40,684 nt of DNA from Anaerosomatales bacterium (GCA_029210645.1 JARGFT010000006.1:89061-129744); one strand, 5' to 3'. Counted from the first letter of the stretch, positions 1-40,684 are shown. Translations and numbers: made by a program. The notes: generated from the letters alone by a model not told the origin.

Positions 1-526
1 CAGAAATCTCGGCCATCACGCCGATGTTGCCAACGCCGTGGATGTAGACGGTGATCCCGCCGTTGTCCGAAGCGAGTTCATAGCGGGCGAAACGAGCGAT
101 GCCCATGTTCTCTCCGAGCTTGCCCACGGTCTCTCCGAGGAACTGCTCGACGGTGACCTCCGGACGAGACTCGTACGCCTGCGCGAGCAGCCCCGCTACG
201 TCAGCAGGGGCCGCTGCGGCGATGTGCGACGCGACGTCGACGACGAAGCTCTTGAAGCTCGCGTTGCGGGCGACGAAGTCCGTTTCGCAGTTGACCTCGA
301 CGAGAACGCCGGTACGGCCATCGTCGCTGACTGCGCCACCGATGACACCCTCGTTGGTGGCCCTGCCGGCCTTCTTGGCGAGCGCGGCCAGGCCCTTGGT
401 CCGCAGGATATCGACTGCGGCATCCATGTCGCCATCGGCTTCGGCAAGCGCCTTCTTGCAGTCCATCATGCCTGCGCCGGTGCACTCGCGCAGGTCCTTG
501 ACCATTGTGGCGGTGATATCTGCCAT
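1..526 (-). CDS. tsf: Elongation factor Ts, C-terminal part cut by window edge
   Basis: EF-Ts is the nucleotide exchange factor that releases GDP from EF-Tu during translation elongation. The visible 175 codons begin MADITATMVKDLRECTGAGM, the UBA-like N-terminal domain, followed by the signature CKKALAEADGD and the EF-Tu-contacting stretch VEVNCETDFVARN near residue 80. The reading frame stays open to base 1, so the C-terminus lies outside the window. The ATG at 526 is preceded by a GGAGGTAACC Shine-Dalgarno. It follows rpsB by 51 bases, the usual rpsB-tsf pair, and is probably cotranscribed with it. Identification is secure from family motifs; only the length is unknown. Confidence 0.97.
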   Translation of the reverse strand, partial: MADITATMVKDLRECTGAGMMDCKKALAEADGDMDAAVDILRTKGLAALAKKAGRATNEGVIGGAVSDDGRTGVLVEVNCETDFVARNASFKSFVVDVASHIAAAAPADVAGLLAQAYESRPEVTVEQFLGETVGKLGENMGIARFARYELASDNGGITVYIHGVGNIGVMAEIS

Positions 527-577
527 TCTGGGGTTACCTCCGGTAATCGTGTGGAATGGTGCCGGGCAAACGTTGTG

Positions 578-1465
578 CTACTCGGCCTCGGGCGCCGGGG
601 TCTCGTTCGCGACGGGAGCCTCGGGAGCGGTCTCGGCTGCCGGTGCCCCGGCAACCTCGGGCGCCACTGCCTCAGGCGCCTCGGCAACGTCAGGAGCGGG
701 CTCCTCGACAACCGCAGCGACAGGTGTCTCGACGACGGCAGGAGTGGGACGCTCGGTTGTCTCAGCGACGCGCGGGCCCTCGAGCGCGGCACGGCCCTCG
801 ATGACGCCGTCGGCGATCACGCGCGACATCAACGAGACCGACCGGATGGCGTCGTCGTTGCCCGGGATGATGTAGTCGAGCTCGTCCGGATCGGCGTTCG
901 TGTCTGCCAGGCCGATGATCGGGATCTTCAGACGGCGCGCCTCCGCAACGGCAATGGTTTCACGCTTGGTGTCGATGACGAAGATCGCGGCTGGAAGGCC
1001 CTTCATCTCGCGGATGCCGGTGAGGTTACGCTCCAGCTTCTCCTTCTCCTTGCCAAGAAGGAGCTGCTCCTTCTTAGGCAGAGACGCCATCGTGCCGTCC
1101 TCCTCCATCGTCTCGAGTGCGACGAGGCGGTCGATACGGGTCCTGATGGTCACGAAGTTGGTGAGCATCCCGCCGAGCCAGCGCTGGTTGACATAGGGGC
1201 TTGCTGAGCGCTCGGCCTCGGTCTGGATCGGCTCCTGGGCCTGCTTCTTGGTGCCGACGAACAGCACGTGGTCCCCGCGCGCCGACAGATCGCGAACGAA
1301 CTTGTACGCGGTGTCGAGTTCGCGCAGGGTCCGCTGCAGGTCGAGGATGTAGATCCCGTTGCGCTCGGTGAAGATGTAGGGCTTCATCTTCGGGTTCCAG
1401 CGACGGGTCTGGTGTCCGAAGTGGACACCGGCCTCGAGAAGACTCTTCATCGAGACTACGGACAT
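578..1465 (-). CDS. rpsB: 30S ribosomal protein S2 with long acidic tail
   Basis: S2 is a structural protein of the small ribosomal subunit needed for S1 docking and initiation. The 295-residue product has the typical start [20 protein letters not shown] and the conserved [11 protein letters not shown] and [16 protein letters not shown] segments. Residues 1 to about 228 are the S2 core. Residues 229-295 form a low-complexity tail rich in Ala, Glu, Pro and Val, so the protein is longer than the usual roughly 230-260 residues. Such extensions are known in actinobacteria. ATG at 1465 is chosen because AAGGAGGTAGCACT precedes it; a second ATG five codons later lacks that spacing. It leads the rpsB-tsf operon. 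Confidence 0.97.
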
Positions 1466-1588
1466 AGTGCTACCTCCTTGATCGGTTGTACCTCCGCCTG
1501 CTGTCGTCCCCGATCCGCATTCCCGGGCTCATTATGGCCGGGGTCACCTGCGGGCGGGTAGGCAAGCGTGTGTGATAAGAACCTGCGT

Positions 1589-1594
1589 AGCATA
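1589..1594 (-). promoter_or_regulatory. Candidate promoter (extended -10) for rpsB-tsf
   Basis: On the minus strand TGG-TATGCT gives an extended -10 element upstream of rpsB, in the 188-base gap after the sigma factor gene. A convincing -35 is not visible at 17 bases. Transcription would start near 1582 and leave a leader of about 117 bases. That is long enough for the S2 autoregulation seen in other bacteria, but I could not define a leader structure by eye. Confidence 0.45.
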
Positions 1595-1653
1595 CCACAG
1601 GGCGGGAAACGCGAGAACGGGCGACTTTCGGAGCGCACGAACGCCGGGCAAGG

Positions 1654-2421
1654 TCACGCAGAGTGCAGCTTGGCGCGCATCCTCAGGACCGCTTTTGTGT
1701 GCAGCTGGCTGACGCGTGACTCGGTCACGCCGAGCACCTTGCCGATCTCCTTCAGGGTCAGACCCTCATAATAGTAGAGCGTGATGACGACCCGCTCCCG
1801 CTCGGGGAGGTGCTCGATGGCATCGGCGAGGATGTGCTTGACCTCCTCGGCCTCGAACATCGAGACGGGATCGTCGGCATCGTGGTCGGGAATGGAAGCC
1901 GCACCGTCGGAGTGCTCCTCGCGGTCTCCACCTGACCAGAGCTCCTCGAAGGAGACCACGGATGTGTAGGACAGCTTGGAGAGGATCTCGTGGAGTTCGT
2001 CGATGGTCAGGCCCATCTCCTCGGCGACCTCCGCATCGCTGGGAACGCGGCGCAGACGGGTTTCGAGCGCGATGTAGGCGGCCTCCAGCTCTCTGGCACG
2101 TGCGCGCACGGAGCGAGGCACCCAGTCGAGGGAGCGGAGTTCGTCGATGATCGCTCCCTTGATGCGAGCGATCGCGTATGTTTCGAACTTTATCCCGCGT
2201 TCGGGCTCGTACTTCTCGATCGCATCGATGAGCCCGAACAGTCCGTAGCTGATCAGGTCGGCGGTATCCACGGTCTGGGGAAGCGTGGACGAGACGCGTC
2301 CCGCAACGTATTTGACCAGTGGAGAGAAGTTGAGTATCAGCCGCTCGCGGGCATCGAGATCGCCCGTCTCTTTGAATGTCGACCACAGAGCGGACACATC
2401 GGTCCGCGAGTCGTTCCTCAT
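1654..2421 (-). CDS. whiG: RNA polymerase sigma factor, WhiG/FliA (sigma-28) type
   Basis: A sigma-70 group 3 factor of 255 residues. Region 2 is at about 25-95 (LVKYVAGRV, DLISYGLFGLIDAIEKY, GIKFETYAIARIKGAIIDEL). The diagnostic SLDWVPRSVR follows. Region 3 lies near 120-160. Region 4 is at the end, with LPERERVVITLYYYEGLTLK and the helix-turn-helix LKEIGKVLGVTESRVSQLH. In this family the factor directs flagellar genes (FliA) or sporulation genes (WhiG); the target here cannot be read from the window. Its place between a recombinase and rpsB-tsf matches whiG in streptomycetes, which favours the WhiG name. ATG at 2421 has GAGAGG nine bases upstream. No anti-sigma gene is adjacent. Confidence 0.9.
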   Translation of the reverse strand: MRNDSRTDVSALWSTFKETGDLDARERLILNFSPLVKYVAGRVSSTLPQTVDTADLISYGLFGLIDAIEKYEPERGIKFETYAIARIKGAIIDELRSLDWVPRSVRARARELEAAYIALETRLRRVPSDAEVAEEMGLTIDELHEILSKLSYTSVVSFEELWSGGDREEHSDGAASIPDHDADDPVSMFEAEEVKHILADAIEHLPERERVVITLYYYEGLTLKEIGKVLGVTESRVSQLHTKAVLRMRAKLHSA

Positions 2422-2461
2422 CAGTGTGTGCCTCTCGCCCGCGGCGATTGCCCCCGACGCA

Positions 2462-3355
2462 TCACGCTCTCGGATGCGCTCGACGATGTACGTCTTGAAG
2501 CCGCTTCATGCTCACGTGAGTATAAATCTGGGTAGTGGACAGCGCAACGTGACCGAGGAGTTCCTGCACCGTACGCAGGTCGGCGCCGCCCTCCAACAGA
2601 TGCGTCGCAAACGTGTGACGCAGCGAATGCGGCGAGAGGCCGGCCGCCGCCCCCGCGGTCGCGAGGTGCGTCTTCAGGAGTCGCCTGACCGCGTCTGTCG
2701 AGAGCGGGTTGCCGCGGGTCGAGAGGAAGAGGGCGCCCGGGTCGGACCCGCGTACCATCGTCGGTCTGGCGCGTTCGAGGTAATCGCGTACGCGGCGGAT
2801 CGCGAATGGGTGGATGGGGATGATCCGTTCCTTCGAGCCCTTGCCCATCACCGTGGCCAGGCCGGAGCGCAGATCGAGCCGGTCGGGCGTCAGCCCCGTG
2901 AGCTCGGAGACGCGCATCCCCGACGCATAGAGGACCTCGAGCACCGCGCGGTCGCGGATCCCCACCGGCGTCTCCGGGTCCGGAGCGTCAAGCAGCTGCC
3001 TGAGCACGTCTTGCGGCACGAGACCCGGCAGCCGGCGGGGAGTCTTCGGTGCGGAGACGACCCGGGACGGGTCGGAGTCGATGACACCCTCCTGCGACAG
3101 GTATCCCATGAAGGTTCGCAGCGCCGACAGTCGACGTGAGATGGTGCGGCGGGCGTACCCGGAGCGGTCGAGGTCGGCCAGGTAGCGGCGGAGCGCCCTG
3201 TGGGTCGGGCGCAGCGGGTCTACGCCGGCACGCCCTGCCCACTCGAAGTAGCGCGAGAGGTCCGAGGAGTACGCGCGAAGAGTGTGATCGGACAGACCGC
3301 ACTCGGCGGCTATGTGCCGCAGGAAGGAATCGAGATACGGGTAGCCCTCGGTCAT
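2462..3355 (-). CDS. xerC: Tyrosine recombinase XerC/XerD type
   Basis: A 297-residue site-specific recombinase that probably resolves chromosome dimers at dif. The N-terminal SAM-like core-binding domain spans about 1-95 (LDSFLRHIAAECGLSDHTLR). The catalytic domain contains the first Arg in YASGMRVSELTGL, the Lys in GKGSKERIIPI, HSLRHTFATHLLEGGADLR for the His-x-x-Arg pair, LLGHVALSTTQIY for the second His, and the Tyr nucleophile. Full length with all catalytic residues. The ATG overlaps the trmFO stop as ATGA (3352-3355). XerC is preferred over XerD because of the dprA-trmFO-xer neighbourhood known in Firmicutes and relatives, but sequence alone does not settle it. Confidence 0.9.
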   Translation of the reverse strand: MTEGYPYLDSFLRHIAAECGLSDHTLRAYSSDLSRYFEWAGRAGVDPLRPTHRALRRYLADLDRSGYARRTISRRLSALRTFMGYLSQEGVIDSDPSRVVSAPKTPRRLPGLVPQDVLRQLLDAPDPETPVGIRDRAVLEVLYASGMRVSELTGLTPDRLDLRSGLATVMGKGSKERIIPIHPFAIRRVRDYLERARPTMVRGSDPGALFLSTRGNPLSTDAVRRLLKTHLATAGAAAGLSPHSLRHTFATHLLEGGADLRTVQELLGHVALSTTQIYTHVSMKRLQDVHRRAHPRA

Positions 3356-4701
3356 CGTTCGACGCTCCCTTGGCGGTGGCCACAGAGAGGGTGCTCGCTC
3401 GCCCAGACGGATATGTCGTCGGCAGCGCGGGCGGCGTAGGCTGCGTAGCGGCTTCGTTTCCCTCGCACGGGAGGATCCAGCGGCGGCACGAGGCCCCAGT
3501 TGACGTGCATCGGCTGGTACCCGACGGTGGCCGGGTTGGTCGCGTAGGCGATGAGGGCGCCGAGTGCTGTCGTCGGGGGCAGGACGACCGGTGGTGTCCC
3601 GGTGAGGTCCGCCACGGTATTCAGTGCCGCGAGAAGTCCCGAGCCGGCGGCTTCAAGATAGCCCTCCGTTCCGGTGAGCTGCCCGGCTACACGCAGGTGC
3701 GGGGCGCTCCGCAGTGCGAGCGTGGAATCGAGGAGTGAAGGCGCGTCGATGAAAGTGTTGCGGTGCATGACGCCGTACCGGAGGAACTCGGCAGCTGTGA
3801 GACCGGGTATCATGCCGAACACCCGCCGTTGCTCCCCGAAGGCCAGGTTCGTCTGAAACCCGACAAGGTTGTATGCGGTACCCGCGGCATTCTCGGGGCG
3901 GAGCTGGACCACGGCCCACGGGCGCTCGCCGGTGTTCGGGTCGGTCAGCCCCACCGGCTTGAGGGCACCGAAGCGTGCGGCATCCGGGCCGCTCCGGGCG
4001 ACCTCCTCGATAGGCTGACATGCCTGAAAGAGATCGGTCCTCTCGAACTCGTGGCTCAGTACGCGGCGCGCGGCGCGCAGCTCGGTGATGAACGCCTCAT
4101 ACCGTTCGCGATCGAGCGGGCAGTTCAGGTAGTCGGCCCCACCTCCCTTGCCGTAGCGGGAGGCTGCGAAGACGACAGAGCGGTCGATCGTCGCCGCGTC
4201 GACGATGGGCGCGGCCGCATCGTAGAACGCAAGCCGGTCGGAGCCGACCAGTTCGGATAGGGCCGTCTCCATGGCGGGACTGGTGAGCGGACCCGTTGCG
4301 AGGATCGAGCGTCCCGCCGGAACGAGCGTTGCCTCCTCGCGGAGCACCTCGATCAAGGGATGTGACTCGAGCATGTCGGTCAGCGTGGCCGTGAACGCCG
4401 CCCGGTCGACCGCAAGGGCGGCGCCGGCGGGCACGGCCGTCCGGCGAGCGATCGCGAGGACGACCGAGCCGAGGCGTTCGAGCTCCTGCTTGAGCGTCCC
4501 GGTAGCCGAAGAGGGATCGGTTCCTTTGAAGGAGTTGGAGCAGACGAGTTCTGCGAGCCCTCCCGTCGAGTGTGCAGGCGAGCTCGTCGCGGGGCGCATC
4601 TCGATCAACCGCACGCGGACACCATGCCGCCCGAGTTGCCATGCGGCTTCGGTGCCGGCGAGCCCTCCCCCTATGACGGTGACGGATTCGGACACGGGCA
4701 C
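3352..4701 (-). CDS. trmFO: Folate/FAD-dependent tRNA m5U54 methyltransferase TrmFO
   Basis: Methylates U54 in the T-loop of tRNA using methylenetetrahydrofolate and reduced FAD. The 449-residue protein opens with a dinucleotide fold, VTVIGGGLAGTEAAWQLGRHG, and EMRP. The two functional cysteines of the family are visible at C54 (AELVCSNSFKG) and C228 (DLFQACQPIEEVAR). The GVMHRNTFIDAP segment is also present. The frame is open up to 4866, but that start would run into dprA and add 55 unrelated residues. The GTG at 4701 has GAGGTA six bases upstream and gives the family length. It lies between dprA and xerC, a known arrangement in Gram-positive lineages. Confidence 0.95.
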   Translation of the reverse strand: MPVSESVTVIGGGLAGTEAAWQLGRHGVRVRLIEMRPATSSPAHSTGGLAELVCSNSFKGTDPSSATGTLKQELERLGSVVLAIARRTAVPAGAALAVDRAAFTATLTDMLESHPLIEVLREEATLVPAGRSILATGPLTSPAMETALSELVGSDRLAFYDAAAPIVDAATIDRSVVFAASRYGKGGGADYLNCPLDRERYEAFITELRAARRVLSHEFERTDLFQACQPIEEVARSGPDAARFGALKPVGLTDPNTGERPWAVVQLRPENAAGTAYNLVGFQTNLAFGEQRRVFGMIPGLTAAEFLRYGVMHRNTFIDAPSLLDSTLALRSAPHLRVAGQLTGTEGYLEAAGSGLLAALNTVADLTGTPPVVLPPTTALGALIAYATNPATVGYQPMHVNWGLVPPLDPPVRGKRSRYAAYAARAADDISVWASEHPLCGHRQGSVER

Positions 4702-4756
4702 GTTGCTACCTCGGGGGTCTCTTCCGTACGGTCGGATGGGAGCATTGTACCGCGCT

Positions 4757-5605
4757 TCAGCGCGGAAGCGCCCCGTATCGACCGTCGGGGTAGCGAGCGA
4801 GGTGACCCAGGGATTCGAGTGTGCCGAGCGTTCGGATCGTCTGCACGATATCCAGGTCGAACGCACGCGCTATGTCGTCCGGACGCATGGGCGTTGCGGT
4901 GAGCGCGGTGAGCAACCGGTCGGTCGAGTGGGCCGGTACGTCGGCCTGTGCCTCGTACCCGAGTTCCTGCGCGAGCTCCGCGACATCCGTGATGGGCGGA
5001 GCCCCCTGACGGATGAGGCGGTTCGAGCCCCGGCATTCGGGCGCGAGGATAGACCCGGGCACGGCAAAGACCTGGCGACCGATATCGAGTGCATGGTCCG
5101 CCGTGGTGAACGTCCCGCTCGGAAGTCCGGCTTCGACGACGAGCACCGCACGTGAGAGCGCCGCAATCAGCCGGTTGCGTCGGACAAACGACCAGCGCTT
5201 CGGGTCGGTACCCCACGGTGCCTCCGAGATAACGACTCCTCGCCGGCGCATCTCGGACAGCGTTGCCGATGCACGCCGCGGGTAGTCGACGTCGGCGCCG
5301 CACGGCAGGACGGCAACGGTGGGCCCATCGACCGCAAGCGCAGCCCGGTGTGACTCGAGATCGCACCCGATCGCCGCTCCAGAGACAACCGGGATCCCGT
5401 TCGAGGCCGCCCACCCGGAGAACCGCCGCGAGCAGGCCAGACCGTACGGGGTGGCTCTGCGTGAGCCGATGACCGCAAGGCCACCGCCGAGCAGGTCCGG
5501 GTCGCCGTAACCGTAGAGGAGTTCAGGAGGGTCCGGGAGGTCCTCGAACTCGAACGGGTACCCGTCCTCCCCTCTCTGCAGGCACCACCTCGCAGGAGCG
5601 TTCAT
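4757..5605 (-). CDS. dprA: DNA processing protein DprA
   Basis: DprA binds single-stranded DNA entering the cell and loads RecA during natural transformation. The 282-residue protein consists of the Rossmann-like core, with GSRRATPYG near residue 50, SGAAIGCDLESHRAAL, and TDPKRWSFVRRNRLIAALS. A C-terminal winged helix of about 65 residues starts near DRLLTALTATPMRPDDI. The N-terminal SAM-like domain of longer DprA proteins is reduced or absent. Translation is coupled to comM by an ATGA overlap (5602-5605). The dprA-comM pair suggests uptake or processing of foreign DNA; no uptake machinery is visible in the window. Confidence 0.93.
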   Translation of the reverse strand: MNAPARWCLQRGEDGYPFEFEDLPDPPELLYGYGDPDLLGGGLAVIGSRRATPYGLACSRRFSGWAASNGIPVVSGAAIGCDLESHRAALAVDGPTVAVLPCGADVDYPRRASATLSEMRRRGVVISEAPWGTDPKRWSFVRRNRLIAALSRAVLVVEAGLPSGTFTTADHALDIGRQVFAVPGSILAPECRGSNRLIRQGAPPITDVAELAQELGYEAQADVPAHSTDRLLTALTATPMRPDDIARAFDLDIVQTIRTLGTLESLGHLARYPDGRYGALPR

Positions 5606-7095
5606 CGAAGGTCCTCCCGTCTGAATGCCGACGCCTCAATCACGTGGTCAACCGTCACCACGGCAGACCCTTCGAGATCAGCGATGGTGCGGGCGACACG
5701 CATGAGTCTGGTCACCGCACGCCCGGACAGGTGGCTCTGTCTGCCGAGATCGCCCAGAGTCTGACGCGTGCGTGCATCCAAGCGACAGCCGGCCAGAAGC
5801 TCGGCACCGCCCATCCGCGCAGCGAGCGGACGACCGGCACCGCGGGCATGTTGCCGCGCGGCACACACTCTCTCCCGAACGCGCGCAGAGGGTTCGGCCG
5901 GCGAGTAGTGCACGAGTGCTGCGGGGTCGATGCGCTCCACGCTGACCGCCATATCGATGCGATCCATCAGCGGGCCGCCGATGCGGCCCTGATACCGTTG
6001 CACGGCCGCTTCAGGGCAGCGGCACACCTTCACCGGGTCTCCAAGGTAGCCGCACGGACAGGGATTGGCAGCAGCAATCAGCGTGAACCGTGCGGGAAAC
6101 CGCAGCCGTCCCTCGGCACGCACGAGCGTGACCCAGCCGTCCTCCATCGGCTGCCGAAGGGATTGCAGTACCGAGGGTGCGAACTCGGGGAACTCGTCGA
6201 GGAAGAGCACGCCGTTGTGTGCGAGGCTCACCTCGCCGGGACGGGGCGGAGAGCCTCCACCGACAAGCCCTGCAAGCGATGCGCTGTGATGCGGTGCCCG
6301 GAATGGTCTCCTGCCGGACAGAGCAGGTGCCTCGTCGAGACCGGCGACGGAGTGGACAAGGGCCGTCTCAATGCGTTCCTCTCCCTCCAGGGGTGGGAGG
6401 ATCGGTCCGAGACGACGTGCGAGCATGGTCTTTCCGGATCCCGGCGGACCGATCAGCAACAGGTTGAGTCCACCTGCCGCTGCGATCTCAAGTGCTCTTC
6501 GCGCGGTATCAAGACCGGTCACCTCCGCGAGGTCGGGATCCGGACCGGTATGCGGGCGTGAGGACCCCACCCCGCACGAAGGCTCCTCGACCCTCAAACG
6601 GCCGAGCGACGAGACGCCCCGGTACTCCAGGCCCGGCAGCCCGGCTGCAAGATGTGAAGACTCGAGGGGTCCGAGCAGCACGACCCGGTCCCTACGCGCG
6701 CCGAGAGCGTGCGCGAGCATACCCGGTACCGGACGCACCGTCCCATCGAGCGACAGCTCACCGACCGCCCGTCTCCCCACCCAGAGCCGGGCAGGTATCT
6801 GCGCTGTCGCCGCCAGCAGGGCAAGCGCGATCGGCAGGTCGAACCCGGTTCCATGCTTGCGCAAGGGTCCCGGCGCGAGGTTCACGACGACCCGGGCATT
6901 CGGGAAACGGAATCCCGTCGACCGCAGCGCGGAGCGCACGCGCTCGCGAGCTTCGAGCACGGCTGTGTCCCCGAGACCCACGATCGAGAAGCCAGGTAGA
7001 CCGGACGAGACGTCCACCTGGACCTCGACAGGTGCGGGCTCCGTGCCGACCAGGGTGGTCGTGCCCACGGCGGCCTGTCCGTACACCTGTGTCAC
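5602..7095 (-). CDS. comM: ComM/YifB family AAA+ helicase (Mg-chelatase-like)
   Basis: A 497-residue AAA+ protein. In Vibrio and other bacteria ComM is a hexameric branch-migration helicase that helps integrate incoming DNA; the old name Mg chelatase is misleading. Order of parts: N-terminal ChlI-like domain (GLPGFSIVGLGDTAV, ARVVVNLAPGPLRKHGTGFD), Walker A GPPGSGKTML near residue 217, Walker B GVLFLDEFPEF, a CPCGYLGDP motif that is common in the family, and a C-terminal helical domain. The start is GTG at 7095, overlapping the yraN stop as GTGA (7092-7095), and the stop overlaps dprA. The set yraN-comM-dprA is a conserved cluster. Confidence 0.95.
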   Translation of the reverse strand: MTQVYGQAAVGTTTLVGTEPAPVEVQVDVSSGLPGFSIVGLGDTAVLEARERVRSALRSTGFRFPNARVVVNLAPGPLRKHGTGFDLPIALALLAATAQIPARLWVGRRAVGELSLDGTVRPVPGMLAHALGARRDRVVLLGPLESSHLAAGLPGLEYRGVSSLGRLRVEEPSCGVGSSRPHTGPDPDLAEVTGLDTARRALEIAAAGGLNLLLIGPPGSGKTMLARRLGPILPPLEGEERIETALVHSVAGLDEAPALSGRRPFRAPHHSASLAGLVGGGSPPRPGEVSLAHNGVLFLDEFPEFAPSVLQSLRQPMEDGWVTLVRAEGRLRFPARFTLIAAANPCPCGYLGDPVKVCRCPEAAVQRYQGRIGGPLMDRIDMAVSVERIDPAALVHYSPAEPSARVRERVCAARQHARGAGRPLAARMGGAELLAGCRLDARTRQTLGDLGRQSHLSGRAVTRLMRVARTIADLEGSAVVTVDHVIEASAFRREDLR

Positions 7096-7451
7096 GCCGT
7101 GAAGGCGGCGCGATGGTGTCGGAGCAACGCGCGGTCGTCAGCGATGGGTCGGATGGCGATGACGTCGAAGCGAACATCAGCGTCATCGAGCCCCGCGTGT
7201 GCAAGGTAGTGACGGGCGATCCTGACCAGCCGGCGCTGCTTGGTGGGCGACACGGCTTCCTCCGGCGTGCCCGCAGACGGAGTCTTCCGCGTCTTGACCT
7301 CGACGATCAGGAGTGTCGGCCCATCGAGGGCGACGATGTCGACCTCGCCTGATGGACACCGCCAGTTGCGTTCGACAACGGTGCATCCGATCCGTTCCAG
7401 ATACGCCGCCGCCGCATCCTCCCCGCGCTTCGCTGTCTCTTCTCGTGTCAT
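7092..7451 (-). CDS. yraN: YraN (UPF0102) family endonuclease-like protein
   Basis: A small restriction-endonuclease-fold protein of 119 residues and uncertain role, conserved next to rnhB and comM. Visible motifs are GEDAAAAYLERIGCTVVERN, WRCPSGEVDIVALDG with the active-site-like Glu and Asp, and LIVEVKTRK, the E-x-K of the nuclease fold. The ATG at 7451 is preferred: GAGGGGGAGAC stands just before it, whereas the upstream ATG at 7475 has no ribosome site. The stop overlaps the comM GTG. Function in DNA repair or recombination is suggested only by context and fold. Confidence 0.88.
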   Translation of the reverse strand: MTREETAKRGEDAAAAYLERIGCTVVERNWRCPSGEVDIVALDGPTLLIVEVKTRKTPSAGTPEEAVSPTKQRRLVRIARHYLAHAGLDDADVRFDVIAIRPIADDRALLRHHRAAFTA

Positions 7452-7516
7452 GTCTCCCCCTCTCGGGGCGAGCATGGCACGAGGGTAGAAACAGGACCTT
7501 ACCGCGCTCTATCCGT

Positions 7517-8302
7517 TCAGAACAGCGTGGGAGTGCCGCCGCACGGACCGAAGGAGCGCCGGTGAAGCGGGCACACGCCGTGCACAGCGATAGCCTCCAG
7601 GTGCTCGGGGGTGCCATAGCCCTTGTTCACCTCGAAGGCGTAGTCGGGGTAGTGGGGCGCGATCTCCCGCATGAGATGGTCACGCGCGACCTTCGCGAGA
7701 ACCGATGCCGCGGCGACAGCCGCTACGGATGAGTCGCCCTTGACCACCGGGGTCTCCGGGATGGCGAGTCCGACTCGCAGCCCGTCGGTGATCGCGTGAT
7801 CGGCGGACGGAGCCAGACGGCAAAGAGCGAGCTCCATCGCCCGGTGGACGGTACGCGTCATGCCGAGCGCGTCGGTGACGTGCGCGGGCACGTGGGCCAC
7901 CGCGCAGGTGACCGCGACGGCGCCGATCACGACGGCGAGTTCTTCGCGGCGGTGAGGGGCGAGCTGCTTCGAGTCGTTCAGGCCTGCGATCCGAGCGCCC
8001 GGTGGAAGCACCACGGCCGCAGCGGTCACAGGTCCCGCAAGTGCACCGCGGCCGACCTCGTCCAGTCCGGCGATGTACGACCACCCGTCCTCACGGAGGC
8101 GCTCCTCGAGTGAGTGGAGGCGGTCCAGGCGCTCGGACTCGGCGTTGTGCCGATCGAGCCGGCGGCGGGCGGCCTCAACCGCCTGTCTGACGCCCGAGCG
8201 GGTGTCGGGCTCGTGCCGGTCGATGAGGGCAGGCAGCTCAACGTCGGACGCGTGCGCTAGCGCGGCCCGTATCTCGCCGACACTCGATGGGGCCCGGGCC
8301 AC
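7517..8302 (-). CDS. rnhB: Ribonuclease HII
   Basis: Cleaves RNA in RNA-DNA hybrids and removes misincorporated ribonucleotides. The catalytic acidic residues are visible: GLDEVGRGALAGP (D81, E82), ITDGLRVG (D173) and KGDSSVAAVAAASVLAKVARD (D190). About 75 residues precede the catalytic domain and look helical and charged; some Gram-positive RNase HII proteins have such an extension. Start choice is uncertain. GTG at 8302 has AAAGGA five bases upstream and is used here. ATG at 8308 and ATG at 8341 are in frame, but the first has no room for a ribosome site and the second lies against a strong hairpin. Confidence 0.93.
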   Translation of the reverse strand: MARAPSSVGEIRAALAHASDVELPALIDRHEPDTRSGVRQAVEAARRRLDRHNAESERLDRLHSLEERLREDGWSYIAGLDEVGRGALAGPVTAAAVVLPPGARIAGLNDSKQLAPHRREELAVVIGAVAVTCAVAHVPAHVTDALGMTRTVHRAMELALCRLAPSADHAITDGLRVGLAIPETPVVKGDSSVAAVAAASVLAKVARDHLMREIAPHYPDYAFEVNKGYGTPEHLEAIAVHGVCPLHRRSFGPCGGTPTLF

Positions 8303-8344
8303 TGGCATCCTTTCGCTGGCTCGGCACGAGTATACCTGCATACG

Positions 8345-8375
8345 ACAACGACCCCGGCAGAGCCGGGGTCGTTGT
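8345..8375 (-). terminator. Perfect 14-bp hairpin after rplS, no U-tract
   Basis: Two perfect 14-base arms, ACAACGACCCCGGC and its complement (8345-8358 and 8362-8375), flank a three-base loop. The hairpin is 19 bases past the rplS stop and ahead of rnhB. No run of T follows on the minus strand (CGTATGCAGG). It may be a U-less intrinsic terminator, an RNA processing site or a 3' end stabiliser. Confidence 0.6.
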
Positions 8376-8394
8376 GTGCAGCACCTAAGTAGTC

Positions 8395-8739
8395 CTAGTA
8401 GGACTTCTCCTTGAGGCGAGCGGATTTGCCGACCTTGTCACGCAGGTAGTAGAGCTTGGAGCGGCGTACCTTGCCCCGGCCGGTGACCTCGATCTTCACG
8501 ATCTTGGGCGAGTGCACCGGAAAGGTGCGCTCCACACCTACCGCGAACGAGATCTTGCGTACGGTGAAGGTCTCGCGATTGCTGGCTCCGTGGCGGCGGA
8601 TGACACGCCCCTCGAATACCTGGACGCGCTCTCGGCTTCCCTCGACGACACGGTAGTGAACCTTGATGTTGTCGCCGACCTCGAAGGCCGGAAGATCGTC
8701 GCGGATCTGCTGCTGTTCGATGGCTCGAATGGTGTCCAT
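8395..8739 (-). CDS. rplS: 50S ribosomal protein L19
   Basis: L19 sits at the interface of the ribosomal subunits. The 114-residue product starts [19 protein letters not shown] and has the family signature [16 protein letters not shown], then [10 protein letters not shown] and [13 protein letters not shown]. The end, [20 protein letters not shown], is typical. The frame is open further upstream to 9021, but that extension overlaps lepB. ATG at 8739 has AAGGA at proper distance and gives the standard length. Its own promoter candidate lies just upstream, and a strong hairpin follows the stop, so it may also form a separate transcript. Confidence 0.97.
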
Positions 8740-8792
8740 GAGTGTCCTTGGTCGTCCTACAACGGTCAGGCGCCGTTCAGGCGCAAGGCGAA

Positions 8793-8822
8793 AGTATAGA
8801 CCACCCACGCGGCGCGATGCAA
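8793..8822 (-). promoter_or_regulatory. Candidate promoter for rplS
   Basis: The minus strand reads TTGCAT (8817-8822), an 18-base spacer, then TATACT (8793-8798). The -10 matches consensus at five of six positions; the -35 is weak. It lies in the 103-base gap between lepB and rplS, giving a leader of about 47 bases. That leader contains a short AACGG/CCGTT hairpin. Confidence 0.5.
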
Positions 8823-8842
8823 ACCCGAACGGGAGAGAGTCT

Positions 8843-9427
8843 CTAACGTAGAGCGGAGATGCGTGCGATCGGCCAGTAGATAGAGAATGCCCTGCCCCTG
8901 ACGAGTGATTCGTTGATGGGTCCCATGAAGCGACTGTCGCCCGAGTTGGGACGGTTGTCGCCCATGAGCCATACTTCGTCGTCGGCGAGCGTGAGCGGAA
9001 GCGGGACGGTTCCCGGGTCACTGACCTTGCCGTGAACGTAGGGCTCGCTCAACGGTTCGCCATCGACGACAACGGCGCCGTCACGTATGTCGACGGTCTG
9101 TCCTCCCGTCGCGATAACGCGCTTGATGAGCTGCGGGTGGCGACCGGTCGGGTCGTCGAAGACCACGATCTCGCCGACGCGTGCCTCCCGGAAGCGGAAC
9201 GAGACCTTCTCGGCAAGGACTCGGTCGTTGGTCATGATGGTCGGCTCCATCGAGCCGGTCGGGATGACGAACGGCTGGATGACGAAGGTCTTGATGCCCT
9301 GGGCAAGCAGGAACGCGAGCGCGATCATGATCGCCGTCTCGAGAAGCCAACGGCCGAAGTGGGTCCCGGAGTCTTCCTGCGTGGATTCGCTCGTCGGTAC
9401 TGGCATGTTCGGCTCAGTCACGGTCAT
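8843..9427 (-). CDS. lepB: Signal peptidase I (first copy)
   Basis: A membrane-anchored serine protease that removes signal peptides from exported proteins. The 194-residue protein has one N-terminal membrane segment at about 31-45 ([15 protein letters not shown]). The catalytic serine is S59 in [10 protein letters not shown] and the general base lysine is K102 in [12 protein letters not shown]. The late box [18 protein letters not shown] is also present. ATG at 9427 is chosen for GAAGGGAGTC just upstream; it overlaps the end of trmD by 14 bases. It closes the rpsP-khpA-rimM-trmD run. A second, different signal peptidase is encoded at 12884-13423. Confidence 0.96.
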
Positions 9428-10157
9428 GACTCCCTTCGAGCACGTCATCTACGAGTGCCCGTTCTTCGTCGGACAGATCGGCATGGTCGAGCAGATCAGG
9501 TCGTGTCAGGGCCGTGCGTACCAGCGCCTGCCGGCGACGATACTCGGCAATCCGTGCGTGGTTCCCGCTCAAGAGCACCTCCGGAACGCTCATGTTCTCG
9601 AAGGTTGCAGGACGGGTGTACTGAGGATACTCGAGAAGTCCCTCGGAAAACGACTCATCCGCTGTGGATTCTTCGTGACCGAGCACGCCGGGCAGGAGCC
9701 GCGTCACCGCATCGATGACGACCATCGCCGGCAGCTCCCCTCCCGTCAGAACGTAGTCACCGATCGAGAGCAGAAGGTCGGCCAGTTCGAAAACACGTTC
9801 GTCGAAGCCCTCGTAGCGCCCGCAGACGAAGATTATCCGCTCGGCGGCCGACAGGTCGTGGGCAGCTTGTTGCGTGAACCGGTCACCGCCCGGCGTCAGG
9901 AACGTGACGATCGCCGTCCCCGGCCCGAGGTCCTGGACGGCTCGGACGGCCCTGAAGAGAGGCTCGGGCCGCATGACCATCCCCGGTCCACCACCATAAG
10001 GGTAGTCGTCGGTGGTTCGATGGCGGTCCTCGGTGAACTCCCTCAGATCGTGAACGCGCAGCTCAAGGATGCCGCGCTCGCGTGCCAACCCGACCATCGA
10101 GGCCGACATGGGGCCCTCGAACATCTCCGGGAAGATCGTGATGACGTCGACGATCAC
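9414..10157 (-). CDS. trmD: tRNA (guanine-N1)-methyltransferase TrmD
   Basis: Makes m1G37 next to the anticodon using S-adenosylmethionine and so prevents +1 frameshifting. It is a SPOUT-class knotted enzyme of 247 residues. Motifs seen: MIVDVITIFPEMF, DDYPYGGGPGMVMRPEP, VCGRYEGFDERV, and the knot SIGDYVLTGGELPAMVVIDA. The start is GTG at 10157, overlapping the rimM stop as GTGA (10154-10157), so it is translationally coupled. The order rpsP-khpA-rimM-trmD is one of the most conserved bacterial gene runs. Confidence 0.98.
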   Translation of the reverse strand: MIVDVITIFPEMFEGPMSASMVGLARERGILELRVHDLREFTEDRHRTTDDYPYGGGPGMVMRPEPLFRAVRAVQDLGPGTAIVTFLTPGGDRFTQQAAHDLSAAERIIFVCGRYEGFDERVFELADLLLSIGDYVLTGGELPAMVVIDAVTRLLPGVLGHEESTADESFSEGLLEYPQYTRPATFENMSVPEVLLSGNHARIAEYRRRQALVRTALTRPDLLDHADLSDEERALVDDVLEGSHDRD

Positions 10158-10684
10158 CCGCGGTCACCGTCCTCTTCGATGAGCCCCGGGAGGAGTCGCA
10201 CCGTCGCAGTCCTCTTTTCGTTGTCGATCCCGAGCACCACATCGTCGATCACCGGTACGAGCACCTCCCCGTAGGGGCCCTCGGCGAGTACCCACACGTC
10301 GTTCGCGCCGGTACGTATGACGTCGACGACGGTCCCGACAGAACCGCGCTCCGTGTCGGTGACCTTAAGGCCGATGTCGTCCTCCGGGACCTCGCTCCAA
10401 CCCTCGGGCAGATCTTCGGGGCGTGCAACGAGCGTCCGGCCCCGAAGCAGCTCCGCGTCGGCGCGGTTCGAGAAGCCGCTTAGCTTGACTAGCGGACCCT
10501 TGGGTCCGGGCCTCACCGACTCGACCACAGACTGGAGGGGTCCGGCGGGAGGCGGGACGACCCAGACCGGGAGGTTCACGGGAATGGAGAAGGGAGGATC
10601 GGCGGCGACCGCCACCGAGACCTCCCCGTTCAAACCGTGGACCTTCACGATACGCCCCACCGGGACGAAGGGCGCATCATTCAT
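10154..10684 (-). CDS. rimM: Ribosome maturation factor RimM
   Basis: Binds S19 and helps mature the head of the 30S subunit. The 176-residue protein has the N-terminal barrel (VGRIVKVHGLNGEVSV), the RGRTLVARPEDLP segment, and the C-terminal PRC barrel (DIGLKVTDTERGSVGTVVDV, EVLVPVIDDVVLGID). ATG at 10684 follows khpA by five bases. It is full length with no odd features and is coupled to trmD. Confidence 0.96.
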   Translation of the reverse strand: MNDAPFVPVGRIVKVHGLNGEVSVAVAADPPFSIPVNLPVWVVPPPAGPLQSVVESVRPGPKGPLVKLSGFSNRADAELLRGRTLVARPEDLPEGWSEVPEDDIGLKVTDTERGSVGTVVDVIRTGANDVWVLAEGPYGEVLVPVIDDVVLGIDNEKRTATVRLLPGLIEEDGDRG

Positions 10685-10689
10685 GGCGC

Positions 10690-10938
10690 CTACCCGAGCA
10701 CCTCCACGTCTACGTGCTCGCCTGTGGTGCCCGCAGATGCGCGCGCGAGCGTGCGGATCGCCTTGATGATCCTGCCCTGTCGGCCAATCACCTTGCCGAC
10801 ATCATCCGGATGGAGCGAGACCTCGTAGGCGATCGAATCGCCAGACACTCGCTTGGCGATGTCGACCGAGTCCGGGTTCTCGACAAGCGAGGTGATGAGG
10901 AAGCGAACGAGGGTTTCCGTATCGGCAGACGGTGTCAT
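10690..10938 (-). CDS. khpA: KH-domain RNA-binding protein KhpA
   Basis: A single KH domain of 82 residues with the GxxG RNA-binding loop in DDVGKVIGRQGRIIKAIR. KhpA-type proteins bind RNA, usually as a dimer or with KhpB, and affect cell division and elongation in Gram-positives. The partner khpB is not in the window. It lies between rpsP and rimM, its standard site. The gap to rpsP is five bases, so it is surely cotranscribed. Confidence 0.95.
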   Translation of the reverse strand: MTPSADTETLVRFLITSLVENPDSVDIAKRVSGDSIAYEVSLHPDDVGKVIGRQGRIIKAIRTLARASAGTTGEHVDVEVLG

Positions 10939-10944
10939 CTCGCG

Positions 10945-11355
10945 CTACTCGGCAGCCTCGGCCGACTCCTCGGTGGAAGCCGCCTCGGCCTCCTCAGCGG
11001 GAGCTTCCTCGGCTGCGGGCTCCTCGGCGGGGGCAGCAGCTGCCTCAGCGGCTGCCTCGGCCTTGGCCTGCGCCTTCTTGGAGAGCTTCGGACCTTTGGC
11101 TGGCGCAGCCGTCTCGGGGTTCTTAGCGATCTCGTAGAGCTTGGCGACGGTTTCGCTCATCTGAGCGCCCTTTCCAAGCCACTCGTCCGCACGCGCGATG
11201 TCGAGCTCGATGTAGCTCGGCTCAACGCGCGGGTTGTAGCGACCGAGGATCTCGATGAAGCGGCCGTCACGCGGGGAACGCGAATCAGCAGCGACGATGC
11301 GGTAGAAGGGAGTCTTCTTCGCGCCGGCGCGAGCAAGACGGATCTTGACTGCCAA
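10945..11355 (-). CDS. rpsP: 30S ribosomal protein S16 with Ala/Glu-rich tail
   Basis: S16 is an early-assembly protein of the small subunit. The core begins [20 protein letters not shown] and includes [19 protein letters not shown]. After about residue 78 comes a Lys-rich linker ([13 protein letters not shown]) and a tail made almost only of Ala, Glu and Pro. The total is 136 residues against about 80-90 for the minimal form. No ATG fits: the TTG at 11355 lies seven bases after GGAGGTGAACTC and starts exactly at the family N-terminus. It is first in the rpsP-trmD run, behind a strong promoter. Confidence 0.95.
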
Positions 11356-11413
11356 GAGTTCACCTCCGGGTAAGGTGGCCTGATGCGGCCACGCGCACGC
11401 AAAACGATTGCCC

Positions 11414-11443
11414 ATGATACGCCATACCCCCCGTAGGGGTCAA
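11414..11443 (-). promoter_or_regulatory. Near-consensus sigma-A promoter for rpsP operon
   Basis: The minus strand has TTGACC (11438-11443), an 18-base spacer and TATCAT (11414-11419). Each hexamer matches consensus at five of six positions. It lies in the 125-base gap between ffh and rpsP, so transcription of rpsP-khpA-rimM-trmD-lepB can start independently of the upstream rnc-smc-ftsY-ffh run. The predicted leader is about 50 bases. Confidence 0.7.
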
Positions 11444-11480
11444 AACACTGTTCCCGGGGCCGAATCCGCGCCCGGTGCGC

Positions 11481-12836
11481 TCAGAACGGGGGCTGCATGC
11501 CGCCCGGTAGCCTGAACGTGCCACGCCTCCCCTTGCCTCCGCCCCTCGCCTGGAACTGCTTCATGAGTTTCTTGGCGGCCTGGAACTGCTTGACCAGCTG
11601 GTTGACGTCGTAAACGGTCACTCCCGCACCACGGGCGATGCGCTCGCGCCGGGACCCGTTCAGCAGCTTCGGGTTCGCCCGCTCCTTCGCCGTCATCGAC
11701 TGTATGATCGCGGCGACCCGGTCCATCTGGCGCTCGTCCACCTCGGCCCCGTCGAGTTCCCTGGTGAGCTGGCCGGCACCCGGGAGCATCTTGAGCACGC
11801 TGCCGATGCCGCCCATCTTCTTGACCTGGCGAAGCTGGTTCAGGAAATCATCGAAGGTGAACTCGGCGCGCCTGAGGCGCTCCTCCATCTCCTCGGCCAT
11901 CTCCGTGTCGGCAGTCTCGGCCGCCTTCTCGATGAGGGAGACGACATCCCCCATGCCGAGGATGCGCTTGGCCATCCGGTCGGGATGGAACGGCTCAAGC
12001 GCGTCGAGTTTCTCCCCCACGCCGGCGAACATGATCGGCTTGCCGGTGACATGCTTGACCGACAGTGCCGCGCCACCCCGGGCATCGCCGTCGAGCTTGG
12101 TGACGATCACCGCATCGAAGTCGACGCGCTCCGAGAAGGCCTGTGCCGCCGTCACGGCATCCTGACCGGTCATCGCATCGACGACCATCAGGATCTGATC
12201 GGGCCGGACCGCATCTTTGATCCGGGCGGCCTCGGTCATCATCTCCTCGTCGACGTGCAGGCGGCCTGCGGTGTCGATGATGACGACGTCACGCATCTGG
12301 GCGACGGCTTCCTTGACGCCTGCCCGGGCGATCTCGACGGGGTCCGAGGACTCGCCCCGGTAGACCGGGATATCGAGTTCCCGGCCGAGAGCTTCGAGCT
12401 GATCGATCGCGGCAGGCCGGTAGACGTCGCCGGCGACCAGAAGCGGGCGCTTGCCCTGCTTGCGCAGGATGTTAGCGAGCTTCGCGCTCGCGGTGGTCTT
12501 CCCCGAGCCCTGCAAGCCGACGAGCATGACCGTACCGGGGATCCGCCCGGTGAACACGAGGCGTGCATCGGTCCCCCCGAGAAGCTCGGTCAACTCCTCC
12601 ATAACGATGCGTATCACCATCTGACCGGGGGTGAGACTCTTGGCCACGTCAGCGCCGACGGCGCGTTCGCGGACCCGGGCGACGAACTCCTTGACGACCC
12701 GGAAGTTGACGTCGGCCTCGAGCAGCGCAAGCCGGATCTCCCGCATCGCGGCGTCAACGTCGGCTTCGGACAGTCGTCCCTTGCCGGTCAGGCCGGCGAA
12801 GACCGACTGCAGTCGTTGCGACAGGTTCTCGAACAT
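11481..12836 (-). CDS. ffh: Signal recognition particle GTPase Ffh
   Basis: The protein part of SRP; it binds signal sequences and 4.5S RNA and docks with FtsY. The 451-residue protein has the N domain (1-90), and the G domain with GLQGSGKTTASAKLA (107-121), DTAGRLHVDEEMM and TKLDGDARGGAAL. The M domain from about 300 contains KKMGGIGSVLKMLPG and the RNA-binding GSRRERIARGAG. It ends GGMQPPF. ATG at 12836 has AGGAG seven bases upstream. It is adjacent to a signal peptidase and ftsY, so targeting and processing genes are grouped. Confidence 0.98.
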   Translation of the reverse strand: MFENLSQRLQSVFAGLTGKGRLSEADVDAAMREIRLALLEADVNFRVVKEFVARVRERAVGADVAKSLTPGQMVIRIVMEELTELLGGTDARLVFTGRIPGTVMLVGLQGSGKTTASAKLANILRKQGKRPLLVAGDVYRPAAIDQLEALGRELDIPVYRGESSDPVEIARAGVKEAVAQMRDVVIIDTAGRLHVDEEMMTEAARIKDAVRPDQILMVVDAMTGQDAVTAAQAFSERVDFDAVIVTKLDGDARGGAALSVKHVTGKPIMFAGVGEKLDALEPFHPDRMAKRILGMGDVVSLIEKAAETADTEMAEEMEERLRRAEFTFDDFLNQLRQVKKMGGIGSVLKMLPGAGQLTRELDGAEVDERQMDRVAAIIQSMTAKERANPKLLNGSRRERIARGAGVTVYDVNQLVKQFQAAKKLMKQFQARGGGKGRRGTFRLPGGMQPPF

Positions 12837-12883
12837 GTACGGGCTCCTCTCGAGTCCGTCGAGGCTAGTGTGGGAAGACGGCG

Positions 12884-13423
12884 TCAGTCAACCATACCGA
12901 TGCGCGTGACGGGTGTGTAGCGGAACACGAGTCTTCCGGAGATGGCTGACAGCGGCACCGGACCGAAGAAGCGGCTATCGAGCGAGACCGGGCGGTTGTC
13001 CCCCAGAACGTAGACGTGTCCTTCCGGGACGACGATCTCGGCGTCGGAGCGGTCGCTGTCGGAGACGAGCACATCCGCGTCGAGTTCATGCTCGATCCCG
13101 TTCAGGATCACGCGTCCGGATTCGATACGGACCGTGTCGCCCGGAACCGCCACTACCCGTTTGATCAGCTGACGGCCGAGCCGGTCGCGCGGGCCGAAGT
13201 CCTCGATGTGGACGACATCACCGTGTAAGGGTTCACCGTAGCCGCGGGTCACGAGTACGCGGTCCCAGTGTTGAAGCCCGGGCAGCATCGAGTCGCCGTC
13301 GACGCGCAGGGGCGCGTACACGATCCAGAAGACCGCCACCAGCAGCGCGAGCACGATGACGAGAGGGGCCACCAGTCTGCGTGCGATGCGGTCTCCGCGA
13401 CCCGGCGGACCGAACACCGTCAC
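12884..13423 (-). CDS. lepB: Signal peptidase I (second copy)
   Basis: A second membrane serine protease for signal peptides, 179 residues. There is one membrane segment at about 17-36 (LVAPLVIVLALLVAVFWIVY). The catalytic serine is S45 in VDGDSMLPGL and the lysine is K88 in QLIKRVVAVPGD. The GDNRPVSLDSRFFGPV box is intact. The frame is open upstream inside ftsY, but the GTG at 13423, right after the ftsY TAG, gives a normal protein. It differs clearly from the copy at 8843-9427 in the periplasmic insert (ESGRVILNGIEHELDAD), so this is not a recent duplication. Placement between ftsY and ffh ties it to the SRP route. Confidence 0.93.
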   Translation of the reverse strand: MTVFGPPGRGDRIARRLVAPLVIVLALLVAVFWIVYAPLRVDGDSMLPGLQHWDRVLVTRGYGEPLHGDVVHIEDFGPRDRLGRQLIKRVVAVPGDTVRIESGRVILNGIEHELDADVLVSDSDRSDAEIVVPEGHVYVLGDNRPVSLDSRFFGPVPLSAISGRLVFRYTPVTRIGMVD

Positions 13424-13424
13424 G

Positions 13425-14339
13425 CTAGCCCCGTCCGACGAGGGCACGTGCGAACTCCCCGGGAACGAACGGCTTGAGGTCGTCTGCTGACTCGCCGACA
13501 CCGATCCGCACGATCGGCACGCCGAGTTCCCGCACGACCGCCACGGCGATTCCGCCCTTGGCGGTCCCGTCGAGCTTCGTGAGTACGAGTCCATCGAGGT
13601 CGAGCGCCGCGTGGAACTCGCGAGCCTGCGAAAGGCCATTCTGACCCGTGGTGGCATCCATCACGAGCAGGCTCCTGATGGGCGCGTCGCTTTCACGCTT
13701 CGCGATGCGCTGGACCTTCTGGAGCTCGCGCATGAGGTCTGCCGAAGTGTGGAGGCGACCGGCCGTGTCGATCAGTGTCAGGTCCGGGCGGGTCTCGTTG
13801 GCACGCTTGACCGTGTCGAAGGTCACGGCCGCAGGATCCGCTCCGCGCTCTCGGCGCACGACGGGCACGCCTGCTCTCTCCGCCCAGATGTCGAGCTGTT
13901 CGGCTCCGGCGGCCCTGTATGTGTCGCCGGAGCCGAGGAGCACGCTCCTCCCTGCGCGAACGGCCTCGGTCGCGATCTTGCCGACGGTGGTGGTCTTCCC
14001 CGTTCCATTGACCCCGACGACCAGGACCACGACCGGGCCCTCGGCGAGGAGGTCGAGAGTGCCGGAATCGAACTCCCGGGCCAGCTCCCCGGCAACGTGA
14101 TCGAGAACCGCCTCGGCGTCGGGAAGCGCCTGACGGGCTGCGCTGTCACGAAGGCGATCGACGATATCGGTCACCGCAGTAGCCCCGATGTCGGCTGCGA
14201 CCAGCGTGTCCTCGAGGTCCTCCCAGAACTCGTCGTCGAGGTCCGGGCCCTTGCGCAGAAGGACGTTGAGCTGGCCCTCCAGCCGCTCGCGGCTCTTGGT
14301 CAGTCCCTCCGAAACGCGTCTATACCAGGGCGTGGCCAT
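13425..14339 (-). CDS. ftsY: SRP receptor GTPase FtsY
   Basis: The membrane-associated receptor that accepts ribosome-SRP complexes. The 304-residue protein has the NG domain only: an N domain of about 95 residues, then GVNGTGKTTTVGKIA (109-123), DTAGRLHTSADLM and TKLDGTAKGGIAVAV. The acidic A domain of the E. coli protein is missing, as is usual in short Gram-positive FtsY. ATG at 14339 overlaps the end of smc by 20 bases. The smc-ftsY pair is conserved across Gram-positive bacteria. Confidence 0.97.
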   Translation of the reverse strand: MATPWYRRVSEGLTKSRERLEGQLNVLLRKGPDLDDEFWEDLEDTLVAADIGATAVTDIVDRLRDSAARQALPDAEAVLDHVAGELAREFDSGTLDLLAEGPVVVLVVGVNGTGKTTTVGKIATEAVRAGRSVLLGSGDTYRAAGAEQLDIWAERAGVPVVRRERGADPAAVTFDTVKRANETRPDLTLIDTAGRLHTSADLMRELQKVQRIAKRESDAPIRSLLVMDATTGQNGLSQAREFHAALDLDGLVLTKLDGTAKGGIAVAVVRELGVPIVRIGVGESADDLKPFVPGEFARALVGRG

Positions 14340-17300
14340 CTGCGGCCTCCTCGGCGACGTCGCGGTCGAGTTTCTGGCTCACTACCTTGCTCACGCCATC
14401 GGCCTGCATCGAGACGCCGTAGAGCACATCAGCCATCTCCATGGTGCGTCGCTGGTGAGTGACGATGATGAACTGGGTGTGGGTGCGCATGGTATCGGTG
14501 AACGCGATGAAGCGTCTGAGGTTGGTGTCGTCCAGCGCGGCTTCGACCTCATCGAGGATGTAGAAGGGGCACGGGCGAGTGCGATAGACGGCGAACAGGA
14601 GCGCGAGTGCCGTCAATGACTTCTCCCCGCCGCTCATCAGCGACATCTTGGAGAGCTTCTTACCCCGGGGTTGGGCGATGACCTCAACGCCCGTCGCCTC
14701 GGGGTCGTCGGGCTCAGTGAGCTCCAACGACGAGTGCCCGCCCGGGAAGAGGACGGCGAACACTTCCTGGTAGTGGTTGTTCACCTGTTCGAATGTCTCG
14801 AGGAACCGGTCGCGGATCTTGCGATCGATCGCCGCGACGATCTTCTGCAGCGCCTGGCGGCTGGCGACGAGGTCCTGGATCTGATCGTTCATGAAGTCAC
14901 GGCGCGACTTGAGAGCCTCGAACTCCTGCATGGCGACGGGGTTGACGGGTCCCATGTTCTCGATACGCTTGCGCAACCCATGTGCACGGTCCTCTGCCGA
15001 GCGGCGGTCGTCGAGCGGCTCGTGCTCCAGCGCGCGTTCCAGGGGCACGCCATACTCTTCGACGATGCGCGCCACCGCAGCGTTGACCTGCACCTCGAGC
15101 TGGCCCTTCTCGACGCGGATGTCGCTCATCACCGACGATTGCTCGTCGATCACCGCTTGCATCTCGCGAACACCGTCCTGCGCCTCGTGGATCGTGTTAC
15201 GCAGCGATTCCGAGTCAGCCTGCTCGAAGTGGGCCCGGTCCTTCAGGCGGACCGCCCAGTACTCCGCGCGCTCGAGAAGCGCGGTGTACAGGTCGTGGAC
15301 CGGCTCGATCCTCTCGCGGAGCAGTTCGAGGGCGGCTTCGGTCTGGCCGCTCTGCGCGACGGTACTGGCCAGCTCGGTCAGCTCGGAGGTGATCGAGCCG
15401 ATCTGCCGCTTCAGGTGTACCTCGCGTTCGGACACGGTGGCGACGTCGACCTGACACGCGGAGAGGCGCTCGTTGATCGCCGCCTCGCTCCTGAACCTGG
15501 AGTCACGCTGCTCCCGGGAGGCGGTGGCCTGTTCGTCGAGCTGCTCCAGCTCGATCACAGCCGCCTCGATCTGCTGCTTCATAGAGTCGATACCGGGCGC
15601 GTCCTTCGCGACGCGTGTCTCTATCTCCTCGCGCCTGCTGGCGATGGTGACCGCCTCAGCATCGTGCGAGGTGAGTGCCTGTTCGAGGCGGCCGATATCC
15701 TCACGCAGCGAGTCGTGCTCGCCGGAAAGCTGTGCGATCTTCTGCCCCAGCTCCAATGCATCCTGCTGAGCGGCTACGACCGCCTCCTCGGCTGAGGACG
15801 CGCTTGCTTCCGCATCACCGACGGCGATGTCGAGAGCGGTGACCTCGTCCTCGAGTTCGGTGATGCGCCGCTTGCGGGTCAGCACGCCCGCCCCGTCAGT
15901 CGCTACCACGCGTCCGACGGTGACCTTCCCTCCGGGCCACGCGATAGCGCCGGCAGGTGTGGCGAAGCGTGCACCGGTCGAGTCGGAGCGCAGCGCTTCA
16001 ACGGCTTCCGGGAGCGAGCCGACGACGGAGACATCTCCGAGCAGTGCTGCAAGCGCAGGTTTGAACGTGTCGTCGCACTCCACGAGGTCGATCAGGGGGG
16101 TACCGATGGCAGGCGGGGTGCGTGTGGGCGTCGCGGTGCCGGTGACCGGGATCAACGCGAGTTCACCCTCGCTCTCGGTGGCGGCCTTCTGCGCGATGGC
16201 GGCCGCCGCGTCGACGTCGTCCACGAGTACCGCGAACAGGTCGGTGCCGAGCAGGTGCTCCAGGAGACGCTCGTAGTCGGCGGGGACGCGTATCCGCTCG
16301 GCGAGCGGTCCGACGAACCCGGCAAGGTCCCGCTGGCGCGAGAGCGCCCACGCGAGTGCGGGCGAGGCGGACTCGAAAGCCCGGTCGACCTCGCCGAGGG
16401 CGCGGACCTCGGCCTGGGCAGAGGTCAGCCGCTCGCGGACCTCGGCCAGCTCCTTGCGACGGGAGGCGAGTACGCGCACCCGCTTATCGACATCACTGTC
16501 GGCAAGCGTGCGGAGTTTGCGGGTCCTGGCGAGATCTGCCTCGAGCTGCTCGAGGCGCGTCCTGCGGCTGGAGAGCGTGGATGCCACGGTCTGCCGCTGC
16601 TCGCCGAGGGTGAGAAGACGCTCGGCGAGCAGGTCGACCTCGAGACGGTATGCGGAGACCGACTGTTCGAGAACGGCGACCTCCATGCGCAGGTCGTCGG
16701 CGGCCTTGCGCTTGCGGAGGATCTCTCCGGTGATCTGTGCGAGGGCCTCGTCTGCCGCCATGCGCTCCTTCTTGGTGGCCTCAGTCTCCCGCCTGAGCTC
16801 GCCGAGCTGGGAGTAGAGGGCACCGAGCCGCGCATCGGTCTCGACGCGCTCCCCGGTGAGGCGCTCGAGCTCGATCGAGCGGGACTCCGAGCGAGTCTGC
16901 GCCTGGTAGAGCTTGGCCCGCAGGTCGCTCAGCCGCTCGATGAGGTTCTTGCCCTTCTCCTCGAGGAGGAGCAGGCCGGAGTTGATCCGTTCGAGGATCG
17001 ACTGCAGCCGGCGGCGTTGCTCGGACAGGTCGCCGACGAAGAGCCCCTTCTCCTCGAGAAGCGCCTGGAACGTCGAGAGCTCCCGCTCCTTCTCGGCAAG
17101 GCGGTAGCGCGTCAGTTCGATCTCAGCGTCCTGCTCCTTCTCGCGCTTGCCGAGAACCTCCCACGTCTTCTGCAGCTGGCGCAGGTCATCGACGGCGAGG
17201 GCCGTCTCGACCGAGACCAGTTCCTCGCGTATCTCGGCGTGCTGAGAAGCGCGAGAGGCCTGACGTTGCAGGGGGCGGAGCTGACGGTCGATCTCGGCAC

Positions 17301-17883
17301 TGATGTCGCGAGCGCGTTCAAGGTGGGCGTCCATGGCCGAGAGCTTGCGCAGCGCGCGCTCGCGCCGCTTCTTGTGCTTCAGGACGCCTGCGGCTTCCTC
17401 GATCAGTGCCCGGCGCTCCTCGGGACGCGAGTTGAGGACCTCGTCGAGTCGCCCCTGGCTGATGATGGAGTGAGTGTCGCGGCCCAGCCCCGAGTCGTGG
17501 AGGAGCTCGTGTACGTCCATCAGCCGGCACGGCGACTGATTGATGAGGTACTCGCTCTCGCCGCTTCTGAACATGCGGCGCGTGATGGTGACTTCGCCAA
17601 ACTCGATGGGAAGCGTTCCGTCGGAGTTGTCCAGCACCAGATCGACCTCGGCGACTCCGACCGGCTGACGCGCGGAGGAGCCGGCGAAGATAACGTCCTC
17701 CATCGCCTGTCCGCGCAGACTCTTTGCGGACTGTTCGCCGAGGACCCACAGGACGGCATCGGCGATGTTCGACTTACCCGAACCGTTTGGCCCGACGACA
17801 ACGGTGACACCGGGTTCAAGCGAGAGAACTGTGCGGTCAGCGAAGGACTTGAAGCCTTTGAGTATGAGTGACCTCAGGTACAA
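14320..17883 (-). CDS. smc: Chromosome segregation ATPase SMC
   Basis: Condensin subunit that extrudes and organises chromosome loops with ScpA and ScpB, which are not in the window. It has 1187 residues. Walker A GPNGSGKSNIADAV is at about 31-44. Two long coiled coils flank a hinge near 505-660. The C-terminal ABC signature LMSGGEKSLTALALL and Walker B FYILDEVEAALDD fall at about 1080-1125. The N-terminus of family members begins at YLRSLILKGFKSFADRT. The TTG at 17883, with GAGAGG nine bases before it, matches this and avoids 14 extra residues from an ATG at 17925. It follows rnc by 79 bases. Confidence 0.97.
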   Translation of the reverse strand: MYLRSLILKGFKSFADRTVLSLEPGVTVVVGPNGSGKSNIADAVLWVLGEQSAKSLRGQAMEDVIFAGSSARQPVGVAEVDLVLDNSDGTLPIEFGEVTITRRMFRSGESEYLINQSPCRLMDVHELLHDSGLGRDTHSIISQGRLDEVLNSRPEERRALIEEAAGVLKHKKRRERALRKLSAMDAHLERARDISAEIDRQLRPLQRQASRASQHAEIREELVSVETALAVDDLRQLQKTWEVLGKREKEQDAEIELTRYRLAEKERELSTFQALLEEKGLFVGDLSEQRRRLQSILERINSGLLLLEEKGKNLIERLSDLRAKLYQAQTRSESRSIELERLTGERVETDARLGALYSQLGELRRETEATKKERMAADEALAQITGEILRKRKAADDLRMEVAVLEQSVSAYRLEVDLLAERLLTLGEQRQTVASTLSSRRTRLEQLEADLARTRKLRTLADSDVDKRVRVLASRRKELAEVRERLTSAQAEVRALGEVDRAFESASPALAWALSRQRDLAGFVGPLAERIRVPADYERLLEHLLGTDLFAVLVDDVDAAAAIAQKAATESEGELALIPVTGTATPTRTPPAIGTPLIDLVECDDTFKPALAALLGDVSVVGSLPEAVEALRSDSTGARFATPAGAIAWPGGKVTVGRVVATDGAGVLTRKRRITELEDEVTALDIAVGDAEASASSAEEAVVAAQQDALELGQKIAQLSGEHDSLREDIGRLEQALTSHDAEAVTIASRREEIETRVAKDAPGIDSMKQQIEAAVIELEQLDEQATASREQRDSRFRSEAAINERLSACQVDVATVSEREVHLKRQIGSITSELTELASTVAQSGQTEAALELLRERIEPVHDLYTALLERAEYWAVRLKDRAHFEQADSESLRNTIHEAQDGVREMQAVIDEQSSVMSDIRVEKGQLEVQVNAAVARIVEEYGVPLERALEHEPLDDRRSAEDRAHGLRKRIENMGPVNPVAMQEFEALKSRRDFMNDQIQDLVASRQALQKIVAAIDRKIRDRFLETFEQVNNHYQEVFAVLFPGGHSSLELTEPDDPEATGVEVIAQPRGKKLSKMSLMSGGEKSLTALALLFAVYRTRPCPFYILDEVEAALDDTNLRRFIAFTDTMRTHTQFIIVTHQRRTMEMADVLYGVSMQADGVSKVVSQKLDRDVAEEAADGHALV

Positions 17884-17943
17884 CGGTGACCTCTCGACTG
17901 AGGGGGGTGCGAATCGGGAGCGCACGGGGGGCGAACGCAGGTG

Positions 17944-17949
17944 ATTCTA
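17944..17949 (-). promoter_or_regulatory. Candidate extended -10 promoter for smc-ftsY
   Basis: The minus strand reads TGG-TAGAAT in the gap between rnc and smc. TAGAAT matches the -10 consensus at five of six positions and carries the TGn extension. No good -35 is visible 16-18 bases upstream. It could give smc and the SRP genes their own transcript. Confidence 0.4.
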
Positions 17950-17962
17950 CCATAGAGCGGGG

Positions 17963-18700
17963 TCAGCGGCGTGTCTTGGAGCGCTTCGTTCGAGCTGAAG
18001 AAATACAGGTCAGAGCCTCGCGGGCAGCACCCATCTCGGCCTCCTTCTTGGTGGTGCCGACTCCCCTGCCCTGCACGCGGCCGTCGACAGAGACCTCGGC
18101 GGTGAAGCTCATAGCGTGAGCAGGCCCCTCCTCGGCGACGATCTCGTATGCGACCTCTCCTCCCTGAGCTTGAACTATCTCCTGCAGGCGCGACTTGGGA
18201 TGGTCGAGCTCGAGCGCGTCAAATGAGTCGAGGGAGATGCGGGGGCCGAGGGTCGAGACGACGAAGCGCCGGGCGGCATCGATCCCTCCGTCCAGATAGA
18301 GGGCACCCACGAGTGCTTCGAACACATTCTCGAGTGCCGAGCGGAGCCCCCGCCGTCCCGTGCCCAGTTCGGACTGGCCGAGGGCGATCAGTGACGCGAG
18401 TCCCAGTTCATCGGCGGCGTTGGCTAGCGAACCTCCCGAAACCAGTGACGCCTTGAGCTTGGTCATCACGCCCTCGGGAAGCTCGGGGAAACGCCGGTAG
18501 ATCTCGTCGACAACCACAAGACCGAGAACCGCGTCACCCAGGAATTCGAGTCGCTCGTAGTCGAGCTCCGAGGCGGCCTCGGTTGTCATGCTCGGGTGTG
18601 TCAGCGCCCGGGAAAGCAGCGAGCGGTCGGAGAAGCTGTGTTCCACCAGCTTCTCGGCCCTGACCAGGGTCGCCGCATCATGCGAGCTCCGCGGGGCCAC
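17963..18700 (-). CDS. rnc: Ribonuclease III
   Basis: Double-strand-specific RNase that processes rRNA precursors and structured mRNAs. The 245-residue protein has the catalytic domain with YERLEFLGDAVLGLVV, LPEGVMTKLKASLV and ENVFEALVGALYLDGG. A double-stranded RNA-binding domain follows from about residue 165 (PKSRLQEIVQAQGG, GVGTTKKEAEMGAAREAL). The GTG at 18700 lies five bases after the fabF stop, so it is translated from the lipid transcript. An acpP/fabF-rnc-smc-ftsY order is widespread in Gram-positive bacteria. Confidence 0.97.
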   Translation of the reverse strand: MAPRSSHDAATLVRAEKLVEHSFSDRSLLSRALTHPSMTTEAASELDYERLEFLGDAVLGLVVVDEIYRRFPELPEGVMTKLKASLVSGGSLANAADELGLASLIALGQSELGTGRRGLRSALENVFEALVGALYLDGGIDAARRFVVSTLGPRISLDSFDALELDHPKSRLQEIVQAQGGEVAYEIVAEEGPAHAMSFTAEVSVDGRVQGRGVGTTKKEAEMGAAREALTCISSARTKRSKTRR

Positions 18701-18705
18701 CGCTC

Positions 18706-19932
18706 TCAGCCCCGCGCGATGATAAGGGTCGCGTTGTGGCCGCCGAACCCGAAGGAGTTGGTCATGACGGCATCAACTTGCTGGCGGCGTGCGGCGTTCG
18801 CGACGTAGTCGAGATCGCACTCTGGGTCGGGCTCATCGAGGTTGATCGTCGGAGGGAGGAAGTCCCGTTCGAGGACCAACGCACAGACGACCGCTTCGAC
18901 CGCTCCCGCACCGCCGAGCAGGTGTCCGGTCATCGACTTCGTGGAGGAGACTGGTGGCGCGTCGGTGCCGAACACGGTCTTGACCGCGCGTGTCTCGATC
19001 ACGTCACCCTGTGGCGTCGATGTGCCGTGGGCGTTGATGTATCCGATGTCGGCGGGTGCCAGACCCGACTGCTCGAGGGCGTGGAGCATCGCACGGACCG
19101 CACCGTCCCCCGAGGGTTCGGGCGCCGTGATGTGATAGGCGTCGCCGGTGGCGCCGTATCCGACCACTTCGCCGTAGATGCGCGCTCCGCGCGCCACGGC
19201 GCGCTCGCGCTCTTCCAGAACGACGACCCCACAGCCTTCCCCCATCACGAAACCGTCCCGACCGGCATCGAACGGACGTGAAGCGCGCGCAGGCTCATCG
19301 TTGCGGGTGGAAAGCGCGCGCGCGGCTGCAAAGCCGGCGACCCCCAGAGGCGTGATGGCCGCGTCGACTCCTCCGGCGACCACCACATCGGCCTGTCCCC
19401 GGCGGATCGCCTCCGTGCCCTCGCCTATGGCGTGCGAACCGGTCGCGCAGGCGGATACCGGCGCGTAGTTGATCCCCTTCGCGCCGAGCCTGATCGATAT
19501 CAAGCCGGCAGCGAGATCCACGATCATCATCGGGACCAGGAACGGGCTGACCTTGCGCGGCCCGCCCTCCATGAGGCGCTGCTTCTGCTCCTCCATCACG
19601 TGCAGGCCTCCGATGCCCGAGCCGACGATGACGCCGATGCGATCGGCCTCGGTCTCGTCGAACTCGAGTCCGGCATCAGCCACCGCCTCATCGGCAGCGA
19701 CCACGGCGAACTGCTGAAAGCGCGCCATCCGGCGCGCCTCCTTCGGATTCAGCGTTGCAGACGGATCGAACTCATCGATGTAGGCGGCGAACCGTGTGGT
19801 GAACTCGCTCGCGTCGAAGTGCGTGATGGGTCGCACCCCCGAGCGTCCCTGCTCCAATGCGTCGACGAACGGCTCCTTGCCGACACCGACCGGCGAGACG
19901 ACTCCGACTCCGGTGATGACAACGCTACGCAT
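18706..19932 (-). CDS. fabF: 3-oxoacyl-ACP synthase II FabF
   Basis: Elongating condensing enzyme of type II fatty acid synthesis; it joins malonyl-ACP to acyl-ACP. The 408-residue thiolase-fold protein has the Cys-His-His set: C162 in [15 protein letters not shown]302 in [12 protein letters not shown], and H337 with K332 in [18 protein letters not shown]. It ends with the usual [15 protein letters not shown] at 19932 follows GAGGGGAGTGAGC and overlaps the upstream stop by eight bases. An ORF extension to 20106 lies within the neighbouring flavoprotein gene and is not real. Confidence 0.97.
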
Positions 19933-20896
19933 GCTCACTCCCCTCCCCGCTCGCTGCGAACTCCTCAACCAGCCGGTCCATAAGCTCGTCGACAGTCGGA
20001 ACATCGTGCACGCGTGCTGCCGAGGAACCCGCGAAGACGAGACCGTCTTCGACGTCGCCGGCTTGTGCCATCTTGAGGCGCTCCATGATGCAGTACTCCT
20101 TGCCACACTTCTTCAGACAGGAGATACAGCGTCCGATGGGAGGCAACTCCCCGTCCGCCATCTTCCGCGAGAACGGGTTGCGGATCGCCCTGCCGGGTAG
20201 GCCGACCGGGCTTCTCACGATGACGATGTCGTCGTCCGTCGCATCGACGTACATTTGCTTGAACGCCTCAGGCGCAGAAGACTCCGTTGTTGCCGCGAAA
20301 CGAGAGCCCATCTGGACTCCGGCAGCACCCGCATCGAGGGTACGCCGGATGTCCGAGCCCGTGACGACGCCCCCCGCCCCGATGACCGGGATGTCGACTG
20401 CTTCGACGATCTCGGGTAACAGGTCGAGCATGGTGCGGTCCGTTCCGAGGTGGCCACCGGCTTCAACGCCTTCGACGATGACTGCCGCAGCTCCGAAGCG
20501 TTGTGACAGTGTCGCAACGCGAGCTGAGCCGACGATGGGGACCACAGGCACACCGGCGTCCGCTGCCCACTGGAAGACATCCCTCGAGAATCCTGCGCCA
20601 CAGACGAGGAGGTTCGTGCCGCCTTCCAGGGCGGCGTGTACCGTCTCCTTGAACTTGCGGATTGCTACCATGATGTTGACACCCACGACGCCGCCGTCGG
20701 CGATAGCGCGGGCAGCGCGGACCTCGGTGCGCATCTCGTCGGGTTCGAGCCCGGATCCCGCGATCAGCCCGATACCCCCGGCACGGGCAACTGCACCGGC
20801 AAGCGGTGCCATCGATATGCGGACCGCCATCCCTCCCTGGATGATCGGAAGGCGCGCGGTCTTGTCACCGATGGTCAGTGCAGGCATCTCGGGCAC
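19925..20896 (-). CDS. FabK/nitronate monooxygenase-like flavoprotein with four-Cys motif
   Basis: An FMN-binding TIM barrel of 323 residues, related to FabK and nitronate monooxygenase. Visible are PIIQGGMAVRISMAPLAGAV, a catalytic-type His in EGVEAGGHLGTD (H149), the FMN phosphate site VIGAGGVVTGSDIRRTLDAGA, and VQMGSRFAATTES. It differs from the true FabK at 22972-23928 by a C-terminal cluster RCISCLKKCGKEYC (C257, C260, C264, C269), which could bind metal or an Fe-S centre. The GTG at 20896 with GGGAG seven bases upstream is preferred over an open frame to 21001 that crosses a hairpin. It sits between acpP and fabF, suggesting a lipid role; the substrate is unknown. Confidence 0.85.
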   Translation of the reverse strand: MPEMPALTIGDKTARLPIIQGGMAVRISMAPLAGAVARAGGIGLIAGSGLEPDEMRTEVRAARAIADGGVVGVNIMVAIRKFKETVHAALEGGTNLLVCGAGFSRDVFQWAADAGVPVVPIVGSARVATLSQRFGAAAVIVEGVEAGGHLGTDRTMLDLLPEIVEAVDIPVIGAGGVVTGSDIRRTLDAGAAGVQMGSRFAATTESSAPEAFKQMYVDATDDDIVIVRSPVGLPGRAIRNPFSRKMADGELPPIGRCISCLKKCGKEYCIMERLKMAQAGDVEDGLVFAGSSAARVHDVPTVDELMDRLVEEFAASGEGSEHA

Positions 20897-20941
20897 GGCA
20901 TGACTCCCGGTTCGGGATACGGGCTTGCAGGAGTAGAGCAT

Positions 20942-20980
20942 ACCCCGACCCCGACCCGGGGTGCAGGTCGGGGTCGGGGT
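20942..20980 (-). terminator. Perfect 15-bp GC-rich hairpin after acpP, no U-tract
   Basis: Arms ACCCCGACCCCGACC (20942-20956) and its exact complement (20966-20980) enclose a nine-base loop. The motif continues as another GTCGGGGTCGG at 20981-20991, so alternative registers are possible. It lies 31 bases past the acpP stop and 45 bases before the next GTG. No T-run follows on the minus strand. It may terminate part of the transcripts or stabilise the abundant acpP message. Confidence 0.6.
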
Positions 20981-21011
20981 GTCGGGGTCGGAGTGAGGCA
21001 CTCACAGTTGA

Positions 21012-21251
21012 TCAGGCGTTGGCCTCGATGTAGGCGACCGCATCAGCGACGGTCTTGATCGACTCGACGTCCTCATCGGGGATCGAGACGTTGAACTCGG
21101 CCTCAAGCGCCATGACCAGCTCGACGAGGTCGAGCGAGTCGGCACCGAGGTCGTCGATGAAGGCCGCTTCCTCGGTCACATCGTCACGCTCAACGTTGAG
21201 CTGGTCGACGATCACCTCGGACACCTTCTCAAGGATCTCTTCACGCTCCAT
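21012..21251 (-). CDS. acpP: Acyl carrier protein
   Basis: Carries growing acyl chains on a phosphopantetheine arm. The 79-residue acidic protein has the attachment site [15 protein letters not shown] (S39). Helix I ([15 protein letters not shown]) and the end [13 protein letters not shown] are typical. ATG at 21251; the GGAGG lies about 13 bases upstream, longer than usual. A hairpin follows the gene. It lies between fabG and a FabK-like gene in the fab cluster. Confidence 0.98.
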
Positions 21252-21305
21252 AGGTACAACAACACCTCCCTCCGGGGGTTCCGTGTGGTACCACCCGCGG
21301 ACACT

Positions 21306-22055
21306 TTAGACGAACGTCATGCCTCCGTCGACAGCGAGTACCTGTCCGGTGATGTACTGAGCATCGTCCGAGGCGAGAAACGCGACCGCCGTGGCCACGT
21401 CACGCGGTTGGCCGAAGGACTTGAGCGCGATCTGACCGAGCGCCGTCTCGCGTATGGCCTCTGGCAGCGCGGCGGTCATGTCGGTCTCGATGAAGCCGGG
21501 TGCGACCGCGTTGACCCTGACCGAGCGCGCGGCAAGCTCCCGTGCGGTGGACTTGGTGAGCCCGATGAGCCCCGCTTTGGCGGCAGCGTAGTTGGCCTGA
21601 CCGGCGTTACCCACAAGTCCGATCACGGAAGAGATGTTCACGATCGAGCCACTGCGGGCCTTCATCATCAGTTTGGCTGCGGCACGTGTCATGGCGAACG
21701 CGCCGGTCAGGTTCGTCCGGATGACCGCATCCCAATCCTCGTCGGACATACGGACGAGTAGGCCGTCCCTGGTGATTCCCGCATTGTTGACGAGGATGTC
21801 GAGGGAGCCGAACTCGGCGGCAGTGGCCTCGACGAGTGCCGCACACGAGTCCGCTTCACAGACATCAGCTTGAACGGCCACGGCACGGGACCCCATGGTC
21901 TCTATCGCGGTGACCACCGCTGCGGCCGCGTCAGCACTACCCGCGTAGTTGACTGCTACGGCAGCGCCTCTGCGGGCCAGTTCTAGCGCGATCGCCGCAC
22001 CGATACCACGTGATGCCCCGGTGACCAGCGCCGTCCTTCCCTCGAGTGGCTTCAT
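21306..22055 (-). CDS. fabG: 3-oxoacyl-ACP reductase FabG
   Basis: NADPH-dependent reduction of 3-oxoacyl-ACP. It is a short-chain dehydrogenase of 249 residues. The cofactor motif is TGASRGIGAAIALELA, the structural motif is NNAGITRDGLLVRM, and the catalytic triad is S143, Y156, K160 in ISSVIGLVGNAGQANYAAAK. The spacing equals that of E. coli FabG. It ends YITGQVLAVDGGMTFV. ATG at 22055 overlaps the fabD stop (ATGA), so the two are coupled. Confidence 0.97.
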   Translation of the reverse strand: MKPLEGRTALVTGASRGIGAAIALELARRGAAVAVNYAGSADAAAAVVTAIETMGSRAVAVQADVCEADSCAALVEATAAEFGSLDILVNNAGITRDGLLVRMSDEDWDAVIRTNLTGAFAMTRAAAKLMMKARSGSIVNISSVIGLVGNAGQANYAAAKAGLIGLTKSTARELAARSVRVNAVAPGFIETDMTAALPEAIRETALGQIALKSFGQPRDVATAVAFLASDDAQYITGQVLAVDGGMTFV

Positions 22056-22975
22056 TGCAGTATCTCCTCCACAACTGCCTGTACGCCGGTATCCTCAATA
22101 CTCACCACGGCGATGCCATCAACCCGCTTAGCGAGTCCGCGCAACACCGAGCCGGGCCCCACCTCGATCAGCGTCACCGGCGCGTAGCGCGTACACGCCC
22201 GCATGGTCTCGGTCCACCGAACGGGTGAGGGTATCTGGCGAGCGAGCGCACCCCTGATCTCACCGGCCTCCGTGGCAGGATCGGGGCGCGTGTTCTGGAG
22301 GACCGGGATCGCCGCATCGCAGAACTCCGCGGAAGCGAGGACGACAGAGAATGCATCCGCCGCCTGCTGCATCATCGGTGAGTGAAACGCCCCGGCGACG
22401 TCCAGCGGAACCACTCTTCGCGCGCCCGCTGAGAGTAGGGCATCCCCCGCCTGGGCAACCGCATCGCGCAGGCCGGAGATCACGACCTGCCCGGGAGCGT
22501 TGTCGTTGGCCAGCCACACGTCATCGATGCAGTGTACGACGTCGGCGACGACCTGACCGTCGAGACCAAGGACGGCGGACATGGCGCCGGGACACTCTGC
22601 GACAGCTTCTGCCATCAGCCGGGCACGCTCGCACACCAGTTCCAGACCGGCCTCGACCGAGAAGACACCGGCTACCGCAAGAGCTGCCAGCTCACCGAGG
22701 CTGTGTCCGGCTACCGCGACCGGACGGACCCCCACGTCGAGGAGCACGCTCCCCCACGCCCAGTCCGACAGGTAGAGCAACGGCTGGGCGACCTGGGTGT
22801 CGGCGAGCTCGGCCGGGGTGCCTTCGCGCTGGAGCCGACGCAGGTCCCGCTTCGTCAGCCCTTCAGCTGCATCGAGCAACCGGTCGAGCGTCTCGACCTC
22901 CGGAACGTCGTCGAGCATGCCGGTGCGCTGGGAACCCTGGCCCGGAAAGACGAGGACGGAGTTCATGATGGTCAC
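22052..22975 (-). CDS. fabD: Malonyl-CoA:ACP transacylase FabD
   Basis: Moves malonyl groups from CoA to ACP. The 307-residue protein has the N-terminal VFPGQGSQRTGM, the nucleophile elbow AGHSLGELAAL (S92), and the catalytic His in AGAFHSPMM (H198). EVGPGSVLRGLAKR lies near the end. The start is GTG at 22975, overlapping the fabK stop as GTGA; an ATG three codons later is an alternative. It belongs to the fabH-fabK-fabD-fabG series. Confidence 0.96.
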   Translation of the reverse strand: MTIMNSVLVFPGQGSQRTGMLDDVPEVETLDRLLDAAEGLTKRDLRRLQREGTPAELADTQVAQPLLYLSDWAWGSVLLDVGVRPVAVAGHSLGELAALAVAGVFSVEAGLELVCERARLMAEAVAECPGAMSAVLGLDGQVVADVVHCIDDVWLANDNAPGQVVISGLRDAVAQAGDALLSAGARRVVPLDVAGAFHSPMMQQAADAFSVVLASAEFCDAAIPVLQNTRPDPATEAGEIRGALARQIPSPVRWTETMRACTRYAPVTLIEVGPGSVLRGLAKRVDGIAVVSIEDTGVQAVVEEILQ

Positions 22976-23928
22976 TCGGCCGACCGGGTCGGAGTCGCGG
23001 CGATACGTCCCATGACGTCGATCGCCTCGGCGATCATCTCCTCGATGATCTCTGCTGCAGGCTGCACGCGATCGACCATTGCGGCCGACTGACCCGCCAT
23101 GATGGAGCCCATCTCAAGGTTGCCCTCGCGCATGCAAAGTGCCAGCTTGCCAGAGCCGAGGACCTCGATTTCCTCGGGACGGTTCTGACGATCGAGCTCG
23201 GCGATACTCTTCGCGAGTTTGTTCTTGATAACGCGAACAGGGTGACCGGTGGAGTAGCCAGTGACCACTGTGTCGCGGTCGCGAGCCTTGATGATCCGCT
23301 CCTTGACGTCGGGGTGGATCGTGCACTCGGTCGCGCACATGAAGCGCGTGCCGACCTGGACGCCCTCGGCGCCCAGCGCGAACGCCGCCGCGATCCCGCG
23401 GCCGTCGGCGATGCCGCCGGCTGCAACCACCGGGACACTCACCGCGTCGGCGAGCTGGGGTGTGAGGACCATCGTGGTGAGTTCTCCGATGTGACCCCCG
23501 GCCTCCATGCCCTCACCGATGATGGCGTCGGCACCGATGGCCTCAAGGCGACGGGCCAAGGCCACGCTCGGTGCGATCGGGAGCACCTTGATGCCCCGGT
23601 CCTTGAAGGAACTCATGTACTTGCCGGGATTGCCGGCACCGGTCGTCACCGCGCTGACGCCCTCCTCCAGGACCATGTCAACGAGTTCGTCGATGTGGGG
23701 CGTGAGCAGCATCAGGTTCACGCCGAAGGGTCGGCCGGTCAGTTCCTTTGCACGGCGCACCTGATCCCGAAGGAGCTCGGTAGGCATGTGGCCCGCGCCG
23801 ATGATGCCGAGACCCCCTGCGTTGCTCACGGCTGCGGCAAGCTCGGCGGTGGCGGTCCAGGCCATACCGCCCTGGATGATCGGATGCTCGATCCCGAGCA
23901 GCTCGGTGAGCCGGGTTCGAAGGGCCAT
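22972..23928 (-). CDS. fabK: Enoyl-ACP reductase II FabK
   Basis: FMN-dependent last reduction step of the fatty acid cycle. The 318-residue TIM barrel has IEHPIIQGGMAWTATAELAAAV, GRPFGVNLMLL, the catalytic His in GEGMEAGGHIGELTT (H146), and the FMN site VVAAGGIADGRGIAAAFALGA with VQVGTRFMCATEC. ATG at 23928 is supported by AAGGAGGCGTGAG directly upstream; it follows the fabH stop by one base. No FabI-type enzyme appears in the window, so this is probably the main enoyl reductase. A nitronate monooxygenase is the alternative reading but is less likely inside this cluster. Confidence 0.93.
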   Translation of the reverse strand: MALRTRLTELLGIEHPIIQGGMAWTATAELAAAVSNAGGLGIIGAGHMPTELLRDQVRRAKELTGRPFGVNLMLLTPHIDELVDMVLEEGVSAVTTGAGNPGKYMSSFKDRGIKVLPIAPSVALARRLEAIGADAIIGEGMEAGGHIGELTTMVLTPQLADAVSVPVVAAGGIADGRGIAAAFALGAEGVQVGTRFMCATECTIHPDVKERIIKARDRDTVVTGYSTGHPVRVIKNKLAKSIAELDRQNRPEEIEVLGSGKLALCMREGNLEMGSIMAGQSAAMVDRVQPAAEIIEEMIAEAIDVMGRIAATPTRSAE

Positions 23929-23929
23929 C

Positions 23930-24934
23930 TCACGCCTCCTTGGTAGGTCGGGCCATGGTCCAGCGAACGACACCGGCACCCCAGGTCAGCCCTGCGCCGA
24001 ACCCGACGAGTGCTATGAGGTCTCCGGGTGCGAGTTGCCCGCTAGTATACAAATCGTCCAGAGCCAATGGGATCGATGCCGCAGAGGTGTTGCCCACACG
24101 ATCGACGCGGCTGAACACCCGATCGGACGGGATCCCCAAGCGCTGCCCGACCGTCTGGATGATGCGCTGGTTCGCCTGGTGCGGCACGAGCCAGTCGAGA
24201 TCCGTTACGGTCAAGCCGCTCGCTGCGAGCGCCTCGTTGGTCGCACGCGGGATTATCTTCACCGCGAACCGGAATACCTCGCTGCCGTTCATCGTCAGGA
24301 AGTTCTCGCGCGCGTCGAGCGCATCGCGGGTGATGGGTCGGGCGGAGCCGCCAGCTGGAACCTTCAGCAAATCGGCTCCGGAACCGTCCGCCCCGAGAGC
24401 GATACCGAGCACCCCCGGTTCGTCGGTGGCCTCGAGTATGACCGCACCAGCGCCGTCGCCGAAGAGAACGCAGGTGGACCGGTCGGTGAAATCGATGATG
24501 CGGGTGAGAGCGTCGGCGCCCACGACGGCAACGCGGCCGGCGCGACCGGACTCGATGGCGCTGACTCCCGCCTGCAGGGCGTAGACGAAACCCGAACACG
24601 CAGCATTGATGTCGAATGCGGGGCACACCATGCCGAGACGGTTCTGCACGAGGCAGGCGGTCGAGGGGAACAGCATGTCCGGGCTGGAGGTCCCGACGAT
24701 CAGAAGGTCGATACCGTTCGGTGCGATGCCGGCCTTCATAAGAGCTGCGGTAAGGGCGGCAGCGGCAAGGTCGGAGGTGGCCTGGTCATCGGCTACGATC
24801 CGCCGTTCGACGATACCCGTGCGCGAACGTATCCACTCGTCCGATGTGTCGACGAGGGTCTCGAGTTCCGCGTTGGTGAGTATGCGTTCGGGCAGGTAGG
24901 AGCCTATCCCGATGATCGATGCGTGAGTGGTCAT
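23930..24934 (-). CDS. fabH: 3-oxoacyl-ACP synthase III FabH
   Basis: Starts fatty acid synthesis by condensing an acyl-CoA primer with malonyl-ACP. The 334-residue protein has C113 in DINAACSGFVYALQ, H252 in LVPHQANQRIIQ and N282 in VGNTSAASIPLAL. It opens with IIGIGSYLPERILTNAEL. ATG at 24934; the GAGGAG lies about 12 bases upstream. The primer choice (acetyl or branched acyl-CoA) cannot be read by eye. An acyl-CoA synthetase upstream in the same run is a possible primer source. Confidence 0.97.
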   Translation of the reverse strand: MTTHASIIGIGSYLPERILTNAELETLVDTSDEWIRSRTGIVERRIVADDQATSDLAAAALTAALMKAGIAPNGIDLLIVGTSSPDMLFPSTACLVQNRLGMVCPAFDINAACSGFVYALQAGVSAIESGRAGRVAVVGADALTRIIDFTDRSTCVLFGDGAGAVILEATDEPGVLGIALGADGSGADLLKVPAGGSARPITRDALDARENFLTMNGSEVFRFAVKIIPRATNEALAASGLTVTDLDWLVPHQANQRIIQTVGQRLGIPSDRVFSRVDRVGNTSAASIPLALDDLYTSGQLAPGDLIALVGFGAGLTWGAGVVRWTMARPTKEA

Positions 24935-24959
24935 GTGCGTACGGCACTCCTCATGGCGT

Positions 24960-24996
24960 CACTACACCCCGTGCGGAGTGTCCGAGTAGTGTACAC
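24960..24996 (-). promoter_or_regulatory. Hairpin and GTGTACAC palindrome before fabH
   Basis: In the 110-base gap between plsX and fabH the minus strand can fold ACACTCC/GGGGTGT (seven pairs, GCAC loop) with an outer CACT/AGTG pair. An eight-base palindrome GTGTACAC (24989-24996) abuts it. This could be a repressor operator for the fab genes or an attenuator; no known FapR- or FabT-type box is recognisable. Confidence 0.35.
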
Positions 24997-25044
24997 ATCG
25001 ATGCGGATGCAGCATAGCGCCGCCGCCTACGACTGCACGGGCGG

Positions 25045-26049
25045 CTACGATGCCTCCGGTGCCACCGCCGTGGAGATGCGCTCGGGCATCCCGCCGCGGA
25101 CAGCCCGCGCCGCGACGCCGATACCGGCGCACACCGCCCTGGACGACGAACTCCCGTGTCCGATGATGCACACGCCTCTCACGCCGAGCAGCGGTGCCCC
25201 GCCGTAGGTGTCGGGATCCAACCGTGCCTTCATCCGTCTGACTGATGGGGCCAGCACCGCGGCCGCCATCCGTCGGATGGGCGACGAGGTCATGGCCTCT
25301 CTTACCTGAAGAAGGAGCGTTCTGGAGGTTCCTTCCAGCAGCTTGAGGACGACGTTGCCGGTAAAGCCGTCTGTCACGATGACATCGACGGCGCTGGAAA
25401 GAACCTCTCGACCCTCGACATTCCCCGCAAATCCCGGAACAGCGGAGAGCATGAGCGCGTGCGCCTCGATGGCGAGTGCGGAGCCCTTTGTCGCCTCCTC
25501 ACCGATGTTGAGCAGCCCGACGGCCGGCTCGGTGACCCCGAGCACTGCCTGTGCGTACGCGATGCCCATGTGAGCGAAGGCGACGAGGTGCTCGGGTTTG
25601 CAGTCCGCATTCGCGCCGACGTCGAGGAGCACCACAGGGGTGGTCGGCGTCGGGATGATGGTCGCGATTGCCGGACGTGCGACTCCCTTGAGGCGTCCCA
25701 TCACCAGGGTGGCGGCAGCCATGCACGCACCGGTCGAACCTGCAGAGAAGAAGGCCTCGGCTTCGCCGTCCCTGACGAGGCGGCAGCCGACGACGATCGA
25801 CGAGTCGCCCTTCGAGCGGACGGCGCTCGCCGGGTGGTCCTCCATGGCGATGACCTGTGTCGTCGGATGCGGCGTCGCCCTCGGCCGTGTTTCGGCGTAC
25901 GGGACGACGATATCGGCCGGGCCGGTGAGGATGACCTCCAGCGCCGGATCGGCCGCAAGTGCCCGTGTGACCCCCTCGAGAACCTCCGCCGGGGCGAAGT
26001 CGCCACCCATGGTATCCACGCACACGCGAACCGGGCGCGCCTCGGTCAT
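25045..26049 (-). CDS. plsX: Phosphate acyltransferase PlsX
   Basis: Converts acyl-ACP and phosphate to acyl-phosphate, the donor for PlsY in phosphatidic acid synthesis. Family motifs: VDTMGGDFAPAEVLEG at the N-terminus, SAGSTGACMAAATLVMGRL, LLDVGANADCKPEHLVAFA, NIGEEATKGS, and VIVTDGFTGNVVLKLLEG. The length of 334 residues is normal. AAGGAGGG lies before overlapping TTG (26052) and ATG (26049); the ATG is used. In many bacteria rpmF directly precedes plsX; here two other genes lie between them. Confidence 0.97.
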   Translation of the reverse strand: MTEARPVRVCVDTMGGDFAPAEVLEGVTRALAADPALEVILTGPADIVVPYAETRPRATPHPTTQVIAMEDHPASAVRSKGDSSIVVGCRLVRDGEAEAFFSAGSTGACMAAATLVMGRLKGVARPAIATIIPTPTTPVVLLDVGANADCKPEHLVAFAHMGIAYAQAVLGVTEPAVGLLNIGEEATKGSALAIEAHALMLSAVPGFAGNVEGREVLSSAVDVIVTDGFTGNVVLKLLEGTSRTLLLQVREAMTSSPIRRMAAAVLAPSVRRMKARLDPDTYGGAPLLGVRGVCIIGHGSSSSRAVCAGIGVAARAVRGGMPERISTAVAPEAS

Positions 26050-26071
26050 CAAGCCCTCCTTGCGAGACGGA

Positions 26072-27145
26072 TCATGGCAGATCGGTGCCGGTCAGAGACT
26101 TCAACATCAGGTGGACGTCGACCGATTCCTCCAACATCTCGCGTATTCTAGCAGCCTTCACCGGGTCGTGGAGGCGCACGCGGCCGAAGAGACGTTCGAG
26201 GCGTTCGACCGTCGCCAGGGTGTCGAGGCCGACCAGCACCATGGGAACGCCGAGCTCCTCCGCCCGGGACAGGACATGGCCGGAGGGCGGGAGGTCCCCG
26301 GTCAGAACGAGAGCGCGGGTGTCGGTCTCCAGCGCCGCGAGCTGGACGTCCGAGCGGTCCCCGCCGGTGATGACGACCTTTCGGGGGCGCCTGCGGAAGA
26401 AGCGCATGGCCTTGTCCTGCCCCATTGCCCCGACCATGAAGGACTCAGCAGCCATGCCGGTCCTCTCCTCGGCGCTCAGCACGGTTCCCTCCAGTGCCTC
26501 GACAATCTCGTCGATGGTGACCGAGGAGAGCGTGGCGTCGTGCGGGACGGCACCGAAGACAGTGATCCCGTGACCCTCGAGGAAGGGTGCCGCCTGCGCT
26601 TTCACGAATCCGCTGACCACCGGAGCAACGTCGTTGAAGATGACCCCCGCCAGGCGCTCTCCGAGGGTGTCAGCGGCGGCGAGCACGGCGTCGGGGAGCG
26701 CCGCCCGCTCTCCGGCGACCACCAGCAGAACCCTCGAATCGAGCAGTTCGGCCACCTGGGAAAGGGAGAGATCGACGGAGCGGCCCTGGAAAGCGTCTGA
26801 GGGACCCTCGATGACCACCAGATCGGCACCGGCCGAGACGACGTCGAATGCCTCACGGACGCGGGGACGAACGTCTGACCGGCGGCCCGCGACCACGTCT
26901 TCGAGGAACGTTGACGTTTCCACGACGGGGCAGACGAGATCGAGCGGTGCTTCAGAACTCGCATGTTCCGAGATGTAGACGGCGTCCAGGTCGGTATGCA
27001 CTCCCCCGACGGTGGCCGGCATCGTCCCGTAGGGTTTGAAATAGGCCGTGTTCAATCCCCGATCACGGGCGATCGCGAGCAGAGCGAGCACGATGCCGCT
27101 CTTTCCGATGTATGGCCGAGTCGAGGCCACGATGAAGGCATGCAT
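26072..27145 (-). CDS. BioD-like/DRTGG domain protein (phosphotransacetylase N-terminal type)
   Basis: A 357-residue protein resembling the N-terminal, non-catalytic half of long phosphate acetyltransferases (COG0857). An AAA_26/BioD-like P-loop domain is at about 1-205, with ASTRPYIGKSGI at residues 7-18, TAYFKPYGTMP and LVVIEGPSD. A DRTGG domain follows at about 210-315 (VVITGGDRSDVQLAAL, ALVLTGDLPPS). The PTA catalytic domain is absent, so it is probably a sensor or regulator rather than a transferase. ATG at 27145 overlaps the stop of the acyl-CoA synthetase as TGATG, after GGAGGAACG, implying a joint function in acyl-CoA or acetate metabolism. Confidence 0.8.
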   Translation of the reverse strand: MHAFIVASTRPYIGKSGIVLALLAIARDRGLNTAYFKPYGTMPATVGGVHTDLDAVYISEHASSEAPLDLVCPVVETSTFLEDVVAGRRSDVRPRVREAFDVVSAGADLVVIEGPSDAFQGRSVDLSLSQVAELLDSRVLLVVAGERAALPDAVLAAADTLGERLAGVIFNDVAPVVSGFVKAQAAPFLEGHGITVFGAVPHDATLSSVTIDEIVEALEGTVLSAEERTGMAAESFMVGAMGQDKAMRFFRRRPRKVVITGGDRSDVQLAALETDTRALVLTGDLPPSGHVLSRAEELGVPMVLVGLDTLATVERLERLFGRVRLHDPVKAARIREMLEESVDVHLMLKSLTGTDLP

Positions 27146-29247
27146 CACGTTCCTCCAATGCCGATGCGTACGTCCGCCGCCCACACACCCTGACCCTCAT
27201 CGCCGACGATGAGGGGGTTGATGTCGAGCTCCACGATCTTCGGGAAGTCGAGGACGAGCGAGGACACGCCCTCGATCGCCGCTGCGACCTCCGTGAGATC
27301 GGCTTTAGCCTCGCCGCGCGCGCCCCTCAGAAGACCGAACGAGCGGATCTCCGAGATCATGCGCTCCGCCTCGGCGAGGTCGACGGGGCAGAGCCGGAAG
27401 ACGACGTCCTTGAAGACCTCGACGTAGATCCCGCCGAGGCCGAACATGAGAAGCGGGCCGAACACAGGATCGCGGTCGACCCCGATGATCACCTCGCGAC
27501 CCGGAGGCACCATGCGCTGGATATGTACGCCCTCCAGTGCCGCATCGGGCGCGTAAGCGCGTGCCCTGTCGAGGACCTCATCGTAGGCCGCCTCCAACTC
27601 CGCGGCAGAATCGATCCCTACCCGCAACCCACCGACGTCGGACTTGTGCAGGATCTCCGGGCTCACGATCTTCAGCGCGACGGGATAGCCGATCCGCTCG
27701 GCGACCTCGAGCGCGGTCTTCCTGTCGGCGGCAAGGGCACCGTCAGGCACCCGTATCCCGTACGTAGAGACGATGTCAGCAGCGGACTGCTCGGTCAGGA
27801 AGGTCCGGCCCTCGCCAACCGCCCGCGCGACCGCGGTTCGGACCGCCACACGAGCGGCAACAGTATCCCGACGCACGGGTGGGTCGGCCGAGGCCACCGC
27901 GGCATACGCACCCATAGCTCCAAGGGTGTGAATCGCCCTCTCCGGGGTCGGGTAGGTCGGGATCGCCCCGGCCGCAAGGATACGCTGGGCTTCGTGGATC
28001 AGCGGTCCGCCCATGAAGCATGCCAGCGTGGTGACATCGGGGCGCTTCTTGGCTGCGGCGACCACTGTTCGCGCTACCGCTGCCGGATCCGTCATCGCTT
28101 GCGGCGTCAGGATCACGACCATCGCGTGCACGCTCGGATCGGGGTACAGCGCTTCGAGGGTCTCGTGGTACCTGTCAGCCCCGGCATCTCCTAAGACGTC
28201 AACCGGGTTGTAGAGTGCGGCGGCATCCGGCAGTGACGCTCGCAGGAGGTCAAGGGTCTCAGGGGCGAACGTCGCCAGTGCGATGCCCTCTTCGTCGGCC
28301 GCATCCGTCGCCATGACCGCAGGCCCGCCTGCGTTGGTGACGATGGCGATCCCCGAGCCCTTCACCACCGGCTGGAGCGAGAAGCCAGCCGAGAAATCGA
28401 AGAGATCCTGGACGCTCCGGGCGCGGATGACACCCGCGTGTCGGAACGCGGCATCGTAGGCGACGTCGGAGCCGGCGAGACTTCCCGTGTGAGAGGAGAC
28501 TGCACGCGCTCCGGAGTCTGAGGCGCCTGCCTTCAGTGCGATCACGGGCTTGCGCCGCACGGCAGACCGTGCCGCCTCGAGAAAGCGTGGCCCGTCGGCG
28601 ACGGATTCCAGGTAGAGCGCGATGACGGTGGCCTCCGGGTCGTTCTCAAGCGCGCCGAGAAGATCGGGCTCGGAGATGTCCGCGCGGTTGCCCACGGAGA
28701 TGAAGTGAGAGACCCCCAGACCGTCGTCGGCGGCCCGGTCCAGGATAGCCGTGCCCAGCGCGCCGGACTGGGAGACAAAGGCGATCCCGCCAGCGGGGGG
28801 CATCGACCCGGCGAACGAGGCGTTGAGACCGACGTGGGTCGAGACAAGGCCGAGGCAGTTCGGTCCGAGCAACCGGACCCCACCTTGGCGTGCCCGCTCT
28901 ACGACATCGCGTTGAAGCGCAGCGCCCTGTGGACCGCTCTCCGTGAAGCCGGCGGTGATGACGATCGCCGCACCTACCCCGGCCTGCCCGCATTCGGCGA
29001 TGACGCCGGGGACCAACTGAGCGGGAACCGCGACGACGGCCAGGTCCACCGGGGGCGGCGCATCGCGCACGGAGTCGTAGCACGCAAGGCCGAGAACCTT
29101 GTCGGCACGCGGATTCACCGGGTAGATGCGTCCGGAGAACCGCCCGCTGAGGAGGTTTGCCAGGACGACGTGACCGACTTTGCCCGGTTCCCGGGCAGCA
29201 CCGATGACCGCTACCGCGCGGGGTCGCAACAGATGCGCAAGTGCCAC
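27145..29247 (-). CDS. ADP-forming acyl/acetyl-CoA synthetase, fused alpha-beta
   Basis: Interconverts acyl-CoA, ADP and phosphate with the free acid, CoA and ATP. The 700-residue protein joins both subunits. The alpha part has the CoA-binding fold (AVAVIGAAREPGKVGHVVL, YPVNPRADKVLG), the LLGPNCLGL segment and the phosphohistidine site SSHTGSLAGSD (H253). The beta part is an ATP-grasp domain from about 480, with YPVALKIVSPEILHKSDVGG (H534). Direction and substrate are not visible: acetate production with ATP gain, or activation of short or branched acids. The start is GTG at 29247. It lies between rpmF and plsX, an unusual place, and is coupled to the DRTGG gene. Confidence 0.9.
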   Translation of the reverse strand: MALAHLLRPRAVAVIGAAREPGKVGHVVLANLLSGRFSGRIYPVNPRADKVLGLACYDSVRDAPPPVDLAVVAVPAQLVPGVIAECGQAGVGAAIVITAGFTESGPQGAALQRDVVERARQGGVRLLGPNCLGLVSTHVGLNASFAGSMPPAGGIAFVSQSGALGTAILDRAADDGLGVSHFISVGNRADISEPDLLGALENDPEATVIALYLESVADGPRFLEAARSAVRRKPVIALKAGASDSGARAVSSHTGSLAGSDVAYDAAFRHAGVIRARSVQDLFDFSAGFSLQPVVKGSGIAIVTNAGGPAVMATDAADEEGIALATFAPETLDLLRASLPDAAALYNPVDVLGDAGADRYHETLEALYPDPSVHAMVVILTPQAMTDPAAVARTVVAAAKKRPDVTTLACFMGGPLIHEAQRILAAGAIPTYPTPERAIHTLGAMGAYAAVASADPPVRRDTVAARVAVRTAVARAVGEGRTFLTEQSAADIVSTYGIRVPDGALAADRKTALEVAERIGYPVALKIVSPEILHKSDVGGLRVGIDSAAELEAAYDEVLDRARAYAPDAALEGVHIQRMVPPGREVIIGVDRDPVFGPLLMFGLGGIYVEVFKDVVFRLCPVDLAEAERMISEIRSFGLLRGARGEAKADLTEVAAAIEGVSSLVLDFPKIVELDINPLIVGDEGQGVWAADVRIGIGGT

Positions 29248-29300
29248 GAACGGTCCCGCTTCCCCCGAGCGGTCCTCACCCGGAAAAGGTACCGGGGCGG

Positions 29301-29477
29301 CTACTCGGTATCGATGACTTCCTTACCCTTGTAGTACCCACACTCCGGGCAAACGCGATGGGGAAGCTTGGGCTGATGGCACTGGGGGCATGTCGAGCTG
29401 GGAGGAGCATCGAGCGAGTGAGTCGCCCTGCGGGCGTCACGAACGGCGCGGGATGTCTTCCTCTTGGGTACGGGCAT
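29301..29477 (-). CDS. rpmF: 50S ribosomal protein L32, zinc-binding form
   Basis: A small ribosomal protein of 58 residues beginning [20 protein letters not shown]. Two CxxC pairs, CPQCHQPK and [10 protein letters not shown], show that it is the zinc-ribbon form. ATG at 29477 has AAGGAGACACG upstream; the nine residues in front of it in the open frame are not family-like. It is the usual partner of DUF177 upstream and plsX downstream. Confidence 0.97.
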
Positions 29478-29552
29478 CGTGTCTCCTTGTCCATGCACGC
29501 ACACTGCGTGGTGAGGTCGTCACTTCGGCGGCCTGGGGCCGCACGGCCGTTC

Positions 29553-29558
29553 ACTATA
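29553..29558 (-). promoter_or_regulatory. Candidate promoter for rpmF and the lipid genes
   Basis: The minus strand has TGG-TATAGT (extended -10, five of six matches) in the 118-base gap between DUF177 and rpmF. TTGCCC lies 15 bases upstream, a short spacer. The leader of about 70 bases contains a GGCC-GTGC-GGCC stem. This would be the nearest start point for rpmF, the synthetase pair and plsX-fab. Confidence 0.5.
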
Positions 29559-29595
29559 CCACAGGCCGCAACGGGGCAATACACCTCGTCAAGGT

Positions 29596-30135
29596 CTACT
29601 CATCTTCTGGCGGGAGCAGGTCTTTGAGCGATGAGAAGGGGTTCTCGGGTCGGTTCTCCGCCACCGGTTCGCAGGTGCAAGAGTCCCGGTTGAGGTCACA
29701 CCCGCACATCGGACAGATGCCCCGGCACTCCTCATCGTGGACAGGGGCGAACGGCACCTCGACGCGCAGTGCGCTCTCCGCAGCCGGAAGCAGGTCGAGG
29801 ATCTCCCCGTCGAGCGGGTACCACTCCTGATCGTCGCCGCGCTGCTCGGTGTCGTCGATCTGCGAGACGACCGCATCGATAACGCCGTTCAGGACCAGAG
29901 CGAAGGGCTCCAGGCAGCGGGAGCACTCGAGCCGTGCCGCCGCCTCGACGGTGCCCGTAAGAACAAGGACCTCACCGGCGTGTGCGAGGGTCACGCGGAT
30001 ACGGGGCGGCACCTCGAAGACGGCGAGCGTGTCGCCGACGGCGATCGATTCGAGCGGGACATCACTGTCCAGCTCCAGCGTGGCTCCGGCCTCACCGAGT
30101 ATGGGCGAGACGTCGACAGTCAACCGGTCTCCCAT
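29596..30135 (-). CDS. DUF177 (YceD) family protein with cysteine ribbon
   Basis: A 179-residue member of the YceD/DUF177 family, conserved next to rpmF and linked in other organisms to 23S rRNA or ribosome accumulation. Family features: ARLECSRCLEPFALVLNG with a CxxC, a Glu/Asp-rich middle part, and ICPMCGCDLNRDSCTC with further cysteines that probably bind zinc. It starts at ATG 30135, two bases after the preceding stop, with no strong ribosome site of its own, so translation is probably coupled. The exact role is unknown. Confidence 0.9.
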   Translation of the reverse strand: MGDRLTVDVSPILGEAGATLELDSDVPLESIAVGDTLAVFEVPPRIRVTLAHAGEVLVLTGTVEAAARLECSRCLEPFALVLNGVIDAVVSQIDDTEQRGDDQEWYPLDGEILDLLPAAESALRVEVPFAPVHDEECRGICPMCGCDLNRDSCTCEPVAENRPENPFSSLKDLLPPEDE

Positions 30136-30137
30136 GG

Positions 30138-30608
30138 CTACTGTCGCTGACCGCCGGGACTGCTGACCTTGCCCTGAAGACGATCGCGGCCACGCTGTAC
30201 CGCGGTGAGGAGCTTGCCGAGGTTCACCTCGAGGTTCGCGAGCATCTCGTCGGCGTAGTCCTCGGCTCCGAGTCTGATCTCACGTTCCTTCGTGCGCGCA
30301 TCGTCCATGATGGCAGCGGCTTGCTGCTCGGCAAGCTTGACGATCTCCTGCTCGCTGGCGATCGACTGGGCACGGTCGCGGGATTCCTCGAGGATCCGGT
30401 TGGCCTCCTTCTCCGCCTCCTCGAGCATCTCCTGACGCTCCTTGACGATCCAGCGAGCCTGCTTGAGCTCATCGGGGAACTGGGCGCGTATCTCGTCGAT
30501 GATCTCGTAGACCTTTTCCGGATCGACCATCTTCGAGCCGGTCAACGGCACGGAACGTCCGTTGTCCACCAGCTCTTCGATCCTGTCGATCAAGGCCATA
30601 ATATCCAT
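30138..30608 (-). CDS. SepIVA/DivIVA-like coiled-coil protein
   Basis: A 156-residue, mostly helical protein. A short N-terminal part (ALIDRIEELVDNGRSVPLTG) contains a DivIVA-domain-like segment and a VDPEKVYEIIDEIR helix. A long coiled coil follows at about 45-140, with EMLEEAEKEANRILEESRDR and EIVKLAEQQAAAIMDDA. In mycobacteria a comparable gene next to DUF177 and rnc encodes SepIVA, which acts in septum formation and polar growth. The same neighbours here support that relation. Function is inferred from position and shape, not from catalytic motifs. ATG at 30608 has GGGAGG seven bases upstream. Confidence 0.7.
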   Translation of the reverse strand: MDIMALIDRIEELVDNGRSVPLTGSKMVDPEKVYEIIDEIRAQFPDELKQARWIVKERQEMLEEAEKEANRILEESRDRAQSIASEQEIVKLAEQQAAAIMDDARTKEREIRLGAEDYADEMLANLEVNLGKLLTAVQRGRDRLQGKVSSPGGQRQ

Positions 30609-30619
30609 TGATTTCCTCC

Positions 30620-31111
30620 CTAACGGGACCCTGTCAACCGCTCGACCAGCGCATCATGGACTTCGTCAGGAACAAGTCCCCTGGTCGGTCCGGCATGCCG
30701 GGCTATCTCTTTCACTGCCGATGAACTCAGGTACATGTACTCGGGTATGGCCATGATGAACATCGTCTCGATATCCGTCGAGAGCCGGTAGTTCAGCTGT
30801 GCCATCTGGAATTCCCGTTCGAAGTCGGTCACCGCTCTCAGGCCTTTGATGATGACCGACGCACCGACCTGAGAGGCGAACTCCACCAAGAGAGTATCAA
30901 ATGCACGTACGCTTACGTTAGGAAGGTGTGCTGTGGCGGACTCTATGAAGGCGCATCGTTCCTCGACACTGAAGAGCGGCCCGCCCCCCTTGTCGGGGCT
31001 GAGAGCGACTGCGACGACGAGATCATCGAAGAGCGCGGCTGCGCGCTCGATGATGTCGAGGTGACCGGAGGTGACGGGGTCGAACGTGCCGGGACACATT
31101 CCGCGTTTCAA
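30620..31111 (-). CDS. coaD: Phosphopantetheine adenylyltransferase CoaD
   Basis: Fourth step of coenzyme A synthesis: adenylates 4'-phosphopantetheine. The 163-residue nucleotidyltransferase has CPGTFDPVTSGHLDIIERA, the T/HxGH site, then IIKGLRAVTDFEREFQMAQLN and the C-terminal SSSAVKEIA. The TTG at 31111 is chosen because it overlaps the rsmD stop as TTGA and gives the usual few residues before CPGTFDP; an ATG at 31099 would cut the first strand. The rsmD-coaD pair is widespread. Confidence 0.95.
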   Translation of the reverse strand: MKRGMCPGTFDPVTSGHLDIIERAAALFDDLVVAVALSPDKGGGPLFSVEERCAFIESATAHLPNVSVRAFDTLLVEFASQVGASVIIKGLRAVTDFEREFQMAQLNYRLSTDIETMFIMAIPEYMYLSSSAVKEIARHAGPTRGLVPDEVHDALVERLTGSR

Positions 31112-31689
31112 CAGGACTTCCCCCTTCCGGCTCTCCCCAGAGTGACCGCTGTGTCGCCGTAGCGTCGCGACCCGAGGTCGTCGAAGCCCTCGGGCCACAG
31201 TGCGTGTGCCGAAGAGCTGTGCTCCCAGACCACGAGGGCGTCCAGCAGAAGAGTCTCGAGCGACACAAGTCGATCGATAGCTTTCCTGACCTCGGACTCG
31301 TCGATTCTATAAGGAGGGTCGAGAAAGAGCAACGAGAACGGAGCGCCGGAAAGGCCAGCGTGCGACACGAGTCGGAAGGAGTCACCCGACAGCACGGTGG
31401 AGCGCCCGGTGAGGTGGAGCGACTCCAGGTTGGACCGAAGCACCCGAAGCGCACTGCGATCGCGCTCGACGAACGTCACGTGTCCAGCTCCTCTGGAGAG
31501 CGCTTCGATACCGAGCGCACCGCTTCCGGCGAAGAGGTCCAGAGCGCTCCACTCCCCGTCGAAAGGGCCCGCCGTGGCTTCGATGCGCGAGAAGAGCGCC
31601 TCCCGAACCCGGTCAGAGGTCGGCCGCGTGACCGTTCCTGAAGGTGCGTGGATGCGTCGCCCGCGGTATGTGCCTGCGACGATCCTCAT
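31108..31689 (-). CDS. rsmD: 16S rRNA (guanine966-N2)-methyltransferase RsmD
   Basis: Methylates G966 of 16S rRNA in the assembled small subunit. The 193-residue Rossmann methyltransferase starts MRIVAGTYRGRRIHAP, then RPTSDRVREALFSRI, the SAM motif LDLFAGSGALGIEALSRGA, and the catalytic FLDPPYR. ATG at 31689 overlaps the recG stop (ATGA) and its own stop overlaps coaD, so recG-rsmD-coaD is tightly coupled. Confidence 0.96.
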   Translation of the reverse strand: MRIVAGTYRGRRIHAPSGTVTRPTSDRVREALFSRIEATAGPFDGEWSALDLFAGSGALGIEALSRGAGHVTFVERDRSALRVLRSNLESLHLTGRSTVLSGDSFRLVSHAGLSGAPFSLLFLDPPYRIDESEVRKAIDRLVSLETLLLDALVVWEHSSSAHALWPEGFDDLGSRRYGDTAVTLGRAGRGKSC

Positions 31690-33794
31690 CCGCTACTCAC
31701 CCACGTCCAACCCTCGGCGAAACGACGCTTGGCCTCCGCGCCGAGCGCGGCGTGTTCCGGCGCACTGAGATGCGGGTCTGCGGCGATGATCTCCCGTGCG
31801 TCGGCCCGGGCGCTGTCGAGCAGGTCGACATCGTCGACGAGCGATGCCACCGAGAGTTCGGGAAGTCCGTGTTGTGCCTCACCCATCAGCTGCCCGGCGC
31901 CGCGCAGACGCAGGTCCTCCTCGGCGAGAACGAACCCGTCCGTCGTCGAGACGACCGCCTTCATCCTTGAGCGGCTCTCCGCTGTCTTCGGGTCGGCGAA
32001 GAGCAGTACCGAACCGGGATAGCGTCCGCGGCCGACCCTGCCCCGCAGCTGATGGAGTTGGGCCAGACCGAAGCGCTCCGCGTCCTCGATCAGCATCACC
32101 GTCGCGTTGGGAACGTCCACCCCCACCTCGATGACGGTCGTCGCGACCAGGACATCCAGCTCGGCGGCGCGGAAGCGCTGCATCGTGTCGAGCCGTTCTG
32201 CCGAGGTCATTCTGCCGGTGAGCACCCCGACCCTCAAGTCCCGGAAGACCTCGCGCGCTAGCCGCTTGGCCTCGGCGTTCGCCGAGCGGGCCTGAAGGAC
32301 GTCCGACTCGTCGACAAGGGCGCACACGACGTACGCCTGTCGTCCCTGCCTGACTGCCGATCTGACCTCCTCGTATGCTTCCTCGCGGTGCGCTTTGGTC
32401 ACGAGACGTGTCGTGACGCGCGGCTCCCCGTCGCCGTGAGGGCGTTGCCTCAGGTAGGAGGTATCGAGGTCTCCGAAGCGCGTCAGAGCCAGGCTTCGGG
32501 GGATCGGCGTAGCTGTCATTACCAGCATGTCGGCAGCGGCACCCTTCTGGCGCAGGGCGAGGCGCTGCACGACGCCGAAGCGGTGCTGTTCGTCGACGAT
32601 CGCAAGGCTGAGGCGTCGGAAGTGCACCGCCGTCTCGATGAGTGCGTGCGTTCCGAAGAGCACGCGGATATCCCCGGATTCCAGGCCGGCAAGGATCTCC
32701 GTGCGTGCCTTGGCACCCGTCGACCCTGTGAGCAGCGCCCATGACACGCCAGCCTCATCGAGAAGGGGCCCGACCCTTTCGGCGTACTGAACCGCCAGAA
32801 CTTCGGTGGGGGCCATCATGGCTGCCTGGGTACCCGTGTCGTCGACAGCGGCAAGTGCGTGTGCGGCAACGGCGGTCTTCCCGGTCCCCACATCACCCAG
32901 AAGCATGCGGTTTGCCGGGCGTGATGAGGCCATATCATCGAGGATCTCTGCAACAGCCGCGGTCTGATCCGCCGTCAGAGCGAAGGGCATCGCCGAACGG
33001 AGTTGCTGCAGCGACGGTCCGTCAGTAACGTGCGCGATGCCAGAGCGCTCTACAGTGATCGTGTGACGGCGTGCCGCGAGGCCGAGCTGGAGGCAGAGGA
33101 GCTCATCGTAGGCGAGTCGCTGACGTGCGGCGGAAGCTTCCGCGAAATCCCGTGGAAAGTGCATCGCCCGCACCGCAAGCCGTTCTGAGAGAAGCCCGTG
33201 CCGTATGCGTAGTCGCACGGGCAGGAAATCGGGTACGTCTGCGACGTCATCGACTGCAGCCGCTATCAGGCGCCGCAGCCAGTTCGTGGTCAGGCCCTCC
33301 GTTGCGCGATGGATCGGCAGCACCCTGCCCAGATGCGAAGGGGCCTCGGCGCTCCCCAATCGCTCGACGAAGGGGTTCTTCATCTGAAGGAAGCCGAACT
33401 CCTGCTCGACGCGCCCTGCGAACGCCACGTGCTCCCCCTCCTGGAAGCGCTCTGCCATGTAGGGCTGGTTGAACCACACGCCCAGGAGTATGCCGGTAGA
33501 GTCGGTGATGGCTACCTCGACGATGGTCAGACGCGGGCGTGGGCGTTTGACGGTTACCTTGTGAACCCGCCCGGTGACGGTGATCTCGTTGCCGGGCAGT
33601 GCCTTGACGAGCGGCCTGACGTCACTGAGGTCGAGGTAGCGGAAGGGGAAGTGCCTGACGAGATCGCCGATCGTGTGCACGCCGAGGCGCTCGAGCGCGT
33701 CAGCACGGGCGCGGTCGACAAATCGTGCCTCCCCTACCGGGCGTTGCCATCGCGTCAGCCGCCCGATGCGCTCAGGCACGGACCCGAAGGACAC
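31686..33794 (-). CDS. recG: ATP-dependent DNA helicase RecG
   Basis: Remodels stalled replication forks and branched DNA. The 702-residue protein has the N-terminal wedge/OB domain (about 60-150: NEITVTGRVHKVTV, FAGRVEQEFGFLQMKNP). Helicase lobes follow with Walker A GDVGTGKTAVA (300-310), DEQH box VDEQHRFGVVQR (from 400), TATPIPRSLALT and the motif VI-like LHQLRGRVGRG. The GTG at 33794 is the most upstream plausible start; another GTG five codons in is possible. It lies between fakB and rsmD, as in many Gram-positives. Confidence 0.96.
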   Translation of the reverse strand: MSFGSVPERIGRLTRWQRPVGEARFVDRARADALERLGVHTIGDLVRHFPFRYLDLSDVRPLVKALPGNEITVTGRVHKVTVKRPRPRLTIVEVAITDSTGILLGVWFNQPYMAERFQEGEHVAFAGRVEQEFGFLQMKNPFVERLGSAEAPSHLGRVLPIHRATEGLTTNWLRRLIAAAVDDVADVPDFLPVRLRIRHGLLSERLAVRAMHFPRDFAEASAARQRLAYDELLCLQLGLAARRHTITVERSGIAHVTDGPSLQQLRSAMPFALTADQTAAVAEILDDMASSRPANRMLLGDVGTGKTAVAAHALAAVDDTGTQAAMMAPTEVLAVQYAERVGPLLDEAGVSWALLTGSTGAKARTEILAGLESGDIRVLFGTHALIETAVHFRRLSLAIVDEQHRFGVVQRLALRQKGAAADMLVMTATPIPRSLALTRFGDLDTSYLRQRPHGDGEPRVTTRLVTKAHREEAYEEVRSAVRQGRQAYVVCALVDESDVLQARSANAEAKRLAREVFRDLRVGVLTGRMTSAERLDTMQRFRAAELDVLVATTVIEVGVDVPNATVMLIEDAERFGLAQLHQLRGRVGRGRYPGSVLLFADPKTAESRSRMKAVVSTTDGFVLAEEDLRLRGAGQLMGEAQHGLPELSVASLVDDVDLLDSARADAREIIAADPHLSAPEHAALGAEAKRRFAEGWTWVSSG

Positions 33795-33810
33795 GTACGA
33801 TCACCGCCGA

Positions 33811-34662
33811 TCAGGAGATGGGGTAGTAGGCAAGACCGACCGCGCCCGGGCCGGCATACGTCCCGATGACCGCTCCAACCGAGCCGATCATGTCGAGCTC
33901 GTAATCCACTCCGGCAGCATCCAGAGCGGACACCATCTGGTTCGCGAGTTCGGGAGCGGAGCCGTGCAGTACCGAGAGGCGCACCGTGCTGCCGGCAGAG
34001 TCGGCGGCGACCTGCGCGGCGAGCTCGGCAAGGGCTTTCTTGAGCCCCTTGACCTTCTTGAAGGGCTCGATGGTGCCTTCAGGAGTGAAGGTCAGGACCG
34101 GCTTGATGTTGAGCACCGACGCGGCAAGACCCGCAGCCTTACCCGCACGCCCGCCTTTCACCAGATACTCGAGGGTGTCGAGGATGAAGTAGAGGCGTGA
34201 TGTCTCAGCTGCCGTTCGCGCTGCCTCCTCCACCTCGGACGCCGAACCTCCACCATCGCGCGCTTCGATGGCAGCCTTGATGGCCAGTGCAGTGGCCATC
34301 GACACGGTCTTGGTATCGACGATGCGGATGGGTACGGGAGCATCGACAGCAGCAAGCGTGGCGGACTCGAAGGTGCCGGAGAGTGCGGATGTAAGGTGGA
34401 TGGAAACGATCTCCGTGCAGCCTTCCTCGGCAAGCTGGGCGTATGCTGTTGCGAAGTCCGCAGGCGAGGGCTGCGATGTCTTCGGGAGCACCGGGTATGC
34501 GGCGAGTTTGACGTAGAACTCATCCGGAGACATATCGGTCCAGTCGAGATAGGAGTCCGTGCCGAACAGTACCTTCAGGGGCACCATCCGGACCCCATGG
34601 TTGCCGAGCCACTGAGGTCCGAGATCGCAGGTGCTGTCGCACACGATACCTACGCGGGTCAT
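33811..34662 (-). CDS. fakB: DegV family fatty acid-binding protein FakB
   Basis: FakB proteins hold a fatty acid while FakA phosphorylates its carboxyl group. The 283-residue protein starts TRVGIVCDSTCDL and has the fatty acid contact loop HLTSALSGTFESA, IRIVDTKTVSMAT, and EYLVKGGRAGK, all typical of DegV. It follows fakA by 25 bases, which supports a dedicated FakA-FakB pair. The chain preference is not visible. The product acyl-phosphate feeds PlsY directly or PlsX in reverse. Confidence 0.92.
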   Translation of the reverse strand: MTRVGIVCDSTCDLGPQWLGNHGVRMVPLKVLFGTDSYLDWTDMSPDEFYVKLAAYPVLPKTSQPSPADFATAYAQLAEEGCTEIVSIHLTSALSGTFESATLAAVDAPVPIRIVDTKTVSMATALAIKAAIEARDGGGSASEVEEAARTAAETSRLYFILDTLEYLVKGGRAGKAAGLAASVLNIKPVLTFTPEGTIEPFKKVKGLKKALAELAAQVAADSAGSTVRLSVLHGSAPELANQMVSALDAAGVDYELDMIGSVGAVIGTYAGPGAVGLAYYPIS

Positions 34663-34687
34663 AAGAGTCGCTCCTTCGTGTTCGCTA

Positions 34688-36307
34688 TCACTCCACCGAC
34701 ATGATCACGGGATAGAGCGGCTGGCCACCCCTGTGATGTTCGACCTCGATCTCCGGATGCGCAGCGGAGATGTCGGCGGCAAGCTGTTCGAGATCGGTAT
34801 CGCTGACTTCTGACCCGCCGAGCAACGTCAACGTCTCACCGTCTCCGATAATGATGTCGGCGAGCTTGAGTGCAACGTCGGCCACGCCCTCACCGACCAC
34901 CTCTATCTCGTGGTCGGCGATGCCGATGACCTGGCCCTTGGAGATCGGACCCACCTTGCCCTTCGAGTCCTTGACTGCTGTGGTGACCTCGCCCGTCCTG
35001 ACTTCGGCCGCGGCCTGCGTCATCGCACGGGCCACCGAGTCGAGATCCGCGTGGGCATCGGCTGCAAGCATGGCTGCAAAGGCCTCGGGCACAGACGTGG
35101 TGGGCACCACCGCAACAGGCATCGGGGCGACAGGTATGACCTGCTGAGCAGCCATCTGGATGTTCTTGTTGTTGGGCAGGATGATGACTGACTCCGCATG
35201 CACCTCCTCGGCGGCGGCGAGAAGCTCCGCTGTGGACGGGTTCATCGTCTGTCCGCCGTTGACCACCATGTCGACCCCGAGGCTGGCAAGGATCTCCCGG
35301 ATGCCGTCTCCCGCACCCACGGCGACGAAACCGATCGCCTTTCGGGGCGTGTCGGGAGCTGCGCCGGGTTCAGAGCGCAGACCCTCGGTGCGGGCCTCGG
35401 TCTGCTGGCGCATGTTGTTGATGTGCACCTCGGCGACCTCGCCCAGGGCTGTCATGTAGGAGAGCACAGCCCCCGGATCGTCGGTATGTACGTGGATCTT
35501 GAGCAAGCCGCCTTCCCCGACAACCAGCTCCGAGCCGCCCTGCGACGCCACGTACTCCTCGACCGAGTGTCTGTCGAGTGCCTCACCCAAGAGCAGGAAC
35601 TCCGTGCAGTAGACGTACTCCTCGTCGTCCCAGTCGTCCACCGGCTGGATATCGAACACGGGAACCGTTGCCGGCTCCATCACGGAGGTGTCGAACTCCG
35701 TGCCGCGCCAGGCGGCAAGAAGCCCCTCGGCGAGGATGGACAGGCCGAATCCCCCCGCGTCGACGACGCCATTCTCCTTGAGGACGGGGAGCAACTCGGG
35801 CGTGCGGCGAACCGACTCCACCGAGGCGGCCAGGATGGCGTCGAGCGCGGACTCGAGGTCGGTACCTGCGTCAGCCGCACTGCGCGCAGCAGCCGCGCTG
35901 TCGCGCAGGACGGTCAGCATCGTGCCCTCCACGGGCTTGCGGACCGCCTGGAAGGCGACCGCGGTGGCTCTCTCGAGCGCCCCCGCCAGGAGTTCCGGCC
36001 CGTCGGCCGACCCGGCGGCGATGACCTCGCACAGACCGCGGAGTATCTGACTCAAGATAACTCCCGAGTTGCCCCGGGCGCCCATCAGCGACCCGTGCGT
36101 GACGGCCTGACAGATGTCGGAAACCGACGCGGTCGGAGGCATCTGCCCGAGCTCGGCCACGACAGCGTCCATGGTCAGCGACATGTTCGTACCGGTGTCG
36201 CCGTCGGGTACCGGAAAGACGTTGAGCCGGTTGACCTCTTCGGCACGCTCGCGCAGTGCGTTCGCCGCGGCGCCGACCAGAGCTGTGAAGGAAGGAGACG
36301 GGGTCAT
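34688..36307 (-). CDS. fakA: Fatty acid kinase FakA (DAK2/DegV-associated)
   Basis: Kinase that makes acyl-phosphate from FakB-bound fatty acids. The 539-residue protein has the N-terminal DhaL-like kinase domain with NVFPVPDGDTGTNMSLTM (Mg-ATP aspartates D35 and D37), then GARGNSGVILSQIL. The middle domain contains VYCTEFLLLG and GLLKIHVHTDDPGAVL. The C-terminal FakB-binding domain has NGGQTMNPSTAELLAA and ILPNNKNI. ATG at 36307 with GAGG five bases upstream is preferred to an open frame extending into gls24. It sits directly after gls24, an arrangement known from Firmicutes. Confidence 0.95.
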   Translation of the reverse strand: MTPSPSFTALVGAAANALRERAEEVNRLNVFPVPDGDTGTNMSLTMDAVVAELGQMPPTASVSDICQAVTHGSLMGARGNSGVILSQILRGLCEVIAAGSADGPELLAGALERATAVAFQAVRKPVEGTMLTVLRDSAAAARSAADAGTDLESALDAILAASVESVRRTPELLPVLKENGVVDAGGFGLSILAEGLLAAWRGTEFDTSVMEPATVPVFDIQPVDDWDDEEYVYCTEFLLLGEALDRHSVEEYVASQGGSELVVGEGGLLKIHVHTDDPGAVLSYMTALGEVAEVHINNMRQQTEARTEGLRSEPGAAPDTPRKAIGFVAVGAGDGIREILASLGVDMVVNGGQTMNPSTAELLAAAEEVHAESVIILPNNKNIQMAAQQVIPVAPMPVAVVPTTSVPEAFAAMLAADAHADLDSVARAMTQAAAEVRTGEVTTAVKDSKGKVGPISKGQVIGIADHEIEVVGEGVADVALKLADIIIGDGETLTLLGGSEVSDTDLEQLAADISAAHPEIEVEHHRGGQPLYPVIMSVE

Positions 36308-36326
36308 CGAACCTCTTTCGAATCGG

Positions 36327-36674
36327 TCACTTGCGAACCTTGATGCCCTGGACGTGGACATCGATGTCATCGACCACCACGCCGCCGACGGTCTGCAGGA
36401 CGTAGCGCACCCGGTCCGCGAGATTCTGTGAAACCTGACCGAGGTTCGTGCCGTGCTCGATGACGACGAACAGGTCGACCTTCACGCTGTCGCCGTGACT
36501 ATGGATCGCCACTCCCTTGCGCAGCTTCTCTCTTGAAAGAAGCTGCGCGACACCGTCACGCAGCGAGGGGCTCGCCATCCCGACGATGCCGTAGCACTCC
36601 AGCGCTGCGAAACCTGCGACCTCGGCAAGCACATCGTCGTGGATCTCGATGTCTCCCCGGATACTCTCGGGCAT
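36327..36674 (-). CDS. Asp23/Gls24 family envelope-stress protein
   Basis: A 115-residue member of the Asp23/Gls24 (DUF322) family. Features: IEIHDDVLAEVAGFAALECYG near the N-terminus and the FVVIEHGTNLGQVSQNLADRV strand-helix that typifies the family. Homologues are abundant envelope-associated proteins; a copy before fakA is common and suggests a link to lipid metabolism. The ATG at 36674 directly abuts the previous TAG, behind GAGGAGGGACGC. There is no membrane segment, so any envelope contact is through partners. Confidence 0.92.
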   Translation of the reverse strand: MPESIRGDIEIHDDVLAEVAGFAALECYGIVGMASPSLRDGVAQLLSREKLRKGVAIHSHGDSVKVDLFVVIEHGTNLGQVSQNLADRVRYVLQTVGGVVVDDIDVHVQGIKVRK

Positions 36675-36893
36675 CTAGCGTCCCTCCTCTTCGGACAGGT
36701 CGGGTAGCGAATTCAGCTCGGCGAGCAAGGTCTCGACGGAAACTTCATGCATGTGTGCGACTGCCTGGAGCGTCTCCATGTCTGCGGCGAAACACGATCC
36801 GCACGCCAGCCCGTGGCGCTCGAATATCTCGCTCACCCCGGGGTGGCTCATCAGGACGTCCTGGATGAGCATGTCGGGCGAGTAACGGGGCAT
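36675..36893 (-). CDS. DUF1858 redox-disulfide domain protein
   Basis: A 72-residue protein consisting of one DUF1858 domain. It has PDMLIQDVLMSHPGVSEIFE, then the CxxC motif HGLACGSCFAAD and a helical end. Such domains are known from hybrid-cluster-protein neighbourhoods of anaerobes and are thought to carry a redox-active disulfide. ATG at 36893 has GGAGGAGAGC upstream; the longer open frame to 36971 runs into the promoter region. It is the first gene of the gls24-fakA-fakB-recG run. Its partner is unknown. Confidence 0.85.
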   Translation of the reverse strand: MPRYSPDMLIQDVLMSHPGVSEIFERHGLACGSCFAADMETLQAVAHMHEVSVETLLAELNSLPDLSEEEGR

Positions 36894-36934
36894 GCTCTCC
36901 TCCGTGGTCCACGGCAGGTGACAGGTTACCGCAC

Positions 36935-36940
36935 AGTATA
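36935..36940 (-). promoter_or_regulatory. Candidate -10 for the DUF1858-gls24-fakA run
   Basis: TATACT on the minus strand matches the -10 consensus at five of six positions, 42 bases before the DUF1858 ATG. No clear -35 is seen at normal spacing. It is back to back with the rpmB promoter. Confidence 0.4.
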
Positions 36941-36989
36941 TCCGATTGCTGTCGGTGTTCCTGCCAGCCACGAAGCACCTGTAGTTCGC

Positions 36990-37018
36990 TTGTGAGCGTC
37001 GTGCGCCTGTGATACCAT
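36990..37018 (+). promoter_or_regulatory. Candidate promoter for rpmB
   Basis: TTGTGA (36990-36995), a 17-base spacer and TACCAT (37013-37018) on the plus strand. Each hexamer has four matches. The start point would be near 37025 with a leader of about 68 bases. It is the only plus-strand promoter needed in the window. Confidence 0.5.
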
Positions 37019-37092
37019 CACTCCGCTTTTCGACCGCTCACGCATCGCCCCGGTGGCAGATGCGACGTACGCTACCAGAACGGAGTTTCCAG

Positions 37093-37281
37093 ATGTCCAA
37101 GGTCTGCAGTGTCTGCGGCAAGCACCCGTCCGCCGGCCGCAACGTGAGCCACTCTCACCGGGTGACGAACCGCATGTTCCACCCGAACATCCAGAAGGTG
37201 AACGCCGTGGTAGACGGCTCGGTGAAGCGTATCAACGTATGCACCAAGTGCATGAAGGCCGGCAAGATCACGCGCGGCTAG
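37093..37281 (+). CDS. rpmB: 50S ribosomal protein L28, zinc-binding form
   Basis: L28 is a small protein of the large subunit. The 62-residue product starts [20 protein letters not shown] and contains [17 protein letters not shown] and [13 protein letters not shown]. Two CxxC pairs mark the zinc-binding form. ATG at 37093 has GGAG seven bases upstream; an open frame from 37009 covers the promoter and is not used. It is the only plus-strand gene, divergent from gls24-fakA, a conserved layout in Gram-positives, and convergent with the HD-GYP gene. Confidence 0.97.
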
Positions 37282-37289
37282 GCTCTGAT

Positions 37290-37309
37290 GCCCGGACGCC
37301 AGTCCGGGC
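37290..37309. terminator. Hairpin between convergent rpmB and HD-GYP genes
   Basis: GCCCGGA (37290-37296) and TCCGGGC (37303-37309) form a seven-pair stem with a six-base loop in the 32-base gap between two convergent stops. It could serve both strands. Neither side has a T-run. Confidence 0.55.
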
Positions 37310-37313
37310 GCGT

Positions 37314-39095
37314 TCAGCTTGTGCGACCGGGGACCTGCTCCGATCTCGAGGAATGGATCGCGAAGAACGCGTCCACTACCGAAGGATCGAACTGGGTCCC
37401 CGATTCATTTCTGAGTTCTTCGAACGCCTCGGACTCCGTCAGAGCCTCCCGGTACGGACGCGGGGACGTCATCGCCACGAACGCATCGGCGACGGCGAGG
37501 ACCCGTGCGCCGAGAGGGATGGCATCCCCCGCCAGTCCGCCGACGTACCCTGACCCGTCGTAGCGTTCGTGATGGTGATAGACGATCGGGGCGACCTGTC
37601 TGAGCGCCGGTGCCTGGTCGAGGATCTCGGCCGCGATCACGGGATGCATGGTGATGAGCCCCCGTTCCACGGTCGAGAGCGGGCGCTCGGAGGACAGGGC
37701 CGACTCACCTGCCGACGGCATTCCGATGTCATGGAGCATCGCCGCGATCTCCAGAGCCCGTCTCTCGTCGGACGGGAGGCCCATCTCCTCTGCCAACCTG
37801 GCGGTGTACTCCATGACGCGGTCAGTGCCGCCGTGGGCGTAGGGGTCCTTCATCTCGATAGCAAGCGCAAGCGCCTTGAGCGTGTCGAAGTACAGGTCGC
37901 TCGCCGAGGCGACAGCCCTTGCGTTCCTGACGGCCACCGCGGTCTGGTGGGCAAGGACGCCGAGTGTCTCGAGGTCCGAGGTGGTGAAACGGGAAGGATG
38001 CTCGGGGCTTCCGACGTTGAGCACACCGACCACTCCGTCAGGGTCTGCAACGGGAATAGAGGCCGCTGATCGGACACCGCGAGAGCGTGCAGGCGTCTCC
38101 CGTCCGGGCAGGTCCTCGACCACCAGTGGCTGGCCGGACAGTGCGACCCAGCCGGCGATACCGTTCCCGGGACGAACGCTCGTCGTCTCGACCACCTCAT
38201 CGGGAAGCCCGACCGCTGCGGCGATCTGCAGGTTGGCTCCGGTCTCGTCGTAGAGCATGATGCTCCCCGTCGTGGCACCCGTGATGTCCAGGGCGCTGGC
38301 CAACGCGGTTCTAACTACCGCATCAGGATCGAGAAGGCGGGCAAGCTCACGAGCCGTTTCGAGCAGTGTGCGAGCGGCGTCGGACTCCTGCGACGCCACC
38401 TCGATCGCAAGCGCAGCGGCGAGCGGAAGCCGGAAAGCCGCGGCTACCGCGTTGAGGGCCTCGAGATCGGGGCGATCGCCGGTGAAGTCGAGCGCCGCCG
38501 CCCCCTGGACGTTCGCGAGGGATACGGGCACCACGTAGTGCCAGAGAGTCGCGCCTCCGTCAGCATCCAAACCAGCGGTAACGGACTCGAGCGCGGCGGT
38601 ACCGGAGTCCATGACCGAGGTCGCCAGGCGACGGCCCGCCATGAGTGGCCCCACATCGACCCCGGATTCGATCACAGGCACCGCAGCCTCGTCGCCCGCC
38701 CCGTCCGCCCTCCAGATCACGGCGCGAACCGCCCGGCCTGCAGCGGACGCCGATGCAAGGTAGGCCCGGGAAACGCTGGCGACATCGATGTCCTCGGGCA
38801 TGACGACCCCGGGCCGCACGGCAGGCGTCGACGTTTCTTCGGCCGATGCCGCTGACATCGCTGTCGACCGCCCGGGTATCGGCACCGGAGCGGGACGCGA
38901 CTCCCGTACGGGCAGCGGGGGCGGCGAGACCTTCATCGGCGTCTCGCGCCGTGACCGGTCGAACATGAACACCGCTGCTGCTGCCAGAGCGAATGCGATG
39001 GCTGCAAAGACGAGCGCCCACGACCAGTAGGCGACTGCCGCATAGCCGAGTGCTACGGCCGCGACGGTGAGAGCGAATGCGATTGCTATCAACAC
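37314..39095 (-). CDS. Membrane protein with GAF and HD-GYP domains
   Basis: A 593-residue signalling protein. Two membrane helices lie at about 2-22 and 27-46, then a Pro-rich linker (55-100). A poorly conserved, possibly degenerate GAF-like region spans 105-230, and a clear GAF domain 240-395. An HD-GYP domain occupies about 405-580. HD-GYP enzymes hydrolyse cyclic di-GMP or related dinucleotides. The HD pair is seen in AAMLHDIGMPS (455-456), and HHHERYDGSGYVGG is at 507-520. Two changes stand out: HDIGK is HDIGM, and GYP is GYV. The RVLAVADAFVAMTSPRPYR end is normal. The start is GTG at 39095 after AAGGTG. Confidence 0.9.
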   Translation of the reverse strand: MLIAIAFALTVAAVALGYAAVAYWSWALVFAAIAFALAAAAVFMFDRSRRETPMKVSPPPLPVRESRPAPVPIPGRSTAMSAASAEETSTPAVRPGVVMPEDIDVASVSRAYLASASAAGRAVRAVIWRADGAGDEAAVPVIESGVDVGPLMAGRRLATSVMDSGTAALESVTAGLDADGGATLWHYVVPVSLANVQGAAALDFTGDRPDLEALNAVAAAFRLPLAAALAIEVASQESDAARTLLETARELARLLDPDAVVRTALASALDITGATTGSIMLYDETGANLQIAAAVGLPDEVVETTSVRPGNGIAGWVALSGQPLVVEDLPGRETPARSRGVRSAASIPVADPDGVVGVLNVGSPEHPSRFTTSDLETLGVLAHQTAVAVRNARAVASASDLYFDTLKALALAIEMKDPYAHGGTDRVMEYTARLAEEMGLPSDERRALEIAAMLHDIGMPSAGESALSSERPLSTVERGLITMHPVIAAEILDQAPALRQVAPIVYHHHERYDGSGYVGGLAGDAIPLGARVLAVADAFVAMTSPRPYREALTESEAFEELRNESGTQFDPSVVDAFFAIHSSRSEQVPGRTS

Positions 39096-39126
39096 GATCA
39101 GCCCACCTTCTCTTGAGCGTGAACTG

Positions 39127-39132
39127 ATTATA
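39127..39132 (-). promoter_or_regulatory. Perfect -10 (TATAAT) before the HD-GYP gene
   Basis: TATAAT on the minus strand lies 31 bases before the GTG, between thiN and the HD-GYP gene. No good -35 is seen at 17 bases (GCGTGA). It suggests that the HD-GYP gene can be expressed apart from the riboswitch-controlled thi genes. Confidence 0.5.
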
Positions 39133-39149
39133 GCGTGCCGGCCGGGGAA

Positions 39150-39833
39150 TCACGCAGGTACGAAGCGGAAGGTGGCGTGACGCACGTTCCCGAGGGAGTA
39201 AGAGATCACCAGTGCCCTGCCCCGCTCGGCGGTTACGACGGCAGGCTTCGCGAGGAGCCGGTTGCTCAGTCCACGAGCGGAGAGCGGGTCGAGTGAGGCG
39301 TGGTCGAGTTCGTATCGGGCGCCTCGGCAGGAGAGAACGGCTCCCGGATCGAGCGTGAACACGGAGAAGGTCGCCCCTGCTCCGGTGAGGGTGACCGAGG
39401 CGCGTTCGCCCGAGTCAAGCAGACAGCCCGCCATCCCCGGATCTGTCAGGTCGATAGCCAGCGACCGTTGCACGAAGACGCTGCCGATCGCTGCGAGCGT
39501 ATGGTCCAACCTGGCCGACCATGCCGCCGTCACCGCGGCGCGCCGGGTGCCGAGATCTTTGACAGCCTGGAGTGCGAGATCGAGGTCGCTGACGTCCTTG
39601 TCGGCCGAGGACGCGATCACCGGAACGCCGGCAGCGCGCACCCGGGCGAGTACGTCAGGTGCGACCGAATCGAAGTCTCCAACGAGCACGTCGGGAACGC
39701 GCCCGACCGCGAGGCACAACGTTGCACCACCGTCTGCAGCGATGATCGGCCCCGCGTGACCGCTGATGAGGTCCCGGTAGAAGGCCTCACAAGCCGGGCT
39801 AGGTGCGGCACATACGACGAGCGCCGAATCCAT
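39150..39833 (-). CDS. thiN: Thiamine pyrophosphokinase
   Basis: Transfers pyrophosphate from ATP to thiamine to give TPP. The 227-residue protein has the catalytic half with IIAADGGATLCLAVG, DVLVGDFDSV, and SADKDVSDLDLALQ. The substrate-binding half follows (LDPGAVLSCRGARYELDHASLDPLSARGLSN, cut by family-typical loops). ATG at 39833 overlaps the thiT stop as TGATG, so uptake and activation of thiamine are coupled under one riboswitch. GARLDHTL of many homologues reads SARLDHTL here. Confidence 0.94.
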   Translation of the reverse strand: MDSALVVCAAPSPACEAFYRDLISGHAGPIIAADGGATLCLAVGRVPDVLVGDFDSVAPDVLARVRAAGVPVIASSADKDVSDLDLALQAVKDLGTRRAAVTAAWSARLDHTLAAIGSVFVQRSLAIDLTDPGMAGCLLDSGERASVTLTGAGATFSVFTLDPGAVLSCRGARYELDHASLDPLSARGLSNRLLAKPAVVTAERGRALVISYSLGNVRHATFRFVPA

Positions 39834-40408
39834 CAGGAAGACCCCTCCTCGGACACGGGCAGAACGCCGGCGATGGCAGGCACCACAACGATCGCGACCG
39901 CAAAGCAGGCAGCTGCAGATATCGGCACATAGAGGTTGTAGAGAGCCGAGTAGAGCCAGACAGGCTGTCCTGCAGGGGCGAACTCCCCGAAGAAGACCAT
40001 TCCGGAGATGAAGTGCGCGAGATACCGGCCGGACGCTCCCAACGTGATGCCCGCAGCCAGCAGGAGTGCCACGCGTCGGGACATGCGCGCCTGCAAGGCG
40101 GGTGTAAGAGCGGCAGCGACCACACCCGAAACGCCCACGAGGAGATAGGCGACAGGGTAGTCAAGAAGGGGCTGTATCCAGTGTACCGGGGGGTACGGGT
40201 CCACCAACAGGTCGACCAGGCCATAGAGTCCACCCGCCACCAGCCCGGGACCCAGGCCCCTGCGAAATGCCAAGACGAACAGCGGGAGCATCCCGAGGGA
40301 GATACTTCCTCCCTGGGGCATCCGCCAGAGAGTGATCATGCCGAGTACCGCTGCAAGCGCGATGGTCAGTGCGATCTCGAGAAGGAGCCGCGTCCGTCGT
40401 CTGTTCAT
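39833..40408 (-). CDS. thiT: Thiamine ECF transporter S component ThiT
   Basis: Substrate-binding membrane subunit of an energy-coupling-factor vitamin transporter. The 191-residue protein has about six membrane helices. ThiT hallmarks are ITLWRMPQGGSISLGMLPLF, the PVHWIQPLLDYPVAYLLVG loop and GRYLAHFISGMVFF. No ECF ATPase or T subunit is nearby, so it must share an energising module encoded elsewhere. ATG at 40408 lies six bases after GGAGG. An ATG-TAA start-stop overlaps this start (40413-40408) and may affect initiation. Preceded by a TPP-type riboswitch. Confidence 0.93.
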   Translation of the reverse strand: MNRRRTRLLLEIALTIALAAVLGMITLWRMPQGGSISLGMLPLFVLAFRRGLGPGLVAGGLYGLVDLLVDPYPPVHWIQPLLDYPVAYLLVGVSGVVAAALTPALQARMSRRVALLLAAGITLGASGRYLAHFISGMVFFGEFAPAGQPVWLYSALYNLYVPISAAACFAVAIVVVPAIAGVLPVSEEGSS

Positions 40409-40471
40409 TACATGCCTCCGCTCGGTGTCTGCTCACCGTACGGGAACGACGTTAGGGCGCCGCGCGCCATG

Positions 40472-40564
40472 ACCGTCATGCTGGCCCCGCATTACCGGGA
40501 CCGTCCTCTCGGTCGCGATCTCACGATCGCCTCTCAGCCGCTCTTCAGCAGCTCCCGATACGGT
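40472..40564 (-). ncRNA. TPP (Thi-box) riboswitch, variant pyrophosphate-side
   Basis: The 93-base leader element before thiT carries Thi-box hallmarks. In order on the minus strand: P1 arm ACCGTAT; CGGGAGC; P3 stem GCTGCT-GAAG-AGCGGC; the conserved CTGAGAGG (40530-40537), the pyrimidine-binding strand; a P3a stem CGATC-GTGA-GATCG; the P2 return CGACCGA; P5 with the conserved GGTAATGC (40489-40496) in a stem GGTCCCG/CGGGGCC; and the P1 return ATGACGGT. The usual ACCTGATC and GCG(C/T)AGGGA around P4 are replaced by AGGACGGTC and CCAGCATGA. Gene context (thiT-thiN) fits TPP. The call rests on eye alignment. Confidence 0.75.
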
Positions 40565-40578
40565 TCGATTGTGACGTG

Positions 40579-40607
40579 ACTATCGCACACAGACAGGGTG
40601 CACGCAA
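40579..40607 (-). promoter_or_regulatory. Candidate promoter for thiT-thiN
   Basis: The minus strand reads TTGCGT (40602-40607), 17 bases, then TGC-GATAGT (-10 at 40579-40584, extended type). The start point near 40572 is eight bases ahead of the riboswitch, giving a leader of about 164 bases. The position fits the riboswitch boundary well. Confidence 0.5.
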
Positions 40608-40623
40608 CGCGCCCATCGGTCGG

Positions 40624-40684
40624 TCACTCACCGGCGAAGCGTTCGCCGATGGCCCGGTAGATCGCCCGGGCGATCGAGTCGCTC
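40624..40684 (-). CDS. C-terminal end of an unidentified gene
   Basis: The last 19 codons and TGA stop of a minus-strand gene that extends beyond the window. The visible end reads SDSIARAIYRAIGERFAGE, an amphipathic helix. It resembles the C-terminal helix of several alpha/beta enzymes, for example cell wall amidases, but 19 residues cannot identify it. The choice of this frame rests on its continuing open to the edge and its stop just before the thiT promoter; a second frame is also open to the edge and stops nearby at about 40627. Confidence 0.4.
   Translation of the reverse strand, partial: SDSIARAIYRAIGERFAGE

Follow-up and report, generated by a model that had tools for sequence, protein, structure and literature searches.

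The window analyzed here, a stretch of 40,684 nucleotides from an Anaerosomatales bacterium, carries between rpmF and plsX two coupled genes, the first encoding an ADP-forming acyl-CoA synthetase (ACD) and the second a stand-alone protein with a DRTGG domain. We consider it fairly probable that ACD is an acetate/ATP enzyme and that the DRTGG protein is a nucleotide-binding partner which tunes its activity; substrate, direction, contact, ligand and regulation are all points that we infer. In the open-access literature searched, no description was found of the pair or its location between rpmF and plsX, nor of the link of the partner to ACD or the phylum-wide location of both genes.

Organization of the locus

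The features of the locus are as follows:

34688-36370, minus strand: fakA, upstream of rpmF
33811-34662, minus strand: fakB/DegV-type gene, upstream of rpmF
29596-30135, minus strand: yceD/DUF177 (PF02620)
29301-29477, minus strand: rpmF, ribosomal protein L32 (TIGR01031, PF01783)
27145-29247, minus strand: ACD, ADP(NDP)-forming acyl-CoA synthetase, 700 aa (Pfam, NCBIfam, solved relatives)
27143-27147, minus strand: TGATG stop/start overlap of ACD and DRTGG (sequence; GGAGG Shine-Dalgarno upstream)
26072-27145, minus strand: DRTGG protein, AAA_26 plus DRTGG, 357 aa (Pfam, structure model)
25045-26052, minus strand: plsX, phosphate acyltransferase (TIGR00182, 332 bits)
23930-24934, minus strand: fabH, beta-ketoacyl-ACP synthase III (TIGR00747, 398 bits)

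The gene order on the minus strand is fakA, fakB/DegV, recG, rsmD, coaD, a coiled-coil gene, yceD and rpmF, followed by ACD, DRTGG, plsX, fabH, fabK, fabD, fabG, acpP, fabK2 and fabF. The initial annotation had described a TGATG-coupled pair between rpmF and plsX, and the overlap is indeed exact at 27147-27143: the TGA of ACD occupies 27147-27145 and the ATG of the DRTGG gene 27145-27143, with one base common to both. It had also pointed to plsX and fabH downstream, which is correct, and to fakA/fakB upstream, which are present but separated from rpmF by the five genes from recG to yceD. The true ATG of rpmF is at 29477 (29504 in the ORF list), the DRTGG gene starts at ATG 27145 and not at GTG 27184, and plsX probably starts at ATG 26049. 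The intergenic gaps are 53 nt (rpmF-ACD) and 19 nt (DRTGG-plsX), and an otherwise uninformative promoter/terminator scan revealed no terminator-like sites in the gaps from rpmF to plsX. Read from the sequence, rpmF-ACD-DRTGG-plsX-fabH is a tight minus-strand operon.

The fab operon contains two genes for FabK-like reductases of the nitronate monooxygenase type (22972-23934 and about 20000-20901), both of which are kept throughout the order. The host genome comprises about 2 Mb in 46 contigs, and its close relatives are Coriobacteriia MAGs; the order is presumably Anaerosomatales/OPB41.

Conservation and history of the gene order

Using a sample of 61 genomes of the same order (the own genome and relatives), we found a strong DRTGG match in 38 genomes, and in one additional genome (G002) rpmF-ACD is visible up to the contig end. 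ACD is located directly upstream of DRTGG at all 37 testable loci and the pair is flanked by both rpmF and plsX at 35 of them; the other two stop at contig edges. This recurrence in every genome of the order that has the pair indicates that the arrangement is not due to chance. In 19 genomes without the pair, rpmF is directly followed by plsX at a distance of 6-247 nt. Mapped onto the flanking-protein tree, presence and absence of the pair require eight changes, seven of which are forced by well-supported branches, and the pair is also present in the outgroups, which suggests an ancestral pair with repeated loss. In the ACD tree the order forms one clade, with inner groups similar to those of the flanking-gene tree and main clades common to both, and a recent horizontal insertion at rpmF-plsX is ruled out by these trees. 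The pair, which had been regarded as inserted between rpmF and plsX, is probably the ancestral arrangement and appears to have been lost repeatedly.

When 396 genomes from across the phylum were searched, stand-alone DRTGG proteins (E < 1e-100) were separated from class II Pta (E 1e-38 to 1e-21), the latter with open frames of mostly 690-1040 aa. At 40 stand-alone loci examined in the rest of the phylum, ACD is directly upstream in 34 and rpmF in front in 28, and the full rpmF-ACD-DRTGG-plsX order is present in 16 (36-50% identity). In one clade inside the phylum the pair is located apart from rpmF/plsX. At a few loci DRTGG adjoins rpmF but a fused ACD is missing; most of these genomes, three in number, carry split alpha/beta ACD genes elsewhere, and G363 has only a longer ACD-like open frame of 950 aa, so that the role of the partner may be broader. 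At L195 the order is rpmF-DRTGG-plsX without ACD, and L185, L191 and L200 also keep DRTGG after loss of the fused ACD. In L200, the C-terminal 48 residues of ACD are matched by tblastn just upstream of DRTGG, in a 71-aa open frame that is possibly an ACD remnant.

Outside the phylum the pairing of ACD and DRTGG persists, usually apart from lipid genes. Among 398 genomes from the Ammonifex phylum, 38 encode a stand-alone DRTGG protein, with ACD just upstream at all loci checked and lipid genes mostly not in view, and at the haloarchaeal and Desulfovibrio loci checked ACD is directly upstream of DRTGG and plsX is absent nearby. A scattering of the pair away from lipid genes, which the initial annotation would have taken as a refutation of its reading, is accordingly seen in other phyla and in a single clade of the own phylum, but not inside the order, where the location is fixed.

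It is a serious possibility, though not the one we favor, that the location at rpmF-plsX is functionally meaningless and represents old synteny by vertical descent, which would be compatible with our explanation of the proteins themselves. The agreement of the ACD and flanking-gene trees in their main clades, the absences as repeated losses and a location that is not kept outside the phylum are all in line with this. However, two observations in the Ammonifex phylum would be unexpected under neutrality. An unrelated acetate system is located beside yceD-rpmF, as yceD-rpmF(-plsX) directly follows (pta-)ackA at 23 of 30 AckA loci; these 30 were taken as those with the best scores, and the set is not random and includes near-duplicates. 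Furthermore, three loci (L256, L263, L266) have ACD-DRTGG in the same neighborhood but encoded on the opposite strand, with the coiled-coil gene on one side and yceD-rpmF-plsX on the other; AckA gave no match in the gap of these inverted loci. The (pta-)ackA arrangement resembles the locus described here in that acetate/ATP-forming genes adjoin rpmF-plsX, but (pta-)ackA is non-homologous to ACD and is located upstream of yceD, whereas the pair here is located between rpmF and plsX.

The synthetase and its partner

CoA_binding_2, Succ_CoA_lig, Ligase_CoA_2 and ATP-grasp_5 domains extend across the full length of ACD, in which the alpha and beta subunits are fused in that order. The best solved relatives are 8wzu for the whole length, 2csu and 4xyl for the alpha part and 1wr2 and 4xyl for the beta part. 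Both the alpha His motif (SSHTGSL) and the beta His motif (ILHKSD) are present and can be aligned with 1wr2 and with the alpha and beta subunits of 4xyl; in 9it0, a related 'protein acetyltransferase', the alpha motif is missing. The TIGR02717 alpha model gives 564.5 bits (cut-off 567.15), other equivalogs stay far under their cut-offs, and among NCBIfam models that match over the full length, 4-hydroxybutyrate--CoA ligase scores best, with 626 bits against a cut-off of 1300 bits. By its domains and catalytic histidines the protein is an ADP-forming acyl-CoA synthetase, a known kind of enzyme; with respect to its presumed substrate and direction it is most likely an acetate--CoA ligase (ADP-forming), but it counts against an acetate role that ACDs of this family accept further acids as well. 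Pyrococcus ACD I, Ca. Korarchaeum ACD1 (4xyl), Archaeoglobus AF1211 and Chloroflexus ACD have the same domains and both catalytic histidines, and the solved archaeal subunits align along their length with the alpha and beta parts. The present enzyme differs from them by having alpha and beta in one chain, by the codon overlap with DRTGG and by its location in a ribosome/lipid operon.

Profile searches for Pta and PduL, which were run with positive controls, found Pta (PF01515) above the cut-off in two of the 61 genomes of the order, whereas none of them has PduL (PF06130), which rules out PduL as a hidden Pta replacement; the own genome has neither. AckA is present in 12 of the 61 genomes. In the own genome it adjoins phosphoketolase (L133:3241-6789, G000 contig C41) and, because of this neighbor, need not use acetyl-CoA. 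With phosphoketolase-AckA and without Pta or PduL, the acetyl-phosphate and acetyl-CoA pools of this genome appear to be linked through acetate only. In the Ammonifex phylum, strong AckA occurs in 164 of 182 pair-negative but in 5 of 17 pair-positive genomes (Fisher p 6e-8, kinship ignored). This anticorrelation, together with (pta-)ackA at yceD-rpmF and the near-absence of Pta, points to a functional replacement, by which acetyl-CoA is converted to acetate with gain of ATP. Acetate formation does not seem to be obligatory, since in most of the 19 pair-less relatives a survey that covered Pta, PduL and AckA found no complete alternative acetate route. In the literature, a putative ACD has been described in place of the lactate-operon ack-pta in six Desulfovibrio species (PMC4481167), deep actinobacterial clades are devoid of pta and ack and mostly have acd (PMC7325909), and an acetate-CoA ligase has been reported for Anaerosomatales isolates (PMC9686372).

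It is also conceivable, but in our opinion improbable, that ACD works mainly in reverse and activates acetate, for example from phosphoketolase-AckA, to acetyl-CoA for lipid/carbon synthesis. The own genome, despite phosphoketolase and AckA, has no Pta to convert acetyl-P to acetyl-CoA, and ACD has been proposed for acetate activation in a syntrophic acetate oxidizer (PMC5113046). Neither this direction nor the opposite one is readable from sequence, but the AckA anticorrelation and the replacement of pta-ackA in lactate-oxidizing Desulfovibrio (PMC4481167) fit acetate formation better.

According to Pfam, the 357-aa DRTGG protein consists of AAA_26 (3-208) and DRTGG (213-318). The initial annotation was right that it has no transferase domain: PTA_PTB (PF01515) was not found in the protein, and PRK05632 gives 100.6 bits against a cut-off of 418 bits. 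In the structure model (pLDDT 91.8) the N-terminal fold matches dethiobiotin synthetase 1dbs (Z 21.1, 214 residues, 2.9 A), the DRTGG domain matches AF1212, the nearest solved DRTGG structure (Z 20.2, 114 residues, 1.7 A, 45% identity), and the model also matches the N-terminal domain of E. coli Pta (7t85). Aligned to BioD, K15, K37 and D54 fall on the GKT, KP and DA positions, whose residues we take to belong to the BioD active site. K15 is kept in 120 of 129 stand-alone rows and K37 and D54 in all 129, with some loci counted twice, whereas all 18 actinobacterial class II Pta sequences have Arg in place of K37 and differ among themselves at D54. Judged by these residues, the stand-alone protein does not resemble a regulatory domain in decay and seems capable of binding ATP-Mg. 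One DRTGG clade (L183, L189, L197, L201, L202, L204, L208) has lost the P-loop lysine (AGLHT-like); its pair was not seen at rpmF/plsX and the ACD neighbor is kept. The N-terminal fold and the equivalents of K15, K37 and D54 are common with BioD (1dts, 1dbs), but the protein is 21% identical to it, no biotin genes were recognized beside the DRTGG gene, and the attached DRTGG domain argues against dethiobiotin synthesis.

The distance matrices of ACD and DRTGG correlate with 0.89, and the partial correlation with the flanking genes removed is 0.53-0.60; for the flanking genes, the correlation with ACD or DRTGG is 0.48 at most. Long frames that might have represented ACD-DRTGG fusions, and thereby a proof of contact (1076 aa, G020), are not fusions, as the genes are in different frames. 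Known stand-alone AAA-DRTGG proteins have acetate-forming enzymes as neighbors, as is probably the case here. By its locus number AF1212 (2ioj) adjoins the acetate-CoA ligase AF1211, and DVU3031, with the same AAA plus DRTGG make-up, adjoins pta-ackA in Desulfovibrio (PMC4481167), whereas the protein described here goes with ACD between rpmF and plsX. DVU3031 is required for growth on L-lactate (PMC10102598) but, according to Vita et al. (PMC4481167), does not belong to the pathway of lactate oxidation. The N-terminal regulatory region of class II Pta (7t85) has the same succession of AAA_26/BioD-like and DRTGG parts with detectable homology, and is required for full activity and involved in oligomerization (PMC12724200); the present protein differs from class II Pta by the missing PTA_PTB and by keeping K37 and D54. 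Because its distances track those of ACD, and considering the precedent of class II Pta and the phenotype of DVU3031 on L-lactate, a partner acting on ACD in trans is the most economical reading.

We regard it as doubtful that the DRTGG protein is instead an active BioD-like ATP-dependent enzyme, which would act on a separate substrate around the acetyl-CoA/acyl-phosphate node, and not a regulator of ACD. The conservation of K15, K37 and D54, which are altered in class II Pta, would fit such an enzyme, as would the few genomes with DRTGG at rpmF and no fused ACD. However, co-occurrence and co-evolution with ACD are strong, the clade without the P-loop lysine still has its ACD neighbor, and regions that carry DRTGG have a regulatory role in class II Pta (PMC12724200) and have been connected with control by nucleotides in CBS-pyrophosphatase (PMC7705103).

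Drainage of acetyl-CoA to acetate with gain of ATP, with the DRTGG protein as regulator, is likely and remains the best-supported reading of the catalytic histidines, the distribution of Pta and AckA, the co-evolution and the BioD residues. ACD would turn acetyl-CoA into acetate and thereby make ATP. The DRTGG protein, as a BioD-fold P-loop protein, would be built like the regulatory N terminus of class II Pta, but on a separate chain, would most likely bind ATP/ADP or another adenine nucleotide, and would associate with ACD and tune its activity to the energy state. As a possible reason for the location, the rpmF-plsX site may be an old phylum-level placement of an acetyl-CoA overflow/ATP valve in a growth operon for ribosome, membrane lipids and fatty acids, with pta-ackA taking nearly the same place in another phylum.

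ACDs are reversible and some of them take branched short acids. The position before plsX-fabH is fixed across much of the phylum, and the initial annotation had proposed that ACD supplies short or branched acyl-CoA primers for FabH, the pair being a dedicated lipid module. This is unlikely, and the least probable of the readings, as the fab operon is intact in the 19 pair-less relatives, outside the phylum, also in Desulfovibrio, the pair is mostly located away from fab genes, the link to FabH/PlsX is absent in haloarchaea, Ammonifex, most loci of the Ammonifex phylum and one clade of the own phylum, and haloarchaea, which have the pair, to our knowledge have no type II fatty-acid synthesis.

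Wider implications

The published metabolic model of Anaerosomatales contains a 'phosphoacetyltransferase' (MCK8114184/MCL4079559) two loci after the acetate-CoA ligase (MCK8114182/MCL4079557) (PMC9686372). Based on the gene order rpmF-ACD-DRTGG-plsX, this protein is probably PlsX. We therefore suggest a correction of the model, as hardly any genome of the order has a true Pta (2/61), and if the protein is PlsX, the fate proposed for acetyl-phosphate in the reductive glycine pathway would be affected.

Furthermore, our data suggest that two unrelated acetate/ATP systems came to adjoin rpmF-plsX. Tentatively, and with more reservation than for the locus itself, all these points could be combined: the stand-alone BioD-DRTGG protein might be a general, hitherto unrecognized nucleotide-driven (ATPase-switch) subunit of ACD in bacteria and archaea, class II Pta might carry the same module in fused form with a partly lost ATP site, and an acetate/ATP node might have been placed into the ribosome-lipid operon of two phyla by non-homologous enzymes. 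For a widespread family known mainly from the structure of AF1212 and the mutant phenotype of DVU3031, the pairing with ACD offers a hypothesis on function.
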